From Oscillatoria salina IIICB1 (GTDB lineage: Bacteria > Cyanobacteriota > Cyanobacteriia > Cyanobacteriales > SIO1D9), in NCBI RefSeq assembly GCF_020144665.1, contig NZ_JAAHBQ010000163.1, positions 1 through 64,000 on the forward strand: 64,000 bases of DNA, given 5' to 3'. Below, one piece after another: positions 1-64,000 of this stretch. The position numbers were made by a program, and so were the translations under genes. The notes under the pieces were generated by a model. The model had not been told where the DNA came from and did no database searches. It saw only the letters and a list, made by a program, of their open reading frames with translations. Within the stretch, counting starts at the first letter, position 1. The number at the start of each line of letters is the position of its first letter.

Positions 1-69
1 GATCCAAGGTAAGTAGTAGGGGTCAAGCGAGGTCAATTCTTTAGCTATAGATTTAATATTATTAGTCAT
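1..69 (-). CDS. N-terminus of an unknown protein, cut by the window edge
   Basis: An open minus-strand frame starts at ATG 69-67 and runs without a stop to base 1, giving 23 residues that begin MTNNIKSIAKELTSLDPYY. A purine-rich GGGAGA sits about 6 bases upstream of the ATG, a credible ribosome binding site. The rest of the gene lies outside the window. I do not recognise the family from this piece, and no function is proposed. Confidence 0.5.
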   Translation of the reverse strand, partial: MTNNIKSIAKELTSLDPYYLPWI

Positions 70-372
70 GTCTCTTCTCCCGATCGAGGCTAAAATCACA
101 GTTCACGAACCTCCGATCGCCTTAATCCCGCATAGTCTTCGAGAATGATTTTTACCTGAGTTTCCTAGATCGCTACTTGTAATCGAAATCACTACGATTT
201 CCACTTGTAATCACTGTAACAGGAGAACGGCGATCGCCACATTTTGTTGATAATTTTCACAATTTATTGACAAAATCAGTCACAGCGTTTACGAGCAAAA
301 GACAGGATATTAAAGATAGCATCAAAGCTAATTTCCCAACATCTAGTCCCGTTGCTGTGGAGTTGAAAACCA

Positions 373-516
373 ATGACTTTACCAGAGAAGAAACTACTAG
401 CAAAGATTATTATCTGGATTGTAGCAGAAATTTTGCTCAACCTCCTAGGCATGGACGACTTAGCAGACTATAGCGAGTACATCTTCGAGAAAGAAGTAAT
501 CGTTTTGAACGGCTAA
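373..516 (+). CDS. Small conserved cyanobacterial protein, 47 aa
   Basis: An ATG at 373 opens a 47-codon frame ending at TAA 514-516. GGAG at 359-362 lies 10 bases upstream. The protein has a hydrophobic helix near residues 8-26 (LLAKIIIWIVAEILLNLLG), then an acidic segment with DDLADYSEYIFE and a C-terminal VIVLNG. From memory this resembles a family of roughly 45-60 residue hypothetical proteins found across cyanobacteria with an AEI-LNLLGLDDLADYSE core. That recall is family knowledge, not a search. The role is unknown; the single hydrophobic segment suggests membrane association or a helix-packing partner. It sits alone between the edge gene and the suf operon, convergent with sufS. Confidence 0.7.
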   Translation: MTLPEKKLLAKIIIWIVAEILLNLLGMDDLADYSEYIFEKEVIVLNG

Positions 517-588
517 ACAAATTTTCCCAGATCTTAAATATAGCTTCCTAAAGGCAAAAACTTATTTTTTTTTCTATTACCTAAAAAT

Positions 589-621
589 TTAGTGGGCATT
601 TGCTGATTATTTGCCCACTAA
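589..621 (-). terminator. Rho-independent-type terminator of the suf operon
   Basis: A perfect 10-bp stem (TTAGTGGGCA at 589-598 with TGCCCACTAA at 612-621) encloses a 13-base loop. It starts 20 bases past the sufS stop. Read on the minus strand, the stem is followed directly by ATTTTTA, the usual pattern of intrinsic termination. Confidence 0.7.
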
Positions 622-640
622 TATATCTCTGGAAAATGTT

Positions 641-1903
641 TTACTCCATCATCCTGCTGAAGAAGTCAATTGTATCCTTTAAAGCGACAATGAAAGCATC
701 AATTTCTTCGCGGGTATTGTAGAAGTATAAACTTGCTCTTGCTGTGCCGGAAACGCCTAAAATTCGGTGTAGGGGTTGGGTACAATGATGACCGGAACGA
801 ATTGCTACGCCTTCGTGGTCTAATAAGGTAGAAAGGTCGTTGGCATGAATATTTGGTATGGTAAATGAGGCTAGTGCAGCCCTACCTTTGCTGTCGGGAG
901 TTAGTTGGGGTCCGTGGATTTTTATGTCGGGTATTTGCTTGAGTTTCTCGAACAAATAGGCGGTTAATTCTTCTTCGTAAGCATGAATTTTATCCATGCC
1001 GATATTACTAAGATAATCTACGGCTGCGCCGAGGGCGATCGCTTCGGCGATCGCTGGAGTCCCTGCTTCAAATTTGTGGGGTAGATCGGCGTAGGTGGAA
1101 TAATCGAGAAATACTTCGGAAATCATCTCTCCCCCACCCAAAAATGGCGGCATTTCTCGCAATAAGTCTAGCTTTCCATACAAAAAACCAATCCCAGTTG
1201 GGGCGCACATTTTATGTCCTGATGCTACTAACCAGTCGCAATCCATTGCTCGAACATCTATAGGCATATGGGGGACACTTTGGCAAGCATCTATTAATAT
1301 TTTGACATCTTTTTCTCGTGCCAATTTAATGATTTCTGAGACGGGATTTATACAACCGAGGGTATTAGAAACATGGACAACTGTAACCAGTTTGGTTTTG
1401 TCGGAAAGCAAAGATTTATAATGATCGAAATCAAATTCTTCACTCGCAGTTAATTGGACGTGCTTAATTACTGCACCTGTTTTTTGCGCTATGATTTGCC
1501 AGGGAACTAAATTACTGTGATGTTCCATTACTGTCGTAATAATTTCATCACCTGGTTTTAAACTATTTAATCCCCAACTATAAGCAACTAAATTAATTGC
1601 TTCGCTAGCATTGCGTGTAAAAACTATTTCATTTCGTGAAGCAGCATTGACAAAAGCAGCAACTTTATCTCTCGCTGCTTCATAACCTTCTGTTGCTCTA
1701 ATGCTGAGAGCATGAGCGCCACGATGGACGTTAGCATTGTCATAATTGTAATAGTTACGCAACTTATCAACTACGGCTAAAGGCTTTTGAGAAGTTGCCG
1801 CATTATCAAAGTAAATTAACGGTTTGCCATGCACTTCCTGAGCTAAAATGGGGAAGTCAGCCCGAACTCGGTCAGCGATAGTTTTTTCTTGAATAAATGT
1901 CAT
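641..1903 (-). CDS. sufS: SufS-type cysteine desulfurase
   Basis: 420 residues, the usual length for the group II cysteine desulfurase SufS. This PLP enzyme takes sulphur from cysteine as a persulfide and passes it to the SufBCD scaffold. The sequence shows HSNLVPW and a DACQSVPH aspartate region for PLP contact, the Schiff-base lysine K231 in [10 protein letters not shown], and the catalytic cysteine C374 in RSGHHCTQP. The short RSGxHC loop separates SufS from IscS/NifS. The ATG at 1903-1901 gives the usual MTxxxEKxxADRVRxDFP start. It is the last gene of sufBCDS, 89 bases after sufD, and is followed by a hairpin terminator. No separate SufE lies nearby, so its sulphur-transfer partner must be encoded elsewhere. 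Confidence 0.96.
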
Positions 1904-1992
1904 TTTTATGGTAAAAATAAGCGATTGCTAAACCTGAAAAAAGTACAAAGAATGAAGTTAATTTTCAGACTTTGTACCTCATCTTTGCGACT

Positions 1993-3378
1993 TTAATCGG
2001 TTCTACAAGCGACGCATTGAGATAACCTATAACGCAAAGATTCAACGGGAATGCGCTCCAGAATTTCCGCAGCAAAAGCGTCAATTAATAAGTGACGCGC
2101 ATCTGCTTCATTCAAGCCGCGACTGCGTAAATAAAAAACTTCTTCTGGTTCTAACTGACTAACAGTTGCACCGTGAGAACATTTTACATTATCGGCAGTA
2201 ATTTGTAGCTCTGGTTTGGTATCAACGCGAGCTTTGTTAGATAAAAGTAAATTACGATTAAGTTGAGCTGCGTTTGTTTGTTGTGCTTCTCTGGGTACAA
2301 AAACTTTACCATTAAAGACAGCGCGGGAGCGATCGCCTAAAATACATTTATGCAGTTGATCTGTACTACCAAAAGGTTTAGTTAACGCGATCGCGCTATG
2401 AGTATCAGATAACTGCTCTCCATCCACCATTGTCAACCCATTAAGACGAGTTTCAGTTTGCTCGCCAGTCTGATAAACTTCCAGATTATGACGAGACAAC
2501 TTTGCACCCAAATTAATCTCATTACAAGTGTAGCGACTAGCTCGTGCTTGGGCGATCGCTGTTTTCCCAATTTGAAATCCATCTCCCGACTCTCTTTGGT
2601 TGCGAGTATGATTCACCTCAGCATTTTCCTCTAGCCAAATTTCCGTCACTGCATTAGTAAAATAAGGACGATTTTGGGGAAAATCCGTGCAACCAGGTGT
2701 AGGAATTGCCGCATAATGTTCGACAATTTGTAAGCTAGAACTTTTTTCAGCTACTACCAAAGTCCGTGGTTGAGTTAAAATAGGATCCTTCTCAACCGCC
2801 GTTAAAAACAACAAATGGAGCGGCTTTTCTACAACTACATTTTCTCCAGCCCAAACAATCGCCACATCACCCAAACCAGCAGTATTTAACGCCGTAAAAA
2901 CTTCTTTTGCTCCCTCTTGTTGTCCCAAATACTTAACAATTTCGTAACTTTGTTTTGTCGGCAAATCTGCTAAATTACCCACAAAAACACCTGTGGGCAA
3001 TCCCGAAACATCCGACAACTCAGGAGCATAAAAGCCATTCACAAAGACTAACCGACTTTGCGCCGCTTCCGGCAATTGTAAACCCGCGATCGCTTCGGGA
3101 TCGACACTTACTTTTCCAGCAGCTTGAAACTGAATTGCTAACAACTCCGACAAGTCAGTAAAGCGCCAATCCTCATCTTTTTTCTGAGGTAACTTTTGTT
3201 GCGCTACCCCATAAGCAGCAATTTGGCGCAACTCTTGCAACCAACCAGTAATTTCTGTTCTAAAAACCACTCTAGCCGCTTCACACTGCCTTAACAAATC
3301 ACTCAGGTAACTATCAGCTTTCAACTCTTCTTGTGGTAGAGAAATCGGACTAGAAGTAGAAGGAACCGGAGTAGACAT
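1993..3378 (-). CDS. sufD: Fe-S cluster assembly protein SufD
   Basis: 461 residues with the SufB/SufD beta-helix core; the C-terminal half carries ADNVKCSHGATVSQLEPEE, the signature shared by both proteins, with the conserved histidine of SufD. In the SufB1-C2-D1 complex SufD pairs with SufB to form the nascent cluster site and binds one SufC ATPase; it is also linked to iron entry. The N-terminal roughly 110 residues contain the helical KDEDWRFTDLS motif typical of SufD. The start ATG overlaps the last base of the sufC TAA (TAATG), implying translational coupling. It lies in sufBCDS upstream of sufS. Assignment to SufD rather than SufB is secure from length, position and motifs. Confidence 0.95.
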   Translation of the reverse strand: MSTPVPSTSSPISLPQEELKADSYLSDLLRQCEAARVVFRTEITGWLQELRQIAAYGVAQQKLPQKKDEDWRFTDLSELLAIQFQAAGKVSVDPEAIAGLQLPEAAQSRLVFVNGFYAPELSDVSGLPTGVFVGNLADLPTKQSYEIVKYLGQQEGAKEVFTALNTAGLGDVAIVWAGENVVVEKPLHLLFLTAVEKDPILTQPRTLVVAEKSSSLQIVEHYAAIPTPGCTDFPQNRPYFTNAVTEIWLEENAEVNHTRNQRESGDGFQIGKTAIAQARASRYTCNEINLGAKLSRHNLEVYQTGEQTETRLNGLTMVDGEQLSDTHSAIALTKPFGSTDQLHKCILGDRSRAVFNGKVFVPREAQQTNAAQLNRNLLLSNKARVDTKPELQITADNVKCSHGATVSQLEPEEVFYLRSRGLNEADARHLLIDAFAAEILERIPVESLRYRLSQCVACRTD

Positions 3379-4166
3379 TAAACGCTTACCTCCGTAGCAA
3401 ATTCTTCATCGATAAAATCATAGCCAGTGGTTTCTAATTCCAAAGCCAATTCTTTACCACCGCTCTTAACAATTCGTCCATCATACATCACATGAACAAA
3501 ATCTGGCTCAATATAATTCAACATCCGTTGATAATGAGTAATTATCAGCATCGCATTATCCGGAGTTGCTAATTGATTCACACCATGAGAAACAATTTTT
3601 AGCGCATCGATATCCAAACCCGAATCAGTTTCATCTAAAATTGCTAAAGTTGGTTCGAGTAACGCCATCTGCAAAATCTCATTCCGCTTTTTCTCGCCAC
3701 CAGAAAAACCTTCATTCAAACTACGCTCTAAAAAGCTGGGATTCATCTTCACCACATCCAGCTTTTCTTCGATCAAATCTTCAAAATCAAAAGCATCAAG
3801 TTCTTCTAAACCCTGATATTTCTGACGAGCATTATAAGCCACGCGCAGAAAATCTAAATTGCTCACTCCAGGAATTTCTATCGGATACTGAAAAGCCAAA
3901 AAAATACCTTTCAGCGCTCGTTCTTCTGGCTCCAATTCCAGGATATTCTCACCTTGATAAATTATCTCTCCACCTGTGACTTCGTAGTCAGGATGTCCAG
4001 CCAAAACCTTAGAAAAGGTACTTTTACCCGAACCATTACGCCCCATGATCGCGTGAATTTCCCCAGCTTTAATTTCCAGGTTGAAGCCTTTGAGGATTTT
4101 GTTTCCCTCAACTTCGGCGCTGAGATTTTTTACTGCTAAAATTACTTCGCTGTCTTCTCTAATCAT
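3378..4166 (-). CDS. sufC: Fe-S cluster assembly ATPase SufC
   Basis: 262 residues of ABC-type ATPase. Walker A is GRNGSGKST at residues 42-50, the signature is [11 protein letters not shown], and Walker B is [12 protein letters not shown] followed by the H-loop ITHYQRML. The D-E-T-D-SGLD form and the KKRNE after the signature are typical of SufC rather than transport ABCs. It is a soluble subunit that drives conformational change in SufBCD during cluster assembly. Its stop shares one base with the sufD start. Upstream, 329 bases separate it from sufB, and most of that gap is a tandem repeat array, which is unusual inside a suf operon. An internal promoter there is possible but not seen. Confidence 0.97.
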
Positions 4167-4224
4167 TGGTTTTTGTTATTTCTCCATTCCCAAACATGAG
4201 CTTCACTCTTTGTCTTCTCAACAG

Positions 4225-4430
4225 TTCGTAGTGAGGACTTTAGTCCTCCTGCTTCGCGAGTTCGTAGTCAAGAATTTAGTCCTCTTTTTTAACAAGCTTG
4301 TAGTGAGAAATTTAGTCCTCCTGCTTCGCGAGTTCGTAGTCAAGAATTTAGTCATCCTTTTTTAACAAGCTTGTAGTGAGAAATTTAGTCCTCCTGCTTC
4401 GCGAGTTCGTAGTGAGGACTTCAGTCCTCA
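4225..4430. repeat. Tandem array of ~36-bp repeats inside the suf operon
   Basis: Six units of 36-37 bases start at 4225, 4261, 4297, 4333, 4370 and 4406; the last is cut at 25 bases. Each unit begins with TTCGTAGT or CTTGTAGT, continues with an AATTTAGTCCTC-like core and ends in either TGCTTCGCGAG or TTTTAACAAG. The two endings alternate, giving a 73-base higher-order period. Units 1 and 6 hold the inverted pair GAGGACT/AGTCCTC. Spacer-free head-to-tail units rule out a CRISPR array. The repeat separates sufB from sufC. Confidence 0.9.
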
Positions 4431-4436
4431 TTCTCC

Positions 4437-4481
4437 AGCGCTATAGACGCGCAAAGCATGGCTTCAAAGCAGAGTAGCGCT
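4437..4481. repeat. 45-bp element with AGCGCTA/TAGCGCT ends
   Basis: The 7-base ends AGCGCTA (4437-4443) and TAGCGCT (4475-4481) are exact inverted copies. Between them lie partially complementary GCGCAAAGCATGGCTT and CAAAGCAGAG stretches. It directly follows the tandem array and ends 14 bases before the sufB stop. The form resembles short dispersed palindromic elements of cyanobacterial genomes; copy number outside this window cannot be judged. Confidence 0.6.
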
Positions 4482-4495
4482 GATTACAAATTGCC

Positions 4496-5935
4496 TTAGC
4501 CAACCGTATTTTCTAACTTCAAACTCAACAATTTATCCGCTTCGGCGGCGAATTCCATTGGTAATTCGTTGAGGACATCTTTACAGAAACCACTTACCAA
4601 CATTGAAACCGCATCTTCTTCAGAAATACCTCTTTGAGCGAAGTAGAAAAGTTGATCTTCACCGATTTTAGCAGTAGAGGCTTCGTGTTCGACTTTTGCC
4701 GTATTATTATCTACTTGAATGTAAGGAAAGGTATTGGCTTCAGCAGTATCGCCAATTAGCATCGAGTCACACTGGGAGTAGTTGCGCGCACCTTTGGCTT
4801 TGGGTCCCATTTTCACCAAACCTCGGTAGCTATTTTGCGATTTTCCTGCCGAAATTCCTTTGGAAATAATCGTACTGCGGGTGTTTTTGCCGATGTGGAT
4901 CATTTTGGTTCCAGTATCAGCTTGCTGTACGTTATTAGTCAACGCGATCGAGTAAAATTCACCGACAGAATTATCTCCTGCTAGGACGCAGCTTGGATAT
5001 TTCCAGGTAATTGCCGAACCTGTTTCTACTTGCGTCCAAGAAATTTTCGAGTTTTTGCCTTTACACAAACCGCGCTTGGTGACAAAGTTGTAAATGCCAC
5101 CTTTGCCGTTTTCGTCGCCAGCAAACCAGTTTTGTACTGTTGAATATTTAATTTCAGCGTTGTCGAGGGTGACTAATTCCACTACTGCCGCGTGTAACTG
5201 ATTGGTATCGTACATTGGCGCGGTACAGCCTTCCAGATAGCTCACGGAGGAACCTTCTTCAGCGACAATTAAGGTACGCTCGAATTGTCCCGTGTCTCCA
5301 GAGTTGATGCGGAAGTAGGTAGATAATTCCATTGGACAGGTTACGCCTTTGGGAATGAAGACGAAGGAACCGTCGCTGAAGACTGCTGAGTTTAAGGCTG
5401 CAAAGTAGTTGTCTCCGACGGGAACTACGCTACCAAGGTATTTTTGCACCAGTTCGGGGTGTTCTTGTAAAGCTTCGGAGATCGAGCAAAAAATTACGCC
5501 TTCTTCGGCAAGTTTTTCTTTAAAGGTGGTGGCGATGGAAACGCTGTCGAAAATCGCATCGACGGCAACGTTACTCAGTCGCTTTTGTTCGGAGAGGGGA
5601 ATACCTAATTTCTCGAAGGTTTCCAAGACTGCGGGATCGACTTCTTCGAGGCTATTAAGCTTTTCTTTCTGTTTTTTTGGCGCTGAGTAGTAGATAATAT
5701 TCTGATAATCTATGGGAGGATAGTTAACGTGCGACCAGTTGGGTTCCTCCATTTTCAGCCATTGGCGATAAGCTTTCAGGCGGAACTCGAGCATGAATTC
5801 TGGCTCGTTTTTCTTGGCGGAAATTAAACGGATTACGTCCTCGTTTAGCCCGCGAGGAATGATGTCCGCTTCGATGTCGGTGACGAAGCCGTATTTATAG
5901 GGTTGATTGACTAAGGTTTTGACTGTAGAACTCAT
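4496..5935 (-). CDS. sufB: Fe-S cluster assembly protein SufB
   Basis: 479 residues, the normal SufB length. The N-terminal region has the usual [22 protein letters not shown] segment and [16 protein letters not shown]. The core beta-helix includes the scaffold segment with [19 protein letters not shown] (the conserved cysteine proposed as sulphur acceptor or cluster ligand) and a C-terminal [19 protein letters not shown]. SufB is the main scaffold on which sulphur from SufS and iron are joined. It is the first gene of sufBCDS, read away from sufR, with SufR boxes 74-127 bases upstream of its ATG, so it is the likely direct target of SufR repression. The Cys-Asp-Ser motif and the length separate it from SufD. 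Confidence 0.97.
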
Positions 5936-6008
5936 TTTAATCGCGTTCTCTGTTGTTGTTCTCTCTAAAGATGGCAGTTAGGTCTGTCAGACTACTATAT
6001 AACTTAAA

Positions 6009-6022
6009 CAACTTTTTTGTTG
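6009..6022. promoter_or_regulatory. SufR operator, proximal to sufB
   Basis: A perfect CAAC-TTTTTT-GTTG inverted repeat. CAAC-N6-GTTG is the operator reported for SufR in Synechocystis, and this copy has both half-sites and exact spacing. It sits 74 bases upstream of the sufB ATG, where bound SufR would block sufB transcription. Function is inferred from the motif and location. Confidence 0.85.
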
Positions 6023-6048
6023 CTTAACTATATTTTACGTTACATTAA

Positions 6049-6062
6049 CAACAAAGATGTTG
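6049..6062. promoter_or_regulatory. SufR operator, distal to sufB
   Basis: A second perfect CAAC-AAAGAT-GTTG site, 40 bases (centre to centre) from the first, close to four helical turns. A minus-strand TTGACA (6066-6061) overlaps its edge and could be the -35 of sufB, although no good -10 follows at 17-18 bases. The pair of sites sits between the divergent sufB and sufR genes, so both genes can be controlled. Confidence 0.85.
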
Positions 6063-6117
6063 TCAAAGTTAAGATCCTGGTAATTTCCCGAAACTTTTGC
6101 CAGCTATCCCCAATTAA

Positions 6118-6146
6118 TTGACAAAATTTGTCTTTTATGGTAATAA
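6118..6146 (+). promoter_or_regulatory. Sigma70-type promoter for sufR
   Basis: TTGACA at 6118-6123 and TAATAA at 6141-6146 are spaced by exactly 17 bases, close to the consensus for the housekeeping sigma factor. It lies 70 bases upstream of the sufR ATG. The -35 is embedded in a 13-base palindrome (GACAAAATTTGTC, 6120-6132), a possible extra operator of unknown owner. Confidence 0.6.
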
Positions 6147-6216
6147 ATCTGGTTGGTTTATTGAGGAAATCCACCGATCTAGCTTTGACAGGAGTAGAAC
6201 TACTCACACCCGAACG

Positions 6217-6876
6217 ATGACAACTACAGAACATACTTCAACCAAACAAGATATCCTGCAATATTTACTCAAACGAGGTCAAGGGACGGCGGTTGAGTTA
6301 GCGGAGACTTTATCGATAACTCCTCAAGCTATTCGGCGTCATTTGAAAGATTTGGAGTTAGAAAATTTAATCGAATACGAGACAGTCCAGCAAGGGATGG
6401 GTCGTCCCCAACATATTTATCGGTTAAGTCGGACGGGACGCGATCGCTTTCCCAACCGCTATAGTGAATTTGCTGTTTCTTTTCTCGATACCCTTGCGGA
6501 AACCGCCGGAGAGGAACAGGTAAAAGCAGTTTTACGCAAGCAGTGGGAACGCAAAGCAGCTTATTACCGCGATCGTCTCGGTAAAGGTGGTTTAACACAT
6601 CGTCTTGCTAACTTGGTCAAACTTAGGCAAGAAGAAGGCTATATGGCAGAATGGTTTCCGGTGGAAGCTAATGGATCTCGCGCTGCTGAAAAATATATCC
6701 TTTATGAGCATAATTGTGCTATTTCTGAGGTGGCGGAATCTTATCCTAGTGTCTGCGGACATGAGTTAGAAATGTTTGCCGCAGTTTTGCCTGATTGCCA
6801 AGTTGAACGGACTCAATGGCTTAATGAGGGAGAACATCACTGTGGCTATTTGATTCAAGCAAATCCCAGTAAATAA
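6217..6876 (+). CDS. sufR: Iron-sulphur cluster biosynthesis repressor SufR
   Basis: 219 residues from the ATG at 6217, matching known cyanobacterial SufR length; the frame is open 33 codons further upstream but without a good start, and that stretch holds the promoter. Residues 10-70 form a DeoR/ArsR-like winged helix (ITPQAIRRHLKDLE recognition helix). The C-terminal half carries four cysteines, C167, C180, C194 and C209, in the C-X12-C-X13-C-X14-C pattern described for SufR [4Fe-4S] binding. With the cluster bound SufR represses sufBCDS; loss under iron or oxidative stress derepresses it. It is divergent from sufB with two exact operators between them. Confidence 0.96.
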   Translation: MTTTEHTSTKQDILQYLLKRGQGTAVELAETLSITPQAIRRHLKDLELENLIEYETVQQGMGRPQHIYRLSRTGRDRFPNRYSEFAVSFLDTLAETAGEEQVKAVLRKQWERKAAYYRDRLGKGGLTHRLANLVKLRQEEGYMAEWFPVEANGSRAAEKYILYEHNCAISEVAESYPSVCGHELEMFAAVLPDCQVERTQWLNEGEHHCGYLIQANPSK

Positions 6877-6969
6877 TTTTAAGTATCATAAACAAGTAAA
6901 TCTGTCAAGGAAAATTAAATTTCGATTTAAGCTACCAAAATCAAGAAGAAAACCTCGCGCACAAAGATT

Positions 6970-7233
6970 ATGGCTCAACTACCACAACCAGGAAGCGAAT
7001 TTTTAACTCCTGAAGAGTCAGCAGATGTAGACAAAGCGCTGCTGTCTTCTTCAGAAAAGTTTCTCACTCGTTTGACGATTTCTTCTTGGAGACTATTGAG
7101 AATCATTGCTGAAGATGCGGGTAAACCGATTGAAGAACTAACTTATCAGCAGATTATCGATTGGTTTGAGAAAGACGGAAAAGTACGCCGGGAACAAGGC
7201 GTTGATGCGGCTGTTCTCAAGTGGGAAGTGTAG
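6970..7233 (+). CDS. Conserved hypothetical protein, 87 aa
   Basis: A small soluble acidic protein starting MAQLPQPGSEFLTPEESA and ending DAAVLKWEV. It is predicted mainly helical, with no membrane segment, cysteine or known catalytic motif. It lies 93 bases after sufR on the same strand, so co-transcription is possible, but the link to iron-sulphur metabolism is only positional. From memory, proteins of this size and sequence occur next to sufR or alone in other cyanobacteria; I cannot name a family. Coding status is supported by a clean ATG, normal codon use and a full-length frame. Confidence 0.75.
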   Translation: MAQLPQPGSEFLTPEESADVDKALLSSSEKFLTRLTISSWRLLRIIAEDAGKPIEELTYQQIIDWFEKDGKVRREQGVDAAVLKWEV

Positions 7234-7247
7234 GGGAGTGGGGATTT

Positions 7248-7340
7248 CAGTGAGCAGTTATCAGTGAACAGTTATCAGTTAGCAGTGAGCAGCTAGCAGT
7301 TAGCAGTTAGCGGTTAACAGTTATCAGTGAACCCAGTCCC
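7248..7340. repeat. Heptanucleotide short tandem repeats (STRR)
   Basis: About twelve degenerate 7-mers of the form CAGTTAT, CAGTGAA, CAGTTAG and CAGTGAG follow one another between the 87-residue gene and the HMA gene, ending in a CAGTCCCCAATC tail. The same heptamers occur near 23.3, 49.6, 53.8 and 59.2 kb in this window. Such STRR are typical of many cyanobacteria. Confidence 0.9.
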
Positions 7341-7430
7341 CAATCACTCCACAGATATAAGCATAAATCCTCGTCCGAAAGGTATTATTATGACATTGGT
7401 ATAATTATTGAAAGAAGTTCAATTTGGATA

Positions 7431-7622
7431 ATGAAAATTAAGGTTCCGAGTATAGTTTGTCAGGGTTGTGTAGATACGATTACCAAAGAAATCAAGACTC
7501 ACGAGCCAGAAGCTAAGGTAGAAGTAGATTTAGAAGGCAAAACTGTCACTGTTGATGAGACGAAAGCTTCGGAAGAGTCGATCAAACAGATGATTACCGC
7601 AGTTGGTCATACTGTGGAATAG
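7431..7622 (+). CDS. Heavy-metal-associated (HMA) domain protein, 63 aa
   Basis: A stand-alone HMA fold of 63 residues, the normal size for Atx1/CopZ-type copper chaperones. The metal site would be the CxxC in VCQGCVDTI near residues 10-13. Classic copper chaperones have MxCxxC; here the residue two before the first Cys is I, with V directly preceding it, so the metal and partner are uncertain. In cyanobacteria such proteins hand Cu(I) to P-type ATPases of the cytoplasm and thylakoid. No ATPase is nearby. The start is the ATG at 7431, preceded by TTGGATA. It is a single gene between an STRR and a long non-coding gap. Confidence 0.85.
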   Translation: MKIKVPSIVCQGCVDTITKEIKTHEPEAKVEVDLEGKTVTVDETKASEESIKQMITAVGHTVE

Positions 7623-7674
7623 GTTAAGAAAAAGACTACTTTTCCTGAAGTTGGCTGAGTAGCGTCGAAAAATT

Positions 7675-7729
7675 GGCTGGATTCTAGGAATTTTTCGGTT
7701 TAAAATGGGACTATACTAGAAATCCAGCC
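7675..7729. other. Stem-loop downstream of the HMA gene
   Basis: GGCTGGATT (7675-7683) and AATCCAGCC (7721-7729) form a perfect 9-bp stem with CTAG-type bases continuing inside. It lies about 50 bases past the HMA stop and is followed by GTTTTG, so it may end that transcript. The rest of the gap up to 8158 has no gene I can support. Confidence 0.4.
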
Positions 7730-8033
7730 GTTTTGCTGGCTACGAGCAACTAGGTACTATTACCCAGTTTGCTTGAAGCGATCGTATTATTGAATAAAGA
7801 AGCTATATTATTCCTTCTCAAAGCCCTTTTAGCTCTTTATGGCGGCTACTCTGGGAAAAGGGTAGTCCAACAAGAAGATCTTAGAGTTTGGCAGTAATTT
7901 TGCCAGCACAATTAGCTCTATTAGCTTGATTTTGGTGCATCCTCCACAAATATTACGTTTATAGGTTTGAGTTTAGGTCGAACTTAAACCAAACTTATTG
8001 TTTAGAATTTCGATCTAAAACCAAGAGACAAAT

Positions 8034-8084
8034 TTCACAAAATCTTTACTAAAAATTAACATTTTGTGAATTTTTAGTAAAGAT
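8034..8084. other. Interleaved inverted repeats upstream of the GGDEF gene
   Basis: Two perfect inverted repeats cross each other. TTCACAAAAT (8034-8043) pairs with 8061-8070, and a 16-base arm (8042-8057) pairs with 8069-8084. In RNA the two hairpins exclude each other or form a pseudoknot. The structure ends 75 bases before the GTG start of the diguanylate cyclase gene, so it could lie in its leader. Confidence 0.55.
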
Positions 8085-8158
8085 GCCAGTAATTTATTTC
8101 TTTACTTGAGGAATTATCTTATTCCTAACTGTAGCAGCCGTAGAGGAGGAGTCAAAGG

Positions 8159-9196
8159 GTGAATTTAACCTGTTTTCAGGATGCTATCTTAAATAATTCC
8201 TCTCTGAAAGAGGAGAGTTTATATTTGTCCAGACTACAGGCAATAATGGACAATGTTTTGGTAATTGGAGGTGAGAATTTTCTCGCTACCCTTTGGCTTG
8301 AAAATATTCGTTATGCAAAAGTTGTAGCTACAGAGATAACTTACCGGGCGCAACTACTTGAATTTACTGAAATACATCAACCGAAAGTATTAATTATTGA
8401 TGCTAGTTATCCGATTATTCTTGGTTGGTATAACGAGCTTAAACAATTTTCTCAGTTTCCGTACATTTATTGTCTGGCGATCGCTCAAGAAAATTCCGAT
8501 TCGCCCAGGGAGATTGTCTCTCAACTATCCAGAGAGGCTGAAGCTTTGGAAAATGGTGCAGACGTTTATTTAAGACTAAAGCGATCTTCGGTGGCTACTG
8601 AAGCCCAAAGACGGCTTCTAGAAGCGCAAATTAAAGTGGGGTTGCGCCAGGTGGAAAAATATCGAGAACTTTTGCAGACAAATGATTATTTGTCGAGTAT
8701 GGCTTTTGCCGATCCTTTGACGCAAATTAGTAATCGCCGTGCTTTAGAATGGGAGTTACCCCGACAAATCGAAAATGCTCGCAACCAACAGATTCCCTTA
8801 AGTTTGCTGATTTTAGATGTAGATTACTTTAAGTCGGTTAACGACAATCACGGTCATTTAGTTGGCGATCGCGTTCTTCAGTTACTGACTACTCGCCTGA
8901 AACATCATTTACGAGTTCAAGATACCATTTTTCGCTATGGAGGGGAAGAATTTGTCGTTTTGCTCAAACAAGCAGACGCACCTACAGCTTACGCGATCGC
9001 CGAACGCTTGCGTCAAGTTATCTGCGACCAAGCTTTTCAAATTGACCGAAATTTATCTCTTCTAGTTACTATCAGTATAGGAGTTTCTACCTTAACTGCG
9101 ACAGACGATCCCGAAGGATTTGACTTACTCAAAAGAGCTGATGATAATCTTATTCGAGCCAAATCTACAGGTCGCAATCAGGCGATCGGTCAGTAA
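8159..9196 (+). CDS. GGDEF diguanylate cyclase with degenerate receiver-like N-terminus
   Basis: 345 residues from a GTG at 8159, chosen because GAGGAGG lies 9 bases upstream; an internal ATG at codon 31 (8249) is the alternative. Residues about 30-150 look like a response-regulator fold (VLVIGGENF, VLIIDASYP) but lack the acidic pocket and clear phospho-site, so it is probably a pseudo-receiver. A helix (150-175) leads to a GGDEF domain with DPLTQISNRRALE, LDVDYFKSVND and the active site GGEEF at 261-265. RVQD at 252-255 is an intact RxxD inhibitory site, so c-di-GMP product control is expected. It should make c-di-GMP from two GTP. It is followed closely by a 78-residue protein. Confidence 0.9.
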   Translation: MNLTCFQDAILNNSSLKEESLYLSRLQAIMDNVLVIGGENFLATLWLENIRYAKVVATEITYRAQLLEFTEIHQPKVLIIDASYPIILGWYNELKQFSQFPYIYCLAIAQENSDSPREIVSQLSREAEALENGADVYLRLKRSSVATEAQRRLLEAQIKVGLRQVEKYRELLQTNDYLSSMAFADPLTQISNRRALEWELPRQIENARNQQIPLSLLILDVDYFKSVNDNHGHLVGDRVLQLLTTRLKHHLRVQDTIFRYGGEEFVVLLKQADAPTAYAIAERLRQVICDQAFQIDRNLSLLVTISIGVSTLTATDDPEGFDLLKRADDNLIRAKSTGRNQAIGQ

Positions 9197-9236
9197 GTTA
9201 ACCAGTTAATTGTCTCAATTGTACGGGGATTTATTT

Positions 9237-9473
9237 ATGAATTCCAATTCCCAAAAAAAGCTACTTCAGGGAAAAGCAATTTACTATCGCAATTGGTTAA
9301 TTAAAACTAAGGTGATTAATGGTAAACTGTGGTTACGCTGGCAGCATCCAGCCGAAAATTTTCCCCGTTATAGTTATCCGGTAGGCGAACGAGGACTTTC
9401 AGATACTATTCGTTACGTTCGCTTGCTAATTGACTTGGCAATTACCTTGGAACAAGGGGCAACTGATGACTAA
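9237..9473 (+). CDS. Conserved hypothetical protein, 78 aa
   Basis: The ATG at 9237 is preferred over the upstream TTG in frame because GGGGAT lies 7 bases before it. The product is small and basic in its first half (KKLLQGKAIYYRNWLIKTK), with an aromatic middle (LWLRWQHPAENFPRYSYPVG) and a C-terminal helix. No membrane segment or catalytic motif is visible. I recall similar short proteins in other cyanobacteria but no assigned function. It begins 40 bases after the GGDEF gene on the same strand and may share its transcript. Confidence 0.7.
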   Translation: MNSNSQKKLLQGKAIYYRNWLIKTKVINGKLWLRWQHPAENFPRYSYPVGERGLSDTIRYVRLLIDLAITLEQGATDD

Positions 9474-9522
9474 TTATACCACAATAATTGCTGTTTGACA
9501 ACTTTTTTTTATCAACAAATTA

Positions 9523-10071
9523 TTATTTTAGATCGAGTAAACCTTGTTCTTTTAGTTTCGGATTAAAACGAGTTTCCATTTGGACATTTCGAGACTTCAA
9601 TTGTTCTAAAATCTCGGCTTCTAATCGTCGCGCAACGTTTTTCAATAACTTAATTTTTTTGATGTCTTCAGCTTGCTGATATGCTTCTTTTTCTTCCTCA
9701 GTCATGGTTACTTTAGCGTCAATTGGTTGATTCCAGTTTGCTTCGTCGCTACCATTACCAACAGGAAGAGAGTTATTTTCCGCAATCCAGCGATCGCGGA
9801 TTTCTTCTAAAAATGTTCGACGCGGACGTTCAATTGTTAATATTTTCAGCCAATAGCATTTTTGAATTTGGCGCACCAAATGCTGTTTTAAACTAAGATA
9901 AATATCGCGAGAATAGCCTACATACTGTAAAATTTTGTTTTCATCAAAAATCGCATATACGCCAATTTTACCGGGCAATTCTTCAGAAATTTGACCATTT
10001 TCGTTCAAGTAAGGAAGATATTCTAAACTTGCTAGCGTAGGAATTTCCGTTTGAGTATTCATGGTAATCAT
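9523..10071 (-). CDS. GIY-YIG nuclease-family protein
   Basis: 182 residues. Residues about 30-95 carry the GIY-YIG fold: IGVYAIFDENKILQYVGYSRDI gives the paired GVY and YVG strands, followed by a helix ending in the ERPRR segment. The C-terminal third is a charged helix (about 125-170), with no zinc finger or helicase. Stand-alone GIY-YIG proteins of this type are common in cyanobacteria and chloroplast-bearing plants; their substrate is unknown. A conserved catalytic Glu of true nucleases is not clearly identified, so activity is uncertain. Start is ATG 10071 or, three codons later, 10062. It converges with the 78-residue gene and stands alone. Confidence 0.8.
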   Translation of the reverse strand: MITMNTQTEIPTLASLEYLPYLNENGQISEELPGKIGVYAIFDENKILQYVGYSRDIYLSLKQHLVRQIQKCYWLKILTIERPRRTFLEEIRDRWIAENNSLPVGNGSDEANWNQPIDAKVTMTEEEKEAYQQAEDIKKIKLLKNVARRLEAEILEQLKSRNVQMETRFNPKLKEQGLLDLK

Positions 10072-10204
10072 TAATTAAAGATTGGGATTTTTTTGAGTTG
10101 ATTTTTTAGTAATTTTTCTAGCTAAATCTGATAATTGACAAAATGACTAACTACAAAGCAAATTTTCGAGGATTTTGTTTTGTCAAGAAAACCAGAGATT
10201 TTAA

Positions 10205-10606
10205 TTAAGCCAGTTTGCGATAAATAGCACAAAGACGACTAGGCTTAAATATTTTACATTGAAACATCAGATTTGGGGGCACATTCACGATCGCATAATC
10301 TTCATTATTGTAATAACTTTCCAATTCAGCAGGCATTCCTTTAGGAGTGCTAATACTGTAAGGAACAGGTTGAAAAAGTAATTCAGTAAATTCTAATTTT
10401 TCTGCCTTGACTTGCTGACAAATTTGCTGTATAAACTTCTCATTTTTCAAGAAAGTAAAAAGAGTTTCTTGAGTTTCTGAGGGAAGGGTAAAACTCCCAT
10501 CAAAATTTTCAACAATTTTGAGAGCCATTGCTAATTTGGGAAATAAAGGACTAACTTTAGCAATGATACCTGAGAGAGTAGGGGATATTGAAACAACTAG
10601 AGCCAA
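10205..10606 (-). CDS. Hypothetical protein, 107-133 aa
   Basis: The longest frame starts at a TTG (10606) and gives 133 residues; the first ATG is at 10528 and would give 107. Neither start has a clear ribosome binding site. The product has a leucine/valine-rich N-terminus, a glutamine- and lysine-rich middle (FIQQICQQVKAEKLEF) and a C-terminus rich in tyrosine and proline (PVPYSISTPKG, YYNNEDYAIVNVPP). I do not recognise the family. Antisense frames are short, and codon use fits the neighbours, so coding is likely though not certain. Confidence 0.5.
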   Translation of the reverse strand: MALVVSISPTLSGIIAKVSPLFPKLAMALKIVENFDGSFTLPSETQETLFTFLKNEKFIQQICQQVKAEKLEFTELLFQPVPYSISTPKGMPAELESYYNNEDYAIVNVPPNLMFQCKIFKPSRLCAIYRKLA

Positions 10607-10755
10607 ATTTGTAAAAATATTTAATATTTATGACTTGCGATTGATGATTGAGTAGATCGAAGCCTTATTATAGTATGCGCTTTCGTATTTGTTAAATTTG
10701 GAAAAGTTTCTTTAGATAGACAGCGAGATCCCAAAATACCTTTAAAGTAAAAATT

Positions 10756-11136
10756 ATGATTGAACTGACAACAATTTGGGAATTTTCCCGCAACCACTGC
10801 GCGGCAATTTGCGCTTTCCTCGTACCAGCAATACTGCTGGCAACTTTACAAACCTTAATCTTGCTCTTTCTCAAGCGAGATCCAACTCAAGTCCGTCTTT
10901 GTGCAACTTTAGCATCCGGCTTGGCTGTAGTAATGTATACTCACGTTGGAACTTGGTTAGCGATTGGGGTAGTGATGGCTCCTACCTTTATTTTGGTAGG
11001 ATTAGCAACTGTAACTCTAGGAATCAATCTTTGGGCGAGTACCTATCCCGATAATGTAGTAGAGAAAAGTACCCAGATAATAGGTAACTTATCTACAGCC
11101 GTGATGTGCAGAGGAGGAAAGAGTATCATCAGGTAA
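10756..11136 (+). CDS. Small membrane protein of unknown function
   Basis: 126 residues. Hydrophobic segments near 17-37 (AICAFLVPAILLATLQTLILLFL), 50-63 and 66-92 (WLAIGVVMAPTFILVGLATVTLGINLW) suggest three membrane helices, with a short basic tail. No signal peptide cleavage site or catalytic motif is visible. From memory, similar proteins are annotated only as hypothetical membrane proteins in cyanobacteria. The ATG at 10756 is used; no strong ribosome binding site precedes it. It is 157 bases upstream of the GH116 gene on the same strand, with no evidence of a shared role. Confidence 0.7.
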   Translation: MIELTTIWEFSRNHCAAICAFLVPAILLATLQTLILLFLKRDPTQVRLCATLASGLAVVMYTHVGTWLAIGVVMAPTFILVGLATVTLGINLWASTYPDNVVEKSTQIIGNLSTAVMCRGGKSIIR

Positions 11137-11292
11137 AGCCAAACCTCATCGATGGTAGAAAGGAAAAATCAGCGATCGCGCCAGTTTCCTTAATCTACCT
11201 CACTCTAACTCAGTTTCTCAGTTTCTCTAGCAAAACAGAGAATTTTCTGCAAGTCCTAGTGTAAGTAGCAGGAAAACTTTACAATTTAAAGC

Positions 11293-13707
11293 ATGAAGTA
11301 CCAAATTCCTCGTCCTTTGATTCCTGCTTGCACTTGGAAGCGTCCCATCGGTCTTGGTTGGGACAAACCTTATACTGTACGCTACAGTAGTAACCTAGAT
11401 GACGGACCTTGGCATGGAATGCCATTAGGTGGTTTAGGTGCGGGTTGCATTGGGCGAGATTCGCGAGGTAATTTTAATCTATGGCATCTGGATGGCGGCG
11501 AACACATTTTTCGCAATCTTCCTGCTTGTCAGTTTAGCGTGTTCGAGCAACCAGAAGGCGGCAAAGCCCAAGCTTATGCCATGTCTACCGCAGCGCCTGA
11601 AGATGGTAGTTTATCAAGTTGGTTATGGTATCCTCCAGAAAAGGGAACTTATCACGCCCTTTATCCGCGCAGTTGGTTTGAATATGAGGGCGTATTTAAA
11701 TCAGAGTTAATTTGCGAACAGTTTTCACCGATTTGGGCAGGATCTTATCAAGAATCTAGTTATCCGGTAGCAGTTTTTGAGTGGACGATACACAATCCCA
11801 CCGACTCGCCGATTACTATGAGTATCATGTTTTCCTGGCAAAATGCGGTAGGTTGGTTTACCAATGCGATTAAAAGCCCCGAAGTAAGGGTGAGAGACGA
11901 TGGTAGCCCAGTATATGACTATCAGCCGCGTTGGGGAGATAGTACGGGTAACTTCAATCAATGGATTACGGATAATTTTCGCGTCGGCTGCTTATTTAAT
12001 CGAGTACGTCCCCATACAGATTTAAGGGAAGGTGAAGGACAAATGGCGATCGCCAGTATCACTAACCCTAGTTTAGAGGTTTTCTATCAAACTCGCTGGA
12101 ATCCTCACGGTGATGGCAGCGACATCTGGGATTATTTTGCCATGAATGGTTCTCTTCCAGATTATCAGGATGAAACCCCCGCCGAACCAGGAGAACAAAT
12201 CGCCGCAGCAATGGCAATTCGCTTGACAATTCGTCCCGGAAGAACTCGCAAAATACCTTTTATTCTCGCTTGGGATTTCCCAATTACTGAATTTGCCCCC
12301 GGTGTCACTTATTATCGTCGTCATACCGACTTTTTCGCCCGTACAGGTAATAATGCTTGGACTGTTGTCCGTACTGCCCTCAAGCATAGCGATCTTTGGC
12401 AAGAAAAGATTGCCAATTGGCAAAATCCGATTTTGAGACGGGCAGATGTGCCAGATTGGTTGAAAATGGCACTGTTTAATGAGTTATATTTATTTGCAGA
12501 TGGCGGTACTTTGTGGACGGCAGCAACAGAAAATGACCCGGTAGGACAGTTTGGGATTTTAGAATGTTTGGATTATCGTTGGTATGAAAGTTTAGATGTG
12601 CGGTTGTATGGTTCATTTGCTTTAGCAATGCTATTTCCGAGATTGGATAAAGCGGTGTTAGAAGCATTTGCGCGGGCAATTCCTACAAGTGACGACACAA
12701 CTCGAATTATTGGTTATAATCAAGCAACGGCGATTCGCAAAGCCGCAGGTGCAACCCCTCACGATCTTGGTGCGCCAAACGAGCATCCGTGGGAGAAAAC
12801 TAATTATACTAGTTATCAAGATTGCAATCAGTGGAAAGATTTAGGTAGTGATTTTGTTTTGCAAGTATATCGAGATTATCTGTTAACTGGTGCGGAAGAT
12901 ACCGAGTTTTTGTGGGAATGTTGGGCTGCAATTACGCAGACTTTGGCTTATTTGCAAGCATTCGATTTAGATGGAGATGGAATTCCGGAGAATTCCGGCG
13001 CACCGGATCAAACCTTTGACGATTGGCAATTACGTGGTATAAGTGCTTATTGTGGAGGATTGTGGATTGCAGCCTTAGAAGCAGCTAGCGCGATCGCCGA
13101 AATTTTACTCATTAATCCGCCTTTAAATCCTCAACTGCAACCAGAAAATTATCCTCAGTCTGTAGAAGAATATCTCGCTACTTACAAATCTTGGTTAGCA
13201 GCAGCCAGATCGATTTATCAAGAAACACTTTGGAACGGAAAATATTATCGCCTCGACAGCGAAAGTGGTTCCGATGTTGTCATGGCAGATCAACTCTGCG
13301 GTCAATTTTATACCACTTTATTAAACTTACCTGACGTGGTGAAAAAAGAATATGCCCAAACAACTTTAAAAACCATTTATGAAGCTTGTTTCCTCAACTT
13401 TCACGCAGGCAAATATGGTGCAGCAAATGGAGTTAAACCCGACGGTTCCCCAGAAAACCCCAATGCAAGTCATCCCCTCGAAGTTTGGATCGGAATTAAC
13501 TTTGGTTTAGCCGCATTTATGTTACAATTAGGAATGAAAAAAGAGGCTTTTCAATTAGCAGAAACCGTAGTCAAACAAGTATATGAAAACGGCTTACAAT
13601 TTCGTACCCCAGAAGCAATAACTGCCACGGGAACATTCCGTGCTAGTCACTATTTACGCGCGATGGGTATTTGGGCAATTTATGGTGTTTTGACCGAGTT
13701 CAAGTAG
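11293..13707 (+). CDS. GH116 family glycoside hydrolase (GBA2-like)
   Basis: 804 residues with the two-domain layout of GH116: an N-terminal beta-sandwich (about 20-330, including GMPLGGLGAGCIGRDSRGNF) and a C-terminal alpha-barrel. The nucleophile region reads FGILECLDYRWYESLDV, aligning with the Glu of human GBA2 in YLEGQEYRMYNTYDV. The acid/base region reads DLDGDGIPENSGAPDQTFDDW, containing the PDQTFD aspartate known from characterised members. Family enzymes are retaining beta-glucosidases/xylosidases; GBA2 cleaves glucosylceramide. No signal peptide is seen, so a cytoplasmic role on glucosylated lipid or oligosaccharide is likely, but the substrate cannot be named. Confidence 0.9.
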   Translation: MKYQIPRPLIPACTWKRPIGLGWDKPYTVRYSSNLDDGPWHGMPLGGLGAGCIGRDSRGNFNLWHLDGGEHIFRNLPACQFSVFEQPEGGKAQAYAMSTAAPEDGSLSSWLWYPPEKGTYHALYPRSWFEYEGVFKSELICEQFSPIWAGSYQESSYPVAVFEWTIHNPTDSPITMSIMFSWQNAVGWFTNAIKSPEVRVRDDGSPVYDYQPRWGDSTGNFNQWITDNFRVGCLFNRVRPHTDLREGEGQMAIASITNPSLEVFYQTRWNPHGDGSDIWDYFAMNGSLPDYQDETPAEPGEQIAAAMAIRLTIRPGRTRKIPFILAWDFPITEFAPGVTYYRRHTDFFARTGNNAWTVVRTALKHSDLWQEKIANWQNPILRRADVPDWLKMALFNELYLFADGGTLWTAATENDPVGQFGILECLDYRWYESLDVRLYGSFALAMLFPRLDKAVLEAFARAIPTSDDTTRIIGYNQATAIRKAAGATPHDLGAPNEHPWEKTNYTSYQDCNQWKDLGSDFVLQVYRDYLLTGAEDTEFLWECWAAITQTLAYLQAFDLDGDGIPENSGAPDQTFDDWQLRGISAYCGGLWIAALEAASAIAEILLINPPLNPQLQPENYPQSVEEYLATYKSWLAAARSIYQETLWNGKYYRLDSESGSDVVMADQLCGQFYTTLLNLPDVVKKEYAQTTLKTIYEACFLNFHAGKYGAANGVKPDGSPENPNASHPLEVWIGINFGLAAFMLQLGMKKEAFQLAETVVKQVYENGLQFRTPEAITATGTFRASHYLRAMGIWAIYGVLTEFK

Positions 13708-13752
13708 AACTAATAGGCTAAGGTAAGATAAATTCTTATCAGGATAAAAGTT

Positions 13753-14256
13753 ATGCTTAAACAGCAGTACGCAGAAAACGATCGTCAACTATGGCAGCAG
13801 GTTTTTACAACTGAAATTAACTACATTGAAAAACGTCAACAATTTCTTAATAATTGTACGAATAGAGTAGCACTAATTCGCCAAGCCATTCACAATCCTG
13901 CATCAAGAGGTACAGCTTTGCGCTTGGTAGAGTATTTAAAGCTAGAAGAAATACAACTGTTATTCGATGATTTACTTGAACTTGCTTCGGTTTCTCACTC
14001 AGATATTCAACTATGCCGAGAAGCAATTCTTTTGCTTCCCAAAAAGTGGCTTGTAGCCAATATAGAAAAAAGTGCCGCACCTTTGCTTATTGAGGGAACA
14101 GATGAAGAATACAGACGGCTACTTGAGTTATATATCGAAATTGACTGGGATTTAACTTATAAACTTGCTACTAAGGCTTTAAACCATGAAGATATAGATA
14201 TTCGCGAAGCAGGTGAAGATTTTCTGAGCTACTTACATTCTGAGGGAAAAAGTTGA
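13753..14256 (+). CDS. Alpha-helical protein of unknown function, 167 aa
   Basis: A fully helical, acidic protein with repeated helix pairs (residues about 50-80, 85-110, 120-160), e.g. EEIQLLFDDLLELASVSHSDIQLCREAILLLP and DIDIREAGEDFLSYLH. The pattern resembles HEAT-like repeats, a fold common among immunity and partner proteins, but no family is recognised. It begins 45 bases after the GH116 gene and ends 136 bases before the AbiL/RloAB-type pair on the same strand. Its job is unknown; a part in the neighbouring defence-like module is only a positional guess. Confidence 0.7.
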   Translation: MLKQQYAENDRQLWQQVFTTEINYIEKRQQFLNNCTNRVALIRQAIHNPASRGTALRLVEYLKLEEIQLLFDDLLELASVSHSDIQLCREAILLLPKKWLVANIEKSAAPLLIEGTDEEYRRLLELYIEIDWDLTYKLATKALNHEDIDIREAGEDFLSYLHSEGKS

Positions 14257-14392
14257 AGATTGTCTCGTTCCCTGGAGGCTCTTAGTGGCTGATTTCAAAT
14301 TTCAGCAAAATTTTCCGCCAATCGCTGCTAATCTTAAAATATATATCTGTGATTTTTCCACAATTTTCGCTTTTAAGCTGAAACTCTAAGCC

Positions 14393-15679
14393 ATGCTTAT
14401 CGAATTTAGTATTGGTAACTACCGATCTTTTAAAGAGCCAGTCACCTTTAGTATGGTGGCAGCTAACCTCGTCGCTAAAGAGAAAAAGCTCGATGAAAAT
14501 AATCTTTTTGCCGTAGACAAGGAATTAAAATTGCTTAAAAGTGCTGCTATATATGGAGCCAATGCTAGTGGTAAAAGTAATCTAATCAAAGCCTTAAACT
14601 TCATGAAATGGTTGATGGTTAATTCATCTAAAAATACTCAAAGTACAGAGGAAATAGAGACAGAACCTTTTCGACTGAGTACCGAGACAGAAACAAAACC
14701 ATCTTACTTTGAGTTAGTATTTATCATGAATGGGCAAAAATATAGGTATGGATTTGAAGCAACCCGAAAAAGAGTGACATCTGAATGGCTATTTTACGTC
14801 CCTAAGAGCAGGGAGACAATGCTATTTGAACGCGAACTTGACACTATTAAAACTTCTAAAAAGTACAATGCCGATGGGATTCAGCAAAAGACTAGAAATA
14901 ACGCACTTTTTCTCTCTGTTTCGGCTCAATTTAATGTGGAACTAGCAGAGCAAATTTTATATTGGGTTACTGACAAATTGAATATCATTTCTGGTTTACA
15001 CGACCAAACATACTTAAATTATACAGTTAGGTGTTTACTCGGCAACAAAAATAGAAATGACATTATTCAGTTAATCAAAAAATTGGATTTAGGAATTAAT
15101 GAAATACAAGTCGAACAGGTAGATTTTACGAGTGATTCTCTACCTAAAGAAATCCCAGATGAACTTAAGAAACTCATTGTTAAAACAGAAGGAGGTAGGG
15201 CAACTTCAATAAAAACTATACACCGAAAATTTGATGAGAAGGGAAACTATCAGTCACTCGAAGAGTTTAATTTAAGAAGTAATGAATCTGAAGGAACACA
15301 AAAAGTTTTTGCCTTAGCGGGTCCACTGATAACCGCTCTCAAAGAGGGAGAAGTTCTGATTATTGACGAGTTTGATACAAGGCTTCATCCTCTAATTAGT
15401 TTGGCAATTGTTGAATTATTTAATTCTCAAGAAACAAATCCAAATAATGCTCAACTAATCTTTGTAACTCATGATACTAATTTGCTCAGTAATAAAATTT
15501 TTCGTAGAGATCAGGTTTGGTTCACTGAAAAAAATAGATATGGTGCAACCGATTTATATTCTCTAGCAGAGTACAAAATACGCAATGATGCTTCATTTGA
15601 GAGTGATTATATTAAAGGCAAATATGGTGCAATTCCATACATTGGAAACTTGAATCATTTAATTGACTCTCATGGCTAA
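14393..15679 (+). CDS. AAA15-type ATPase, RloA/AbiLi-like
   Basis: 428 residues. The N-terminus (IEFSIGNYRSFKEPVTFSM) is the start typical of AAA15/OLD-like ABC ATPases. Walker A is GANASGKSN at 55-63; the C-terminal half has the ABC signature region (RSNESEGTQKVFAL), Walker B with GEVLIIDEFDTRLHP and the switch histidine in FVTHDTNLL. Insertions between Walker A and B are shorter than in SMC proteins. Such ATPases pair with RloB-like proteins in AbiL-type abortive infection and RloAB modules, where they probably sense or regulate the effector. The stop overlaps the next start by 8 bases (ATGGCTAA), so the two are co-translated. Confidence 0.88.
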   Translation: MLIEFSIGNYRSFKEPVTFSMVAANLVAKEKKLDENNLFAVDKELKLLKSAAIYGANASGKSNLIKALNFMKWLMVNSSKNTQSTEEIETEPFRLSTETETKPSYFELVFIMNGQKYRYGFEATRKRVTSEWLFYVPKSRETMLFERELDTIKTSKKYNADGIQQKTRNNALFLSVSAQFNVELAEQILYWVTDKLNIISGLHDQTYLNYTVRCLLGNKNRNDIIQLIKKLDLGINEIQVEQVDFTSDSLPKEIPDELKKLIVKTEGGRATSIKTIHRKFDEKGNYQSLEEFNLRSNESEGTQKVFALAGPLITALKEGEVLIIDEFDTRLHPLISLAIVELFNSQETNPNNAQLIFVTHDTNLLSNKIFRRDQVWFTEKNRYGATDLYSLAEYKIRNDASFESDYIKGKYGAIPYIGNLNHLIDSHG

Positions 15680-16268
15680 AAGAAAGAAGCATTCTCGTGG
15701 ATATTCGCCTAGGAAAGTTAATAATCGAGAAGTTAAGCAAAGATTCTTGATTGTTTGTGAAGGAGAGAAAACTGAGCCTAATTATTTTAGGAGTTTTCGA
15801 GTTCCTAAAAAAGTTATAAATGTTAAAGGATTGGGAAAAAACCCTAGTAAATTAGTTAATCGTGCGAAAGAATTGCAAGAGCAAGAAGATTACGATCGCG
15901 TATGGTGCGTTTTCGATCGAGATTCTTGGACTGTAGAAGATTTTAATAACGCGATCGCAAATGCTAAAAATGAGTGTATTGAAGTAGCTTATTCTAATGA
16001 AGCATTTGAATTATGGTACGTTTTGCACTTTGAGTTTCTCAATACTGGTATTCCCAGAAAAGATTATATTAAAAAATTGAATTCTCTCCTTAAACAGACG
16101 TATCATAAAAATAGCGAAACAATTTATGATGAGTTATTTGACAAACAAGCTATTGCTATTAAAAATGCTACAAATTTACTTAAACAATACGAGCCTCCCA
16201 ATCCTTCTCAAGATAATCCGTCTACCACTGTGCATTTGTTAGTGCAAGAACTAAACAAATCTATTTAA
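15672..16268 (+). CDS. RloB/AbiLii-like protein with TOPRIM-like fold
   Basis: 198 residues from the ATG at 15672, which overlaps the stop of the upstream ATPase; a TTG three codons earlier is also in frame. The basic N-terminus (KRKKHSRGYSPRK) leads to RFLIVCEGEKTEPNYF, with the catalytic-type Glu of a TOPRIM domain, and VWCVFDRDSW gives its DxD. A further conserved segment is YSNEAFELWYVLHF, typical of RloB. The C-terminus is helical. Family members are predicted nucleases and are the likely effector in AbiL-type phage defence. Naming follows family resemblance; phage resistance here has not been shown. Confidence 0.88.
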   Translation: MAKRKKHSRGYSPRKVNNREVKQRFLIVCEGEKTEPNYFRSFRVPKKVINVKGLGKNPSKLVNRAKELQEQEDYDRVWCVFDRDSWTVEDFNNAIANAKNECIEVAYSNEAFELWYVLHFEFLNTGIPRKDYIKKLNSLLKQTYHKNSETIYDELFDKQAIAIKNATNLLKQYEPPNPSQDNPSTTVHLLVQELNKSI

Positions 16269-16377
16269 CTTCAAAAAAGCTGACTTTAGTCACCTGTGTT
16301 TGAAATTCTTCAATTCGCTTTCGCTTTGTTCAAGAGGAAATTAATAATTTGGAAAGGAAAAAAACGATCGCTCGCTC

Positions 16378-16746
16378 TTACCCCAGTGTCAACTCTCCTG
16401 TAGGAAAATCTACTACTAATCGCTTTCTTCTCAACCACTGTAAACCCAACAAAACTTCGGGAATTCCTTCACTAGCGTGGACTGGAATTATAAACTCTCT
16501 TCTATCTATCACCACTTTTCCTTCATACAAATCAAAAAATTCTTCTCCTCGTACTGTCTGCATTGAGCGACTAAACTCCATCACTAACCAACCTAAACTT
16601 TCTGCATCCTGAATATTAACTGCTAACCAACCTGTAGTAAAACCTGTATCCAGTAAGCCATCAACGATAATACTTTCTGCATCAATGCTAATTAAGTCGA
16701 GGGGAAAAAACAATTCTCCTGCATTACCAAAACTACCAGAAATCAT
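16378..16746 (-). CDS. Retropepsin-like aspartic protease domain, copy A
   Basis: 122 residues, the size of one retropepsin-like (clan AA) monomer. The active motif is LLDTGFTTGWLAV near residues 31-43, with hydrophobic strands following (YEGKVVIDRREFIIPV) and the conserved LLGLQWLRRKRLVVDF near the end. These proteases work as homodimers, each giving one DTG. The start overlaps the stop of the upstream small protein (ATGA). It is a paralogue of the gene at 17143: about half of residues match, but the last 53 coding bases are identical. In copy A the DTG loop has one extra residue. The substrate is unknown; the partner protein is the obvious candidate for target or inhibitor. Confidence 0.8.
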   Translation of the reverse strand: MISGSFGNAGELFFPLDLISIDAESIIVDGLLDTGFTTGWLAVNIQDAESLGWLVMEFSRSMQTVRGEEFFDLYEGKVVIDRREFIIPVHASEGIPEVLLGLQWLRRKRLVVDFPTGELTLG

Positions 16747-17060
16747 ATTTTCCCACAGGTTCCTGTTTCGTTAACCTGGAAAATTACCATCCACATATTC
16801 GCATATTTTTGACGAGCTTTTTCCATAGCAATATTTTCATCAAGATCGAGAAAATAATCGCCACTATTTGGTTCAATAACGACAAACCAATTAGCTTTAT
16901 TCTCTTTTAATTCTGGATAGATTTTCTCAAAAATTTCCCGACAACGTTGACCGCGTTTATTTCGTTCGTCTTTGCGTCTAGCTAACTCTTCGGGAGAAAT
17001 AGTGTTTTCTGGGAAGATTCTGCCGCGACGAGCATTTATTTGCGAGGATAATCCTGTCAT
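16743..17060 (-). CDS. Small partner of retropepsin-like protease, copy A
   Basis: 105 residues, family not recognised. Shared with the second copy at 17502: an N-terminal ARRGRIFPE-TISPEE box (residues about 11-25), a basic helix with QRCR-IFE-I-PEL, the core NWF--IEP-S-DYF-D near 58-72, a KAR-K helix and a C-terminal NETG-CG-I ending. The arrangement, a charged helical start followed by a small alpha/beta core, suggests a soluble regulator. The TGA stop overlaps the protease ATG by four bases, so output is coupled. The gene order (partner first, protease second) resembles toxin-antitoxin and zymogen-type pairs, which is inference. Confidence 0.75.
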   Translation of the reverse strand: MTGLSSQINARRGRIFPENTISPEELARRKDERNKRGQRCREIFEKIYPELKENKANWFVVIEPNSGDYFLDLDENIAMEKARQKYANMWMVIFQVNETGTCGKI

Positions 17061-17142
17061 TACGAAATCCTGAATTTAGTATAGTTATATTTTACTGTAA
17101 TTTATCTATTGAGCAGTTAATTTTTGTCAACTTTAATCCTAC

Positions 17143-17505
17143 TTACCCAAGTGTCAACTCTCCTGTAGGAAAATCTACTACTAATCGCTTTCTTCTCAAC
17201 CAAGGTACACCGATGATTGTTTCTCTAAAATCTGCTCCCGCAACTGCTGGAACAATGAATTCTTCCCCATCAATTATCACTTTGGCGGCGTAATTTTCAA
17301 AAGTTGTTATTCCTCTTGCTGTTACTACTTGTCTAGTGCCAATTTGCTCCCACTCTAGAGCCTCTAAATCTTGCTTGTCGATTGCTAGCCATTCAGTTGA
17401 ACCAGTATCTAACAAAGCATTTATTGAGAAAATTTCACCATTACCAGCTACCAATTCAATCTCAAAAAATAGCTGTCCAATTTCATCAAACTCACCTTGA
17501 ATCAT
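17143..17505 (-). CDS. Retropepsin-like aspartic protease domain, copy B
   Basis: 120 residues when started at ATG 17505; an ATG four codons earlier is possible, but 17505 reproduces exactly the ATGA overlap seen in copy A. The active site is LLDTGSTEWLAID, a canonical DTGS. Later strands (YAAKVIIDGEEFIVPA) and IIGVPWLRRKRLVVDF match clan AA retropepsins. The region holds no integrase, reverse transcriptase or capsid gene, so it is not a retroelement piece but one of the small stand-alone bacterial proteases. The paralogue sits immediately downstream, so the pair arose by tandem duplication. Confidence 0.82.
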   Translation of the reverse strand: MIQGEFDEIGQLFFEIELVAGNGEIFSINALLDTGSTEWLAIDKQDLEALEWEQIGTRQVVTARGITTFENYAAKVIIDGEEFIVPAVAGADFRETIIGVPWLRRKRLVVDFPTGELTLG

Positions 17506-17819
17506 ATTCGTCCGCAAACTCCGGTTTCATTGAGCCGAAAAGTACCAAATAATTTATGAGGATGTTTTTCTCGTGCTTTCTGGATAACATTAACATCTTC
17601 GCGATCGATAAAATAGTCTTCGCTTTCTGGTTCAATGGCAATAAACCAGTTATAATGTTCTTCAATTAATTCTGGACGAATACGCTCGAAAATTAAACGA
17701 CAGCGTTGATGAAAGGCTTCGATTTCTGCTTGTTTTTTCGCTCTTTCTTCGGGAGAAATAGTTCTTTCGGGGAAGATTCTGCCGCGACGCGCAATTCGCT
17801 GAGATTTGATTTCACTCAC
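17502..17819 (-). CDS. Small partner of retropepsin-like protease, copy B
   Basis: 105 residues, exactly the length of copy A. Conserved boxes are ARRGRIFPERTISPEE, QRCRLIFERIRPEL, NWFIAIEPESEDYFIDRED and the NETGVCGRI tail; the linking segments differ strongly from copy A, as expected if only these boxes matter. I recall the NWF-IEPESGDYF-D signature in many small cyanobacterial hypothetical proteins but know of no function. It is the promoter-proximal gene of the four-gene cluster, reading toward the protease. The start ATG at 17819 is 50 bases from a perfect 30-base palindrome. Confidence 0.78.
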   Translation of the reverse strand: MSEIKSQRIARRGRIFPERTISPEERAKKQAEIEAFHQRCRLIFERIRPELIEEHYNWFIAIEPESEDYFIDREDVNVIQKAREKHPHKLFGTFRLNETGVCGRI

Positions 17820-17868
17820 GATTAAAATCCTCGCAATCTTGAGTTATGTCTTCAATTTTAACATTAAG

Positions 17869-17898
17869 TGTAGAGACGTTGCATGCAACGTCTCTACA
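17869..17898. repeat. Perfect 30-bp palindrome, TGTAGAGA/TCTCTACA family
   Basis: The sequence is fully self-complementary over 30 bases, beginning TGTAGAGACGTTGCA. It lies three bases before the pepP stop codon, between divergently placed gene ends and starts. Related hairpins with the same 8-base ends occur at 20608-20637 and 26064-26093. It may act as a transcription end or be a dispersed palindromic element. Confidence 0.8.
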
Positions 17899-17901
17899 AA
17901 T

Positions 17902-19269
17902 TTATCCTCTCACCAACTCTTCGATTTCATCAACTCGATTTGGCAATTCTTCGGTCAATACTTCGCTACCAGATTCTGTCACCAAAACATCATCTTCGAT
18001 GCGAATTCCGCGCACGTCAGCGAAGATTTCTAAGCGCTCCCAATTAACAACATCGGCGTATTTTTCCCGCATTTGAGCATTATTTAATATTCCAGGTACT
18101 TGATAAAATCCCGGTTCTATGGTAACAAGCATATTAGGACGAAGTGGACGATTTAAACGCAGGTAATTTAAGCCAAATCTCTCGCTCCTTTCTCTACCTT
18201 CCTCATATCCTGCTAAATCGCCTAAATCTTCCATATCATGTACGTCTAAACCCAAAAGATGACCGATACCATGCGGGAAAAATAAAGCATGAGCATCTGT
18301 TTCTACTAAGTCGCTAACATTGCCTTGTAAAATGCCTAAATTGACTAATCCTTCGGCGATTATAGAAGCAGCAAGTAAATGAATATCTTGATATTCTACA
18401 CCAGGATGAATCTTGTCAATACAAGCATCGTGGGCGGCTAAAACAATTTCGTAAATATCTCTTTGGGTTGAGGAAAATTGACCGTTTACTGCCCAAGTGC
18501 GAGTAATGTCAGATGCCCAGCCTGACTCGGTTTCTGCCCCAACATCTGCTAAGATTAAATCTCCTGATTGTAGCCGATTATCGTATTTATTATTATGCAA
18601 AATTTCGCCACGGACAGTGACAATACTGTTATAAGAACAGGTCATATTATTAGCAAGAATAACCGCTTCCATTGCTGCACGAACTGCTGCTTCTGTTTTG
18701 ACTTTTGAAGTTACTTTCATTCCCGCTTTGTGGGCGGTTACGGCTACTTTCGCGGCTTGACGCAACTCGGATAAAGCTGTTGCATCATGAGATAATCGTA
18801 GCGAAACAATTGCTTTTGCTAAGGCTAAATCAATTCCTTGGGGTGCATTTGCTGGGGCGACGGGGCGATCGCATAATTGAGATTGTTGCAAACAAGTGCT
18901 AGAATCTTGAACAGCGACGGTAGCTGCATTGGCGGTGCGTTTGCTTAATTCTGTCAGAGGATAAGCAGCGTCAGCCCCAATTTTAGCGGCAATTTCGTCT
19001 CTCGTGGGCATTTCCCCGTGCCAAAGGGCGCTATCTGGGCTAGGATTGTCGATAAATAATTCTAGTTTGCCATTTTCCAGACGAATAACTGCATTTTCGA
19101 GCGGTAATCCGGCAAAATAGAGAAAGTGGGAACTAGCGCGAAAAGGGTAAGTATTAGCGGGAAAATTGCGGACTTGGGCGCGTCCTGACCAAAGTATAAC
19201 AGGTTGGTCGAAGATTTCGTCAAGACGTTGACGGCGTTGTTTGAGAGTTGTGGGTAGAGAAATTTGCAT
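17902..19269 (-). CDS. pepP: Xaa-Pro aminopeptidase (aminopeptidase P)
   Basis: 455 residues from ATG 19269; a TTG five codons upstream is also in frame. The N-terminal AMP_N domain (about 1-150, with ANTYPFRASSHFLYFAGL) precedes the creatinase-type M24 fold. Metal ligands are visible: the two Asp in LADVGAETESGWASDITR, His in FFPHGIGHLLG, Glu in LVTIEPGFY and Glu in GIRIEDDVLVTESG. It removes the N-terminal residue from peptides with proline at position two, using two Mn(II) ions, in the cytoplasm. It stands alone between the protease cassette and a DUF4332 gene. Confidence 0.94.
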   Translation of the reverse strand: MQISLPTTLKQRRQRLDEIFDQPVILWSGRAQVRNFPANTYPFRASSHFLYFAGLPLENAVIRLENGKLELFIDNPSPDSALWHGEMPTRDEIAAKIGADAAYPLTELSKRTANAATVAVQDSSTCLQQSQLCDRPVAPANAPQGIDLALAKAIVSLRLSHDATALSELRQAAKVAVTAHKAGMKVTSKVKTEAAVRAAMEAVILANNMTCSYNSIVTVRGEILHNNKYDNRLQSGDLILADVGAETESGWASDITRTWAVNGQFSSTQRDIYEIVLAAHDACIDKIHPGVEYQDIHLLAASIIAEGLVNLGILQGNVSDLVETDAHALFFPHGIGHLLGLDVHDMEDLGDLAGYEEGRERSERFGLNYLRLNRPLRPNMLVTIEPGFYQVPGILNNAQMREKYADVVNWERLEIFADVRGIRIEDDVLVTESGSEVLTEELPNRVDEIEELVRG

Positions 19270-19345
19270 ACTTATTTGAGGCAAAGGTGCAATGAGTTTG
19301 TTGCTAAGATAGGTCTGTTTACTAGGTTAATAGATCCCTGATAAG

Positions 19346-19759
19346 ATGAAAAACACGATGCGTTGTTATTGGTCAATTGAAGAGTTACCTGGTTTGAGTG
19401 CAAAAGAGCGATCGCTGCTAGCTTCGCATAAAATTAATACTACCCAGGATTTACTCGCCCATGCTAGCACTCCTCAACAACAACAGGAATTAGCCGCCGA
19501 GTTACAAATTCACGCTCAATATGTGAAAAAATGGGTAGCAATGGCAGATTTAGCTAGCATATCTAGTGTTGGTTGTCAATACTGCGGGCTAATTTTACAC
19601 GCGGGAATTGCTTCGGTAGCCCAACTTGCTCAAACTCCCGTTCACAGATTACACCGACAGATTTTACGCTTGCAAGTAGCCACGATGCAAAGAAAAGATT
19701 TGTGTCCCTCAGTCGATGAAGTGCAAAAATGGGTTGAAGAAGCAGCGCGATCGCGTTGA
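19346..19759 (+). CDS. DUF4332 protein (helix-hairpin-helix-like)
   Basis: 137 residues. Two helix-hairpin-helix-like halves: ELPGLSAKERSLLASHKINTTQDLLAHA (about 12-40) and LASISSVGCQYCGLILHAGIASVAQLA (about 68-95), the duplicated pattern of DUF4332. HhH motifs often bind DNA backbones or act as protein modules, but this family has no settled role. The CQYC pair might bind a metal; this is not conserved knowledge I can vouch for. Start is ATG 19346, or the in-frame ATG four codons later. Divergent from pepP with 76 bases between. Confidence 0.8.
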   Translation: MKNTMRCYWSIEELPGLSAKERSLLASHKINTTQDLLAHASTPQQQQELAAELQIHAQYVKKWVAMADLASISSVGCQYCGLILHAGIASVAQLAQTPVHRLHRQILRLQVATMQRKDLCPSVDEVQKWVEEAARSR

Positions 19760-19841
19760 GAACTTCTCAAGTAAATTAAGATTGGGAGTGATTTTACCAA
19801 GATTTGGCGATCGCAAAAATTATCATTAACTCGCTCAAAAT

Positions 19842-20135
19842 ATGTCTACAATTACTGATATCGGTACGCTAATTGTTACTACTCCAGACACTTGTGGAGG
19901 TCGTCCGAGAATTGCCGGAAGAAGACTTTCAGTACAGCAAATTGCCGTTTTAACGAAACAGGGATTAACTCCGCCAGAAATTGTGAGAGAATATGAAAAT
20001 CTGACTTTAGCAGAAGTTCATGCAGCCTTAGCTTATTATTATGCTAACCAAGAGCAAATTGAGCAGTATTTAGCTGAGGAAAAAGCCCAATACGAGCAAA
20101 TGTTAGCAGAATATGAGGCTGGTAAACCCAAGTGA
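19842..20135 (+). CDS. DUF433 antitoxin-like protein
   Basis: 97 residues. DUF433 proteins are winged-helix-like antitoxins; the conserved CGGRPRIAGRRLSVQQIA (about 18-35) and the GLTPPEIVREYENLTLAEVHAALAYYYAN core are all present. The C-terminal EEKAQYEQMLAEYEAGKPK is a helix likely to wrap the toxin. The last bases overlap the next start (GTGA), the usual order of antitoxin then toxin. The pair is expected to autoregulate its promoter. Confidence 0.9.
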   Translation: MSTITDIGTLIVTTPDTCGGRPRIAGRRLSVQQIAVLTKQGLTPPEIVREYENLTLAEVHAALAYYYANQEQIEQYLAEEKAQYEQMLAEYEAGKPK

Positions 20136-20503
20136 GTCAAATTTGTTTGTATCTTGACGAAGATGCTAGTCGAGGAGATTTGATTAAAGCTTTACGCAAT
20201 GCTAATATTGATTTAATAACTACTTCGGAAGCTGATAATTTAAGTTGTAGCGATCTAGAACAGTTAGTTTGGGCAACTGCAAACAATAAGGTTATTTATA
20301 CCTATAATATGGGTGATTATTGTCGATTGCATACAATTTACATGGTTGAAAGTAGAGAGCATACAGGCATTATTGTTGCTGAAAGACAAAGTTATTCGAT
20401 AGGAGAACAGTTGCGAGGATTACAAAGATTAGTTTTAGCTATATCCGCAGAGTCAATAAGAAACCAGTTGGTGTTCCTTGGAACTTATATTCGGAATGAA
20501 TAA
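20132..20503 (+). CDS. DUF5615 PIN-like toxin
   Basis: 123 residues from GTG 20132, overlapping the antitoxin stop by four bases. DUF5615 (Mut7-C-like PIN) features are seen: LDEDASRGDLIKALR with acidic residues at the start, the ITTSEADNLSCSDLEQLVWA segment and YTYNMGDYCRLHTIYM, where the Asp completes a PIN-type metal site, then HTGIIVAERQSYSIGEQLRGL. Such toxins are predicted ribonucleases held inactive by DUF433 partners. Activity is inferred from family. Confidence 0.88.
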   Translation: MSQICLYLDEDASRGDLIKALRNANIDLITTSEADNLSCSDLEQLVWATANNKVIYTYNMGDYCRLHTIYMVESREHTGIIVAERQSYSIGEQLRGLQRLVLAISAESIRNQLVFLGTYIRNE

Positions 20504-20607
20504 ACCTACAAGCAATTTTAATCTAAGAAACAGCGAGATTATCGAGAACTTCTCAGCTAAATTAGGATTAGATGAAATACATAAATCTTTGCTACGCAGC
20601 ATCAACT

Positions 20608-20637
20608 TGTAGAGACGTTGTATCCAAAATCTCTACA
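20608..20637. repeat. TGTAGAGA/TCTCTACA hairpin, second copy
   Basis: TGTAGAGA (20608-20615) and TCTCTACA (20630-20637) flank a 14-base centre that begins CGTTGTAT, a decayed version of the perfect palindrome at 17869. It lies between the toxin stop and the proA stop, a convergent junction. Confidence 0.7.
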
Positions 20638-20698
20638 TAATATCTGTATTGCTCTTAAAAGTAATTTTACCAAAATTTGGCTCTCGCGCAACCCCCAA

Positions 20699-22003
20699 CT
20701 AAACTAAATCTTGATGAGTAAAAGCTTTCGCATTTGCACCTGTATAGGTAGCGACAACATGACCATTACCCACAAGCTGATATTTGTAAGTAACTAACCC
20801 TTCTAATCCTACCGGACCGCGAGGAGGCATTTGCTGCGTACTAATACCAACTTCTGCACCGAAACCGTAGCGGAAACCGTCAGCAAAGCGAGTCGAACAA
20901 TTGTGAAAGACTCCGGCTGCATCAACTTGGGCTAAAAAAGTTGCCGCCGTTGTGTTATCCTCAGTTACGATCGCGTCCGTGTGTTTGGAACCATAGGTAT
21001 TGATATGCGCGATCGCAGCTTCTATATTATCTACTACTTTGATCGCCAAAATCAAGTCACTATATTCTGTTTTCCAATCATCCTCCGTAGCTGCGGGAAT
21101 ATCCAAAAATGAGCGAGTAACCTCATCTCCCAGCAATTTTACTTCTTTTGCTTGTAAAGCTGTAGCTACTTGCGGTAAAAATTCCTCAGCAATATCTCGA
21201 TGAACTAACAAAGTTTCAATTGCATTACAAGCAGCAGGATAATTCGTTTTCGCATCAATAGTTATCTCAATTGCTTGCTGAAAATCTGCGGCTTTATCTA
21301 TATATAAGTGACAAATTCCATCTGCGTGTCCCAATACCGGAATTTTCGTATTTTCTTGAACGTAACGCACGAAAGAATTAGAACCTCTGGGAATAATTAA
21401 ATCCACATATTCATCTAACTCTAATAAACCGCGAATTTCTTCCCTCGTTGTTAACAGTTGTACTGCATCAGGATTAACCTTCGTTTTTGCTAAAGCTGCT
21501 TGAATTACCTTAACTAATTCAGTACAAGAACGAATTGCTTCTTTACCACCTTTGAGAATAACACCATTACCCGATTTTATTGCCAACGTCGTAATTTGAA
21601 TTAACGCTTCTGGACGTGCTTCAAAGATAACTCCCAAAACACCAAGGGGACAAGTAACTCGCTTGAGAATTAAACCTTTATCTAACTCGCGCTTAATTTG
21701 CATTGCACCCACGGGATCTGGTAAATTAGCCACATCACGTACTCCCGCGATCGCCGATTTTAACTTACTTTCGCCCAATTGCAAACGTGCATATAAAGCC
21801 GCAGAAATATTATCGACTGACGCTTGGCAATCTTCAGCATTAGCAGCTAAAATGTCTGGTGTAGCTTTTTCCAAGGCAGTTGCGAGAGTTGCGATCGCCT
21901 CATTACGATCTTCTGTCGATAACACTGCCAACTGACGTGCAGCCTCACGAGTTGCTTGAGCAATATCTATCAGAGAACGAGTATCAACAACAGAAGCAGT
22001 CAT
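20699..22003 (-). CDS. proA: Glutamate-5-semialdehyde dehydrogenase (gamma-glutamyl phosphate reductase)
   Basis: 434 residues from ATG 22003; an in-frame GTG four codons upstream is the alternative. ProA reduces gamma-glutamyl phosphate with NADPH to glutamate semialdehyde, the second step of proline synthesis. Visible family motifs are [29 protein letters not shown], the catalytic cysteine in [16 protein letters not shown] and the C-terminal [23 protein letters not shown], all diagnostic. Monocistronic here; 155 bases separate it from mazG on the same strand. Confidence 0.97.
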
Positions 22004-22158
22004 ATCCAGAGTCACTAATTTGTGCGGGTAATAGTCAGTTTAGCAAAAAGTGAGTAACTGCGAGATCCATAAACAAGAAAAATCTGCTTCACATTTTTGC
22101 CAATTTGTCAAATAAAATTGCAAATTTAGTTTATTTTGTCCAAAAACTATAAGTAATT

Positions 22159-23013
22159 TCAATTAGGAATCGATTGCGAAGATTCCTGAATTTCTTTTTT
22201 CGCTTGCTTCCAGAGATGATCCAACTCATCAAGAGTATATTCCGTCAGAGGGCGATCGGCAAAAGCCTCCATTTTTGACAAGCGTTGAATAAAGCGATTA
22301 TTAGTTCCTTGAAGCGCTTCATTTGGATCTAATTGATACCAACGAGCAATATTAATTAACGTGAATAATAAATCGCCTAATTCCGATTCTTGATGATTTT
22401 TATCCTCAGTTTGCAAAGCTTCTTTAAATTCGCCCAACTCCTCTTGGAACTTCGCCCAAACTTCCTCAACGTTTTCCCATTCCAATCCTGCTGCTGCGGC
22501 TTTTTTCGACATTTTCGTACCTGCCATAAGTGGTGGTAAAGTGCGAGATATTTGACTAAGTTTGTGACTGAGTAACTGAGATTCTTCCGGAGTTTTACCC
22601 TTTTCTAAAGCCTTAATTTGTTCCCAATTAGCGCGAACTTGTTCGACATTTTCTACTTGAACATCACCAAAGACATGAGGGTGACGACGAATCAATTTTT
22701 CCGTAATACTATCAGCCACTTCAGTTAAACTAAATTGACCATATTCGCTAGCAATTTGTGCTTGCAAAACCACTTGTAAAAGTAAATCTCCTAATTCCTC
22801 AGCGAGATCGTCAGCATCTCCAACTCGCAACGCATCAACCACCTCATAAGCTTCCTCAATCACATACGGAATCAAGGTTTGCGGCGTTTGAGCCAAATCC
22901 CAAGGACAACCCTCGTTAGGATCTCGCAACTTAGCAACCACCTCAATCAGCCGTTTTAGAGCTTCTAATACAGCTTCAGACGTATCTTGAACAGTTTCAG
23001 TTGAGTTAGACAT
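22159..23013 (-). CDS. mazG: Nucleoside triphosphate pyrophosphohydrolase MazG
   Basis: 284 residues with two MazG domains. The first has LRDPNEGCPWDLAQTPQTL, EEAYEVVDAL and EELGDLLLQV (residues about 35-90). The second has EELGEFKEAL and ESELGDLLFTLIN (about 190-225). The EEXXE/EXXD metal-binding pattern is complete in both. The enzyme hydrolyses NTPs to NMP and PPi, cleaning non-canonical nucleotides and, in E. coli, lowering ppGpp effects. Followed by a long repeat tract toward the next minus-strand gene, which probably isolates it. Confidence 0.95.
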   Translation of the reverse strand: MSNSTETVQDTSEAVLEALKRLIEVVAKLRDPNEGCPWDLAQTPQTLIPYVIEEAYEVVDALRVGDADDLAEELGDLLLQVVLQAQIASEYGQFSLTEVADSITEKLIRRHPHVFGDVQVENVEQVRANWEQIKALEKGKTPEESQLLSHKLSQISRTLPPLMAGTKMSKKAAAAGLEWENVEEVWAKFQEELGEFKEALQTEDKNHQESELGDLLFTLINIARWYQLDPNEALQGTNNRFIQRLSKMEAFADRPLTEYTLDELDHLWKQAKKEIQESSQSIPN

Positions 23014-23074
23014 CGAGCAAAAACCAGAAAACCCTCTTAACTATTCTTAACCTGAATCTCCTGATTTGTCATGT

Positions 23075-23248
23075 ATTAGGGATTGGGGATTGGGGATTGG
23101 TGACTGGGGATTGGGGATTGGGGATTGGGGACTGGTGATTGGTGATTGGGGATTGGGGACTGGTGATTGGGGACTGGTGATTGGGGATTGGTGATTGGGG
23201 ACTGGTGATTGGGGACTGGTGATTGGGGATTGGTGATTGGTGATTGGG
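23075..23248. repeat. GATTGGGGA/GATTGGTGA low-complexity tandem repeat
   Basis: About 170 bases made of GATTGGGGATTGG, GACTGGTGATTGG and close variants at 7- and 10-base spacing. All six frames look open because the repeat lacks stops, so the long frames over it (rich in NPQSP on the minus strand) are artefacts. The CCAATCCCC unit also ends the STRR near 7.3 and 59.3 kb, linking the two repeat types. Confidence 0.92.
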
Positions 23249-23295
23249 AAAACTTTGCTGCAAATTTCTCCTTGTCTTCCAAGTCTCCAATTTCT

Positions 23296-23350
23296 ACTGA
23301 TAACTGGTAACTGATAACTGGTAACTGATAACTGATAACTGGTAACTGAC
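23296..23350. repeat. Heptamer STRR next to the DUF2227 gene
   Basis: Seven to eight units of GATAACT/GGTAACT (the complement of AGTTATC) end immediately at the stop codon of the DUF2227 gene. It is the same STRR family as at 7248 and 49571, in inverted orientation. Confidence 0.88.
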
Positions 23351-23914
23351 TCACTTCCTTCTGCGTCGGGAAGACTTGCGCTTCGGTTTAGGTAGTACAG
23401 CCTGCCAACCCTTTTTCTGATAACGTTTATAAGCAGAGCCAGTCCAATCACAGAGCGAGTGACTCATTGCACCAATTTCCAAACCGAGAAAAAGAGCGAT
23501 CGCCTCTTGATGGTAAACAATGAGTAAAGCGATCGCGTCTTGCGCAAATTTTTGCCAATTCCAAGGAAAACCCCAAATGAGTTGCGCGATCGCCACAACA
23601 AACATTGCTACCCCCAGCAGTAACACCAGCAGATAAACTACTCGTAGTAACGTCCCAATAATCAAACCATGAGATAAGACAGAGCGATGGCGTAAACCTT
23701 TTTGATAAGGAATCCAAATAAAGCGCAACCAACCCCAGCGTTTGAACTGAATCGAGATAATATCGAGATCCGGACCAAACATCAAACCGCTAAACAAAAA
23801 CGCTCCTGCGGTAATTAGAGTCAACTCTCCATTGCGAGTCAGTGAGAAACTCACAGCCACCACCCAAGGTAAGCTCCATAACGTTATGCGATCGTGCGTC
23901 CGACCAGAAGGCAT
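23351..23914 (-). CDS. DUF2227 putative metal-binding membrane protein
   Basis: 187 residues. MPSGRTHDRITLW starts the protein, with the His-Asp pair typical of DUF2227. Further conserved polar spots are GPDLDIIS, GLRHRSVLSHG and GAMSHSLCDW, in the pattern of the LexA-like/YdjM metal-dependent hydrolase group. Three hydrophobic spans (about 14-50, 86-120, 138-155) suggest membrane anchoring, and the tail KPKRKSSRRRRK is strongly basic and probably cytoplasmic. The biological role is unknown. The stop codon directly abuts an STRR. Confidence 0.82.
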   Translation of the reverse strand: MPSGRTHDRITLWSLPWVVAVSFSLTRNGELTLITAGAFLFSGLMFGPDLDIISIQFKRWGWLRFIWIPYQKGLRHRSVLSHGLIIGTLLRVVYLLVLLLGVAMFVVAIAQLIWGFPWNWQKFAQDAIALLIVYHQEAIALFLGLEIGAMSHSLCDWTGSAYKRYQKKGWQAVLPKPKRKSSRRRRK

Positions 23915-23964
23915 TAAATTTAATTGCTTATTCCAAAAAGATGTGCTAATCTAAATATGTTAAC

Positions 23965-24036
23965 GGGCGATTAGCTCAGCGGTAGAGCGCCTGCCTTACA
24001 AGCAGGACGTCACTGGTTCAAATCCAGTATCGCCCA
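23965..24036 (+). tRNA. tRNA-Val (anticodon TAC)
   Basis: A 72-base cloverleaf. The acceptor stem GGGCGAT pairs with ATCGCCC, the discriminator base is A, the D arm is GCTC-AGCGGTA-GAGC, the anticodon stem CCTGC/GCAGG holds loop CTTACAA with anticodon TAC, and the T arm has GGTTCAAATCC. CCA is not encoded. It reads valine codon GTA (and other GTN by wobble). Confidence 0.97.
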
Positions 24037-24095
24037 TACTTTCAGCTTTCAAAACCTATAGAAAATTCTCTAGAAATTATCTGGAGGTTACTATT

Positions 24096-24218
24096 ATGTG
24101 CGATGAAGACTTAAGCCAACAAGAATCTTACTGTCAATCAAGGCTTAAGTCTCCAGGCGATCGCCAGTTAATGTATCCTAGCAAGTGTAACCAAAGCTAT
24201 AATTTTTCCAGCCAATAA
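24096..24218 (+). CDS. Possible small protein, 40 aa
   Basis: An ATG at 24096 preceded by GGAGG (24083-24087, 8 bases before) opens a 40-codon frame ending TAA 24216-24218. The product starts MCDEDLSQQESYC and has three cysteines and many serine/glutamine residues; it is not hydrophobic. It lies between tRNA-Val and a gene 14 bases downstream, so it may be the first gene of the GH57 operon or a leader peptide. No homologue is known to me. The strong ribosome binding site is the main support. Confidence 0.45.
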   Translation: MCDEDLSQQESYCQSRLKSPGDRQLMYPSKCNQSYNFSSQ

Positions 24219-24232
24219 AATAATTAAGTATC

Positions 24233-24562
24233 ATGACAGACTTTGTGCTAATCGATCTTACTTCGCAAGCAGATGCAGTCTGGAAACATATTTTTAATTT
24301 GAGTAAATCGGAAATTTTGGCTTGGTTGAGCAAACGTGGTACAGTCGAAGAAATTCAACATTCTTTTGAAGTTAATTCTTACTTATTTCGTTCGATAGTT
24401 GACAGAGAAACTTTTTTTTGCTTAACCCCAAATAGATCGCTTCTAATTTATCTTGGTGAAGATAATTTCTATCAACCGAAACGTGAGGAAACAAGCGAAA
24501 AAAGTTTAAATTTAACGCTAGCTAAAATCTACTCGAAAGACAATATTCCGAAAATCAAATGA
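24233..24562 (+). CDS. Hypothetical protein, 109 aa, coupled to the GH57 gene
   Basis: A soluble protein starting MTDFVLIDLTSQADAVWKH. It has an N-terminal aromatic and hydrophobic core, a central FRSIVDRETFFCLT and LLIYLGEDNFY segment and a lysine-rich tail. Its stop overlaps the next start by four bases (ATGA), so translation is coupled to the GH57 protein. I do not recognise it. Being coupled to a glycan enzyme suggests a shared function, which is only inference. Confidence 0.72.
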   Translation: MTDFVLIDLTSQADAVWKHIFNLSKSEILAWLSKRGTVEEIQHSFEVNSYLFRSIVDRETFFCLTPNRSLLIYLGEDNFYQPKREETSEKSLNLTLAKIYSKDNIPKIK

Positions 24563-26049
24563 CAACAACAACTAATTTAACTTCCTTACCAGAAATACAA
24601 GCCAATTCACCCAATATTTGCGGTTATGAAACCGAAATTAGTTCGGTAAATAACAATGATGAACCGATATTTATCCCAACTACAAATCTAAACTTAGCAG
24701 ATATTAGCGCCGGAATGTGTTGCGCTTTACATATGCACCAACCGACAATTCCAGCAGGTGCAAATGGGGAATTAATTAGCAATCTTCAATATATGTTTGA
24801 ACATCCCCAGTCAGGAGATAATCATAATGCCGAACCTTTTGCTTGGTGTTATAGTCGAATGGGTGAATTTATCCCTCAATTAGTAGCAGAAGGATGTAAT
24901 CCACGCATCATGCTTGATTATTCAGGTAATTTGTTGTGGGGATTGCAACAAATGGGAAGAGAAGATATTCTGAATAATCTGAAAAAAATTACTTGCGAAT
25001 CTCAATACCAACCTCATGTAGAATGGTTAGGAACAATGTGGAGTCATGCAGTCATTCCCTCTACTCCTATACCGGATCTCAAGCTTCACATTCAAGCTTG
25101 GCAACATCATTTTGCTGCTATCTTTGGTTATGATGCTCTCAAGCGAGTTAAAGGTTTTTCGCCGCCGGAAATGCACTTACCGAATCATCCCGATACTTTA
25201 TTTGAGTATCTTAAAGCCCTCAAAGAATGCGGTTATCGGTGGTTAATGGTGCAAGAAAATTCGGTAGAACGTTTAGATGGTTCTAGTTTACCTCATGATG
25301 ATAAATATATCCCCAATCGTCTAGTTGCCCGCAATTCTCATGGCGAAACTATGGCGATGACAGTCTTGATTAAAACTCAAGGATCTGATACAAAATTAGT
25401 AGGGCAAATGCAGCCTTATTATGAGGCAAAAGGGCGCGGTAAACAACAAATTGGCAATCTTAGCGTTCCTTCTTTAGTTACGCAAATTGCTGATGGTGAA
25501 AATGGTGGCGTAATGATGAATGAATTTCCCCGCGATTTTTTACGAGTTTGGCGAGAAATAGGGGCAGAAAGTGGGGGAAAATCAGGTGTAGTTGGCTTTA
25601 ACGGTACGGAATATTTAGAACTAATTGAAGCTGCTGGAGCTGATGCACAAAACTACCCAATTTGTCAAGCAGTTAATCAGCATAAAATTTGGGCAAAAGT
25701 TGACCCAGATAATGCTACACCAGAGAAAGTTAGCGACGCGATCGCGCAATTAAACGAAAGCGATCCTAATTTTCACATGGAAGGTGCTTCGTGGACAAAT
25801 CATTTAAGTTGGGTGAAAGGTTACGAAAATGTTCTCGAACCAATGAACCAACTTAGCGCAGCTTTTCATCAAAAATATGACCCAATTTTAGCCCACGATC
25901 CCGGCATAACTAAGGATGCAAAATATCAACAAGCTTTACTGTATAACTTGTTACTCCAAACCAGTTGTTTTCGCTACTGGGGACAAGGAACTTGGACAGA
26001 ATATGCGCGGACAATTTTCCAGAAAGGTGAAGCTTTACTGAAAGATTAA
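24559..26049 (+). CDS. GH57-family glycoside hydrolase-like protein
   Basis: 496 residues. After a low-complexity N-terminus (about 1-50), ALHMHQPTIPAGANG gives the family's first histidine motif, MLDYSGNLLWGL the second, MWSHAVIPSTPIPDL the third and GFSPPEMHLP the GFxPPE motif with the nucleophile glutamate. This is the arrangement of GH57 (alpha-amylase/branching enzyme clan). The acid/base aspartate is not confidently placed. GH57 enzymes act on alpha-glucans such as glycogen; the exact activity here is not predictable. The gene is coupled to the 109-residue protein upstream and ends next to a repeat hairpin. Confidence 0.86.
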   Translation: MTTTTNLTSLPEIQANSPNICGYETEISSVNNNDEPIFIPTTNLNLADISAGMCCALHMHQPTIPAGANGELISNLQYMFEHPQSGDNHNAEPFAWCYSRMGEFIPQLVAEGCNPRIMLDYSGNLLWGLQQMGREDILNNLKKITCESQYQPHVEWLGTMWSHAVIPSTPIPDLKLHIQAWQHHFAAIFGYDALKRVKGFSPPEMHLPNHPDTLFEYLKALKECGYRWLMVQENSVERLDGSSLPHDDKYIPNRLVARNSHGETMAMTVLIKTQGSDTKLVGQMQPYYEAKGRGKQQIGNLSVPSLVTQIADGENGGVMMNEFPRDFLRVWREIGAESGGKSGVVGFNGTEYLELIEAAGADAQNYPICQAVNQHKIWAKVDPDNATPEKVSDAIAQLNESDPNFHMEGASWTNHLSWVKGYENVLEPMNQLSAAFHQKYDPILAHDPGITKDAKYQQALLYNLLLQTSCFRYWGQGTWTEYARTIFQKGEALLKD

Positions 26050-26063
26050 GAGTAAAATAAGCT

Positions 26064-26093
26064 TGTAGAGATATTCTCAAAAATGTCTCTACA
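26064..26093. repeat. TGTAGAGA/TCTCTACA hairpin, third copy
   Basis: TGTAGAGA (26064-26071) and TCTCTACA (26086-26093) flank a 14-base centre. The right arm overlaps the obgE stop codon (26089). It sits between the convergent GH57 and obgE ends and could serve both as terminator. Confidence 0.7.
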
Positions 26094-27099
26094 TCACCTC
26101 AGAATGTACCGTATTATCTAAAGTCTGCCAAACGTTTTGTAAAAGAGGATCGAGTCCCATTCCAGCAACCGCCGAAATGCCAAAAATTGGGTTATTAGTA
26201 AACCGCATTAATTCCTCTTTAACTAAAGTAAAAGTTTCCGAATCAACTGCATCCAACTTGTTAAGAGCTATAATTTGGGGGCGAGATCCCAAACCTCGCC
26301 CATAAGCTTGTAATTCTGCTTGAATTGTCTGATAATCTTCTAAGGGATCGGCAGCAGTAAGATCGACCAAATGCAAGAGTAAGCGAGTCCGTTCGATGTG
26401 ACGTAAAAAATCATGTCCCAAACCAATTCCTGCACTCGCTCCGGCAATTAATCCGGGAATATCAGCAAAAACCGTCCCATCTCCCGTAGGTTTCCGGACT
26501 ACGCCCAAATTAGGGACTAAAGTAGTAAAAGGATAATCAGCAATTTTTGGACGCGCTGAAGAAACTGCCGCAATAAAAGTAGATTTACCAGCATTTGGTA
26601 GCCCAATAATACCCACCTCAGCCAGTAACTTTAACTCCAAAATTAAGCGTTTTTGTTCCCCAGGTAAACCCGGTAAAGCATATTCCGGTGCGCGGTTACT
26701 ATTACTCAAAAAATGCTTATTTCCTAAACCACCTTTACCACCTTGAGCAACACAAATAGTTTGATTTGGTTTAACGAGATCGCCAACAACTTCACCAGTA
26801 TCGGCATCGTAAACCACCGTACCACAAGGAACTTCAATTACGCGATCGCTACCCGCCGCCCCAGTACGATTACTCGGTCCACCGCGCTTCCCATCCTCAG
26901 CCTTAAACAGCCGAGAATACTTAAAATCCAACAAAGTTTGTAAATTTTCCGCCGCTTCTAAAATAACCGAACCACCGCGTCCACCATTTCCTCCAGCCGG
27001 ACCCCCAGCCGGAACATACTTTTCTCGGCGAAACGCGACAATCCCGTCACCTCCCTTACCAGCTTCAACTTCAATTTCCGCACGATCTATAAATTGCAT
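26089..27099 (-). CDS. obgE: GTPase ObgE/CgtA
   Basis: 336 residues. The N-terminal glycine-rich OBG fold (about 1-155; [27 protein letters not shown]) is diagnostic. The G domain has G1 [10 protein letters not shown]2 around [11 protein letters not shown]3 ADIPGLI, G4 ALNKLD and G5 ISAVAG. There is no C-terminal extension. Obg is an essential GTPase that binds the 50S subunit and links ribosome assembly to ppGpp and cell status. Start ATG 27099. It is read on its own, convergent with the GH57 gene. Confidence 0.97.
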
Positions 27100-27155
27100 A
27101 ACTAGCTAATAAGTTTTTGTTAATTAGTAACTGATGAAAAACCAAATTATCCGAT

Positions 27156-27180
27156 ACGGACGCATTTTGTGCGTCCGTAC
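27156..27180 (-). terminator. Hairpin after the TerB/Mo-nitro_C gene
   Basis: TACGGACGCA (27156-27165) and TGCGTCCGTA (27171-27180) form a perfect 10-bp GC-rich stem with a 5-base loop, 10 bases past the stop of the minus-strand gene. No long T-run follows at once (GGTTTTTC lies about 11 bases on), so it may be a terminator or a dispersed hairpin. Confidence 0.5.
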
Positions 27181-27190
27181 CACCAATTAA

Positions 27191-27895
27191 TTATATATAC
27201 TTGCTAACATCCTCGTTGCATTCATCTGCAAGATAGGACAAAGAGCGAAAGCGCAAGCCGACTAATTGTTCGTAAAGAGGATTAAGCTTACACATCGGTG
27301 GAATGTGGACAATTTTGCGACCAAAGAGCTTGATATCTCGTTCAAAAGGACATTGAGAAGGAACAGTTTTGCAGATAAAACGTGCCAATCTAGGATCGTC
27401 AACATCCATCTTATCCAACCACTTTTTAACTGGCTGTAAAACATCTGAATGAGGATAAGTCGAGGTTCCTGCTTCTGCATCCGCAGGGATATCTTCCTCT
27501 AAAGAAGGAACTTTATCCGGGTCGTAAAGAGTATGCTCTAAAGCCTTTAAAGCTTCGATTTCTAGCCCTAAAGCTTCATGAAACTGGTGGATTATTTGTG
27601 CTTCTTCTACGGAATAAACTCCGTCGGCAACTGCCATCATGACTGCGGTTCTTAAAAAGTTTTCCGCAGCATTTTTGTTTCCGGTGAAAGCATCTGCTAA
27701 TTCAGCAGGAGTAATTTGTTCTAAATTGTTAATGTCTGTGCCAAGAGCTAACTCTTCTTCAGTTAATTGGGTAATTAATTCTTGTTCTTCTGGATCGAAG
27801 TGTCCATCTGCCCAAGCAATAGTTAGCAAGCCGCGCAGCCAAGCGACAATTTGTTCGTTAGTGTATGGAGATTTGACGACACTCTTCATAGACAT
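27191..27895 (-). CDS. TerB-fold protein with C-terminal Mo-nitro_C domain
   Basis: 234 residues from ATG 27895; a TTG 31 codons upstream extends the frame but adds a non-conserved basic tail. Residues about 10-140 form a TerB-like helical bundle (LLTIAWADGHFDPEEQELI and AVMMAVADGVYSVEEAQII, each with an acidic Asp/Glu metal-type motif). The last 75 residues (ARFICKTVPSQCPFERDIKLF, PPMCKLNPLYEQLVGLRFRSLSYLADECNEDV) match the cyanobacterial 'Mo-dependent nitrogenase C-terminal' family, named from fusion to nitrogenase-associated proteins. It has four conserved cysteines. It is not a nitrogenase subunit. Function unknown; the cysteines suggest metal binding. Confidence 0.85.
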   Translation of the reverse strand: MSMKSVVKSPYTNEQIVAWLRGLLTIAWADGHFDPEEQELITQLTEEELALGTDINNLEQITPAELADAFTGNKNAAENFLRTAVMMAVADGVYSVEEAQIIHQFHEALGLEIEALKALEHTLYDPDKVPSLEEDIPADAEAGTSTYPHSDVLQPVKKWLDKMDVDDPRLARFICKTVPSQCPFERDIKLFGRKIVHIPPMCKLNPLYEQLVGLRFRSLSYLADECNEDVSKYI

Positions 27896-28122
27896 TTGCT
27901 TTGATTTCACTATCGAAATGATTTCTGCCACATCAATCCTAACTCTAGTCTCGCAGTGAATTTGGTTTGGGTGTAGGCGATCGCCCAAAGCTACGCTTGA
28001 TTGTTGCTGAATAAGTAATGAATTTCGCGATCGCGGTAACGGTTTGAAACTTGAGAGCGAAAAGTAAAATCCGCGCGCTTTTTCTTTTTCTTGCTACCCA
28101 CTCGGTAATTCATCAATTTTAC

Positions 28123-28389
28123 TTATGGCAGATCTGATAGTTTTAATTCCGCTTCCCGAATCCAATGAATTATCGTAGTATGGTGGATTTCTGTGACTCG
28201 CTCGATTCCTCGCAAACTCATGCCATTTAAGTACATTTTTAAGCATAACTGCCTAACTTCCCGGCTATAGCTTCTCGAAATTGGGTGTTCGACAAACTGA
28301 CGACCGCAATCGCAACATTGGTAACATTGTTTGCCACGACGATGACCATTTTTTCGGGATAAAGTTGAGTGGCATTTTGGACATTTCAT
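28123..28389 (-). pseudogene. IS1-family InsA-like transposase remnant
   Basis: 89 residues from ATG 28389. The N-terminus MKCPKCHSTLSRKNGHRRGKQ then CYQCCDCGRQFVEHP is the zinc-ribbon start of IS1-type InsA/transposase proteins, followed by the helix-turn-helix-like CLKMYLNGMSLRGIERVT. It ends in HWIREAELKLSDLP, at about the point where intact elements continue into the DDE nuclease half. No DDE part and no terminal repeats are seen downstream, so this is a truncated element. An upstream 15 codons are also open. Surrounding gaps of 230 and 130 bases hold no gene. Confidence 0.7.
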
Positions 28390-28565
28390 TTCTCTATTAT
28401 ACCTCTCTATTATACCAGATTTACCATTATTCATTCAGCAAGACCTTTTTCTTCTCGCTCTTTGATTTTCTTCGGTAAAAATACTGTTAGATAATTTCCT
28501 CAATTTCAGCGATCGCCTTGACGCAGGTTAGGCAAATTTACCAAGACTGTTATCAAAGTGAGTCA

Positions 28566-29525
28566 TCAAGAATTCTTCGGCTTTTTCAGCCCTAATTTTG
28601 CAGCCAAACTTTTCAGTGTATCTCTAGGAAACCAGACCTTGAAAATGCCTTCTTTATCAAAGACTGCTAAGTTCCAAATATAGCCGAAATTGGGGAACTG
28701 TTTTAAGAGCAAAATTTCAGCGAGCATATAACGCCGATATTTTCGTGGGAAACTGGGAGGATTTTCTTCAGTGCGAAGTTGTTCCGGTAAAGGTAGCCAA
28801 TGACCAACGATTTTTCCCGACTCAAAAAATCTGGACTGCACGGATAATCCTACTAATCGGTCAGCCGTCCAAAAAGGAATATATTTAAATGGACCAAATA
28901 AAGTAAAGGTAGGTGTGACCCCCTTTAGTGCTTCTTTAACTAGAGCATTTTTCCAGACTTTTTTGTCAAAGTTTTCTTGATGAGGTCCTCTATGATCTTT
29001 ACGTCCCCGGAAAAGTCCGAAAAAGTCAGGTTTATTCTCTAAAGGAACTATGGGAATTTCTCGCATCATCCGTTTTTTTTCCTCTGGAGAGTAATGTTTT
29101 TCTGGGTCGCGCTTTTTGACTGGGATATTTTGCAGATTATCTAGAGAACCCCAAGGTCGAGTGATTGAGCGATCGCCAAAAGAAAATGTGACTTGTTGTA
29201 ACCTAAAAAAATAGCTATCAGGAAAGTTACTAAAATAATCTTCTGTAATTGTTACAATCTGTGGATGAAGATATTCATCACAGTTAATAGAAAGCACGTA
29301 TTCCCCTATTGCATTAAGTAAAGCCGTTACTCTTTGAATGACTTCTCCCCTTAGAGGACAGCTAAATTGACGTAGCCGAGGATCGCTAATTTCTAGGAAA
29401 GGAACATGAGGTGGATAAACTAAAATTAACTCTACGCTACCTTGAATTTTCAAGTTTTCTTGTAGCCATGAAATTTCAACATTTTCCCTCATCGGGATAA
29501 TAATAGAAAGCGTAGGCTTAGTCAT
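28566..29525 (-). CDS. Family 2-like glycosyltransferase
   Basis: 319 residues. MTKPTLSIIIPMREN is the typical GT2 start, but the nucleotide-binding motifs are unusual: YVLSINCDEYLHPQ places a single D-x-E-like dyad (normally DxD) near residue 83. The protein continues with a basic mid-part (KKRDPEKHYSPEEKKRMMRE), aromatic FKYIPFWTADR and a C-terminal FPRKYRRYMLAEI. Family membership is a fold-level call; donor and acceptor are unknown. It stands alone upstream of the IS1 remnant and downstream of the purF terminator. Confidence 0.68.
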   Translation of the reverse strand: MTKPTLSIIIPMRENVEISWLQENLKIQGSVELILVYPPHVPFLEISDPRLRQFSCPLRGEVIQRVTALLNAIGEYVLSINCDEYLHPQIVTITEDYFSNFPDSYFFRLQQVTFSFGDRSITRPWGSLDNLQNIPVKKRDPEKHYSPEEKKRMMREIPIVPLENKPDFFGLFRGRKDHRGPHQENFDKKVWKNALVKEALKGVTPTFTLFGPFKYIPFWTADRLVGLSVQSRFFESGKIVGHWLPLPEQLRTEENPPSFPRKYRRYMLAEILLLKQFPNFGYIWNLAVFDKEGIFKVWFPRDTLKSLAAKLGLKKPKNS

Positions 29526-29700
29526 AGATGATTAGTCCTCAGTTAAAACAATGGTGCTTTCCCGGAGTGTTAAGTTATCATAAGAACCTGATTTCTAAAC
29601 AGTTAAGTGTGCTTAACTATTAGTTATTCAACAGCCTAATTTTAGCTCATCTGATTTAGAAATTCTGATAATCAATTGTAATAAAATTATTAAAAATGAA

Positions 29701-29734
29701 CGAGCAAGGCTTTTCTGTTGTGCAGCCTTGCTCG
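29701..29734 (-). terminator. Rho-independent-type terminator of purF
   Basis: An 11-bp stem CGAGCAAGGCT (29701-29711) with AGCCTTGCTCG (29724-29734) and a 12-base loop. On the minus strand, it is followed by TTCATTTTTAATAATTTTA. It starts 37 bases past the purF stop. Confidence 0.75.
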
Positions 29735-29770
29735 CTTGATGGCTAATTAACCTGATTTGAGATTATGTTG

Positions 29771-31258
29771 TTAGACTTTCGCTTTTTCTAGCATCAATTT
29801 GGAGCGCTTGATTTGTTCGGGAATTTCAATAGGATAATCTCCCGTGAAACAAGCAGAACAAAAACTATGAGGATCTTCGCCTGTCGCTTCGAGCATTCCT
29901 GACCAACTCAGATAAGCTAAACTATCAACGCCAATAATTTCTGCTATTTCTGAAACCGATTTAGTTGCGGCGATTAAATGATCTTGGCTATCGGTATCAA
30001 TTCCATAAAAGCAAGGATGAGTTACTGGAGGTGAGGAAATCCGCAGATGCACTTCTTTTGCACCTGCATCCCGGAGTGCTTGGACGATTTTGCGGCTGGT
30101 TGTACCTCTGACGATTGAGTCGTCTACCATGATGACTCGTTTACCCGTGAGTACGTCTTTGAGGGGATTCAGTTTCATCCGTATACCCGATTCGCGCATA
30201 CTTTGAGTGGGTTGAATGAAAGTACGCCCTACATAGCGGTTTTTAATCAATCCTTCTGCAAAAGGTATGCCAGATTCGGCGGAAAAACCGATCGCTGCGG
30301 GAACGCCTGAGTCGGGTACGGGAATGACGATATCGGCGTCTACGTATGATTCTTGGGCAAGTTGACGACCTAATCCTAAACGATAACTGTAAAGTGTCTC
30401 GTCGTGCATGACGCTATCTGGTCTGGCAAAATAGATCATCTCGAAGATACACAGTTTTCGTTCTGGCTTTTTTACCCAGTGCAAGGATGCCATTCCTTCT
30501 TCGGTAATCCAAACTAATTCTCCGGGTTCGACATCCCGCAAGTATTCAGCACCGATAATATCTAAGGCGCAGGTTTCTGAGGCTAAAACGTAGCGTTGGG
30601 GGTTACTATCCAGTGTACCGATAACTAGAGGACGAATGCCGTGGGGATCGCGTACTCCCATTAGTCCCGCAGGTGTGGCGATCGCTAAACTGTATGCTCC
30701 TTGACAGTATTCAAAGGCGCTTACTGCTGCTTCGAGCCAGTCTTTGCCACTATCTACTTCTTGGGCGATCGCTAAGGCGATCATTTCTGAGTCTGTGGTT
30801 GTCACAAAGTCGCAGTTTTGTTTGCTTAAATGTTCTCGTAGTTCTACAACGTTGACTAAGTTACCGTTATGTGATAACCCTAGTGACCCTAGGCGAGTTT
30901 CTACTACTGCCGGTTGAGCATTGGCTACTCGTGAAGATCCTGTGGTTGAATAACGAGTATGACCGACTGCTATTTGTCCTGGCAAATTGTTTAAAATTGT
31001 TTCATTAAAAACTTGGGAGACTAAGCCCATGTTTTTATGTAAATGTACTGTTTCTCCATCAAAGGTGGCTATCCCTGCTGATTCTTGCCCTCGATGTTGT
31101 AAGGCATAAAGTCCAAAATATGTTAGCTTGGCAACATCTTCTCCTGGGGCGTAAACTCCAAATACTCCACAGGCTTCTTCTGGTTTATCTACTCTTTCTT
31201 TGGGAAAGTTGTCGTTGATGAAATGCTCGTTCGAGTATTGAGATGGGTTGGGAATCAT
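29771..31258 (-). CDS. purF: Amidophosphoribosyltransferase PurF
   Basis: 495 residues. After a propeptide the class II amidotransferase begins at C30 in EEACGVFGVYAP, the catalytic cysteine exposed by processing. The PRPP site is VIMVDDSIVRGTT. Cysteines in SETCALDIIG and FCSACFTGDYP fit the Bacillus-type [4Fe-4S] enzyme, so it depends on the suf system. It transfers ammonia from glutamine to PRPP, the first committed step of purine synthesis. The start ATG 31258 follows a 258-base gap from purL on the same strand, an arrangement common in cyanobacteria. A strong hairpin terminates it. Confidence 0.97.
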   Translation of the reverse strand: MIPNPSQYSNEHFINDNFPKERVDKPEEACGVFGVYAPGEDVAKLTYFGLYALQHRGQESAGIATFDGETVHLHKNMGLVSQVFNETILNNLPGQIAVGHTRYSTTGSSRVANAQPAVVETRLGSLGLSHNGNLVNVVELREHLSKQNCDFVTTTDSEMIALAIAQEVDSGKDWLEAAVSAFEYCQGAYSLAIATPAGLMGVRDPHGIRPLVIGTLDSNPQRYVLASETCALDIIGAEYLRDVEPGELVWITEEGMASLHWVKKPERKLCIFEMIYFARPDSVMHDETLYSYRLGLGRQLAQESYVDADIVIPVPDSGVPAAIGFSAESGIPFAEGLIKNRYVGRTFIQPTQSMRESGIRMKLNPLKDVLTGKRVIMVDDSIVRGTTSRKIVQALRDAGAKEVHLRISSPPVTHPCFYGIDTDSQDHLIAATKSVSEIAEIIGVDSLAYLSWSGMLEATGEDPHSFCSACFTGDYPIEIPEQIKRSKLMLEKAKV

Positions 31259-31517
31259 CCTCTATTTGTCCTCGCGCGATCGCGGCAATGATAGGTTAAC
31301 GGTATTGAGAGTTACCTAGAGAGGTTCCTAGCTCTAATCAAAATTAGCTCTAACCTCCCTAATTTCCAGATTAACTCAACTTAATATTTTCTTAACAGTT
31401 ATTACAATAGCAGTTCTTTGGTTGATTTTCGCAAAGCGAATTATTTGTGCGATCGCCAAATAGCTTGAACTCAGAAAATCTCCTCGTTTCACTCTTGACA
31501 TTTTGCTTCAAATATGC

Positions 31518-33842
31518 TTATTCAGTTTTTAGGCGCTGGGCGATCGCCTGATGCCAAATCTTACTTACTTCATAGATCTTAACGTCAAGCAACCGTACTT
31601 TGTCAGCCGTGAAAACCCCCAAATTACCGTTTTGATTAGTAACAACCCCAATTTTTTGCCAAGCATTACTTAACTCTTTCTTAAGATAAGCTTCCCAAGT
31701 TGATTGATATTCACGATTAACCGAAACCAAGATGCGCGAAGCTGCTTCCCCAAAGAGAATTTCATCCCAACGAGAATCAGTTTGCACCGAATCAACATCT
31801 AAGTGAATTTCCGCACCAAACAAACCATTAAAACAACATTCTAGCAACGCGATCGCCAAGCCACCCTCAGCACAATCATGAGCCGAATGCAACCAACCTT
31901 GATTAATTCCCCAGCGACAACCAGCTTGTATTCGACGTTCTAAAGCGAAATCTACCACAGGCGGTTTACCTGCCACCACACCATGAATTGTCGCCAAATA
32001 TTCCGAACCACCCAAACCAGCAGCCGAACTACCCAATAAATAAATTAAATCGCCCGAACGCTGAAAACTTTGTCCGCAAACCTTAGTCACATCCGGAACT
32101 AAACCCACCATCCCAATCGCCGGAGTCGGATAAATCGGTTGAGGTTTACCTTCCGCAGACAAAGTTTCATTATACAGCGAAACATTCCCCCCAGTAACAG
32201 GCGTTTCCAACTCCCGACAAGCATCAGCAATACCACGACAAGCCTCTGCAAGTTGCCAATAACCCACCGGATTTTCTGGACTACCAAAATTAAGATTATC
32301 AGTAACCGCCAAAGGTTCAGCACCCACACAACTTAAATTCCTAGCTGCTTCCGCCACGGCTGCCTTTGCTCCCTCATAAGGATGAAGATACACATAGCGA
32401 GAATTACAATCAATAGTAGCCGCCACACCTTTTTCCGTCATCTTTCCCGTCAAAGACGTTACCGGACGAACCCGAACCACAGCCGCATCAGCACCGCCTG
32501 GTAAAATAACCGTATTATTTTGTACTTGATGGTCATACTGACGATAAACCCAAGCTTTATCAGCTAAAGTTGGATTAGCAAATAACTCGAAAACAACCTT
32601 ATTCCAACTTTTAAATTCACCCTCAACAGTAATTCCCTCAACAGTAGACTCAGGTAAAGAATCAGCCGACCATTGCCAAGCTTTCCTCACATATTCTGGC
32701 GGTTCTGCTAACAATTCTCGCTCATAAATCGGCGTATTATCTGCCAAAGCCGTCGCCGGAATTTCTGCTGCTACCTCTCCTTGAAACAATATTCGCACGA
32801 TCGCCTCAGCAATCACCTCTCCTGCGACTACCGCTTGAAGTCCCCAACGGTGAAAAATCTCAATTAACTCTTGTTCCCTACCCTTTTTCGCCACAAACAA
32901 CATTCGTTCTTGAGATTCCGAAAGCAAATATTCGTAGGGAACCATTCCCGTTTCCCGCACCGGAATTTTATCCAAATCTAACTCAATTCCCACACCACCT
33001 TTCGCAGCCATTTCCGAGGTAGAACAAGTAATTCCGGCTGCACCCATATCTTGCGCGGCAACCACTGCACCTGTGTGAAAAGCCTCCAAACAAGCTTCAA
33101 TCAAGGATTTTTCCAAAAAAGGGTCGCCCACTTGTACCGCAGGGCGGTCTTTTTCTGATTCATCACTTAATTCTGCACTCGCGAAACTCGCACCACCCAT
33201 ACCATCTCTACCAGTTGTCGAACCCACATACAACACCGGATTACCAATTCCCGATGCGCCAGATTTGACAATTTCTGGGGTTGACATCAAACCTAACGCC
33301 ATCGCATTAACCAGAGGATTGCCTGTATAAGCAGCATCGAAGTAAATTTCGCCGCCAACAGTAGGTACGCCGACACAATTCCCGTAATGGGCGATTCCTT
33401 CAACTACGCCAGCAAAAATTCTGCGGGTGCGAGGATTGTCTAAGGAACCAAAGCGTAAAGAATTGAGGATAGCAATGGGACGCGCCCCCATTGTAAAAAT
33501 ATCGCGGAGAATACCGCCAACCCCTGTAGCTGCACCTTGGAAAGGTTCCACGGCGGAAGGATGGTTGTGTGATTCAATTTTGAAAGCAAGTTGTAAACCG
33601 TCGCCTAAGTCTACTACCCCTGCATTTTCTCCCGGACCGACCAGAATTCGTTTACCTGTGGTGGGAAATTGTTTTAACAATGGTCGGGAATTTTTATAAC
33701 AACAATGTTCCGACCACATTACGCCAAACATTCCCAATTCGGCTTTGTTAGGATGGCGGTCTAAACGCTTGACAATTTCGTTGTATTCTGCTTCGGTTAG
33801 TTTTTCCGCAGCAATTTCTTCAGGAGAAAAGGGACTAGACAT
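31518..33842 (-). CDS. purL: Phosphoribosylformylglycinamidine synthase subunit PurL
   Basis: 774 residues, the size of the 'small' PurL that works with PurS and PurQ. Family motifs: [16 protein letters not shown] at the start, [26 protein letters not shown], the duplicated AIRS-like half beginning near [13 protein letters not shown] and the late [16 protein letters not shown]. It converts FGAR and ammonia with ATP to FGAM. PurQ and PurS are not within the window. It lies directly upstream of purF and probably shares its expression. Confidence 0.97.
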
Positions 33843-33915
33843 GAGAGCGGTGAGAACTATAGCACAGAGTTTTATTGTACTGGTTTTCGGCGATCGCTGT
33901 TAATCCCAACTTTTT

Positions 33916-35460
33916 TTAGATAGCTTGTTGTTGAGTTTTCAAAGTATCTAGGGATTTGAGGATATTCCTGGGTGTGACTCCCCGCAAAAATCGGTTACGC
34001 TCGATCCGAGCAATAATTCTCGTCACTAATTCAGTACCGATAAAAGGTTTACTTACGAAGTCATCAGCACCAACATTAAATACTTTCTGCAAATTTTCTG
34101 TACTGTTGTAAGCCGTCAGAAATAATACCGGAACTTTCGCCCATTCAGAATGCTTGCGAATTAGTTTACAAAGTTCGATCCCGTCAAAGAAAGGCATTTT
34201 TACGTCTAAAATCACTAAATCAGGAGCGACTTTTTCGAGAACTTCCCAGAAAAAGCAAGGATTTTCTAAGGTAGTAGTTTCTAAACCTCTAGAGTCTAAA
34301 AGTTTCTTGATAATCCGTAAAATTTGGGGATCGTCATCGACAACGAGTACTTTGATTTTTTCGAGATTGGTTTTCCGGACAATTTCTTCTGAGTTAGCTT
34401 CGGGAAAATAAGGTAAAGAGGGTTGAGAAAAAGTTAATTCCTGCTCAATATTTTCTGTCCACCTTTGGCAAAATGCCGCTTCCTGTTCGTTAAAATAAGA
34501 TGACTGCTCTAACAAATCTTCGATTTGACGTGCTAAATAACTAGCTTTGGTAAAGCCAAAAGTTCCCACGAAACCAGCAAGTTTATGAGCTTCGTTAATT
34601 GCTTGGGAATGTAAGTCAGGATCTATTTTACCTGAATCTAATAACTGTCGAGCGGCTTGTTTGAGAATAGCAACTTGTGCGAGCGTGTCTTGTTTCAGAT
34701 TTTCCCAACTTATAGCTAAAGCTTGTTGCAAATTAGCTGGTAAACTTCCGTTGTTTTCGTTAATTTTTGATTGGGAGATAGCTAAGCGATCTTGGGGTTT
34801 GAGACGATAACCAAGTCCATAAACTGTTTCGATGATATTTCCAGCATCTACTTTGCGTAATTGCTGTCTTAGTCCTTTAATATGCGCTCTTACTGCTTGT
34901 TCTCCTGGGGATTCATTATAAGCCCAAAGTTGTTTGAGAATCAGTTCGCAATTGAGAATGCGATCGCTGTAGCGCAAAAATAATTCTAACAAACTATATT
35001 CTTTTGGTCTGAGAGATACTGGTTTTCCAGCATAAGTTACTTGACAGGTAGCCGAATTTAAAGATAATTTTCCCCATGATAAAACCCCAGATTGAGAAGA
35101 ACTGCGCTGATGCAACCAAAAACGAATTCGAGTTAGTAATTCCGACCAATCAAAAGGTTTAGTAATATAATCATTGGCTCCTGTCTCTAAAAGGTGAGCT
35201 CGATCTATATTATCATCCCTATCTGTCAACAATAAGATCGGTGTAGTTATTTGGTGTTTGCGCAATTTCCGACACAGGGTTATTCCGTCGATTTTTGGTA
35301 AGACTACGTCGAGTATAATCAAGTCATAATTATAGGATTGTCCTAATTCCCAACCTGTTTGACCGTCACCAGCTAAGTCAACTACGTGATTTTGTCCTCT
35401 CAAAGCAGTTGCTAGTGCTTTAGTCATTGCTCGATCTGGGTCGATGATTAAGATTCTCAT
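33916..35460 (-). CDS. Multi-domain response regulator: REC-wHTH-Hpt-REC
   Basis: 514 residues in four domains. REC1 (about 1-120) has DPD and D51 in LIILDVVLP. An OmpR-type winged helix (about 125-225) shows LRPKEYSLLELFLRYS and the VRAHIKGLRQQL recognition helix. A histidine phosphotransfer-like bundle (about 250-350) has H292 in NEAHKLAGFVG. REC2 (about 375-495) has D419 in LVILDVKMP and the K in FVSKPF. So one protein contains two receivers, a phosphotransfer domain and a DNA-binding output. This fits a phosphorelay switch with a transcription output. No histidine kinase is adjacent upstream; the kinases at 36.5 and 41.0 kb are read from the other strand. Confidence 0.9.
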   Translation of the reverse strand: MRILIIDPDRAMTKALATALRGQNHVVDLAGDGQTGWELGQSYNYDLIILDVVLPKIDGITLCRKLRKHQITTPILLLTDRDDNIDRAHLLETGANDYITKPFDWSELLTRIRFWLHQRSSSQSGVLSWGKLSLNSATCQVTYAGKPVSLRPKEYSLLELFLRYSDRILNCELILKQLWAYNESPGEQAVRAHIKGLRQQLRKVDAGNIIETVYGLGYRLKPQDRLAISQSKINENNGSLPANLQQALAISWENLKQDTLAQVAILKQAARQLLDSGKIDPDLHSQAINEAHKLAGFVGTFGFTKASYLARQIEDLLEQSSYFNEQEAAFCQRWTENIEQELTFSQPSLPYFPEANSEEIVRKTNLEKIKVLVVDDDPQILRIIKKLLDSRGLETTTLENPCFFWEVLEKVAPDLVILDVKMPFFDGIELCKLIRKHSEWAKVPVLFLTAYNSTENLQKVFNVGADDFVSKPFIGTELVTRIIARIERNRFLRGVTPRNILKSLDTLKTQQQAI

Positions 35461-35954
35461 CGCTCTTGTCCTCTACTAATTAATCTGCATTTGTCTTTAA
35501 TTGCCTTTGTAGTAGTATTACTATTGATTGCTCGATCTCGCGGCTAACCGACTGCAATCAACTGTTTCCGGCTAGAGACTTTGGGTTTTCACAATTGTAA
35601 AAAAAACTCGGAGATTTCTCTGTACGAAATCGGACAATAGATAGATAGATAGTGTGGTTTTTCATCTTTGTAAACTTGAGTTGACTGCAAAAGTGTCTAA
35701 AATTAGATCTGAAGAGAGTTGTGGAAAAACTACTAAGCTGATGACGAAGTTGCTCGATTTTACCCTATAGGTTAAAATTAGCAAATAATATCCAAAAATT
35801 AAAACTTTCCAATTGGCAAATCTAATGTTTTTTCATCCTGTTTTTCTAGAAGTAACTTAGCTCTTAGAGCTAAATGAGAATAGTTAGGGAAAAAGAGATC
35901 GAGTTAAGCAATACTTAACTGACGATCCGCAATTATCAACTAGCGTTAACTTTG
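35461..35954. promoter_or_regulatory. Divergent intergenic region between two regulator genes
   Basis: About 490 bases with no gene I can support on either strand. A run AGATAGATAGATAG (near 35640) and many A/T tracts are present. The two divergent regulator genes must place their promoters here, but no clear -35/-10 pair could be set apart. Nothing else stands out. Confidence 0.4.
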
Positions 35955-36338
35955 ATGAAGAAGCGAATTTTAATTATTGACGACGAAGCCGCTATCCTGC
36001 GAATTATGCAAGTAACTCTCAGTATGACTGCTGATTGGGAAATTTTAACCGCCCAGTCTGGTTGGGAGGGTATAGAAAAAGCTCTTTCAGAACAACCAGA
36101 TGCTATTTTGCTCGATCTAATGATGCCCGAGCTAAATGGGATAATCACTTTGGAAAAGTTGCGCGCCCAGGATACCACTTGCCAAATTCCCGTAATTATT
36201 ATGAGTGCCAAAAGTAACCTGAGTCAAGAAAAATCTCTCTGTGAGTTAGAGATAGCAGGAGTTATTACTAAACCTTTTGACCCACTTTCCCTCGCAGATC
36301 AAATAAGTGATGCTCTCAAATGGAGTGAATTGTCGTAA
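35955..36338 (+). CDS. CheY-like single-domain response regulator
   Basis: 127 residues of receiver domain only. D9/D10 in LIIDDE, the phospho-acceptor D54 in ILLDLMMP, T/S in PVIIMSAKS and the lysine in ITKPFDPL are all present. A TTG one codon earlier is also in frame; the ATG at 35955 is preferred. With no output domain it likely works as a shuttle in a phosphorelay. It lies 210 bases upstream of the large hybrid kinase on the same strand, a plausible partner. Confidence 0.92.
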   Translation: MKKRILIIDDEAAILRIMQVTLSMTADWEILTAQSGWEGIEKALSEQPDAILLDLMMPELNGIITLEKLRAQDTTCQIPVIIMSAKSNLSQEKSLCELEIAGVITKPFDPLSLADQISDALKWSELS

Positions 36339-36548
36339 ATTCCTGGATTAGCTTTTGTATTGAAAGTTAGGGACAGTGAGTAAGATAAGGAGTTAGTTGG
36401 TTAGGGTCGGCGGCGCGATCGCTTTTACAGTATCACAATTTGACTTGTTTGGCAATAAGTGTATTTACTTAATATTTCTTGTCAGCTCGAGTTAAAAATT
36501 AGCTAAGTAGCTGCAAATAAATGTTAATATTTATCTTTAAACTAGAAG

Positions 36549-39500
36549 ATGGAATTCATCAAAAATTTTTGGACACAAGGAAATTTCATTCCCCACGGAC
36601 ATTGTTATTTGTGGAAGCCGGGATTAGTAGGACTGCACGTAGGTTCGGATTTGCTAACGGCACTATCTTATTATCTAATAGGTGGGATGCTAATTTCCCT
36701 GCACAGAAAGCGAGAAGATTTGCCTTTTGATTGGCTTTTCTGGTATTTTGCTGCTTTTATTATTTGTTGCGGGACAACTCATTTACTAGAAGTTTGGACG
36801 CTGTGGTATCCTACTTATTGGTTTTCGGGATTTGTGAAAGCGATTACGGGTGTAGTTTCTTTTCTCACAGCTATCTTAGTAATCCGAGTTTTTCCTCAAG
36901 CATTAACAATTACTACTCCCAGACAACTGTTAGCATTAAACCAGAAATTAGAAGCCGCGATCGCGGAACGGAAGTTAGCAGAAACAGCACTGCGTAAGTC
37001 CCAACAAATGCTTTACGTGGTGATGGATACAATTCCCGAAGCAATTTTCTGGAAAAATCAAGAATTAGTTTATCTCGGTTGCAATCAGAACTTTTCTCAA
37101 TTGGTAGGTTTGAATAACCCGAAAGAAATTGTTGGGAAAAAAGACGAAGATTTACCTTGGGAAGCAAACGAAGCCGAATTTTTTAGCGAAGGCGAAACGG
37201 AAGCTTTAGCAACAGGTAATCCCCAAAATCGAGTGAGTGAAAACATCAGCAAAAGTAACTCAGAACCAAGGTGGTTTGAACTGAACAAAATCCCCCTTCA
37301 CAACGAAGAAGGAGCAGTTTTTGGGGTTTTGGGTACAATCGAAGATATTAGCGATCGCGTCTCCTCCCAACAAGCTCAAACACGACTCACCGCAATTTTA
37401 GAAGCAACCACCGACTTAGTTAGTATCGCCGATAACTCTGGTAAGATTATTTATCTCAATCAAGCAGGTCGTCAACTGCTCGGAATCGATCGAGACGAAC
37501 AACTTACCAACTTGCAAATAGCCGATCTTGTACCCTTAGAAGAGGTTGACAAAATACGCAATCAATGCACTAGCGGCAAAGAAAATGAATCAGGAATTTG
37601 GGTAGGAGAAAATACCCTAAAAAATCCAGAGGGAAGAGAAATCCCCCTTTCCCAAGTAGCGATCGCCCATAAATCAGAAAATACTCAAAAAGTAAAATTC
37701 ATTTCCACAATTGCCCGCGATATTAGCGCCGCCAAACTTGCCGAAGCAGCACTTTTGCAAGCAAAAGCCGAATTAGAAAATCGCGTGGAAGAACGTACCG
37801 CCCAACTTCAACAAACAATTAAACAACTAGAAATAGAAGTAAAAGAACGCACCGCCGCCGAAACAGCTTTACAAGAAAGCCAAGCCCAGCTACAAGCAAT
37901 TTTAGATAACGCACCTTCAGTAATTTACTTAAAAACCCTGGAAGGAAAATTATTATTAGTTAACCGTAAATTTGAAACCCTATTCAAGATAGCAGCAGCA
38001 GCAGTAATCGGCAAAAACGACTACGACCTATTTCCCAGGGAAATAGCCGATAAATTTCGCGAAAATGACCGAAAAATTCTCGAAAACAAAGTAGCAATGA
38101 AATGGGAAGAAATCGTCCCTCACGATGATGGAATTCACACTTATCTGTCAGTGAAATTTCCGCTATTAAACAGCGAAGGAATGGTTTATGCAATTGGGGG
38201 CATTTCCACCGACATCACCGAACGCAAACAAGGAGAAGAAGCACTCCAGGAAAGCGAACATCGCTACCGGACATTAATCGAAGCCACAACCCAAATTATT
38301 TGGCATACCCCAGCCAATGGAGAATTTATCAGCGAACAACCACGTTGGAGTAGCTTCACCGGACAAAGCTTTGAGGAATACCAAGGTTGGGGCTGGTTAA
38401 ACGCAGTTCATCAAGGCGATCGCGAAAAAACGCAACAAGCTTGGTCAAACGCCCTCAACAACCATACTACTTACGAAATCGAACATCGCTTACACCGTCA
38501 TGATGGCGAATATCGCTACATGAGCGTTCGGGGAGTTCCCGTTTTAGCCGAAGATAATAGCGTCCGCGAGTGGATTGGCATCCACACCGATATTACCGAA
38601 CGCAAGCAATACGCAGCCGCCCTCGAACGAGAAAGACAACAATTACGACAAATTGTGACCCACGCCCCCGTCGCAATGGCAATATTCGATACCGAAATGC
38701 GTTATGTTGCCTATAGCGACAGATGGTTAGAAGAAAACGATTTAGTGGGAACATCTCCTGTCGGTCAAAATTACTACGAAATTAGCAAAAAAATAGGCAA
38801 ACAATGCCGCCAACTGCATCAAAGAGCCCTCAAAGGAGAAATTCTCTCTGCTTCCGAAGAGTTATTAGAATTTGCCGACGGAACAGAAGTTTATCTGCGT
38901 TGGGCAATTCATCCGTGGTATGCTCCGAACGGCGAAGTTGGCGGCATCGTGATTGTCACTACTCGCATTGACGAACTGGTAAATGCAAGAGAAGCTGCAT
39001 TGGAAAACGCCCGCCTCAAATCTCAATTCCTTGCTAATATGAGTCACGAAATTCGCACGCCGATGAACGGAGTCCTAGGTATGGCGGGACTGTTGCAAAG
39101 AACTGAACTCACACCAAAACAGCAAGATTTCGTCCAAGGAATTTCTACCAGTGCCGAACATTTGCTGGCAATTATTAACGATATCCTCGACTTTTCCAAG
39201 TTAGAAGCCGGGGAAATGGAGTTAGAAACCTTAGATTTTAATCTCGATGGTTGCTTAGAGGCAATTATCGACCTCTTAGCCACCCAAGCAGAAGAAAAAG
39301 GACTCGAATTAGCAATTTTAGTCGATCGCGAAGTACCGAGACACCTGAAAGGAGATCCCGGTCGCCTGCGTCAAGTATTACTCAACTTGGTGGGAAATGC
39401 GATTAAATTTACTTCTGAAGGTGAAGTAGTGGTCCGAGTTCACTGTCAAGAAAACTCTCATTTGGTAGTTTGCTTTGAAGTTAGCGACACGGGAATTGGC

Positions 39501-40991
39501 ATTCCTCAAGCAGCCCAATCTAAGTTATTTCAGTCGTTTTCCCAAATTGACGCTTCGACTACTCGCAAGTATGGCGGTACGGGATTAGGACTTGCCATCT
39601 GTAAGCAGTTAGTTGACTTAATGGGAGGAAAAATTGGCGTAAAAAGCAGGGTGGGAGAAGGTTCGACTTTTTGGTTCACTGTGCAATTTAGCGAACCGGA
39701 GACAACTGCTGGATCTGATTTACCACCCAGCTTGACAGAATTGAAACTCTTAATTGCCGATGCTTCGGCGACGGTACGTCAATCAGTGCGCTATTTGGCT
39801 GCGGCTTGGGGGATGAAGTTAGACGAAGTAGCCGATGCTGATGCAGCTTTAAGTGCTTTGCAAGAAGGTGTTGCTAGTGGTAAGCCTTATGATGCGGTTA
39901 TCTTTGACCAACAGTTATTCACGAGGAATGGAGATAGTTTAGCAGAAGTGATTAACAGCGATCGCGCTTTGGTAGAAACAAAGTTGGTATTGATGACTTC
40001 GATGCAGCAACCGGAGGATACCTCGGAATTATCGGATTTAGGTATTTCTAGCACGATCGGCAAACCCGTGCGAGCATCTCGCTTGTTTGACGCATTATTG
40101 ACAGCGATGGAAAACGATTTTGCCGAAATTTTGCAAGCAAGGCGAAAACGCAGCCAACAAAATTCAGCTTTTGTTCCTCGCTGCGATCTCAATATTTTAT
40201 TGGCAGAAGACCATCCGATCAATCAAGAGGTGATTTTGAATCAATTAGATTTGTTGGGTTATGAAGCAGATTTAGCTGTTAATGGCGAACAAGCTTTGCA
40301 AATGCTGGCAGAGAAAGCATACGATCTAGTCTTGATGGATTGTCAGATGCCTTTGCTAGACGGTTATGCAGCTACTAGACAACTGCGACAGTGGGAAAGT
40401 GAGGGTAAATTCGGTAAACAAAGTCATCAGGTTGTAGTTATTGCTTTAACTGCCCATGCTTTGCCCGAAGATCGAGAAAAATGTCTGGCTGCGGGGATGG
40501 ATGATTATCTGAGTAAGCCAGTTAATCAAGATGATTTAGGAACTAAGTTGCAGCAATGGGCGACGCAGTTAGAAAAATTGCCCAGACAAAGAGAGTTGCG
40601 TCAAAAAAGAACACAACCACAGCCGAGGAAATCTTCAATTGGGGAAAGTTCGGATGTAGTTTTAGATTTTGAGCGCTTGAGGGCGATTTCTCGCGGCAAA
40701 ATTGCTTTTCAGCGACGGCTATTGACAATTTTCCTGGAAAAAAGCCGATCGGATTTGGGGGAAATTAGAGAGGCGATCGCGGTTCGAGATTTTACGAAAA
40801 TTCAAGGATACGGTCATCGCTTGAAAGGATCGAGTGGTAATGTCGGAGCGCGTAAGTTAAGCGATTTGGCTAACCGGTTGGAAAATATCGGTCGAGATCG
40901 CATAATTGCAGGTAGCAGCGAAGTTTTGGAGGCTATTGAGGAACACTTAGAACAAATCGCTATTTTGCTGCAAAATCAATTCCCAGAATAA
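36549..40991 (+). CDS. Hybrid histidine kinase with ethylene-receptor-like membrane domain and PAS repeats
   Basis: 1480 residues. Residues 1-130 resemble the ethylene-binding membrane domain of plant ETR1: three hydrophobic segments, [17 protein letters not shown] and [17 protein letters not shown]. The copper/ethylene residues align as D34, Y41, I44, I71, C74 and H78, but the proline after the Ile is replaced by G45. Five PAS domains follow (about 148-272, 280-395, 440-560, 570-690, 695-815). The kinase has H833 in [10 protein letters not shown] and G-box GGTGLGLAI near 1008. REC1 is weak (D1120 in FDQQ), REC2 has D1264 in LMDCQMP, and an Hpt has H1423 in [10 protein letters not shown]. It would sense ligand and redox-type signals and relay phosphate. 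Confidence 0.93.
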
Positions 40992-41001
40992 TTTATAACT
41001 T

Positions 41002-42363
41002 ATGGCAAAAATTCTTGTTGTTGATGATGATTTTACTACTCAACTTATTCTTGAAGAGGCTTTGCAAAGCGAAGGTTATCAAGTTAGAGTTGCTCAAAAT
41101 GGTAAAGATGCTTGGCAGATCGTCCAGCAATGGCATCCAGATTCGATCGTTTGCGACTGGATGATGCCCCAAATGGACGGTTTAAGTTTTTGTAAGTTGA
41201 TTAAAGCCGATCCAGATTTGACGACCACGTTTTTTATTTTACTAACGGCACGAGAACAAGTTAGCGATCGCGTTCAAGGGCTTGATGGTGGTGCTGATGA
41301 TTTTCTCTCTAAACCAATTGAAATTGAAGAATTGTTAGCCAGAGTGCGATCGGGACTGCGATTGCAAAGTTTGACTCGACAATTGTCTCAAGCCAATTTA
41401 CGCTTAAATCAGGCATTTTCTGAGTTACAGCAAACTCAAGCCAAACTGGTTCAAAGTGAAAAAATGTTCAGTTTGAGCAAAATGGTTGAAGGAATTGCCC
41501 ACGAAATTAATAATCCAATTACTTTTATTTACAGCAATCTTCAATACCTAGAAGATTATCATCGTGATTTATTCGAGTTATTAAGTTTATATCAGCAAGA
41601 AGTTACTAATCCTAGTTCTTTCTTACAAGAGAAGTTAGCCACGGTTGAACTAGATTTTTTAGTTAGTGATTTACCTAAATTACTAATGTCTATGAAAACT
41701 GGTGCCGAACGCATTCGTCAGATTATTCTTTCTGTACGCAATTTTTCTCGACTTAGTGAAGAAGGACTAAAAAAGGTCGATATTCACGAAGGACTTGACA
41801 ATACTTTATTGATCTTGCAGTCGCGATTGTCAACGGCAAATTCTCGTTTTATTCGTGTTGTGAAAGAATACGGCGATTTACCTCTAATTGAATGTTATCC
41901 GAAGGAGATGAATCAAGTATTTTGGCAGATTATTACTAATGCAATTGATGCTCTGGAAGAAAAACAAAAAGCTATCGAAGCTAATTATCTTTGGTGTCAA
42001 GGAAAGGTGAAAAGTAAGAGTTGCTGCCCTTCTTCAGAAGTAAGTAAAGAAGAGGTTTTTGATTGGACACCGAAGATTACAATTAGTACCAAATTACTCG
42101 ATCGCGAGCGAATTTTAATTCAAATTATTAATAATGGTCTGCTTTTACCAATAGAGATTCAAGATAAAATTTTTGAGCCATTTTTTACTACTAAATCTAT
42201 TGGTAAAGGTAAGGGTTTAGGTTTATTTATTAGTTACCAAATCGTTGTCGAACAACATCAAGGTAGCTTAAAGACAATTGCTACTCAGGAAGGGGGAACT
42301 GAATTTCAAATTGAACTACCAGTTTCCTTAGTTGCTAATAAAAATAGCTTCAAATTCGATTAA
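41002..42363 (+). CDS. REC-histidine kinase
   Basis: 453 residues. An N-terminal receiver (1-120) with D8-D10 and D52 in VCDWMMP is joined by a coiled coil (125-155) to a HisKA-type domain with H167 in EGIAHEINNPITF and a HATPase with LIECYPKEMNQVFWQIITNAIDAL, then KIFEPFFTTKSIGKGKGLGLF. No sensor domain is present, so the receiver must be the input, phosphorylated by another kinase, likely the hybrid kinase ten bases upstream. The operon-like spacing supports a two-step relay. It shares its kinase domain with the GAF kinase at 53915. Confidence 0.93.
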   Translation: MAKILVVDDDFTTQLILEEALQSEGYQVRVAQNGKDAWQIVQQWHPDSIVCDWMMPQMDGLSFCKLIKADPDLTTTFFILLTAREQVSDRVQGLDGGADDFLSKPIEIEELLARVRSGLRLQSLTRQLSQANLRLNQAFSELQQTQAKLVQSEKMFSLSKMVEGIAHEINNPITFIYSNLQYLEDYHRDLFELLSLYQQEVTNPSSFLQEKLATVELDFLVSDLPKLLMSMKTGAERIRQIILSVRNFSRLSEEGLKKVDIHEGLDNTLLILQSRLSTANSRFIRVVKEYGDLPLIECYPKEMNQVFWQIITNAIDALEEKQKAIEANYLWCQGKVKSKSCCPSSEVSKEEVFDWTPKITISTKLLDRERILIQIINNGLLLPIEIQDKIFEPFFTTKSIGKGKGLGLFISYQIVVEQHQGSLKTIATQEGGTEFQIELPVSLVANKNSFKFD

Positions 42364-42376
42364 TCTGAGTTAGCTG

Positions 42377-42432
42377 AAACTGACATTTTTGCTTAAGCGA
42401 GCGAAATTGCTCTGAAGGTGAAATGTCAGTTT
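42377..42432. terminator. Bidirectional terminator-type hairpin
   Basis: AAACTGACATTT (42377-42388) and AAATGTCAGTTT (42421-42432) form a perfect 12-bp stem around a 32-base loop that itself can fold. It is centred between the convergent kinase (stop 42363) and sulfotransferase (stop 42452) genes, with T-runs on both sides. Confidence 0.65.
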
Positions 42433-42451
42433 TAGATTGTAGTAGTTTGGT

Positions 42452-43339
42452 TTATTTATAACCTAATTCAGTCAAAAGATTACCACTGTATTGCTGAAAA
42501 ACTTTTAAACTTGAATCGTTGAAATAGTTTTTCCAGTCGCCGATAATTCCTTTACGAAAAAAAGAGGTTTTCTTTTCTTCACCTTTTTCTCTACCTCCCG
42601 ACCATTTTTTAAAGTCTGCTGTTTCTTGACAAGTAGCGATTAATTCTGGGGTTTGACTAACTTTGAGGAAATCGAGTAAATTAGCGATCGCTGTTTCTCC
42701 ATTTTCGTGTAAGTCTTCGTAGCGAATTTCGAGATAGCGATTCGGCTCCATTTTACCAAAATTACGCGCTGCTTGCACGTTTTCTGCCCAAGTTTTGGCA
42801 AAATTGGCGGTGTATTGTAAGAATTTAGGTGAATTGGTTTGTAAAGCTTCTTTATCTCCAGCCCGATAAGCATGATGACAAACAGAGACAACTACGTCTC
42901 TTCCGTCGCGGATAACGTGGATAAATTTGGCTTTAGGGAGAAGATTGCCGAGATATTCTAAGTAAAAAGTATAACGCGGGGTTTTATCGCCGATACACTT
43001 GACATTTTCCTCGATTTGGCGCTGATTTATTACTAAACACATCAGGGAAAGGACGGTAAAATCAAAATGTTCTGGACTTAAACCGTTGTAGTAAGGTTTG
43101 TTTTCGTAAACGCGATCGCTGACTAAACGCTGATGTTCATTGTAACCTTTAAATACGTTCGCTAAAGGTTCCGCAAGTTTATCGGGGAAATGTCCTTCTC
43201 CCGAACAAACAATTTCTGGATGCGCGTCTAATAACCTTTGTACCCAAGTTGTCCCAGATTTGGGAGCGCCTGCAATAAAGAATAACTGATGAGATAATAT
43301 CTTGGCAACTTGTTGGTGAAGTTCTAACAGACGTTCCAT
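42452..43339 (-). CDS. Sulfotransferase-family protein
   Basis: 295 residues. The 5'-phosphosulfate-binding loop is FIAGAPKSGTTWVQRLL near 22-38, and the 3'-phosphate site is VIRDGRDVVVSVCHHA near 143-158, both in the order of PAPS-dependent sulfotransferases. A C-terminal KTSFFRKGIIGDWKNYF segment is also typical of the family. It should transfer sulphate from PAPS to a hydroxyl or amino group of a small molecule or glycan; the acceptor is unknown. It is read alone, with 204 bases to the next divergent gene. Confidence 0.88.
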   Translation of the reverse strand: MERLLELHQQVAKILSHQLFFIAGAPKSGTTWVQRLLDAHPEIVCSGEGHFPDKLAEPLANVFKGYNEHQRLVSDRVYENKPYYNGLSPEHFDFTVLSLMCLVINQRQIEENVKCIGDKTPRYTFYLEYLGNLLPKAKFIHVIRDGRDVVVSVCHHAYRAGDKEALQTNSPKFLQYTANFAKTWAENVQAARNFGKMEPNRYLEIRYEDLHENGETAIANLLDFLKVSQTPELIATCQETADFKKWSGGREKGEEKKTSFFRKGIIGDWKNYFNDSSLKVFQQYSGNLLTELGYK

Positions 43340-43543
43340 AGTTATTCTGGAAAAGCTAACTGGGTAGTCAGTTTTGACGTAATTTAGATTGGCTCATTAT
43401 AGCATTTTTTTTCACTTTAAACAAACTTACAAGTGAAAAATTTTTTAGCTAAATTCCCACTCAAAGTCAGGTCAATTATTTTCATTTTCTCAAAGCTCAG
43501 TGTACAATTTGACGGATAATCAAATTTATTTGGAGTTACCACA

Positions 43544-43858
43544 ATGACCGAAATTCCCGAAAATACTCTGCTCAAAATTCAACATCATTTTCATCAGCTT
43601 ATCCGTCAACGATCCGGAATTGAGCTTGATGAAAAATCATTAAAACTTCCAGGATTAAATGAGTTATTACAGTCTCAGGATACTAAAGCCTGGTTTCCTA
43701 TTCCAGATATGTATGGAGGCTTCATTTATCGCTTACAAACTGAAGGAGAAGAGGTAAAACTGATTACTGAAAGTTGGTCGAGAGTTGTCACTGGTTCGGG
43801 ACAGCGTCACGAAATTACTGCTCAAGGAATCTACTTAGTAGAACAAGGATTTGTGTAA
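43544..43858 (+). CDS. Conserved hypothetical protein, 104 aa
   Basis: Starts at ATG 43544 with GGAG 9 bases upstream. The product is small and soluble, with an N-terminal helix (TLLKIQHHFHQLIRQRSG), a central WFPIPDMYGGFIYRL strand pair and a C-terminal VVTGSGQRHEITAQGIYLVEQGFV beta region that looks like a small barrel. I recall no function. It converges with the next gene, their stops 10 bases apart. Confidence 0.72.
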   Translation: MTEIPENTLLKIQHHFHQLIRQRSGIELDEKSLKLPGLNELLQSQDTKAWFPIPDMYGGFIYRLQTEGEEVKLITESWSRVVTGSGQRHEITAQGIYLVEQGFV

Positions 43859-43868
43859 TTAAATCGCT

Positions 43869-44345
43869 CTACATTTGTGTTAACTTCTTGAGCAATTCAG
43901 CAGCTAAATCGAGTAAACTAACTTCATCTTGGAGATTTTTCGCAATTTCTTCGTTAGGTTGCAGTTCTATCGTGCTATCAGCTAAAACAGTTTTTACTGC
44001 AAATAAGCGCTCGTTATTTTCCAAAGGGAGACTGAGGCTTTTTTCCAATTCTGCGGCAATTTCTCCTAGCGATCGCTCTCCTAAACGCTCTCGGACTTGC
44101 ACCGCTACCGGATCGTCTCCTTGTAAAAAGGCTGTCACCGAACAGGTAAGATTGCTATGGTGAGATAAATTCTTTTCTTCCTCGCACCAACAATCAAGCC
44201 AATCGCTATCTAGATTGTCTACATAAAGATGAACAAAATCAATCCCTAGTTCCAGCCAATCTTGTTGCATTTGACGGACAGATTCTACTGCTTCCAGGAC
44301 TTTTTCGAGCCGAACTTGAGTTGTCTTTGCTTTTTCGATAACCAT
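43869..44345 (-). CDS. Hypothetical protein, 158 aa
   Basis: A helical, acidic protein. Residues about 5-40 form a helix rich in Val/Gln (LEKVLEAVESVRQMQQDWLE), then WLDCWCEEEKNL with a CWC pair and a long charged C-terminal region ending KKLTQM. No motif is recognised. It is 59 bases downstream of the next minus-strand gene and may share its transcript. No function is proposed. Confidence 0.65.
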   Translation of the reverse strand: MVIEKAKTTQVRLEKVLEAVESVRQMQQDWLELGIDFVHLYVDNLDSDWLDCWCEEEKNLSHHSNLTCSVTAFLQGDDPVAVQVRERLGERSLGEIAAELEKSLSLPLENNERLFAVKTVLADSTIELQPNEEIAKNLQDEVSLLDLAAELLKKLTQM

Positions 44346-44404
44346 AGATGCTGATTTTGAGAATGTTAATAAAGTTTGTTAAATTTGTTGGCAAACCAGA
44401 CTTT

Positions 44405-45097
44405 TTACGGAAATTTTAAATAAGTTTTCACCTGCAAATGATCGCTGTTATAAAGTGATATATTAACCAAAATATTTAGATACTCTGTATCTCCGGGGTT
44501 ATAACTTAAAAATAGTCCTCTTTGGATTTCCCATTTTTGTAATGTATCTTTCCATTTTTCATACTTAATTTGCGCAAATTCATCACTAACGCTAGTAATT
44601 TGCACGCAAAGAGGTTTTTCTTGACGATTACTAACTATTAAGTCAGTAGCCATCGAAAGATCTGCCACATAGCGGTGTAAAAAAGTCCCATTACGACGGA
44701 CGATATCTTGGGCTAAAGATTGTACTATTTGAGCATCAGCTTGATTAAATTCTCCCGCCATTAATTTTTGTTTCCAAAGGAAAAATTTTGGATCTTTTTC
44801 GTGGAGCCATTTAGGGAAAATATAACCGTACCAGTATCTTTCCGTTGGTGTCATCAATTCAAAAGCTGCTTGCTGTTCCTCTTCCGAAGACAAACTATGT
44901 AATGTTAACCAAACTTTAGAATCTTTAATAAGCTGTAGCAAAAAAGCAGTGACAAATTTTTTCGCAGTTAGGGAACCGGGCTTAAGGTCTTTTAGCCAAC
45001 GGTTTACTTGCTCTAATCTCTGCGCTAAACTGGGGTCTAGCTCCGATGCTTCAACAATCAGGGTTTGAATCTGCTCCTTAACTTGTTTTCCTTGCAA
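44405..45097 (-). CDS. Hypothetical protein, 230 aa, possibly nuclease-like C-terminus
   Basis: Starts at a TTG (45097) with AGGA 6 bases upstream; no ATG gives a fuller frame, and an in-frame TAG lies a few codons before. The N-terminal half is helical. The C-terminal half (DLSMATDLIVSNRQEKPLCVQITSVSDEF) has the strand-Asp...hydrophobic-Gln-x-Thr pattern sometimes seen in PD-(D/E)XK-like folds, but the catalytic lysine is missing, so this is a weak hint. Followed by a 158-residue unknown on the same strand. Confidence 0.6.
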   Translation of the reverse strand: MQGKQVKEQIQTLIVEASELDPSLAQRLEQVNRWLKDLKPGSLTAKKFVTAFLLQLIKDSKVWLTLHSLSSEEEQQAAFELMTPTERYWYGYIFPKWLHEKDPKFFLWKQKLMAGEFNQADAQIVQSLAQDIVRRNGTFLHRYVADLSMATDLIVSNRQEKPLCVQITSVSDEFAQIKYEKWKDTLQKWEIQRGLFLSYNPGDTEYLNILVNISLYNSDHLQVKTYLKFP

Positions 45098-45451
45098 AGA
45101 ATGTCCTGCTCTCGTCTAACTCAAGCTTAGTGTTCGTAACTTTAATTTTATGGGAATTTTCCTTTTTTCTCAACCCTCTTCCTTTGAGTTTAACTTTAGT
45201 TTAAGGTTACTAAAACGAGAGTGAAAAGCTTTTTCTGGGCGATCTAATTAGTTAATTTATGTAGCAAACAATTGCGATCGCTAACGAAATGGTGTTAAAA
45301 ACTGAAAGCCAAAAACATCTCCTGAAAGAAAGTATTTATTTGGCTAATTTTGTGGTATTTTAGGTTAAATTTAGAATTCAGGTGGCGCGATCGCGCGTGT
45401 GCTCGACTCCGATCTGATAAGATTACTTCTTATTCGATAAAAACCACAGGT
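45098..45451. other. Gene-free gap of 354 bases
   Basis: No coding frame that can be supported is present; the frame upstream of the next gene lacks a ribosome binding site and uses non-protein-like codons. The AT-rich stretch around 45180-45230 (TTTAACTTTAGTTTAAGG) could carry the promoters of the divergent genes. No repeat or hairpin stands out. Confidence 0.4.
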
Positions 45452-45784
45452 ATGGCAATGAACAAGCAAGTATTGATGGAAGAATTAGATCGGGCGATCG
45501 CCAAAGCTCGTCCCGACAGCGAAAAGTTATTTTTTCGTTTGCTCAAGGAAGTGTGGCAAATTGACTGGACTGTGGCTCCTTATGATGTTTATGGACACAT
45601 GATAGAATTCGATATCCCCTACTTTCTTCGTTTTATGCGGATGGATTTAGGAGATGAAGCTGAAGAACACCAACTGATCCTAGACTGGATTCAAAGTCGT
45701 ACAACCCTTCGAGACACTAACTCTCGCGACGCTCTGATTTCTTTGATGGATGAGTGTAACCAAATCCGAATCCAAGCAAGATAA
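45452..45784 (+). CDS. Conserved hypothetical protein, 108-110 aa
   Basis: Two ATGs two codons apart are possible; the second (45458) has AGG 7 bases upstream. The frame is open 34 codons before, but that segment is not protein-like. The product starts MNKQVLMEELDRAIAKARPDSE, with FFRLLKEVWQIDWTVAPYDVYGHMIEFD and an EEHQLILDWIQSRTTL helix. It is soluble and acidic, with no known motif. It converges with the flotillin gene (83 bases). Role unknown. Confidence 0.72.
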   Translation: MAMNKQVLMEELDRAIAKARPDSEKLFFRLLKEVWQIDWTVAPYDVYGHMIEFDIPYFLRFMRMDLGDEAEEHQLILDWIQSRTTLRDTNSRDALISLMDECNQIRIQAR

Positions 45785-45866
45785 ATCCAGCAAAGGGTCA
45801 TCGGTTGCGGGTTTGCGGCAAGAGCGCTCGTGCTGCCAGCCCCAACTACACTATTCATAACAACCA

Positions 45867-47384
45867 TTAAACATCTTGATCCAGCCAAGCTTCAACCATT
45901 GTTGTCGGAATGTGAATAACCGGGTGAGCAAAAATCGCATTTAAAGCTTCTTTACCGCCAGCATTCATTGCCTTTTGTAACCGTTGTCTCAAACTAGGAC
46001 TGCGTTTAATCGCTCGTTCCACCGATTTTTCCGCTTCCGGAATAGTTTGTTTAGCTTCAGCCAAGCGATCGAGAAACTGCTGCATATCACTCCGAAGACG
46101 ATTCCAAGACTGCTCATCTGGGGTGATAACCTCCACAGGTTGAATAACTTGAGTTTGATTATTGCCAATTTTGCGAACTGTCTCAGCCAAATCTACACCC
46201 GTCGTCTGACGTAATTGTTCCAGGAAAGAGACAATTTTCGTAACATTGCTACCGTTATTCGTATCAATTACCGTCACATTATCCACGTCCACATCAGGTA
46301 CAGTAGAAGCCATTGTTTTGAGTAAAGTTTCCAGCTTTTGGAAGAGGAAAATTTCTCGAGCCGAAGGTCCAGCAGTTTTCCAAGACTCAGCCAAACGGCG
46401 CGTACCTTCAGCTTGCGCCTTACCATCCTCAATAATTATCGCCGCATTACCCTTTGCTTGGGCGATCGCCCGCTTAGATTCTGCTTCTGCGGGAGCCACC
46501 ACATCTGCTTGTAACTGTTGCTCTACTTGCTTAATCCGCTCGGTTTGTACCCCTACTTCTGCCTCAGTACGAGCGACTTCCGAAGCAATTTCCGCTTTCG
46601 CTTCCGCAATTAACGCCTCTCGCTTGGTAAGCGCATCCTTAAGGCGGCGATCGGCTTCGGCTTTGGCTATGGCAATTTGGGTTTCAATACGTCGCAGAGA
46701 AGTTTTCTTATTATTTTCTGCTTCTTGAATTACCGATTCAGCCTGCGCTTGCGCCTCAGCAATCCGTGCATCTCTTAACAAATCTGCTTGTTGTTTGCGT
46801 CCGATCGAGTTGAGATAACTCACATCATCAGAAATATTTTGTACCTGCAAAGTATCCAAAACCAAGCCTAACTTTTCTAAATCATCCTCAGCTTCTTCCA
46901 GCAAACTTTTTGCAAAAGCAATCTTATCTTCATTAACTTGTTCCGGAGTCAAACTTGCCAAAACTCCGCGTAAATTTCCTTCTAAAGTTTCCTTGGCAAT
47001 TTGCTCAATTTGCTTGCGAGTTTTCCCCAACAAACGCTCGATCGCATTATGAATTGTTGGTTCCTCACCAGCAATTTTAATATTTGCCACCGCCTCTACC
47101 GTCAAAGGAATACCACCTTTCGAGTAAGCATTAGTTACCTTCAGCTCGATGATCATATTGGTTAAATCCATGCGAAACGCACGTTCTAACACTGGAACTC
47201 GTAAGCTACTACCTCCTTTAACCAAACGATAGCCTACCTTTCGACTACCTTTAATTTTCGAGGAACTACCAGCAAAGATTAGCACTTCACTCGGCTGGCA
47301 AATATAGTAAAGATTGCGAATTGAAAAAACTATCGAACCAGTACCGAGTCCTAGAATTCCTAGTAAGATAATGATTATTTCCAT
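45867..47384 (-). CDS. Flotillin-like SPFH protein
   Basis: 505 residues. An N-terminal membrane hairpin (about 2-22) precedes an SPFH/band-7 domain (about 25-185: YICQPSEVLIFAG, TPEQVNEDKIAFAK). From about 200-330 a coiled coil rich in Ala-Glu-Ala (IAEAQAQAESVIQEAE, ALIAEAKAEIASEVARTEAE) matches the flotillin domain. The C-terminal helices include VKIVSFLEQL-like assembly segments. Flotillins build ordered lipid platforms and cages at the membrane. It is the last gene of an NfeD-flotillin-flotillin set and is 48 bases after its paralogue. Confidence 0.9.
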   Translation of the reverse strand: MEIIIILLGILGLGTGSIVFSIRNLYYICQPSEVLIFAGSSSKIKGSRKVGYRLVKGGSSLRVPVLERAFRMDLTNMIIELKVTNAYSKGGIPLTVEAVANIKIAGEEPTIHNAIERLLGKTRKQIEQIAKETLEGNLRGVLASLTPEQVNEDKIAFAKSLLEEAEDDLEKLGLVLDTLQVQNISDDVSYLNSIGRKQQADLLRDARIAEAQAQAESVIQEAENNKKTSLRRIETQIAIAKAEADRRLKDALTKREALIAEAKAEIASEVARTEAEVGVQTERIKQVEQQLQADVVAPAEAESKRAIAQAKGNAAIIIEDGKAQAEGTRRLAESWKTAGPSAREIFLFQKLETLLKTMASTVPDVDVDNVTVIDTNNGSNVTKIVSFLEQLRQTTGVDLAETVRKIGNNQTQVIQPVEVITPDEQSWNRLRSDMQQFLDRLAEAKQTIPEAEKSVERAIKRSPSLRQRLQKAMNAGGKEALNAIFAHPVIHIPTTMVEAWLDQDV

Positions 47385-47432
47385 CTCTAACCAACCTCAA
47401 ATTTTGCTTGTTTTCCGATCGCCAATTACCCT

Positions 47433-48815
47433 TTAACTTTTACCATTTCTATTGTGACTGGTAAGCGTACCTGCAACATCAATACCGAGAGTTTTATCAA
47501 CTTGGGTTAAAAACTGACTGACAATTTCTGGATAAGCATTTGCTAGGGAAGCAAGGGCTTTTCCGTCGCCATTATCGATAACATTGATTTTGTTTAAACG
47601 CACGCGACCGGGAATTTGTGCTGCTTGTTGTAAGACCATTTCTATCTGCTGAATTAAGAATAATTCCGCCGCATCAGTACCTGTTTCTTGCCAAACTTGA
47701 GAAAGCATATCGTTAACTAAAGCTGCGGCTTTAGCATTTTCAGCAAATACGGCTGCTTCACCTTTAGCAAGTAATTCTTTAGCTTGTCTGGCTGCTTCTG
47801 CGGGTAAAACTTCATCAGCTTCGAGGCGTAATCTTTCCAATTCGGCGCGAACTGTTTGGAGTTTTTGTTCGGCTTTGGCTCTAGCTTCTTTGGCGGCTGC
47901 TGTGGTACGTTCTTCTTCAGAACGGGCTAATTGTTCGAGTTCTGCCTTGATTTTGCGTAATTCGTTTTCTTTTTCCTGAATAAAAGTTTTGGCTTGAGTT
48001 TGGGCGACTTCTGCTTGGCGATCGCAGTCGGCTTCGATTTGTTCGGCTTCGGCGATCGCATTTGATTCGGCGATTTCTGCGTCGCGCTGAATTAAGGCAA
48101 TTTGACGGCGACCGATGGAACTGAGATAATCAACATCGTCGGAAACGCTTTGAATTTTCAGCGTATCTAGATGTAAGCCGAGTTTCGAGAGATCGCGAGA
48201 AACATCATTAGCAATACGTTCGGCGAAACGCAAGCGATCTTCGTTGAGTTGTTCGGGAGTCAAAGTAGCGACAACACCGCGCAAATTACCTTCAAGAGTT
48301 TCTCTCGCGACACGGGCAATTTCTTTGCGATCGTGATCAAGAAAACGTTCGATCGCGTTACCAACTATTTTCGGGTTACTGGAAATTTTGACATTGGCGA
48401 TCGCTTGAATATTTAGTGGCGTTCCTCCTTTAGAATAAGCATTGCGTACCTCTACTGGTACTGGCATGGTAGTTAAATCCATGTTTTTCACTTGTTCGAG
48501 GATGGGAATGCAAATTGTTCTCCCGCCAAAAATTACCCGATAACCAATTTCTTGTCCTTCTTTCGTGCGTCGCTTGCGACCTGCTAAGACTAAAATTTCA
48601 TTAGGTTTACAGATTCGCATAAACGTATTGAGAAACCAGATAATCAGGATGACACCAAACAAAGATAACGCGATCGGCAAAGCGGATATAACTTGACTGC
48701 CTAAAGTGTCAGTTTGCGCTATAACTGGTTGCAATTGCGCCACTTCAGTTGTCGTAATTTCCTCTGCTGGTTTAGTAGTAGCAAGATATTCTACTGATGC
48801 AAATTGATTTTCCAT
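47433..48815 (-). CDS. Flotillin-like SPFH protein, paralogue
   Basis: 460 residues. An N-terminal extension (about 1-35, with TTKPAEEITTTEVAQLQPV) precedes a single membrane segment (IALSLFGVILIIWFLNTFM) and the SPFH domain (CKPNEILVLAGRKRRTKEG, NAYSKGGTPLNIQAIANVKI). The coiled coil spans about 240-370 with EAEQIEADCDRQAEVAQTQAK. It shares about 40% of residues with the neighbouring flotillin by eye, mostly in SPFH, suggesting hetero-oligomers like Bacillus FloA/FloT. The pair and an NfeD-like protein form one operon. Confidence 0.9.
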   Translation of the reverse strand: MENQFASVEYLATTKPAEEITTTEVAQLQPVIAQTDTLGSQVISALPIALSLFGVILIIWFLNTFMRICKPNEILVLAGRKRRTKEGQEIGYRVIFGGRTICIPILEQVKNMDLTTMPVPVEVRNAYSKGGTPLNIQAIANVKISSNPKIVGNAIERFLDHDRKEIARVARETLEGNLRGVVATLTPEQLNEDRLRFAERIANDVSRDLSKLGLHLDTLKIQSVSDDVDYLSSIGRRQIALIQRDAEIAESNAIAEAEQIEADCDRQAEVAQTQAKTFIQEKENELRKIKAELEQLARSEEERTTAAAKEARAKAEQKLQTVRAELERLRLEADEVLPAEAARQAKELLAKGEAAVFAENAKAAALVNDMLSQVWQETGTDAAELFLIQQIEMVLQQAAQIPGRVRLNKINVIDNGDGKALASLANAYPEIVSQFLTQVDKTLGIDVAGTLTSHNRNGKS

Positions 48816-48893
48816 CGTTTTATCCTCAAGATGCCATTAGTCATTGAAAATGAACTAATAACTAATAACTAATCACCAAAAACTAACAACCAA

Positions 48894-49487
48894 CTAATCC
48901 TTAATAAAATTTTCTTCCGACACTACCCAGACGCGATTTTCTTCCATTCCCACGACATAAACCGTTTCTCCCACAGCAAAATCACGATCCTCTTCGGTGT
49001 AAGCGAGTAAAGCTACCGTCGAACCCTTGACACTAACGCTAACTTTTCCCCGACTATCAGCAGCGAAAGGTATTTCTACCCTAGCTTCCAAACCGATCAA
49101 ATCGTGGGAACGCACCAGACTATCTACCTTGCGTCGTCGTAAACCGCGTAACACCCACGCGATCGCTGTACCGCAGAAAATACCAATTGCTAAGGAAATA
49201 TAAGCAACTTGTTCTGGACTCAGTTCTAACCTTGACAACAAAATACCTGTCAGTCCAAAAAAACAAGTCCCAAATGTCCAAAATCTTAAGCTAAATATCG
49301 GTAGCCAAACACGTCGATACTTGAGTTGGGTTCTTCTTCCTGACTCTTCTTCTTCATCTGGTGTGTCAGTAATTTCTAAATCAGTATCAAAATCGTTATC
49401 AAATTCAACACCATCAAACCCTGCTACTACTGAGAGAGCAACAAAAATGCCACCAATTAGGAAACAAAAAAAGTAGACTGAAAGCAT
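48894..49487 (-). CDS. NfeD/YuaF-like membrane protein
   Basis: 197 residues from ATG 49487; a TTG 11 codons upstream is less likely. Membrane helices lie near 2-23 (LSVYFFCFLIGGIFVALSVVAG), 69-88 and 92-115. An acidic linker (DTDLEITDTPDEEEES) follows the first, and the C-terminal 70 residues (IGLEARVEIPFAADSRGKVSV, VYVVGMEENRVWVVSEE) form the OB-like barrel typical of NfeD partners. Such proteins accompany flotillins in many bacteria, as YuaF does in Bacillus. It is the first gene of the three-gene set. Confidence 0.85.
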   Translation of the reverse strand: MLSVYFFCFLIGGIFVALSVVAGFDGVEFDNDFDTDLEITDTPDEEEESGRRTQLKYRRVWLPIFSLRFWTFGTCFFGLTGILLSRLELSPEQVAYISLAIGIFCGTAIAWVLRGLRRRKVDSLVRSHDLIGLEARVEIPFAADSRGKVSVSVKGSTVALLAYTEEDRDFAVGETVYVVGMEENRVWVVSEENFIKD

Positions 49488-49570
49488 CTCTTCAGGGCTA
49501 ACTAATGCCTTATGTTCCAATATGCGCCCGACTCTAAGCTAACTCACACTTTTCGGAACGGCAAGATCGG

Positions 49571-49706
49571 TTATCAGTGACCAGTGACCAGTTATCAGGG
49601 AACAGTTAACAGTAAACAGTTAGCAGTTAACAGTGACCAGTGACCAGTTATCAGGGAACAGTTAACAGTAAACAGTTAGCAGTTAACAGTGACCAGTGAC
49701 CAATGG
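49571..49706. repeat. STRR with a 56-bp higher-order unit
   Basis: Heptamers CAGTGAC, CAGTTAT, CAGGGAA, CAGTTAA, CAGTAAA and CAGTTAG run in a fixed order of eight units (56 bases). The block at 49575-49630 is repeated base for base at 49631-49686, and a third copy begins at 49687. This is duplication of a whole block rather than slippage of single heptamers. It lies between the NfeD and nadA genes. Confidence 0.92.
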
Positions 49707-49721
49707 CTAGTTTAATATAAT

Positions 49722-49750
49722 TGTCATCCTTCGCGAAGCGAAGGATGACA
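49722..49750 (-). terminator. 29-base hairpin after nadA
   Basis: TGTCATCCTTCGC (49722-49734) and GCGAAGGATGACA (49738-49750) give a perfect 13-bp stem with a three-base loop. It starts 17 bases past the nadA stop on the minus strand. There is no clear T-run, so it may be a terminator or a dispersed palindrome next to the STRR. Confidence 0.55.
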
Positions 49751-49767
49751 CTACGAAACAACTAACT

Positions 49768-50742
49768 TTATGCACTCATTTCTAACATTCGCTGCATTGG
49801 CTTGAGGGCAGCTTTACGAGTTTCTTCGGGTAAAATAATCTCCGGGGTGCGATTTTTCATCGCTAAATAAATCTTCTCCAATGTGTTCAAACGCATATGA
49901 GGACACTCATTGCAAGCACAACTTTTCATCGGTGGGGCTGGGATAAACTTTTTGTGGGGTGTTTGCTTTTGCATTTGGTGAATGATCCCAGGTTCCGTAG
50001 CGACGATGAAAGCTTTGGTATCGCTTTCGTGGACATATTTCAGCAAAGCTGATGTGGAACCGATGTAGCTAGCATGACGCAAAACTTGGGGTTCGCATTC
50101 GGGATGGGCTATTACTTCGGCTTCTGGATGTTCAACTTGTAACTGCACGATTTTCTTTTCGGAAAATAGTTCGTGTACCATGCAGCTACCTTGCCATAGA
50201 ACCATTTCGCGATTAGTTTGCGCCATTACATAACGACCGAGATTTTGGTCTGGTGCAAAAATAATTGGTTGGTCTTTGGGTATTTGGTTAACTATGCGAA
50301 CTGCATTGGAGCTAGTACAGATAATATCGCTCATCGCCTTAATTTCGGCGGTGCAGTTGACGTAAGAAATAACTAAATGATCCCGATGTTGGGCTTTGAA
50401 TTTGGCGAAAGCATCGGGCGGACAGCTATCTGCAAGAGAACAGCCTGCGTTTAAGTCTGGTAAGAGAACCAGTTTATCAGGATTGAGGATTTTTGCTGTC
50501 TCTGCCATGAAATGTACTCCAGCAAAGACAATGACATCAGCGTTGGTGGTGGCTGCTTGTCGCGAAAGCCCCAGTGAGTCGCCGATATAGTCGGCGATGT
50601 CTTGAATATCTGGATCTTGATAGTAGTGGGCTAAGATAACCGCGTTTAACTCTTGTTTGAGATCGGCGATCGCTCTAAACAAGTCGCTGGGAATCGCGGT
50701 TACTTGGTTTGGTGCTGGTTTAGGAAGTACAGTGGTAAACAA
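49768..50742 (-). CDS. nadA: Quinolinate synthase NadA
   Basis: 324 residues. NadA condenses iminoaspartate with dihydroxyacetone phosphate into quinolinate, the NAD precursor. The [4Fe-4S] cluster cysteines are in [19 protein letters not shown] and [10 protein letters not shown], and the family start [26 protein letters not shown] is complete. The start is a TTG at 50742: an in-frame TAG lies upstream and no ATG gives the normal N-terminus. It is dependent on Fe-S assembly. Read alone, followed by a hairpin. Confidence 0.96.
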
Positions 50743-50898
50743 TTTGCTTGATCGGGATCGGCAATGTAAATTTTTCTATCTTAATTATAGTTATTTTTAC
50801 CAAAAATTGCACCTGTTTCGGAATAGAGGGGAAAAGATTGGGCTAGATCCCAGCGCTGTAAACGGTTCTAGCGGGCTAATCGAGAAAACCGAGATTCG

Positions 50899-51564
50899 TT
50901 AAAATCCTGGTAAGTTCCAAAACTCAGGGTTAAATTCGCTTAAGGAGTTGAGAACTAGATCGGCATTTTGGTATAAACTGCGATCTATGTCAGGATCGGG
51001 AACTGCAACCACCGACATTCCGGCGGCAAAAGCGGCTTGTACGCCAGAGAGAGAATCTTCAAAAACTAAACATTCTTCTGGAGAAGCACCTAAACGTTGG
51101 GCTGCGAGGAGAAAAATATCTGGTGCGGGTTTACCTTGTTTTAAATCGGGGTCATCTCCGGTTACGATACAGTTAAACAAACTAAACCATTGTTGATGAC
51201 GGCTGGTTTTTAAGGCAAAGGTATGTTTGGCGGTGCTGGTAGCAACGGCTTGGGGTAAGCGATGCTGATGAAAGTGTTTGGTGAGATTTACTGCTCCTGG
51301 AAGAGGTTGAGCTTGGGAGTATAATTTCTGAATAATCTTTTCTCGCTCTTGGAGATATTTCTTTGGAGAAAGGGGTATTTTGAGGATTTCGACGATAATG
51401 GTGGCTGAATCGAGGGCATTTCTTCCGGCAATTTTCGCTTTTACCGATTTATCGAAAATTTTACCGTAACGAGCAGCGATCGCCTGGTTAACTTTAGCGT
51501 TAATTGATTCGGTGTTTAAAAGTAAACCGTCTAAGTCGTAGATAAGATAAGCTATTGTAGGCAC
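50899..51564 (-). CDS. HAD-superfamily phosphatase (subfamily IA)
   Basis: 221 residues from GTG 51564. Motif I is YDLDGLLLNTE (nucleophile and acid Asp), motif II VATSTAKH, motif III the Lys in LKQGKPAPDIFL, and motif IV VFEDSLSGVQAAFAAGM. A helical cap lies between motifs I and II (about 20-80). It resembles the GS1/YniC-type phosphatases acting on sugar or nucleoside phosphates; the substrate cannot be told. It is divergent from the candidate RNA region and has 156 bases to nadA. Confidence 0.88.
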   Translation of the reverse strand: MPTIAYLIYDLDGLLLNTESINAKVNQAIAARYGKIFDKSVKAKIAGRNALDSATIIVEILKIPLSPKKYLQEREKIIQKLYSQAQPLPGAVNLTKHFHQHRLPQAVATSTAKHTFALKTSRHQQWFSLFNCIVTGDDPDLKQGKPAPDIFLLAAQRLGASPEECLVFEDSLSGVQAAFAAGMSVVAVPDPDIDRSLYQNADLVLNSLSEFNPEFWNLPGF

Positions 51565-51718
51565 ATTTATTTCCTCTAAACCTTTCTCTATGGACTCTTC
51601 AGTCTATAACCCTGCGGAAGAAAATCTTTTTTCTCATCCGTTACTCAACCAATCTAATTGAAATACATCTGTAACCCACCATGTTGCCGAGAACCTCGAT
51701 ACCCACTATTACTCATCT

Positions 51719-51871
51719 TATAATCCGCACCCCCTACCTTAGGGAAATTAGCTTAGCTTGATTGTGCGAGAAGCCCTACGTCCATGGGTAGGAAGTTCAG
51801 CGTTGCGGAATAATGAAGCTGATTCAGCAACACCTTTTGGCTTAAACTGAAGATCGCACAATTCCCTTTTT
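51719..51871 (+). ncRNA. Candidate structured RNA or IS605-type end remnant
   Basis: A TATAAT (51719-51724) precedes a multi-branched structure: outer 9-bp stem 51761-51769 with 51854-51862, hairpin CCTAC/GTAGG (51775-51779, 51788-51792), stem TTCAG/CTGAA (51796-51800, 51847-51851) and GTTGC/GCAAC (51802-51806, 51827-51831). TTTTT follows at 51867. All pairings nest, as expected of one RNA. It ends 55 bases before the orthocaspase ATG, so it could be that gene's leader. GAAGCCCTAC...GGGTAGG also resembles the hairpin at right ends of IS200/IS605 elements. The upstream -35 is not clear. Confidence 0.4.
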
Positions 51872-51926
51872 GCTGTGTAAGTCCTAAACTGAATTTGTTA
51901 CTTAAAATTTGCAGACAGAGGGGCAG

Positions 51927-53825
51927 ATGGCAAACTACTCTTGCATCGCAATTGGCATCAACCGCTATTTATATCTTCAACCTCTCAATTATGCTCAAGC
52001 AGACGCACAGGCGATCGCCGAAATTTTGGCGAATGTTGCCGAATTGCCACCAGAGCAATGTTTGCTGTTGACTGATGCTTCTAATTGGGTGGAAGAACAA
52101 CCTACTTATCCGACGCGAGAAAATATCCTCTCCTGGCTCGATAATATCCAGAATAATTTAGCAATTCAATGGTTCTTTTTCAGTGGCTATGGGGTTAACT
52201 GGGAAGGCGTAGATTATTTAATGCCTGTAGATGGTAATCCGGCAGATATTCCGGGGAGTGCGATCGCTATGCGAGAGTTGTTTGAGTCACTACGGGATAA
52301 TGGGTCCGATCGCCTTTTAGTCTTGCTGGATATCAACCGTTCGCCAGGATTATTTGCTGGCAGTTCGGTGGGTGTGGAAACAAAAGAATTAGCTGAAGAG
52401 ATGGGGATCTCGCTGGTACTTTCTACCGAACCAGGGGAATTTTCCCATGAATCAGCCGATCTCGCTCGTGGTATTTTTACTGCTGGCTTATTAGAAGCAC
52501 TAAATTACTTTCAAAAAGATATTAATTTAGAAAATCTCGACCGATATCTGCGCGATCGCTTGCCGGAATTGAGCGAACATCACTGGCGACCCGTGCAAAC
52601 TCCTGTAACAATTATTCCTTCACCTCAAGCTGCACTCCAACCACTTCTTCCTCAGCCAGAAAGAGAAAACGATCTTTGGCAGCTTGATGGTAATGTTCCA
52701 GATACAGTAGAGGCTCTGGCTGTTAATTCTCAAGCAGAAAGTAATGGTACTGGTACGATCGCTCCAACCGCAGTTTCGACGTTAGAAAGACCAACGGCTT
52801 CAATTGTTTCACCAACAAAAGTACCTGCGGTCAATAATAATGCTTTGACTGCCTATGATTCACCAGATTCGCCCCCAGGGAAAAAACCAACCTGGCAAGT
52901 TTTGCTTCTAATCGCGGGTAGTTTAGCTATTTTTGCTGCCGCAGTTTTTGCCGCAGTCTTACTTGGCGATCGCGATCGGCTTCCGGAGGAAACTTCTGCC
53001 GATCCTGCTCGAACTACAGTTTCTCCGATTACTGAACCACCACTGGATTCAGATGTAACTGAGGTCCCAGCCAACAGCAATCAAACTATACCTGCTCCAG
53101 AAGCTACTGAAGTACCACCTACGGTTAGTGAAATTGCACCTTCTCGGGGAGCTACAGACAATGCTACAGTTGCTCCTTCTCCTCCCCCAAACCCGACTGC
53201 ATCGCCAGCGTCAACAGCAACCTTAGAAGCAAATCGAGAGTTATTAAATCGAGCCACCACTTATATTCAATCCAATCAAGCATCTGGCTTTAGTCGAGCA
53301 ATTAACGAAGTCCGTCAAATTGAACCAGGTGCGCCTCTTTACAACGAAGCCCAAGCGGCGATCGCTCGTTGGAGTCAAGTAATTTTAGATATTGCCCAAG
53401 GACGAGCCGAAGAAGATAATTATGCTGGCGCGATCGCGGCTGCTAAATTAGTTCCCAATGATGTACCACAAATCAAAAATGCTGCGAATCAGGCGATCGT
53501 TAAATGGTCGGAACTTGCTGAGCTAAAATGGACAAACCAAAATACTATCGCCGCCGCTCAGGAACAGATTAATCCTGCTCAAGCTTCTTCTTATAGTTTT
53601 GGGATTAGCCTGCTGCGGAAAATCAACTCAGGCGAACCAGAATATCGCCAAGCACAGCAATTAATTGAAGAGTGGAGCCGACAAATTTATCTGATGGCTA
53701 ATTCTCGCGCTGCCGGAGGCAATTTGAATCAAGCAATTGAGACAGCTAAGTTAGTCCCCCGTAATACTCCATCCTACGACCAAGCACAAAACGCGATCGC
53801 TCGCTGGCAACAAGGACAAAGGTAA
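51927..53825 (+). CDS. Orthocaspase-like protein with substituted catalytic dyad, membrane anchor and repeats
   Basis: 632 residues from ATG 51927 with GAGGGGC upstream; a TTG six codons earlier is less likely. Residues 1-230 form a caspase p20-like fold (YSCIAIGINRYLYLQPLNYA). In active members the dyad is His in SGHG and Cys in DACHSG. Here these positions read SGYG (Y88) and DINRSPG (N137), so the enzyme should be inactive, a YN-type variant. A proline/threonine-rich linker, a membrane segment (LLLIAGSLAIFAAAVFAAVLLG, about 325-346) and three degenerate 55-60 residue repeats (AIARWSQ, QAIVKWSELA, AIARWQQ) follow. The role may be scaffold or regulator. Confidence 0.88.
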   Translation: MANYSCIAIGINRYLYLQPLNYAQADAQAIAEILANVAELPPEQCLLLTDASNWVEEQPTYPTRENILSWLDNIQNNLAIQWFFFSGYGVNWEGVDYLMPVDGNPADIPGSAIAMRELFESLRDNGSDRLLVLLDINRSPGLFAGSSVGVETKELAEEMGISLVLSTEPGEFSHESADLARGIFTAGLLEALNYFQKDINLENLDRYLRDRLPELSEHHWRPVQTPVTIIPSPQAALQPLLPQPERENDLWQLDGNVPDTVEALAVNSQAESNGTGTIAPTAVSTLERPTASIVSPTKVPAVNNNALTAYDSPDSPPGKKPTWQVLLLIAGSLAIFAAAVFAAVLLGDRDRLPEETSADPARTTVSPITEPPLDSDVTEVPANSNQTIPAPEATEVPPTVSEIAPSRGATDNATVAPSPPPNPTASPASTATLEANRELLNRATTYIQSNQASGFSRAINEVRQIEPGAPLYNEAQAAIARWSQVILDIAQGRAEEDNYAGAIAAAKLVPNDVPQIKNAANQAIVKWSELAELKWTNQNTIAAAQEQINPAQASSYSFGISLLRKINSGEPEYRQAQQLIEEWSRQIYLMANSRAAGGNLNQAIETAKLVPRNTPSYDQAQNAIARWQQGQR

Positions 53826-53914
53826 TTCAAGCGAACAGTTATCACGTAGCCGCAGTTATCAGTTAGTAATTGGTAGTGGGTAGTTTGTGTTACCCAATCA
53901 CCAATCCCCTTTAA

Positions 53915-56665
53915 CTATTTAATCGGAATAAAAATTTCAAACTTAGTTCCTTTTCCTACTTCCGAATGACATAAAAGATTACCACCGTGTTTTTCAACCA
54001 CAATTTGATAGCTAATTGCTAGTCCTAATCCGGTTCCCTTACCAATTGGTTTCGTTGTAAAAAAGGGATCGAAAATTTGCTTGCAAACTCCTTCTGGCAT
54101 TCCCTTGCCATTATCACTAATTTCAATTTTCACCTGTTCGCCAACCACTTGAGTACGAATAGTAATTTTACTAGGTGATGCTTGAATTTCTGCTAGCGTT
54201 CGGCACTCATCTTGTTCTTCAAGAGTATCAATAGAGTTACTGATAATGTTCATAAATACCTGATTAATTTGACTAGCATAACATTCAATCAGGGGTAAAT
54301 CGTCATAATTTTTCTCAACTTCAATCGTTGGATGGTTGTTTTTTGCCTTCAAACGATGTTGTAAAATCAAGAGGGTACTGTCTATTCCCTCATGAAGATT
54401 TACAGCTTTTCTTTCCGCTTGATCGTGGCGGGAGAAATTGCGTAAAGATAAAACTAACTGACGAATACGTTCTGCTCCTACTTTCAGTGAAACTAAAACT
54501 TTTGGTAAATCTTCTTGCAAAAATTCTAAATCAATTTCTTCGCAAAAATCGACAATTTTTGACTTGGGATTTGGGTAATCTAGGCGGTATAAGTTCAATA
54601 AATCGAGTAGATCTTGAGTATACTGACTAACATGATTAAGATTACCGTAAATAAAATTTACTGGGTTATTGATTTCATGGGCAACACCAGCTACTAATTG
54701 TCCCAAGCTAGACATTTTTTCAGTTTGAATAAGCTGGGTTTGAGTTTGCTGTAATTCTTCTAATGCTTTAGCAAGTTCTTCGGCTTGTTGTTGAGTTTGA
54801 GTTAGCAGAGAACTTTGTTTGAGCGCTACTCCTAAATGTGTAGCAATTTGCCTAACAAAGTCAATTTCTGAATCTTGCCACTGGCGAGGTCGATCGCATT
54901 GATGAAGGCAAAGCAATCCCCACAAATAATCTTCTTTCATTAGTGGCACGATTAAATTAGCTCTAACTTGAAATTGGCTGAGAATGTTTTGGTGACAGTC
55001 GCTTAATCCTGCGGTATAAATATCGGCAACTGCCTGAATTTTACCTTGAGCATAGTCTTGAGCATACTTTTCGCCAAAACAGCGATCGCGGACTTGAGCG
55101 GTAATGGCTGAGTCAAAACCTGGTTTGACATCTTCGGAAACAAATTTACCATAACCCCAAACGGAAGTTGAATCAAAGGAAAACACTGCCACGCGATCGC
55201 ATTTAAGTAATTGTCGTACTTCTGTCACGGTTGTTTGAAAAATCTTATCTAGTTCTAAAGATGCTCGGATTTTCCCCACTACCCGAAACAAAGTTTTTTG
55301 TTGTTCGATTGATTTTTCTAACTCCCAGGTACGCTCTTCTACTTGACGCTCTAAATTACTATTCAAGTTTTTGACTTGGGCGTAAAGCAGATATTGCTCG
55401 ATTGCGGTAGCAAAATTGTTAGCTAAAGCTTTTACTAAGGAGATTTCTTCAGAAGACCAAGGTAATGTTTGACCTCTTTTTAATTCTCGCCAAGCTTCAA
55501 AAGATTGTCTGGGTAGTTCTTGTTTGCGATCGGGATTAAAACGACCTGCCCAAATGGTTTCAGTATCGATCGGATCGCGGAAAATACTCAGATAGCCTAA
55601 AAAAGAAGACCGACTATACAAAGGAACAACCAGGATGCCACGAATTTTTGTAGACTGGAAAGCTGGGGTAAGAACGCGAAATTCCGGAACTTTGTAAAGA
55701 TCGACAATTACTTTTGGACTAATTTTGTTCTGGCTTAATTGCTTGTTAGTTTTTTCCGGATGAAATAGTAATTGCCAAAGAGAATGTTCTTCGATCGGTT
55801 TTTTTTGTTGCTCTTTGCTAAAAGAACGTAACAGACTACCACAAGTATAAATTTCTGCTGACTTTTCTTGCTGATAAGGAGCAATATAAATTCTTCCAGC
55901 AGAACCTTTGAGCGCAGCAACTGTTTTTTCTAAAGCTGCTTGTAGTTCAATTTGTGGGAAAGAATGAAGTAAATTAGATACTCGATTAATTGTTGCTTCT
56001 CGCTGGGCTTGTTCTCTAGCGGCGGAGAGTAATTTAGACTGAGCGATCGCGATCGATACTTGATCGGCTACCAACTGCAAGTTTTTCAATTCGGTATTGG
56101 AAATATTTCGCGCTTCACTATGGTGAGAAATCAGTAAACCCCACAGTTGATTAGTAGTTTTCTTTTTTCTTAAATTATGATGTACAATTGGTACGACAAC
56201 CGAAGACTGAACTCCCATTGCTCTGAGATATTCTGAGTGGCATTCGTCAAGATTGCGGTAGGTGATTTCCCAGCTTTCCCCCGCTATACTTCCCCCTTCA
56301 TTTTCTATAGCACTTAGCCCAATTTTCTTTTGCTCGACGTTGACAATAGAGCGTAAACCAACCTTAAGAAACATTTCCCGCAAATCTACAGGAATGTCGT
56401 CCGCCGGAAAACGAAGTCCAATTAATGAAGGAAGACGTCGCTCGTCTACCGATTCGGCAATTACTTCTCCACTGCCATCCTCATGAAATTTGTAAATTTT
56501 TACTCTGTCAGTAGCAAGGGCATCCCGAACTTCTACAACGGCAGCAGCTAAAATTTCTGGTAGTTCTAGAGATTGACGAATGCTTTTAACGATCCGTTCT
56601 AACCAAACGGCTTGATTGATTGCGACCGAACTGACTTGAGTTTGATTATCTTTTATTTTATTCAT
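53915..56665 (-). CDS. GAF-containing histidine kinase, phytochrome-like
   Basis: 916 residues with three GAF domains then a kinase. GAF1 (about 15-215) has the phytochrome-type DDIP (89-92) and C142-H143 in [14 protein letters not shown], matching the bilin-binding Cys-His of cyanobacteriochromes. GAF2 (about 225-435) is divergent. GAF3 (about 455-625) has C557-H558 in [13 protein letters not shown], again a bilin-type site. The kinase has H663 in [13 protein letters not shown], an N-box with [13 protein letters not shown] and the G-box [11 protein letters not shown]. It has no receiver or DNA-binding domain. It is likely a photoreceptor that phosphorylates a partner regulator elsewhere; chromophores are not provable from sequence. 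Confidence 0.9.
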
Positions 56666-56905
56666 TATTTGATTACCAACCGCAAGAAGTGTATTAATAT
56701 ATACTCTACCTAGATAAATATTCTGTTACTGAAGAAATCTTCACCGATATCCGAGAAAACCATACCTCGTCCGGCGATACTCGCTCTACCGCTAACGCTA
56801 TATCCGCTACGCGATCGGATTCTGGTTTCTCGATTGCTTCAATTTCCCTGTTTTAATCTTTGGTAGAGGCAGTGGAGATACACCTGCTTGCACTAAAGTT
56901 AAATT

Positions 56906-57370
56906 TTATTTTGATTCTTTGAGAAAGTTTGCGCGAATTTCTGCTCTTACTGCCATTAATATTTTACCTAATTCATTCATTCCGGTTCGATTTTGACCGC
57001 AACCCCAGTAATAATCTTTGGGGGAGTCTTCGACAATGATCTCGTCACCCGTAGATAGCAAAATTTTTTGAATGTCACGATGGGTTAGAAATTTGGTTAG
57101 CACTCCTTTCCACATTACTTGTTTTTTCACTTGTTCCCAATCGTCGCGTAAGCTAAGTTCCGGATTTCTACCTAAAGCTGCTGCTTCTTCTGGCGTTGCT
57201 GCTTGGCGAATTTCTGAGATTATTGCTTCATTTTTGCTCCCCAGGTATTTATGCGCTTGATAGTAATGTTCGACAGTTTTCCAATCAAGATTTTCTAAAT
57301 AAATTGGATGAGGAGAGAAGTTAGAAAAGCAGCCATAAGGAGCATTAACTTTATAGAAATAAATGGTCAT
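56906..57370 (-). CDS. NADAR-family protein (YbiA-like)
   Basis: 154 residues. The family motifs are GCFSNFSPHPIYLE (about 13-26), TVEHYYQAHKYLGS and the C-terminal DYYWGCGQNRTGMNELGKILM, where the WG-G-N-G-N-LG pattern is complete. NADAR/YbiA proteins are N-glycosidases acting on riboflavin intermediates or on ADP-ribosylated targets. Which substrate applies here is unknown. It sits alone between the GAF kinase and a TPR protein gene. Confidence 0.92.
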   Translation of the reverse strand: MTIYFYKVNAPYGCFSNFSPHPIYLENLDWKTVEHYYQAHKYLGSKNEAIISEIRQAATPEEAAALGRNPELSLRDDWEQVKKQVMWKGVLTKFLTHRDIQKILLSTGDEIIVEDSPKDYYWGCGQNRTGMNELGKILMAVRAEIRANFLKESK

Positions 57371-57486
57371 TTTTTTGCTTTGCTGTGGAACTTGCCACGT
57401 TCAAGAGTAAATGGGCAAGAAAAATTAACTTAAAAAGGCTATTGTTAAGGGAAAATGTGACTTTCTTTCAACTAAATAAGCATTAT

Positions 57487-58392
57487 TTAATCGATTTCTT
57501 CTACCTCTGTTTGAGCTTTGCGACGTTCGCGCTCAATCTGCTTGACAAGCGAACTGGGTAGTTGTTCTGCTTTTGCCAAAGAGCGATCGAAATAGGCTAC
57601 TGCTTGTTGGAGAAATGAGAGATTATTTTCATCCTGACCTTTTTCTAACAAGATTTGTGCTTTTAAATAAAATAATTCTGGATTATCTGGTGTGGCTGTT
57701 AAAGCGCGATTAACAAAATCTAGTGCTTTGTCATGTTGGTTTAAATCGCGATAAGCAACAGCAATCCCGCGATTAACTAGATACTCCGGAGCGGCATTTC
57801 GTTGAAATTTCTCAATAGCTTGCTCTGGAGCGGAAAAAGGCAAATTAACTGCTAAAAGTAACTCCATATAACCTTTGAGTAAATTGAGTTCTGGGTCTTC
57901 AGGGGCATTTTTTTCAGCTTCATCAAGAAAGGCGAAAACTTTTTGTAATTGGTTGAGGGCAGCTAGAGGCTGTTCGTCTATTTTATACTTATATGCTCCT
58001 TCTAAAAAATAGCCAACAGCGAGATAAAGATTACCTCGTAAACTATCTTGGGATTGTAAACTTTCTGCGACTTGCTGAGTTTTCAGAGCGTAGTCTTTGA
58101 GCGTTTCCCAATCTTGGTCGGTGTAAGCCAAAGATGCTCGCATTGCATAAGCAAGGGGTTCGGAACTTTCGCTTTTTTCTGCGATCGCCAAATATTCTAG
58201 CGCGCGATCGTAATCTCCCTGTTTGAAAATTGCCTCAAAAGCTGCTTCGGTATTTTCTGGAATATCACGAACATCGTTAGTGCGAAAAGGATCTCCAGCC
58301 CATACGGGGCTACTCCCCAGACTCACAGCGAGAGTACAAGCGCTAATCAAGGTAACACAGATAAGTTTAGGTGCAGTTAGCCAAGTATTCAT
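57487..58392 (-). CDS. Sll0314/Alr1548-type TPR protein
   Basis: 301 residues from ATG 58392, chosen because it gives a clean signal peptide (MNTWLTAPKLICVTLISAC then a cut after VWA) and AGG lies 9 bases upstream; an ATG 10 codons earlier is in frame. At least three TPR-like units follow (FKQGDYDRALEYLAIAEKS, YRDLNQHDKALDFVNRALTATP, LLEKGQDENNLSFLQQAVAYFDRSL). It is exported to the periplasm or thylakoid lumen and may hold protein complexes; function not established. Confidence 0.86.
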   Translation of the reverse strand: MNTWLTAPKLICVTLISACTLAVSLGSSPVWAGDPFRTNDVRDIPENTEAAFEAIFKQGDYDRALEYLAIAEKSESSEPLAYAMRASLAYTDQDWETLKDYALKTQQVAESLQSQDSLRGNLYLAVGYFLEGAYKYKIDEQPLAALNQLQKVFAFLDEAEKNAPEDPELNLLKGYMELLLAVNLPFSAPEQAIEKFQRNAAPEYLVNRGIAVAYRDLNQHDKALDFVNRALTATPDNPELFYLKAQILLEKGQDENNLSFLQQAVAYFDRSLAKAEQLPSSLVKQIERERRKAQTEVEEID

Positions 58393-58555
58393 AGTTAAGT
58401 ACCTGAAGATTAAGTTTGACATAAGCCGCTTCTAGCTAGTTCGCGGTTTGATGGTAATAACAATGTTAAGTTGTTAATGGAGCGATCGCTTAATTTCGAT
58501 AAGCTACAAGCAGATTTTCCCCTCGTATTAGCAAGTTATTATTGTACGGTTCTTA

Positions 58556-59239
58556 ATGCTGTATCTCAAAAACCTGGTTTACCATCCTCCTGCTACTCCT
58601 ACACCAATCTTGAAAAAAATTAATCTCGAACTGATCCCCCAGCAGTTAGGATTAGTCATTGGTCGCAGTGGTTCTGGAAAAACAACTTTACTGGAAATTT
58701 TGGCAGGATTAGCTGAAAAAACTGATGGTGGTGTTTTCTGGCGCGACCAAGAACTTCTACCTCTAGATTTACAATATTTGGCAGGTCTGGTTTTTCAGTT
58801 CCCAGAACGACATTTTTGTGGTGGGACGATTTTGGAAGAGTTACGTTTGGGTCATCCGGAACTGGGTTCTCAGCAAATTAGGGATACTCTCCAGGAGGTT
58901 GGACTAGACCATCTTTCTCTGAGTATCTCACCCAATAATCTTAGCGGCGGTCAACAGCGACGACTCGCTTTGGCTGTACAACTCGTCCGTCAGCCTAATT
59001 TACTCTTACTCGACGAACCTACTGCTGGACTTGATTGGTCGATGCGTCGTCAGCTGGCGAAGTTATTAGCCAAACTTAAGGAACATTGGACGCTTTTAGT
59101 TGTGACTCACGATGCAGGTGAATTATTGCAAATTGCTGACCGTTGTTGGTTACTCGAAGAAGGTTATCTTAGTTCTATTGACCAGGAAAAGCTGCTCGCT
59201 AAAAATAATACAGCATCCTCGGTTATCAGTTATCAGTGA
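58556..59239 (+). CDS. ABC-type ATP-binding protein, CbiO/EcfA-like
   Basis: 227 residues. Walker A is GRSGSGKTT near 37-45, Q-loop VFQFPERHFCGGTILEEL, signature LSGGQQRRLALA and Walker B LLLLDEPTAGLDW, with the H-loop VTHDAGELL. The FPE(R/H)xFC segment and the length suggest the energy-coupling ATPase type used with cobalt/nickel or vitamin transporters. No membrane partner is adjacent. The last residues SSVISYQ and the stop are supplied by a heptamer repeat, so the true C-terminus has been changed by repeat insertion or extends only to that point. Confidence 0.86.
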   Translation: MLYLKNLVYHPPATPTPILKKINLELIPQQLGLVIGRSGSGKTTLLEILAGLAEKTDGGVFWRDQELLPLDLQYLAGLVFQFPERHFCGGTILEELRLGHPELGSQQIRDTLQEVGLDHLSLSISPNNLSGGQQRRLALAVQLVRQPNLLLLDEPTAGLDWSMRRQLAKLLAKLKEHWTLLVVTHDAGELLQIADRCWLLEEGYLSSIDQEKLLAKNNTASSVISYQ

Positions 59240-59286
59240 ACAGTGAACAGTTATCAGTGAACCTAGTCCCCAATCCCCAATCCCCA
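59219..59286. repeat. STRR overlapping an ABC gene end and the rsmG leader
   Basis: Heptamers GTTATCA, GTGAACA and GTTATCA run from 59221, followed by CCCCAATCCCCAATCCCCAATG. The TGA inside the repeat is the stop of the ABC ATPase gene; the ATG right after the final CCCCA is the rsmG start. So the repeat provides both the end of one coding region and the whole leader of the next. Confidence 0.85.
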
Positions 59287-60057
59287 ATGAATAAAGAACA
59301 ACTAAGCAATTTATCTAGGCTACCAGAAATGGAGAAAATTTGGCAAAAAACTCTTCAATGGCAGCCAGAACCACAACAAAATCATTTATTTCAACAGCTT
59401 TATGAAGAGATTTTATCGGGTAATAGCCAACTAAATCTTACCCGTATTACTGAAGCAAAAGAGTTTTGGGAAAAACATCTTTGGGATTCTTTACAAGGGA
59501 TTGCGCCTTTAGCTTTTGCCGATAAGTTACACTCAAATGTGTCTTTAGAGAAAGCAAATCTGATCGATATTGGGACAGGTGGAGGTTTTCCTGGCATTCC
59601 TGTAGCGATCGCTGTTCCTCATTGTCATGTTACTCTACTTGATTCGACTGCGAAAAAAATCACCTTTCTCAACAGTTTGCTTGTCAAGTTAAATCTTCCT
59701 AATGTTAAAACTTTAACTGCTAGGGCGGAAGCGATCGGACAACAACCCCAGCATCGAGAAGTTTATGATTTCGCTTTAATTCGGGCTGTAGGTTCAGTTT
59801 CTGTATGTGCTGAATATGCGCTACCTTTACTGAAAATCGGCGGTATAGCGATACTTTATCGCGGTAACTGGACAGATGAAGAACAGAAAAGTTTATCTGA
59901 GGCAGTTAAGCAACTAGGAGGGACAATCGAATCAATTGAAGGTTTTCAAACTCCCCTCAGTAAAAGTATCCGTCACTGCATCTATCTGGGCAAGCGAAAG
60001 CCCAGTCCTCAAAAATTTCCTCGCGCGATCGGTATTCCCACCCAACAACCTTTATAA
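59287..60057 (+). CDS. rsmG: 16S rRNA (guanine527-N7)-methyltransferase RsmG
   Basis: 256 residues from ATG 59287; the frame continues upstream through repeat DNA to a GTG, but those residues are repeat-coded and unlikely to be translated. The SAM-binding loop is LIDIGTGGGFPGIPVAI near 90-106, followed by VTLLDSTAKKI and the RAVGSVSVCAEYALPLLKIGG motif typical of RsmG. The C-terminal tail (KPSPQKFPRAIGIPTQQPL) is a usual cyanobacterial extension. It methylates G527 of 16S rRNA in the 530 loop. Confidence 0.94.
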   Translation: MNKEQLSNLSRLPEMEKIWQKTLQWQPEPQQNHLFQQLYEEILSGNSQLNLTRITEAKEFWEKHLWDSLQGIAPLAFADKLHSNVSLEKANLIDIGTGGGFPGIPVAIAVPHCHVTLLDSTAKKITFLNSLLVKLNLPNVKTLTARAEAIGQQPQHREVYDFALIRAVGSVSVCAEYALPLLKIGGIAILYRGNWTDEEQKSLSEAVKQLGGTIESIEGFQTPLSKSIRHCIYLGKRKPSPQKFPRAIGIPTQQPL

Positions 60058-60129
60058 CAGTTAGAGTTAAGAATTATCAGCGATCGCCGATCGGTTTATC
60101 TTCCTTGTTTCCCAATTCCCACTACCGAA

Positions 60130-61128
60130 TTACCCGTGTTTGCTTGTCAGAGTTTCAGTTGAGAAGGATTCCGTTAATTTTGCTGAAGAATTGGCTCGAA
60201 CTGCACGAAACATCCCAAATCGACAAAGACCTGTACCAAAAGCAATGCGCATTAAGAGAATCGTTGGGACTTCTCGCAAAGATTTAATCAAACCTGAAAG
60301 TCCAAAGCGCACTAATCCCTCTGGTCGAGCTACGCCTTGCCAGATAGAATCGAACCAAGAAGGAAGAGTTTGCTCAGTCCAATCGGCGGTGACGACTTCA
60401 CCTTCGGTTAATCCGGTTGCTTCTAGAAGTTCAGAAAAGCTTTCAATACTGGCGAAGGCTGGATGGGACCACTGGTCAAGGAGTTGGCGCATTACGGGGC
60501 GTTCCCAAAGGTTGAGCGGTTGGGAGCGATCGTCGCGTTGATTCCAATCCGCTACTACGAGTATACCTCCGGGCTTCAAAACGCGCAGTAATTCTCGAGC
60601 AAAAATTGCTTTATCCGGCATATGGGGACCGGCTTCAATTGACCAAACCACATCAAAACTAGCATCAGGAAACGAAACAGACATGGCATCATCGACAGCA
60701 AATTTAACATCCAAGTCGTTCGGAGTTAATTCAGTGGCACGTTTAACTTGTTGAGGACTGATGGTAATACCAGTTACGGAAAATCCGTAATCTCGTGCCA
60801 AAATGCGACTACTGCCGCCAATTCCACAACCTACATCTAAAACAGTGGTACCTGGAGGCAATTTGTCTAATCCTCCCCAACGCACCATTTCACGAACAAA
60901 ATCAGCTTTTGCTGCTAAAAAATCTTTGCGCTGCGGTGGCGAATCATAATAACCGAGGTGAATATGTTCCCCCCAGTAGAATTCTAAAATACCGTCTTCT
61001 GTCCATCGGTCGTAAGAATTGGCAACTGATTCAGCCGATTGATAGCGGCGAGAGGTAACTAGATAAAGTGCGATCGCGATCGCTAAAAGTCCTAGCAGTA
61101 GTCCGAAAACAAAAAATACGAAATTCAT
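60130..61128 (-). CDS. MPBQ/MSBQ methyltransferase (Sll0418-type)
   Basis: 332 residues. An N-terminal membrane anchor (MNFVFFVFGLLLGLLAIAIALYL) is followed by a class I methyltransferase domain. The SAM motif is TTVLDVGCGIGGSSRILA near 93-110; motif II DDAMSVSFPDASFDVVWSIE and the late VLKPGGILVVADW follow. The PGGILVV type and the N-terminal helix match Synechocystis Sll0418, which methylates 2-methyl-6-phytyl- or solanesyl-benzoquinone on the way to tocopherol and plastoquinone. It is convergent with rsmG and read alone. Confidence 0.9.
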   Translation of the reverse strand: MNFVFFVFGLLLGLLAIAIALYLVTSRRYQSAESVANSYDRWTEDGILEFYWGEHIHLGYYDSPPQRKDFLAAKADFVREMVRWGGLDKLPPGTTVLDVGCGIGGSSRILARDYGFSVTGITISPQQVKRATELTPNDLDVKFAVDDAMSVSFPDASFDVVWSIEAGPHMPDKAIFARELLRVLKPGGILVVADWNQRDDRSQPLNLWERPVMRQLLDQWSHPAFASIESFSELLEATGLTEGEVVTADWTEQTLPSWFDSIWQGVARPEGLVRFGLSGLIKSLREVPTILLMRIAFGTGLCRFGMFRAVRANSSAKLTESFSTETLTSKHG

Positions 61129-61560
61129 TTGAAGTTAAGCCGTTAGATAAGACTTACCCAAGTTTACCTACAACTAGACTTTCCTCTCCAGCGATCGCTC
61201 GATCGTATAGTTTGAGGTAATCTTAACACTATCGCGAGCAGACCGGACAAAAGCTTATTTTTTATTAGTTTACTTTAATAATTGCTAATTTATCCCCTTG
61301 GACTCTTTACTTATAACCCAACTTGTGTTAGAGAAAAATAATAGCTAAATTTTCGCCACAAATGACAAACTCTTAGCGACAAATGGAGAAGAACTGAGAA
61401 AATTTCATTGAAGCGATCGCGTAGCTGGCGAGATCCGTCAAAATCTCTTCTAATAGAGAAATAACATCAGGGTGCAGCATCAAATCATCGTAGCTGCTTC
61501 TAGCTACTGTGCAAAAATTGGAACTTGCTGGCGATTTCAAGCCAAGTGGAGCAAAAACAA
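61129..61560. other. Gene-free gap of 432 bases
   Basis: No protein or RNA gene can be supported. The GCGATCGC-type octamer occurs here, and GGAG (61548-61551) near the right end is the ribosome binding site of the next gene. No repeat or hairpin stands out. Confidence 0.4.
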
Positions 61561-64000
61561 ATGAAATTTAGATTTCAAATCACCCCCATCTGGATTGGGT
61601 TGTGTGTAATTGCTTTCCTATGTACATTATTATTTAACTTTCAGTCTCCAACAGCACCCACCACAGCTTTAGCCAAAATTGGTGATAACCCACCAATAGA
61701 AATTACCACAGGTTGGCAATATCGGTGGGGCGATTCGCCAGTCAATGAAAACGGAATTCCCCTTTGGATTGAAGAAGAAAATGAGACTGAAGAATGGACT
61801 CCACTGTCTTTTCCCAAAAAATTGAGAATCCCTCTCGAACAAAAATTTATCTGGTTACAAGTTCCTTTTCCCGATCGAATTTGGCCCTTTCCAAGCATTT
61901 CTTTTCAAGGTATACCTTATCTATTAGAAGCATACCTTGACGAGCGACTGCTTTATATTTATCACGAACTAAACTCTCAAGGTGAACTAATAATTAAAGG
62001 TGATAAATGGCCGATTATTCCTCTCGAAGGTGACTATCGCGACTCTACTATCTTTCTCAGAGTTTACGCTGGCGAAGCTCCTTTACTACCCTTTGGTTTC
62101 TCTGGTAGTCCAACCGTAGGCTCTCAATCAGATTTAATTAAAAAATTAATTATTAAAGATATCGATCGCCTAATTTTAGGTTGGTTATTTATCTTTTGTG
62201 GTTTGTTTCCTTTATTGATTACAATATTTAAGCAAGTAGACAAAATTTATATTTCTTTTGGCTTATTAGCTATAACTATTGGCATTTATACTGTCACCGA
62301 TACCGAATTTTTGCTGCTAGTTTTTGATTATCCTGGTTTTTGGAAATTTTTGCACTATGCTTCATTTCACTTAGCACCAGCCGAGGTTTGTATCTTCTTT
62401 GAAAACATTTTTGGTAAGGGCTACAAATCCATTATTCGTCGCTTGTGGCAAATTGATTTAGTTTATGCTACGATTGCGATTGTTTTAGTGGGAATTGGTT
62501 TATTTCCTTGGAGTTACTCGTTTTTTTTCACCCAGTTTTTTGCTGTCAGTGCTGCCATAATCATGATGATAATTGCAGCCAAAACTGATTTTCAAGATAA
62601 CCAGGAAGCAAAATTATTTACCACAGGTTTTTCAGTTTTTTTGCTCTCAGTAATTCACGACATCCTGATTTACATCAATTTAGTATTTTTCTGGAATTTA
62701 ACTTTATATTATTGGGGAATGCTCATTTTCATCCTCTTTTTAGCATTCATCCTCGAACGTCGCTTCACCAAAACGCGCCAGCATTTGCAAGCTAATGCAA
62801 TTGAATTAAAAGCCAAAAACGAAGCTTTGCAAAAAATGGATAAATTAAAAGATGAATTTTTAGCTAACACTTCTCACGAATTGCGAACTCCTTTAAATGG
62901 TATTATTGGTATTGCTGAATCCTTATTAGATGGGGCAACGGGACAGTTATCTGAATCAACTAAATACAATCTTTCTTTAATTATTTCCAGTGGAAAAAGA
63001 TTAACGCAACTAGTAAACGATTTGCTTGACTTTTCCCGCTTGCGCCATCAAAATATTATCTTGCAAATTAAACCAATTGGGATGTGCGAAATTGCTGATG
63101 TAGTTTTAACCGTTTCTCAACATTTAATTGCGGATAAAAAGATAGAATTGATTAACAGCATATCTCCAGAAGTGCCGCCAGTAGACGCAGATGAAAATCG
63201 AGTTCAACAAATACTTTATAACTTGGTTGGTAATGCTATTAAATTTACAGAAAGCGGTAAAATTGAAGTTTCTGCACGAGTCAATGAGCCATTTTTAATT
63301 ATCAGTGTTAGCGATCCGGGAATTGGGATTCCAGCAAACAAATTAGAGCGGATTTTTACGGCTTTTGAACAAGGTGATGGTTCAATTTCTCGACAATACG
63401 GCGGTACGGGTTTGGGTTTGGCTGTAACTAAAAAATTAGTTGAATTACACGGAGGTGAAATTAAAGTAAAATCTACTCTCGGTAAAGGTTCAATATTTTC
63501 TTTTAGTTTACCTTTATCTGCTGACACAACCGCATTACAATTTTTCCAAGCAGCAGATTACCCACAAATAGCTAAATTACAAGCAATAGATTCACCGCAA
63601 GTTACCGAAGACACAAAAATAACTGTTTCTCTAAAATCTTCTCCAGAGGGAGAATTCAAAGTTTTAATTGTTGATGACGAACCAGTTAATCGTCAGGTAC
63701 TTATCAACCATCTTTCTTTGCAAAATTACGCAGTAACTCAAACAGCTAGTGGTGTCGAAGCCCTAAATTTAATTAATAATGGCTATCAACCCGATCTGAT
63801 TTTATTAGATGTGATGATGCCGAGAATGACGGGTTATGCTTTTTGTCAAGTAATTCGTCAAAGTTATACAGCCGCAGAATTGCCGATAGTTTTGTTAACA
63901 GCAAAAAATCAAGTTAGCGATTTGGTTGAGGGTTTTGATTCTGGTGCAAATGATTATTTAACTAAACCAATTGCTAAGCATGAATTGTTAGCGAGAATAA
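61561..64000 (+). CDS. 7TMR-DISM hybrid histidine kinase, cut at the window edge
   Basis: An open frame of 813 codons from ATG 61561 to the edge with no stop, so it is incomplete. GGAG is 9 bases upstream. A signal-anchor (MKFRFQITPIWIGLCVIAFL) leads to a periplasmic-type domain (about 45-190) like 7TMR-DISM extracellular parts, then about seven hydrophobic segments (about 214-405), a coiled coil, and a histidine kinase with H439 in ANTSHELRTPLNG and G-box [10 protein letters not shown] receiver follows (D750 in LILLDVMMP). Related cyanobacterial proteins may carry an adenylate cyclase afterwards; this one cannot be told. Confidence 0.9.
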   Translation, partial: MKFRFQITPIWIGLCVIAFLCTLLFNFQSPTAPTTALAKIGDNPPIEITTGWQYRWGDSPVNENGIPLWIEEENETEEWTPLSFPKKLRIPLEQKFIWLQVPFPDRIWPFPSISFQGIPYLLEAYLDERLLYIYHELNSQGELIIKGDKWPIIPLEGDYRDSTIFLRVYAGEAPLLPFGFSGSPTVGSQSDLIKKLIIKDIDRLILGWLFIFCGLFPLLITIFKQVDKIYISFGLLAITIGIYTVTDTEFLLLVFDYPGFWKFLHYASFHLAPAEVCIFFENIFGKGYKSIIRRLWQIDLVYATIAIVLVGIGLFPWSYSFFFTQFFAVSAAIIMMIIAAKTDFQDNQEAKLFTTGFSVFLLSVIHDILIYINLVFFWNLTLYYWGMLIFILFLAFILERRFTKTRQHLQANAIELKAKNEALQKMDKLKDEFLANTSHELRTPLNGIIGIAESLLDGATGQLSESTKYNLSLIISSGKRLTQLVNDLLDFSRLRHQNIILQIKPIGMCEIADVVLTVSQHLIADKKIELINSISPEVPPVDADENRVQQILYNLVGNAIKFTESGKIEVSARVNEPFLIISVSDPGIGIPANKLERIFTAFEQGDGSISRQYGGTGLGLAVTKKLVELHGGEIKVKSTLGKGSIFSFSLPLSADTTALQFFQAADYPQIAKLQAIDSPQVTEDTKITVSLKSSPEGEFKVLIVDDEPVNRQVLINHLSLQNYAVTQTASGVEALNLINNGYQPDLILLDVMMPRMTGYAFCQVIRQSYTAAELPIVLLTAKNQVSDLVEGFDSGANDYLTKPIAKHELLARI

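What the first reader, a model, noticed from the sequence alone, without database searches (positions are those of the whole stretch)
16378..17819. Duplicated small-protein/retropepsin cassette: possible undescribed two-component protease system
Two adjacent two-gene units have the same layout: a 105-residue partner (ARRGRIFPE...NWF-IEP...NETG-CG-I boxes) overlapping by ATGA with a 120-122 residue retropepsin-like protease with a clear DTG. Boxes and order are conserved while linkers diverge, so both proteins look functionally constrained together. Tight coupling and tandem duplication suggest a toxin-antitoxin, protease/inhibitor or signalling pair. No known retroelement gene is present. The pair sits next to an AbiL/RloAB-type module.
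Basis: partly seen in the sequence, partly recalled or inferred. Interest (0 to 1): 0.72.

Follow-up and report, generated by a model that had tools for sequence, protein, structure and literature searches.

The report
Small-protein/retropepsin gene pair, possible toxin–antitoxin
Cyanobacteria carry many copies of a two-gene unit, a small unknown protein followed by an HIV-protease-like enzyme; the enzyme almost never occurs intact without the small protein but is often lost while the small protein stays, so the pair may be a poison-and-antidote system with an unusual poison, which is untested.

Summary
In detail: two tandem minus-strand cassettes, each a 105-aa partner overlapping by ATGA a 120–122-aa clan AA protease. 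AlphaFold2 gives a retropepsin fold; the nearest solved structure is Rickettsia APRc. The partner matches no Pfam, NCBIfam, PADLOC or PHROGs family and no clear PDB fold.

In 60 genomes of the same order, 61 of 62 close proteases have the partner directly upstream; the exception is a fragment at a contig end. Two sister subfamilies, also cyanobacterial, repeat the pairing (56 of 57). Loss is strongly one-sided: partner intact with protease broken or absent 27 and 34 times, the reverse 1 and 2 times. Inspected orphan partners keep only the first few to ~37 protease codons and lack the catalytic aspartate. Copies lie on at least 27 plasmids, several beside partition genes, at 0–16 per genome, with none found in phage records.

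The best reading is a toxin–antitoxin-like module: the partner neutralises, or otherwise makes tolerable, a retropepsin-like protease. Toxicity, binding and cleavage are untested. Adaptor/activator and substrate models remain. The AbiL neighbour is incidental: no homologue in 86 other cassette loci. I found no paper describing the pair.

The parts
17502..17819 (-). cassette 1 partner, 105 aa (GTG start); RRGRIFPE tail, long helix, IEPESEDYFID strand box, NETGVCGRI tail
   Evidence: ORF and sequence; alignment A1/A3; AF2 model pLDDT 84; no Pfam/NCBIfam/PADLOC/PHROGs match
17143..17505 (-). cassette 1 retropepsin-like protease, 120 aa, LLDTGSTEWL; overlaps the partner stop by ATGA
   Evidence: TIGR03698 5.8e-9, below the curated cut-off; retropepsin fold, APRc Z 13.0
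16743..17060 (-). cassette 2 partner, 105 aa
   Evidence: 52% identical to the cassette 1 partner; alignment A1 (19)
16378..16746 (-). cassette 2 retropepsin-like protease, 122 aa, LLDTGFTTGWL; overlaps the partner stop by ATGA
   Evidence: 50% identical to the cassette 1 protease; TIGR03698 2.6e-8, below cut-off; alignment A2 (20)

Best explanation
Each cassette most likely works as a toxin-antitoxin-like module. The upstream 105-aa partner is made first; translation then passes through the ATGA overlap to the protease, so the protease is made next to its partner. I infer that the partner binds the protease (active-site cleft or dimer interface, perhaps through its conserved floppy RRGRIFPE and NETGxCGRI tails) and keeps it harmless. 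When partner supply falls, for example after loss of the plasmid or under stress, the freed protease would dimerise, form the DTG/DTG active site and cut host proteins. Shown here: the coupling, the retropepsin fold and conserved DTG motif, joint inheritance, one-sided decay, and plasmid partition-region location. Inferred: binding, neutralisation, toxicity, target and trigger.
For: Protease almost never without partner: 61 of 62 close proteases (the exception is a fragment at a contig end) and 56 of 57 in sister groups (the exception has its partner about 1.1 kb upstream). Exact ATGA in 81 of 85 pairs and 51 of 64. One-sided decay: 27 v 1 and 34 v 2; in the 15 orphans translated, and in L198 (109), the remnant is only the first few to ~37 codons and the catalytic Asp is gone. 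Natural experiment: sister plasmids L197/L198 have ParA 99% and partner 94% identical, but L198 keeps only a 16-codon open protease frame. Plasmids: 27 records, divergent from a ParA gene with an integrase nearby in several; two unrelated ParA types (24-26% identity) carry the cassette in the same divergent position. Up to 16 partner matches per genome, tandem copies, 62 of 149 genomes. Joint inheritance r = 0.865 against a null maximum of 0.097. Retropepsin fold.
Against: No direct evidence of toxicity, binding or proteolysis. The partner has no recognised antitoxin DNA-binding domain and no conserved operator was found: the palindrome upstream of cassette 1 is a dispersed repeat. Decay counts are not independent events (G036 and G059 share cassettes), so the p-values are too small. 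Translational coupling alone could bias which gene is lost. Orphan antitoxins are common in known systems, but orphan toxins are also reported as abundant in E. coli (PMC10790755), so the asymmetry is suggestive, not diagnostic. Joint inheritance can come from linkage alone.
Confidence: 0.5

Rival explanations
1. The partner is an activator or targeting adaptor: it recruits or positions substrates for the protease, and the pair does a specific processing job, as other protein factors do for the known bacterial A2 peptidase RimB.
For: Strict pairing and coupling are equally expected. Bacterial A2 peptidases are described as involving other protein factors for activation or in a cascade (PMC11957791). 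Conserved low-confidence tails on the partner could bind substrates.
Against: If each gene were useless alone, loss of either should be about equally common; instead the protease goes first, 61 against 3. Plasmid partition-region location and many divergent copies per genome suit a maintenance module better.
Confidence: 0.25
2. The partner is the substrate: the protease cuts its own partner (for example in a conserved tail) and the product carries the function, as in a sensor or signalling pair.
For: Two strongly conserved regions of low predicted order flank the partner core; strict pairing.
Against: Partners remain intact after protease loss in about a third of cases, with no sign yet of relaxed constraint, though shared history dominates that estimate. 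No downstream signalling gene is consistently linked.
Confidence: 0.1
3. The cassette is an ordinary accessory operon whose protease is optional; the partner has an independent useful role, so the protease is simply lost more often.
For: Orphan partners are intact and common; dN/dS of orphans is like that of paired partners, 0.22.
Against: Does not explain why proteases are almost never found without a partner, or why orphans so often still carry a short protease remnant, which points to recent loss rather than a long partner-only existence.
Confidence: 0.12

Closest known systems
Clan AA aspartic protease TIGR03698 (clan_AA_DTGF) / prokaryotic single-domain clan AA peptidases (COG5550, COG3577)
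   Same: About 120 aa, one DTG, hydrophobic-Gly motif, stand-alone gene; hits 2.6e-8 and 5.8e-9. The family is noted as widely distributed in alpha-proteobacteria and present in archaea, with little known about it (PMC2642776).
   Different: The window proteases score 34-36 bits against a cut-off of 57.35. The obligatory upstream partner is not part of the family description I could find.
Retropepsin-like bacterial proteases RimB (Pseudomonas), RloA (P. aeruginosa) and APRc (Rickettsia)
   Same: Retropepsin fold; APRc is the top PDB match, Z 13.0, rmsd 2.3 over 112 residues. RimB acts with RimA and RimK (PMC11957791).
   Different: No rimK-like neighbour in the 12 annotated plasmid regions read; no match here to a RimB family. 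RloA proteins have signal peptides (PMC12239564); the window proteases start directly at the first strand.
Type II toxin-antitoxin systems
   Same: Small overlapping genes, putative antitoxin first, plasmid-borne, multi-copy, orphan antitoxins (compare PMC7192599).
   Different: No known toxin or antitoxin family matches; no DNA-binding domain recognised; I found no paper on an aspartic-protease toxin.
Retroviral/retroelement proteases (MEROPS A2)
   Same: Fold and DTG active site.
   Different: Not part of a polyprotein; paired instead with a small protein unrelated to any family by the searches used.

Membership tests
Clan AA retropepsin-like aspartic protease | Retropepsin fold | tested here: met
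   AF2 pLDDT 91.6; APRc TM 0.72/0.66, E 4e-7 (68); Z 13.0 (71)
Clan AA retropepsin-like aspartic protease | Catalytic DTG motif | tested here: met
   90 of 94 non-redundant paired proteases have DTG, 2 more DSG; both window copies DTG
Clan AA retropepsin-like aspartic protease | Homodimer with aspartate dyad; proteolytic activity | not testable with these tools
   Monomer prediction only; no bench data
TIGR03698 (clan_AA_DTGF) | Score above the curated cut-off of 57.35 bits | tested here: not met
   Window proteases 34.1 and 36.2 bits; sister-group proteases 65.4 and 89.8 bits pass. The window copies are relatives, not curated members.
Type II toxin-antitoxin | Two small co-directional overlapping genes, putative antitoxin first | tested here: met
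Type II toxin-antitoxin | Toxin not kept intact without antitoxin | tested here: met
   61 of 62 and 56 of 57; decay 27:1 and 34:2
Type II toxin-antitoxin | Toxin inhibits growth and antitoxin neutralises it by binding | not testable with these tools
   No experiment and no complex prediction available
Type II toxin-antitoxin | Antitoxin DNA-binding domain / operator autoregulation | tested here: inconclusive
   No Pfam match for the partner; long upstream palindromes in 9 of 94 loci only and the one in the window is a dispersed repeat (87)
Type II toxin-antitoxin | Member of a known toxin or antitoxin family | tested here: not met
   No Pfam, NCBIfam or PADLOC toxin/antitoxin match; PDC-M08B only 0.0031 and in one of 27 members
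RimABK | rimK-type ligase beside the protease | tested here: not met
   None annotated in 12 plasmid neighbourhoods

The most novel reading that the evidence does not exclude
A large family of toxin-antitoxin modules in cyanobacteria whose toxin is a retropepsin-like aspartic protease and whose antitoxin is a new protein family acting as a direct protease inhibitor. At least three subfamilies would share this plan, serving plasmid maintenance or defence.
Probability: 0.4. Interest if true: 0.82.

Novelty: new variant of a known kind. Interest (0 to 1): 0.6.

Why it matters
Retropepsin-like proteases in bacteria have few known jobs. A strictly paired, plasmid-borne, frequently inactivated version gives a concrete hypothesis, an aspartic-protease toxin with a dedicated inhibitor, that can be tested in common laboratory cyanobacteria. 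It would add a new enzyme class to toxin–antitoxin systems, supply a natural protein inhibitor of a retropepsin, and give a role to hundreds of proteins now annotated only as 'hypothetical protein' and 'aspartyl protease'.

Tried and rejected
AbiL/RloB as functional neighbour: no homologue in 86 other cassette loci. Phage origin: no hit in viral contigs, phage records or PHROGs. Operator palindrome upstream of cassette 1: a 28-bp dispersed repeat with 40 genomic copies; other long upstream palindromes occur in few loci. Clan AA genes of the VDTGA type (about 150 aa): no partner was seen in the dozen or so loci inspected, so they were left out. Natural partner–protease fusion in G027:C98: a damaged reading frame (N-terminus missing, frameshift), not a clean fusion. 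DUF433/DUF5615 pair (19842–20503) as a decay control: single-sequence queries were too weak and DUF433 occurs in many contexts, so it was not used. PDB fold search for the partner: no clear match. PADLOC PDC-M08B: weak, one member only. My guess that the partner is DUF5678: not returned by any Pfam scan; dropped as unsupported.

Full report
OBSERVATION. On the minus strand, two cassettes lie head to tail: partner 17819–17502 and protease 17505–17143, then partner 17060–16743 and protease 16746–16378. Each protease start overlaps its partner's stop by ATGA. The partners are 52% identical and the proteases 50%. The first-stage description is accurate.

THE PROTEASE. It hits TIGR03698, clan AA aspartic protease, at 2.6e-8 and 5.8e-9, below that family's curated cut-off. 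Pfam gag-asp_proteas and Asp_protease_2 are matched weakly by most members of the alignment. The AlphaFold2 model (pLDDT 91.6) is a retropepsin; the closest solved structure is Rickettsia APRc (Z 13.0, rmsd 2.3 over 112 residues). Of 94 non-redundant paired proteases, 90 keep DTG and two more have DSG, so catalysis appears to be conserved. Activity was not tested.

THE PARTNER. There is no match in Pfam, NCBIfam, PADLOC or PHROGs. The model (pLDDT 84) is one long helix followed by strand-strand-helix-strand. Both ends, RRGRIFPE and NETGxCGRI, are nearly invariant yet modelled with low confidence; they may be ordered only when bound to something, which is inference. No PDB fold stood out.

DISTRIBUTION. 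In the order of the host, 62 of 149 genomes have the partner, up to 16 matches in one genome. A scan of one genome per species found 526 relatives; the 80 kept are cyanobacterial apart from one assembly labelled Gracilibacteria. There are 27 plasmid records and none in phage or viral collections.

COUPLING. Among loci found through the partner, 85 of 99 partners have the protease next, 81 of the 85 with exactly ATGA. Searching 60 genomes with both profiles independently, 61 of 62 close proteases have the partner immediately upstream; the exception is a fragment at a contig end. More distant DTGF proteases in the same genomes also have a small upstream gene of the same plan. Profile comparison links those partners to ours (probability 97%, E 6e-11), and 56 of 57 of their full proteases have it upstream; in the remaining case the partner lies about 1.1 kb away. 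Clan AA genes of the VDTGA type show no partner in the dozen or so inspected.

ONE-SIDED DECAY. In the 60 genomes there are 52 intact cassettes, 27 with the partner intact and the protease broken or gone, 1 with the reverse, and 14 with both broken. The sister groups give 53, 34, 2 and 15. I translated the sequence after 15 orphan partners: each keeps the ATGA and only the first few to about 37 codons of the protease, ending before or without the catalytic aspartate. The ATGA itself is not independent evidence, because its TGA is the partner's stop codon. The counts include related genomes (G036/G059), so the binomial p-values (2e-7 and 2e-8) are too small, but the direction is the same in both data sets. 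Two sister plasmids show the step directly: ParA 99% and partner 94% identical, protease present in one and cut to 16 codons in the other.

CONTEXT. On several small mobilisable plasmids the cassette lies divergent from a ParA gene with an integrase nearby. Two unrelated ParA types (24–26% identical) have the cassette in this position; among plasmids with ParA 94–97% identical, one carries a cassette only about 60% (partner) and 72–76% (protease) identical to the others, so the slot is kept while the cassette differs. In the window the neighbour is an AbiL-like ATPase with RloB, but no homologue lies near any of 86 other cassettes examined.

SELECTION AND JOINT INHERITANCE. Median dN/dS is 0.21 for both genes, and pairwise distances of partner and protease correlate at r = 0.865 (shuffled maximum 0.097). 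Linkage alone can produce the latter. The orphan-partner value (0.22) reflects mostly shared history and does not show that orphans remain under selection.

INTERPRETATION. The pairing is real and probably old, since it spans three diverged subfamilies. The strongest discriminating fact is the asymmetry: if the partner were simply an activator, losing it first should be about as frequent as losing the protease first, and it is not. That fits a protease that is costly without its partner. Orphan antitoxins are well known (PMC7192599), but orphan toxins are also reported as abundant in E. coli (PMC10790755), so this is support, not proof. I put a toxin–antitoxin-like protease/inhibitor pair at about 0.5, an adaptor or activator at 0.25, with substrate and independent-partner models behind.

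NOVELTY. Searches of open-access full text found no paper on TIGR03698, none combining retropepsin with toxin–antitoxin, and none combining aspartic protease, toxin–antitoxin and cyanobacteria. The library does not hold most subscription papers, so this is absence of evidence only. The protease class is known; the obligatory partner and the module behaviour appear undescribed.

LIMITS. No complex prediction, no experiment, no survey outside cyanobacteria, draft genomes in which some stop codons may be errors, and decay counts not corrected for shared ancestry.

Noticed in passing
window 14393-16268 (+): AbiLi-like AAA ATPase plus RloB (PADLOC AbiLi 2.7e-106; Pfam RloB 2.5e-51), convergent with cassette 2; not conserved beside other cassettes.
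   Followed up: partly
window 19842-20503 (+): Overlapping DUF433 (97 aa) and DUF5615 (123 aa) genes, a layout typical of toxin-antitoxin pairs.
   Followed up: partly
window 17870-17897: 28-bp perfect palindrome GTAGAGACGTTGCATGCAACGTCTCTAC upstream of cassette 1; 40 copies within two mismatches in the genome, so a dispersed repeat.
   Followed up: yes
G000:C68:19302-19699 (L003) and G000:C57:33773-34036 (L007, L177): Two further cassettes in the same genome, of two subfamilies, each with an intact partner and a protease reduced to its first residues.
   Followed up: yes
L141-L158: Protease breakpoints in orphan cassettes cluster in the first third of the gene, before the DTG codons; the search favoured short remnants, so whether this is a hotspot or selection is open.
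   Followed up: partly
L160, L015, L025: Tandem partner-partner-protease arrays with partners 30-50 bases apart.
   Followed up: no
L044: A cassette on a contig assigned to a Gracilibacteria assembly, probably misbinned cyanobacterial DNA (not tested).
   Followed up: no
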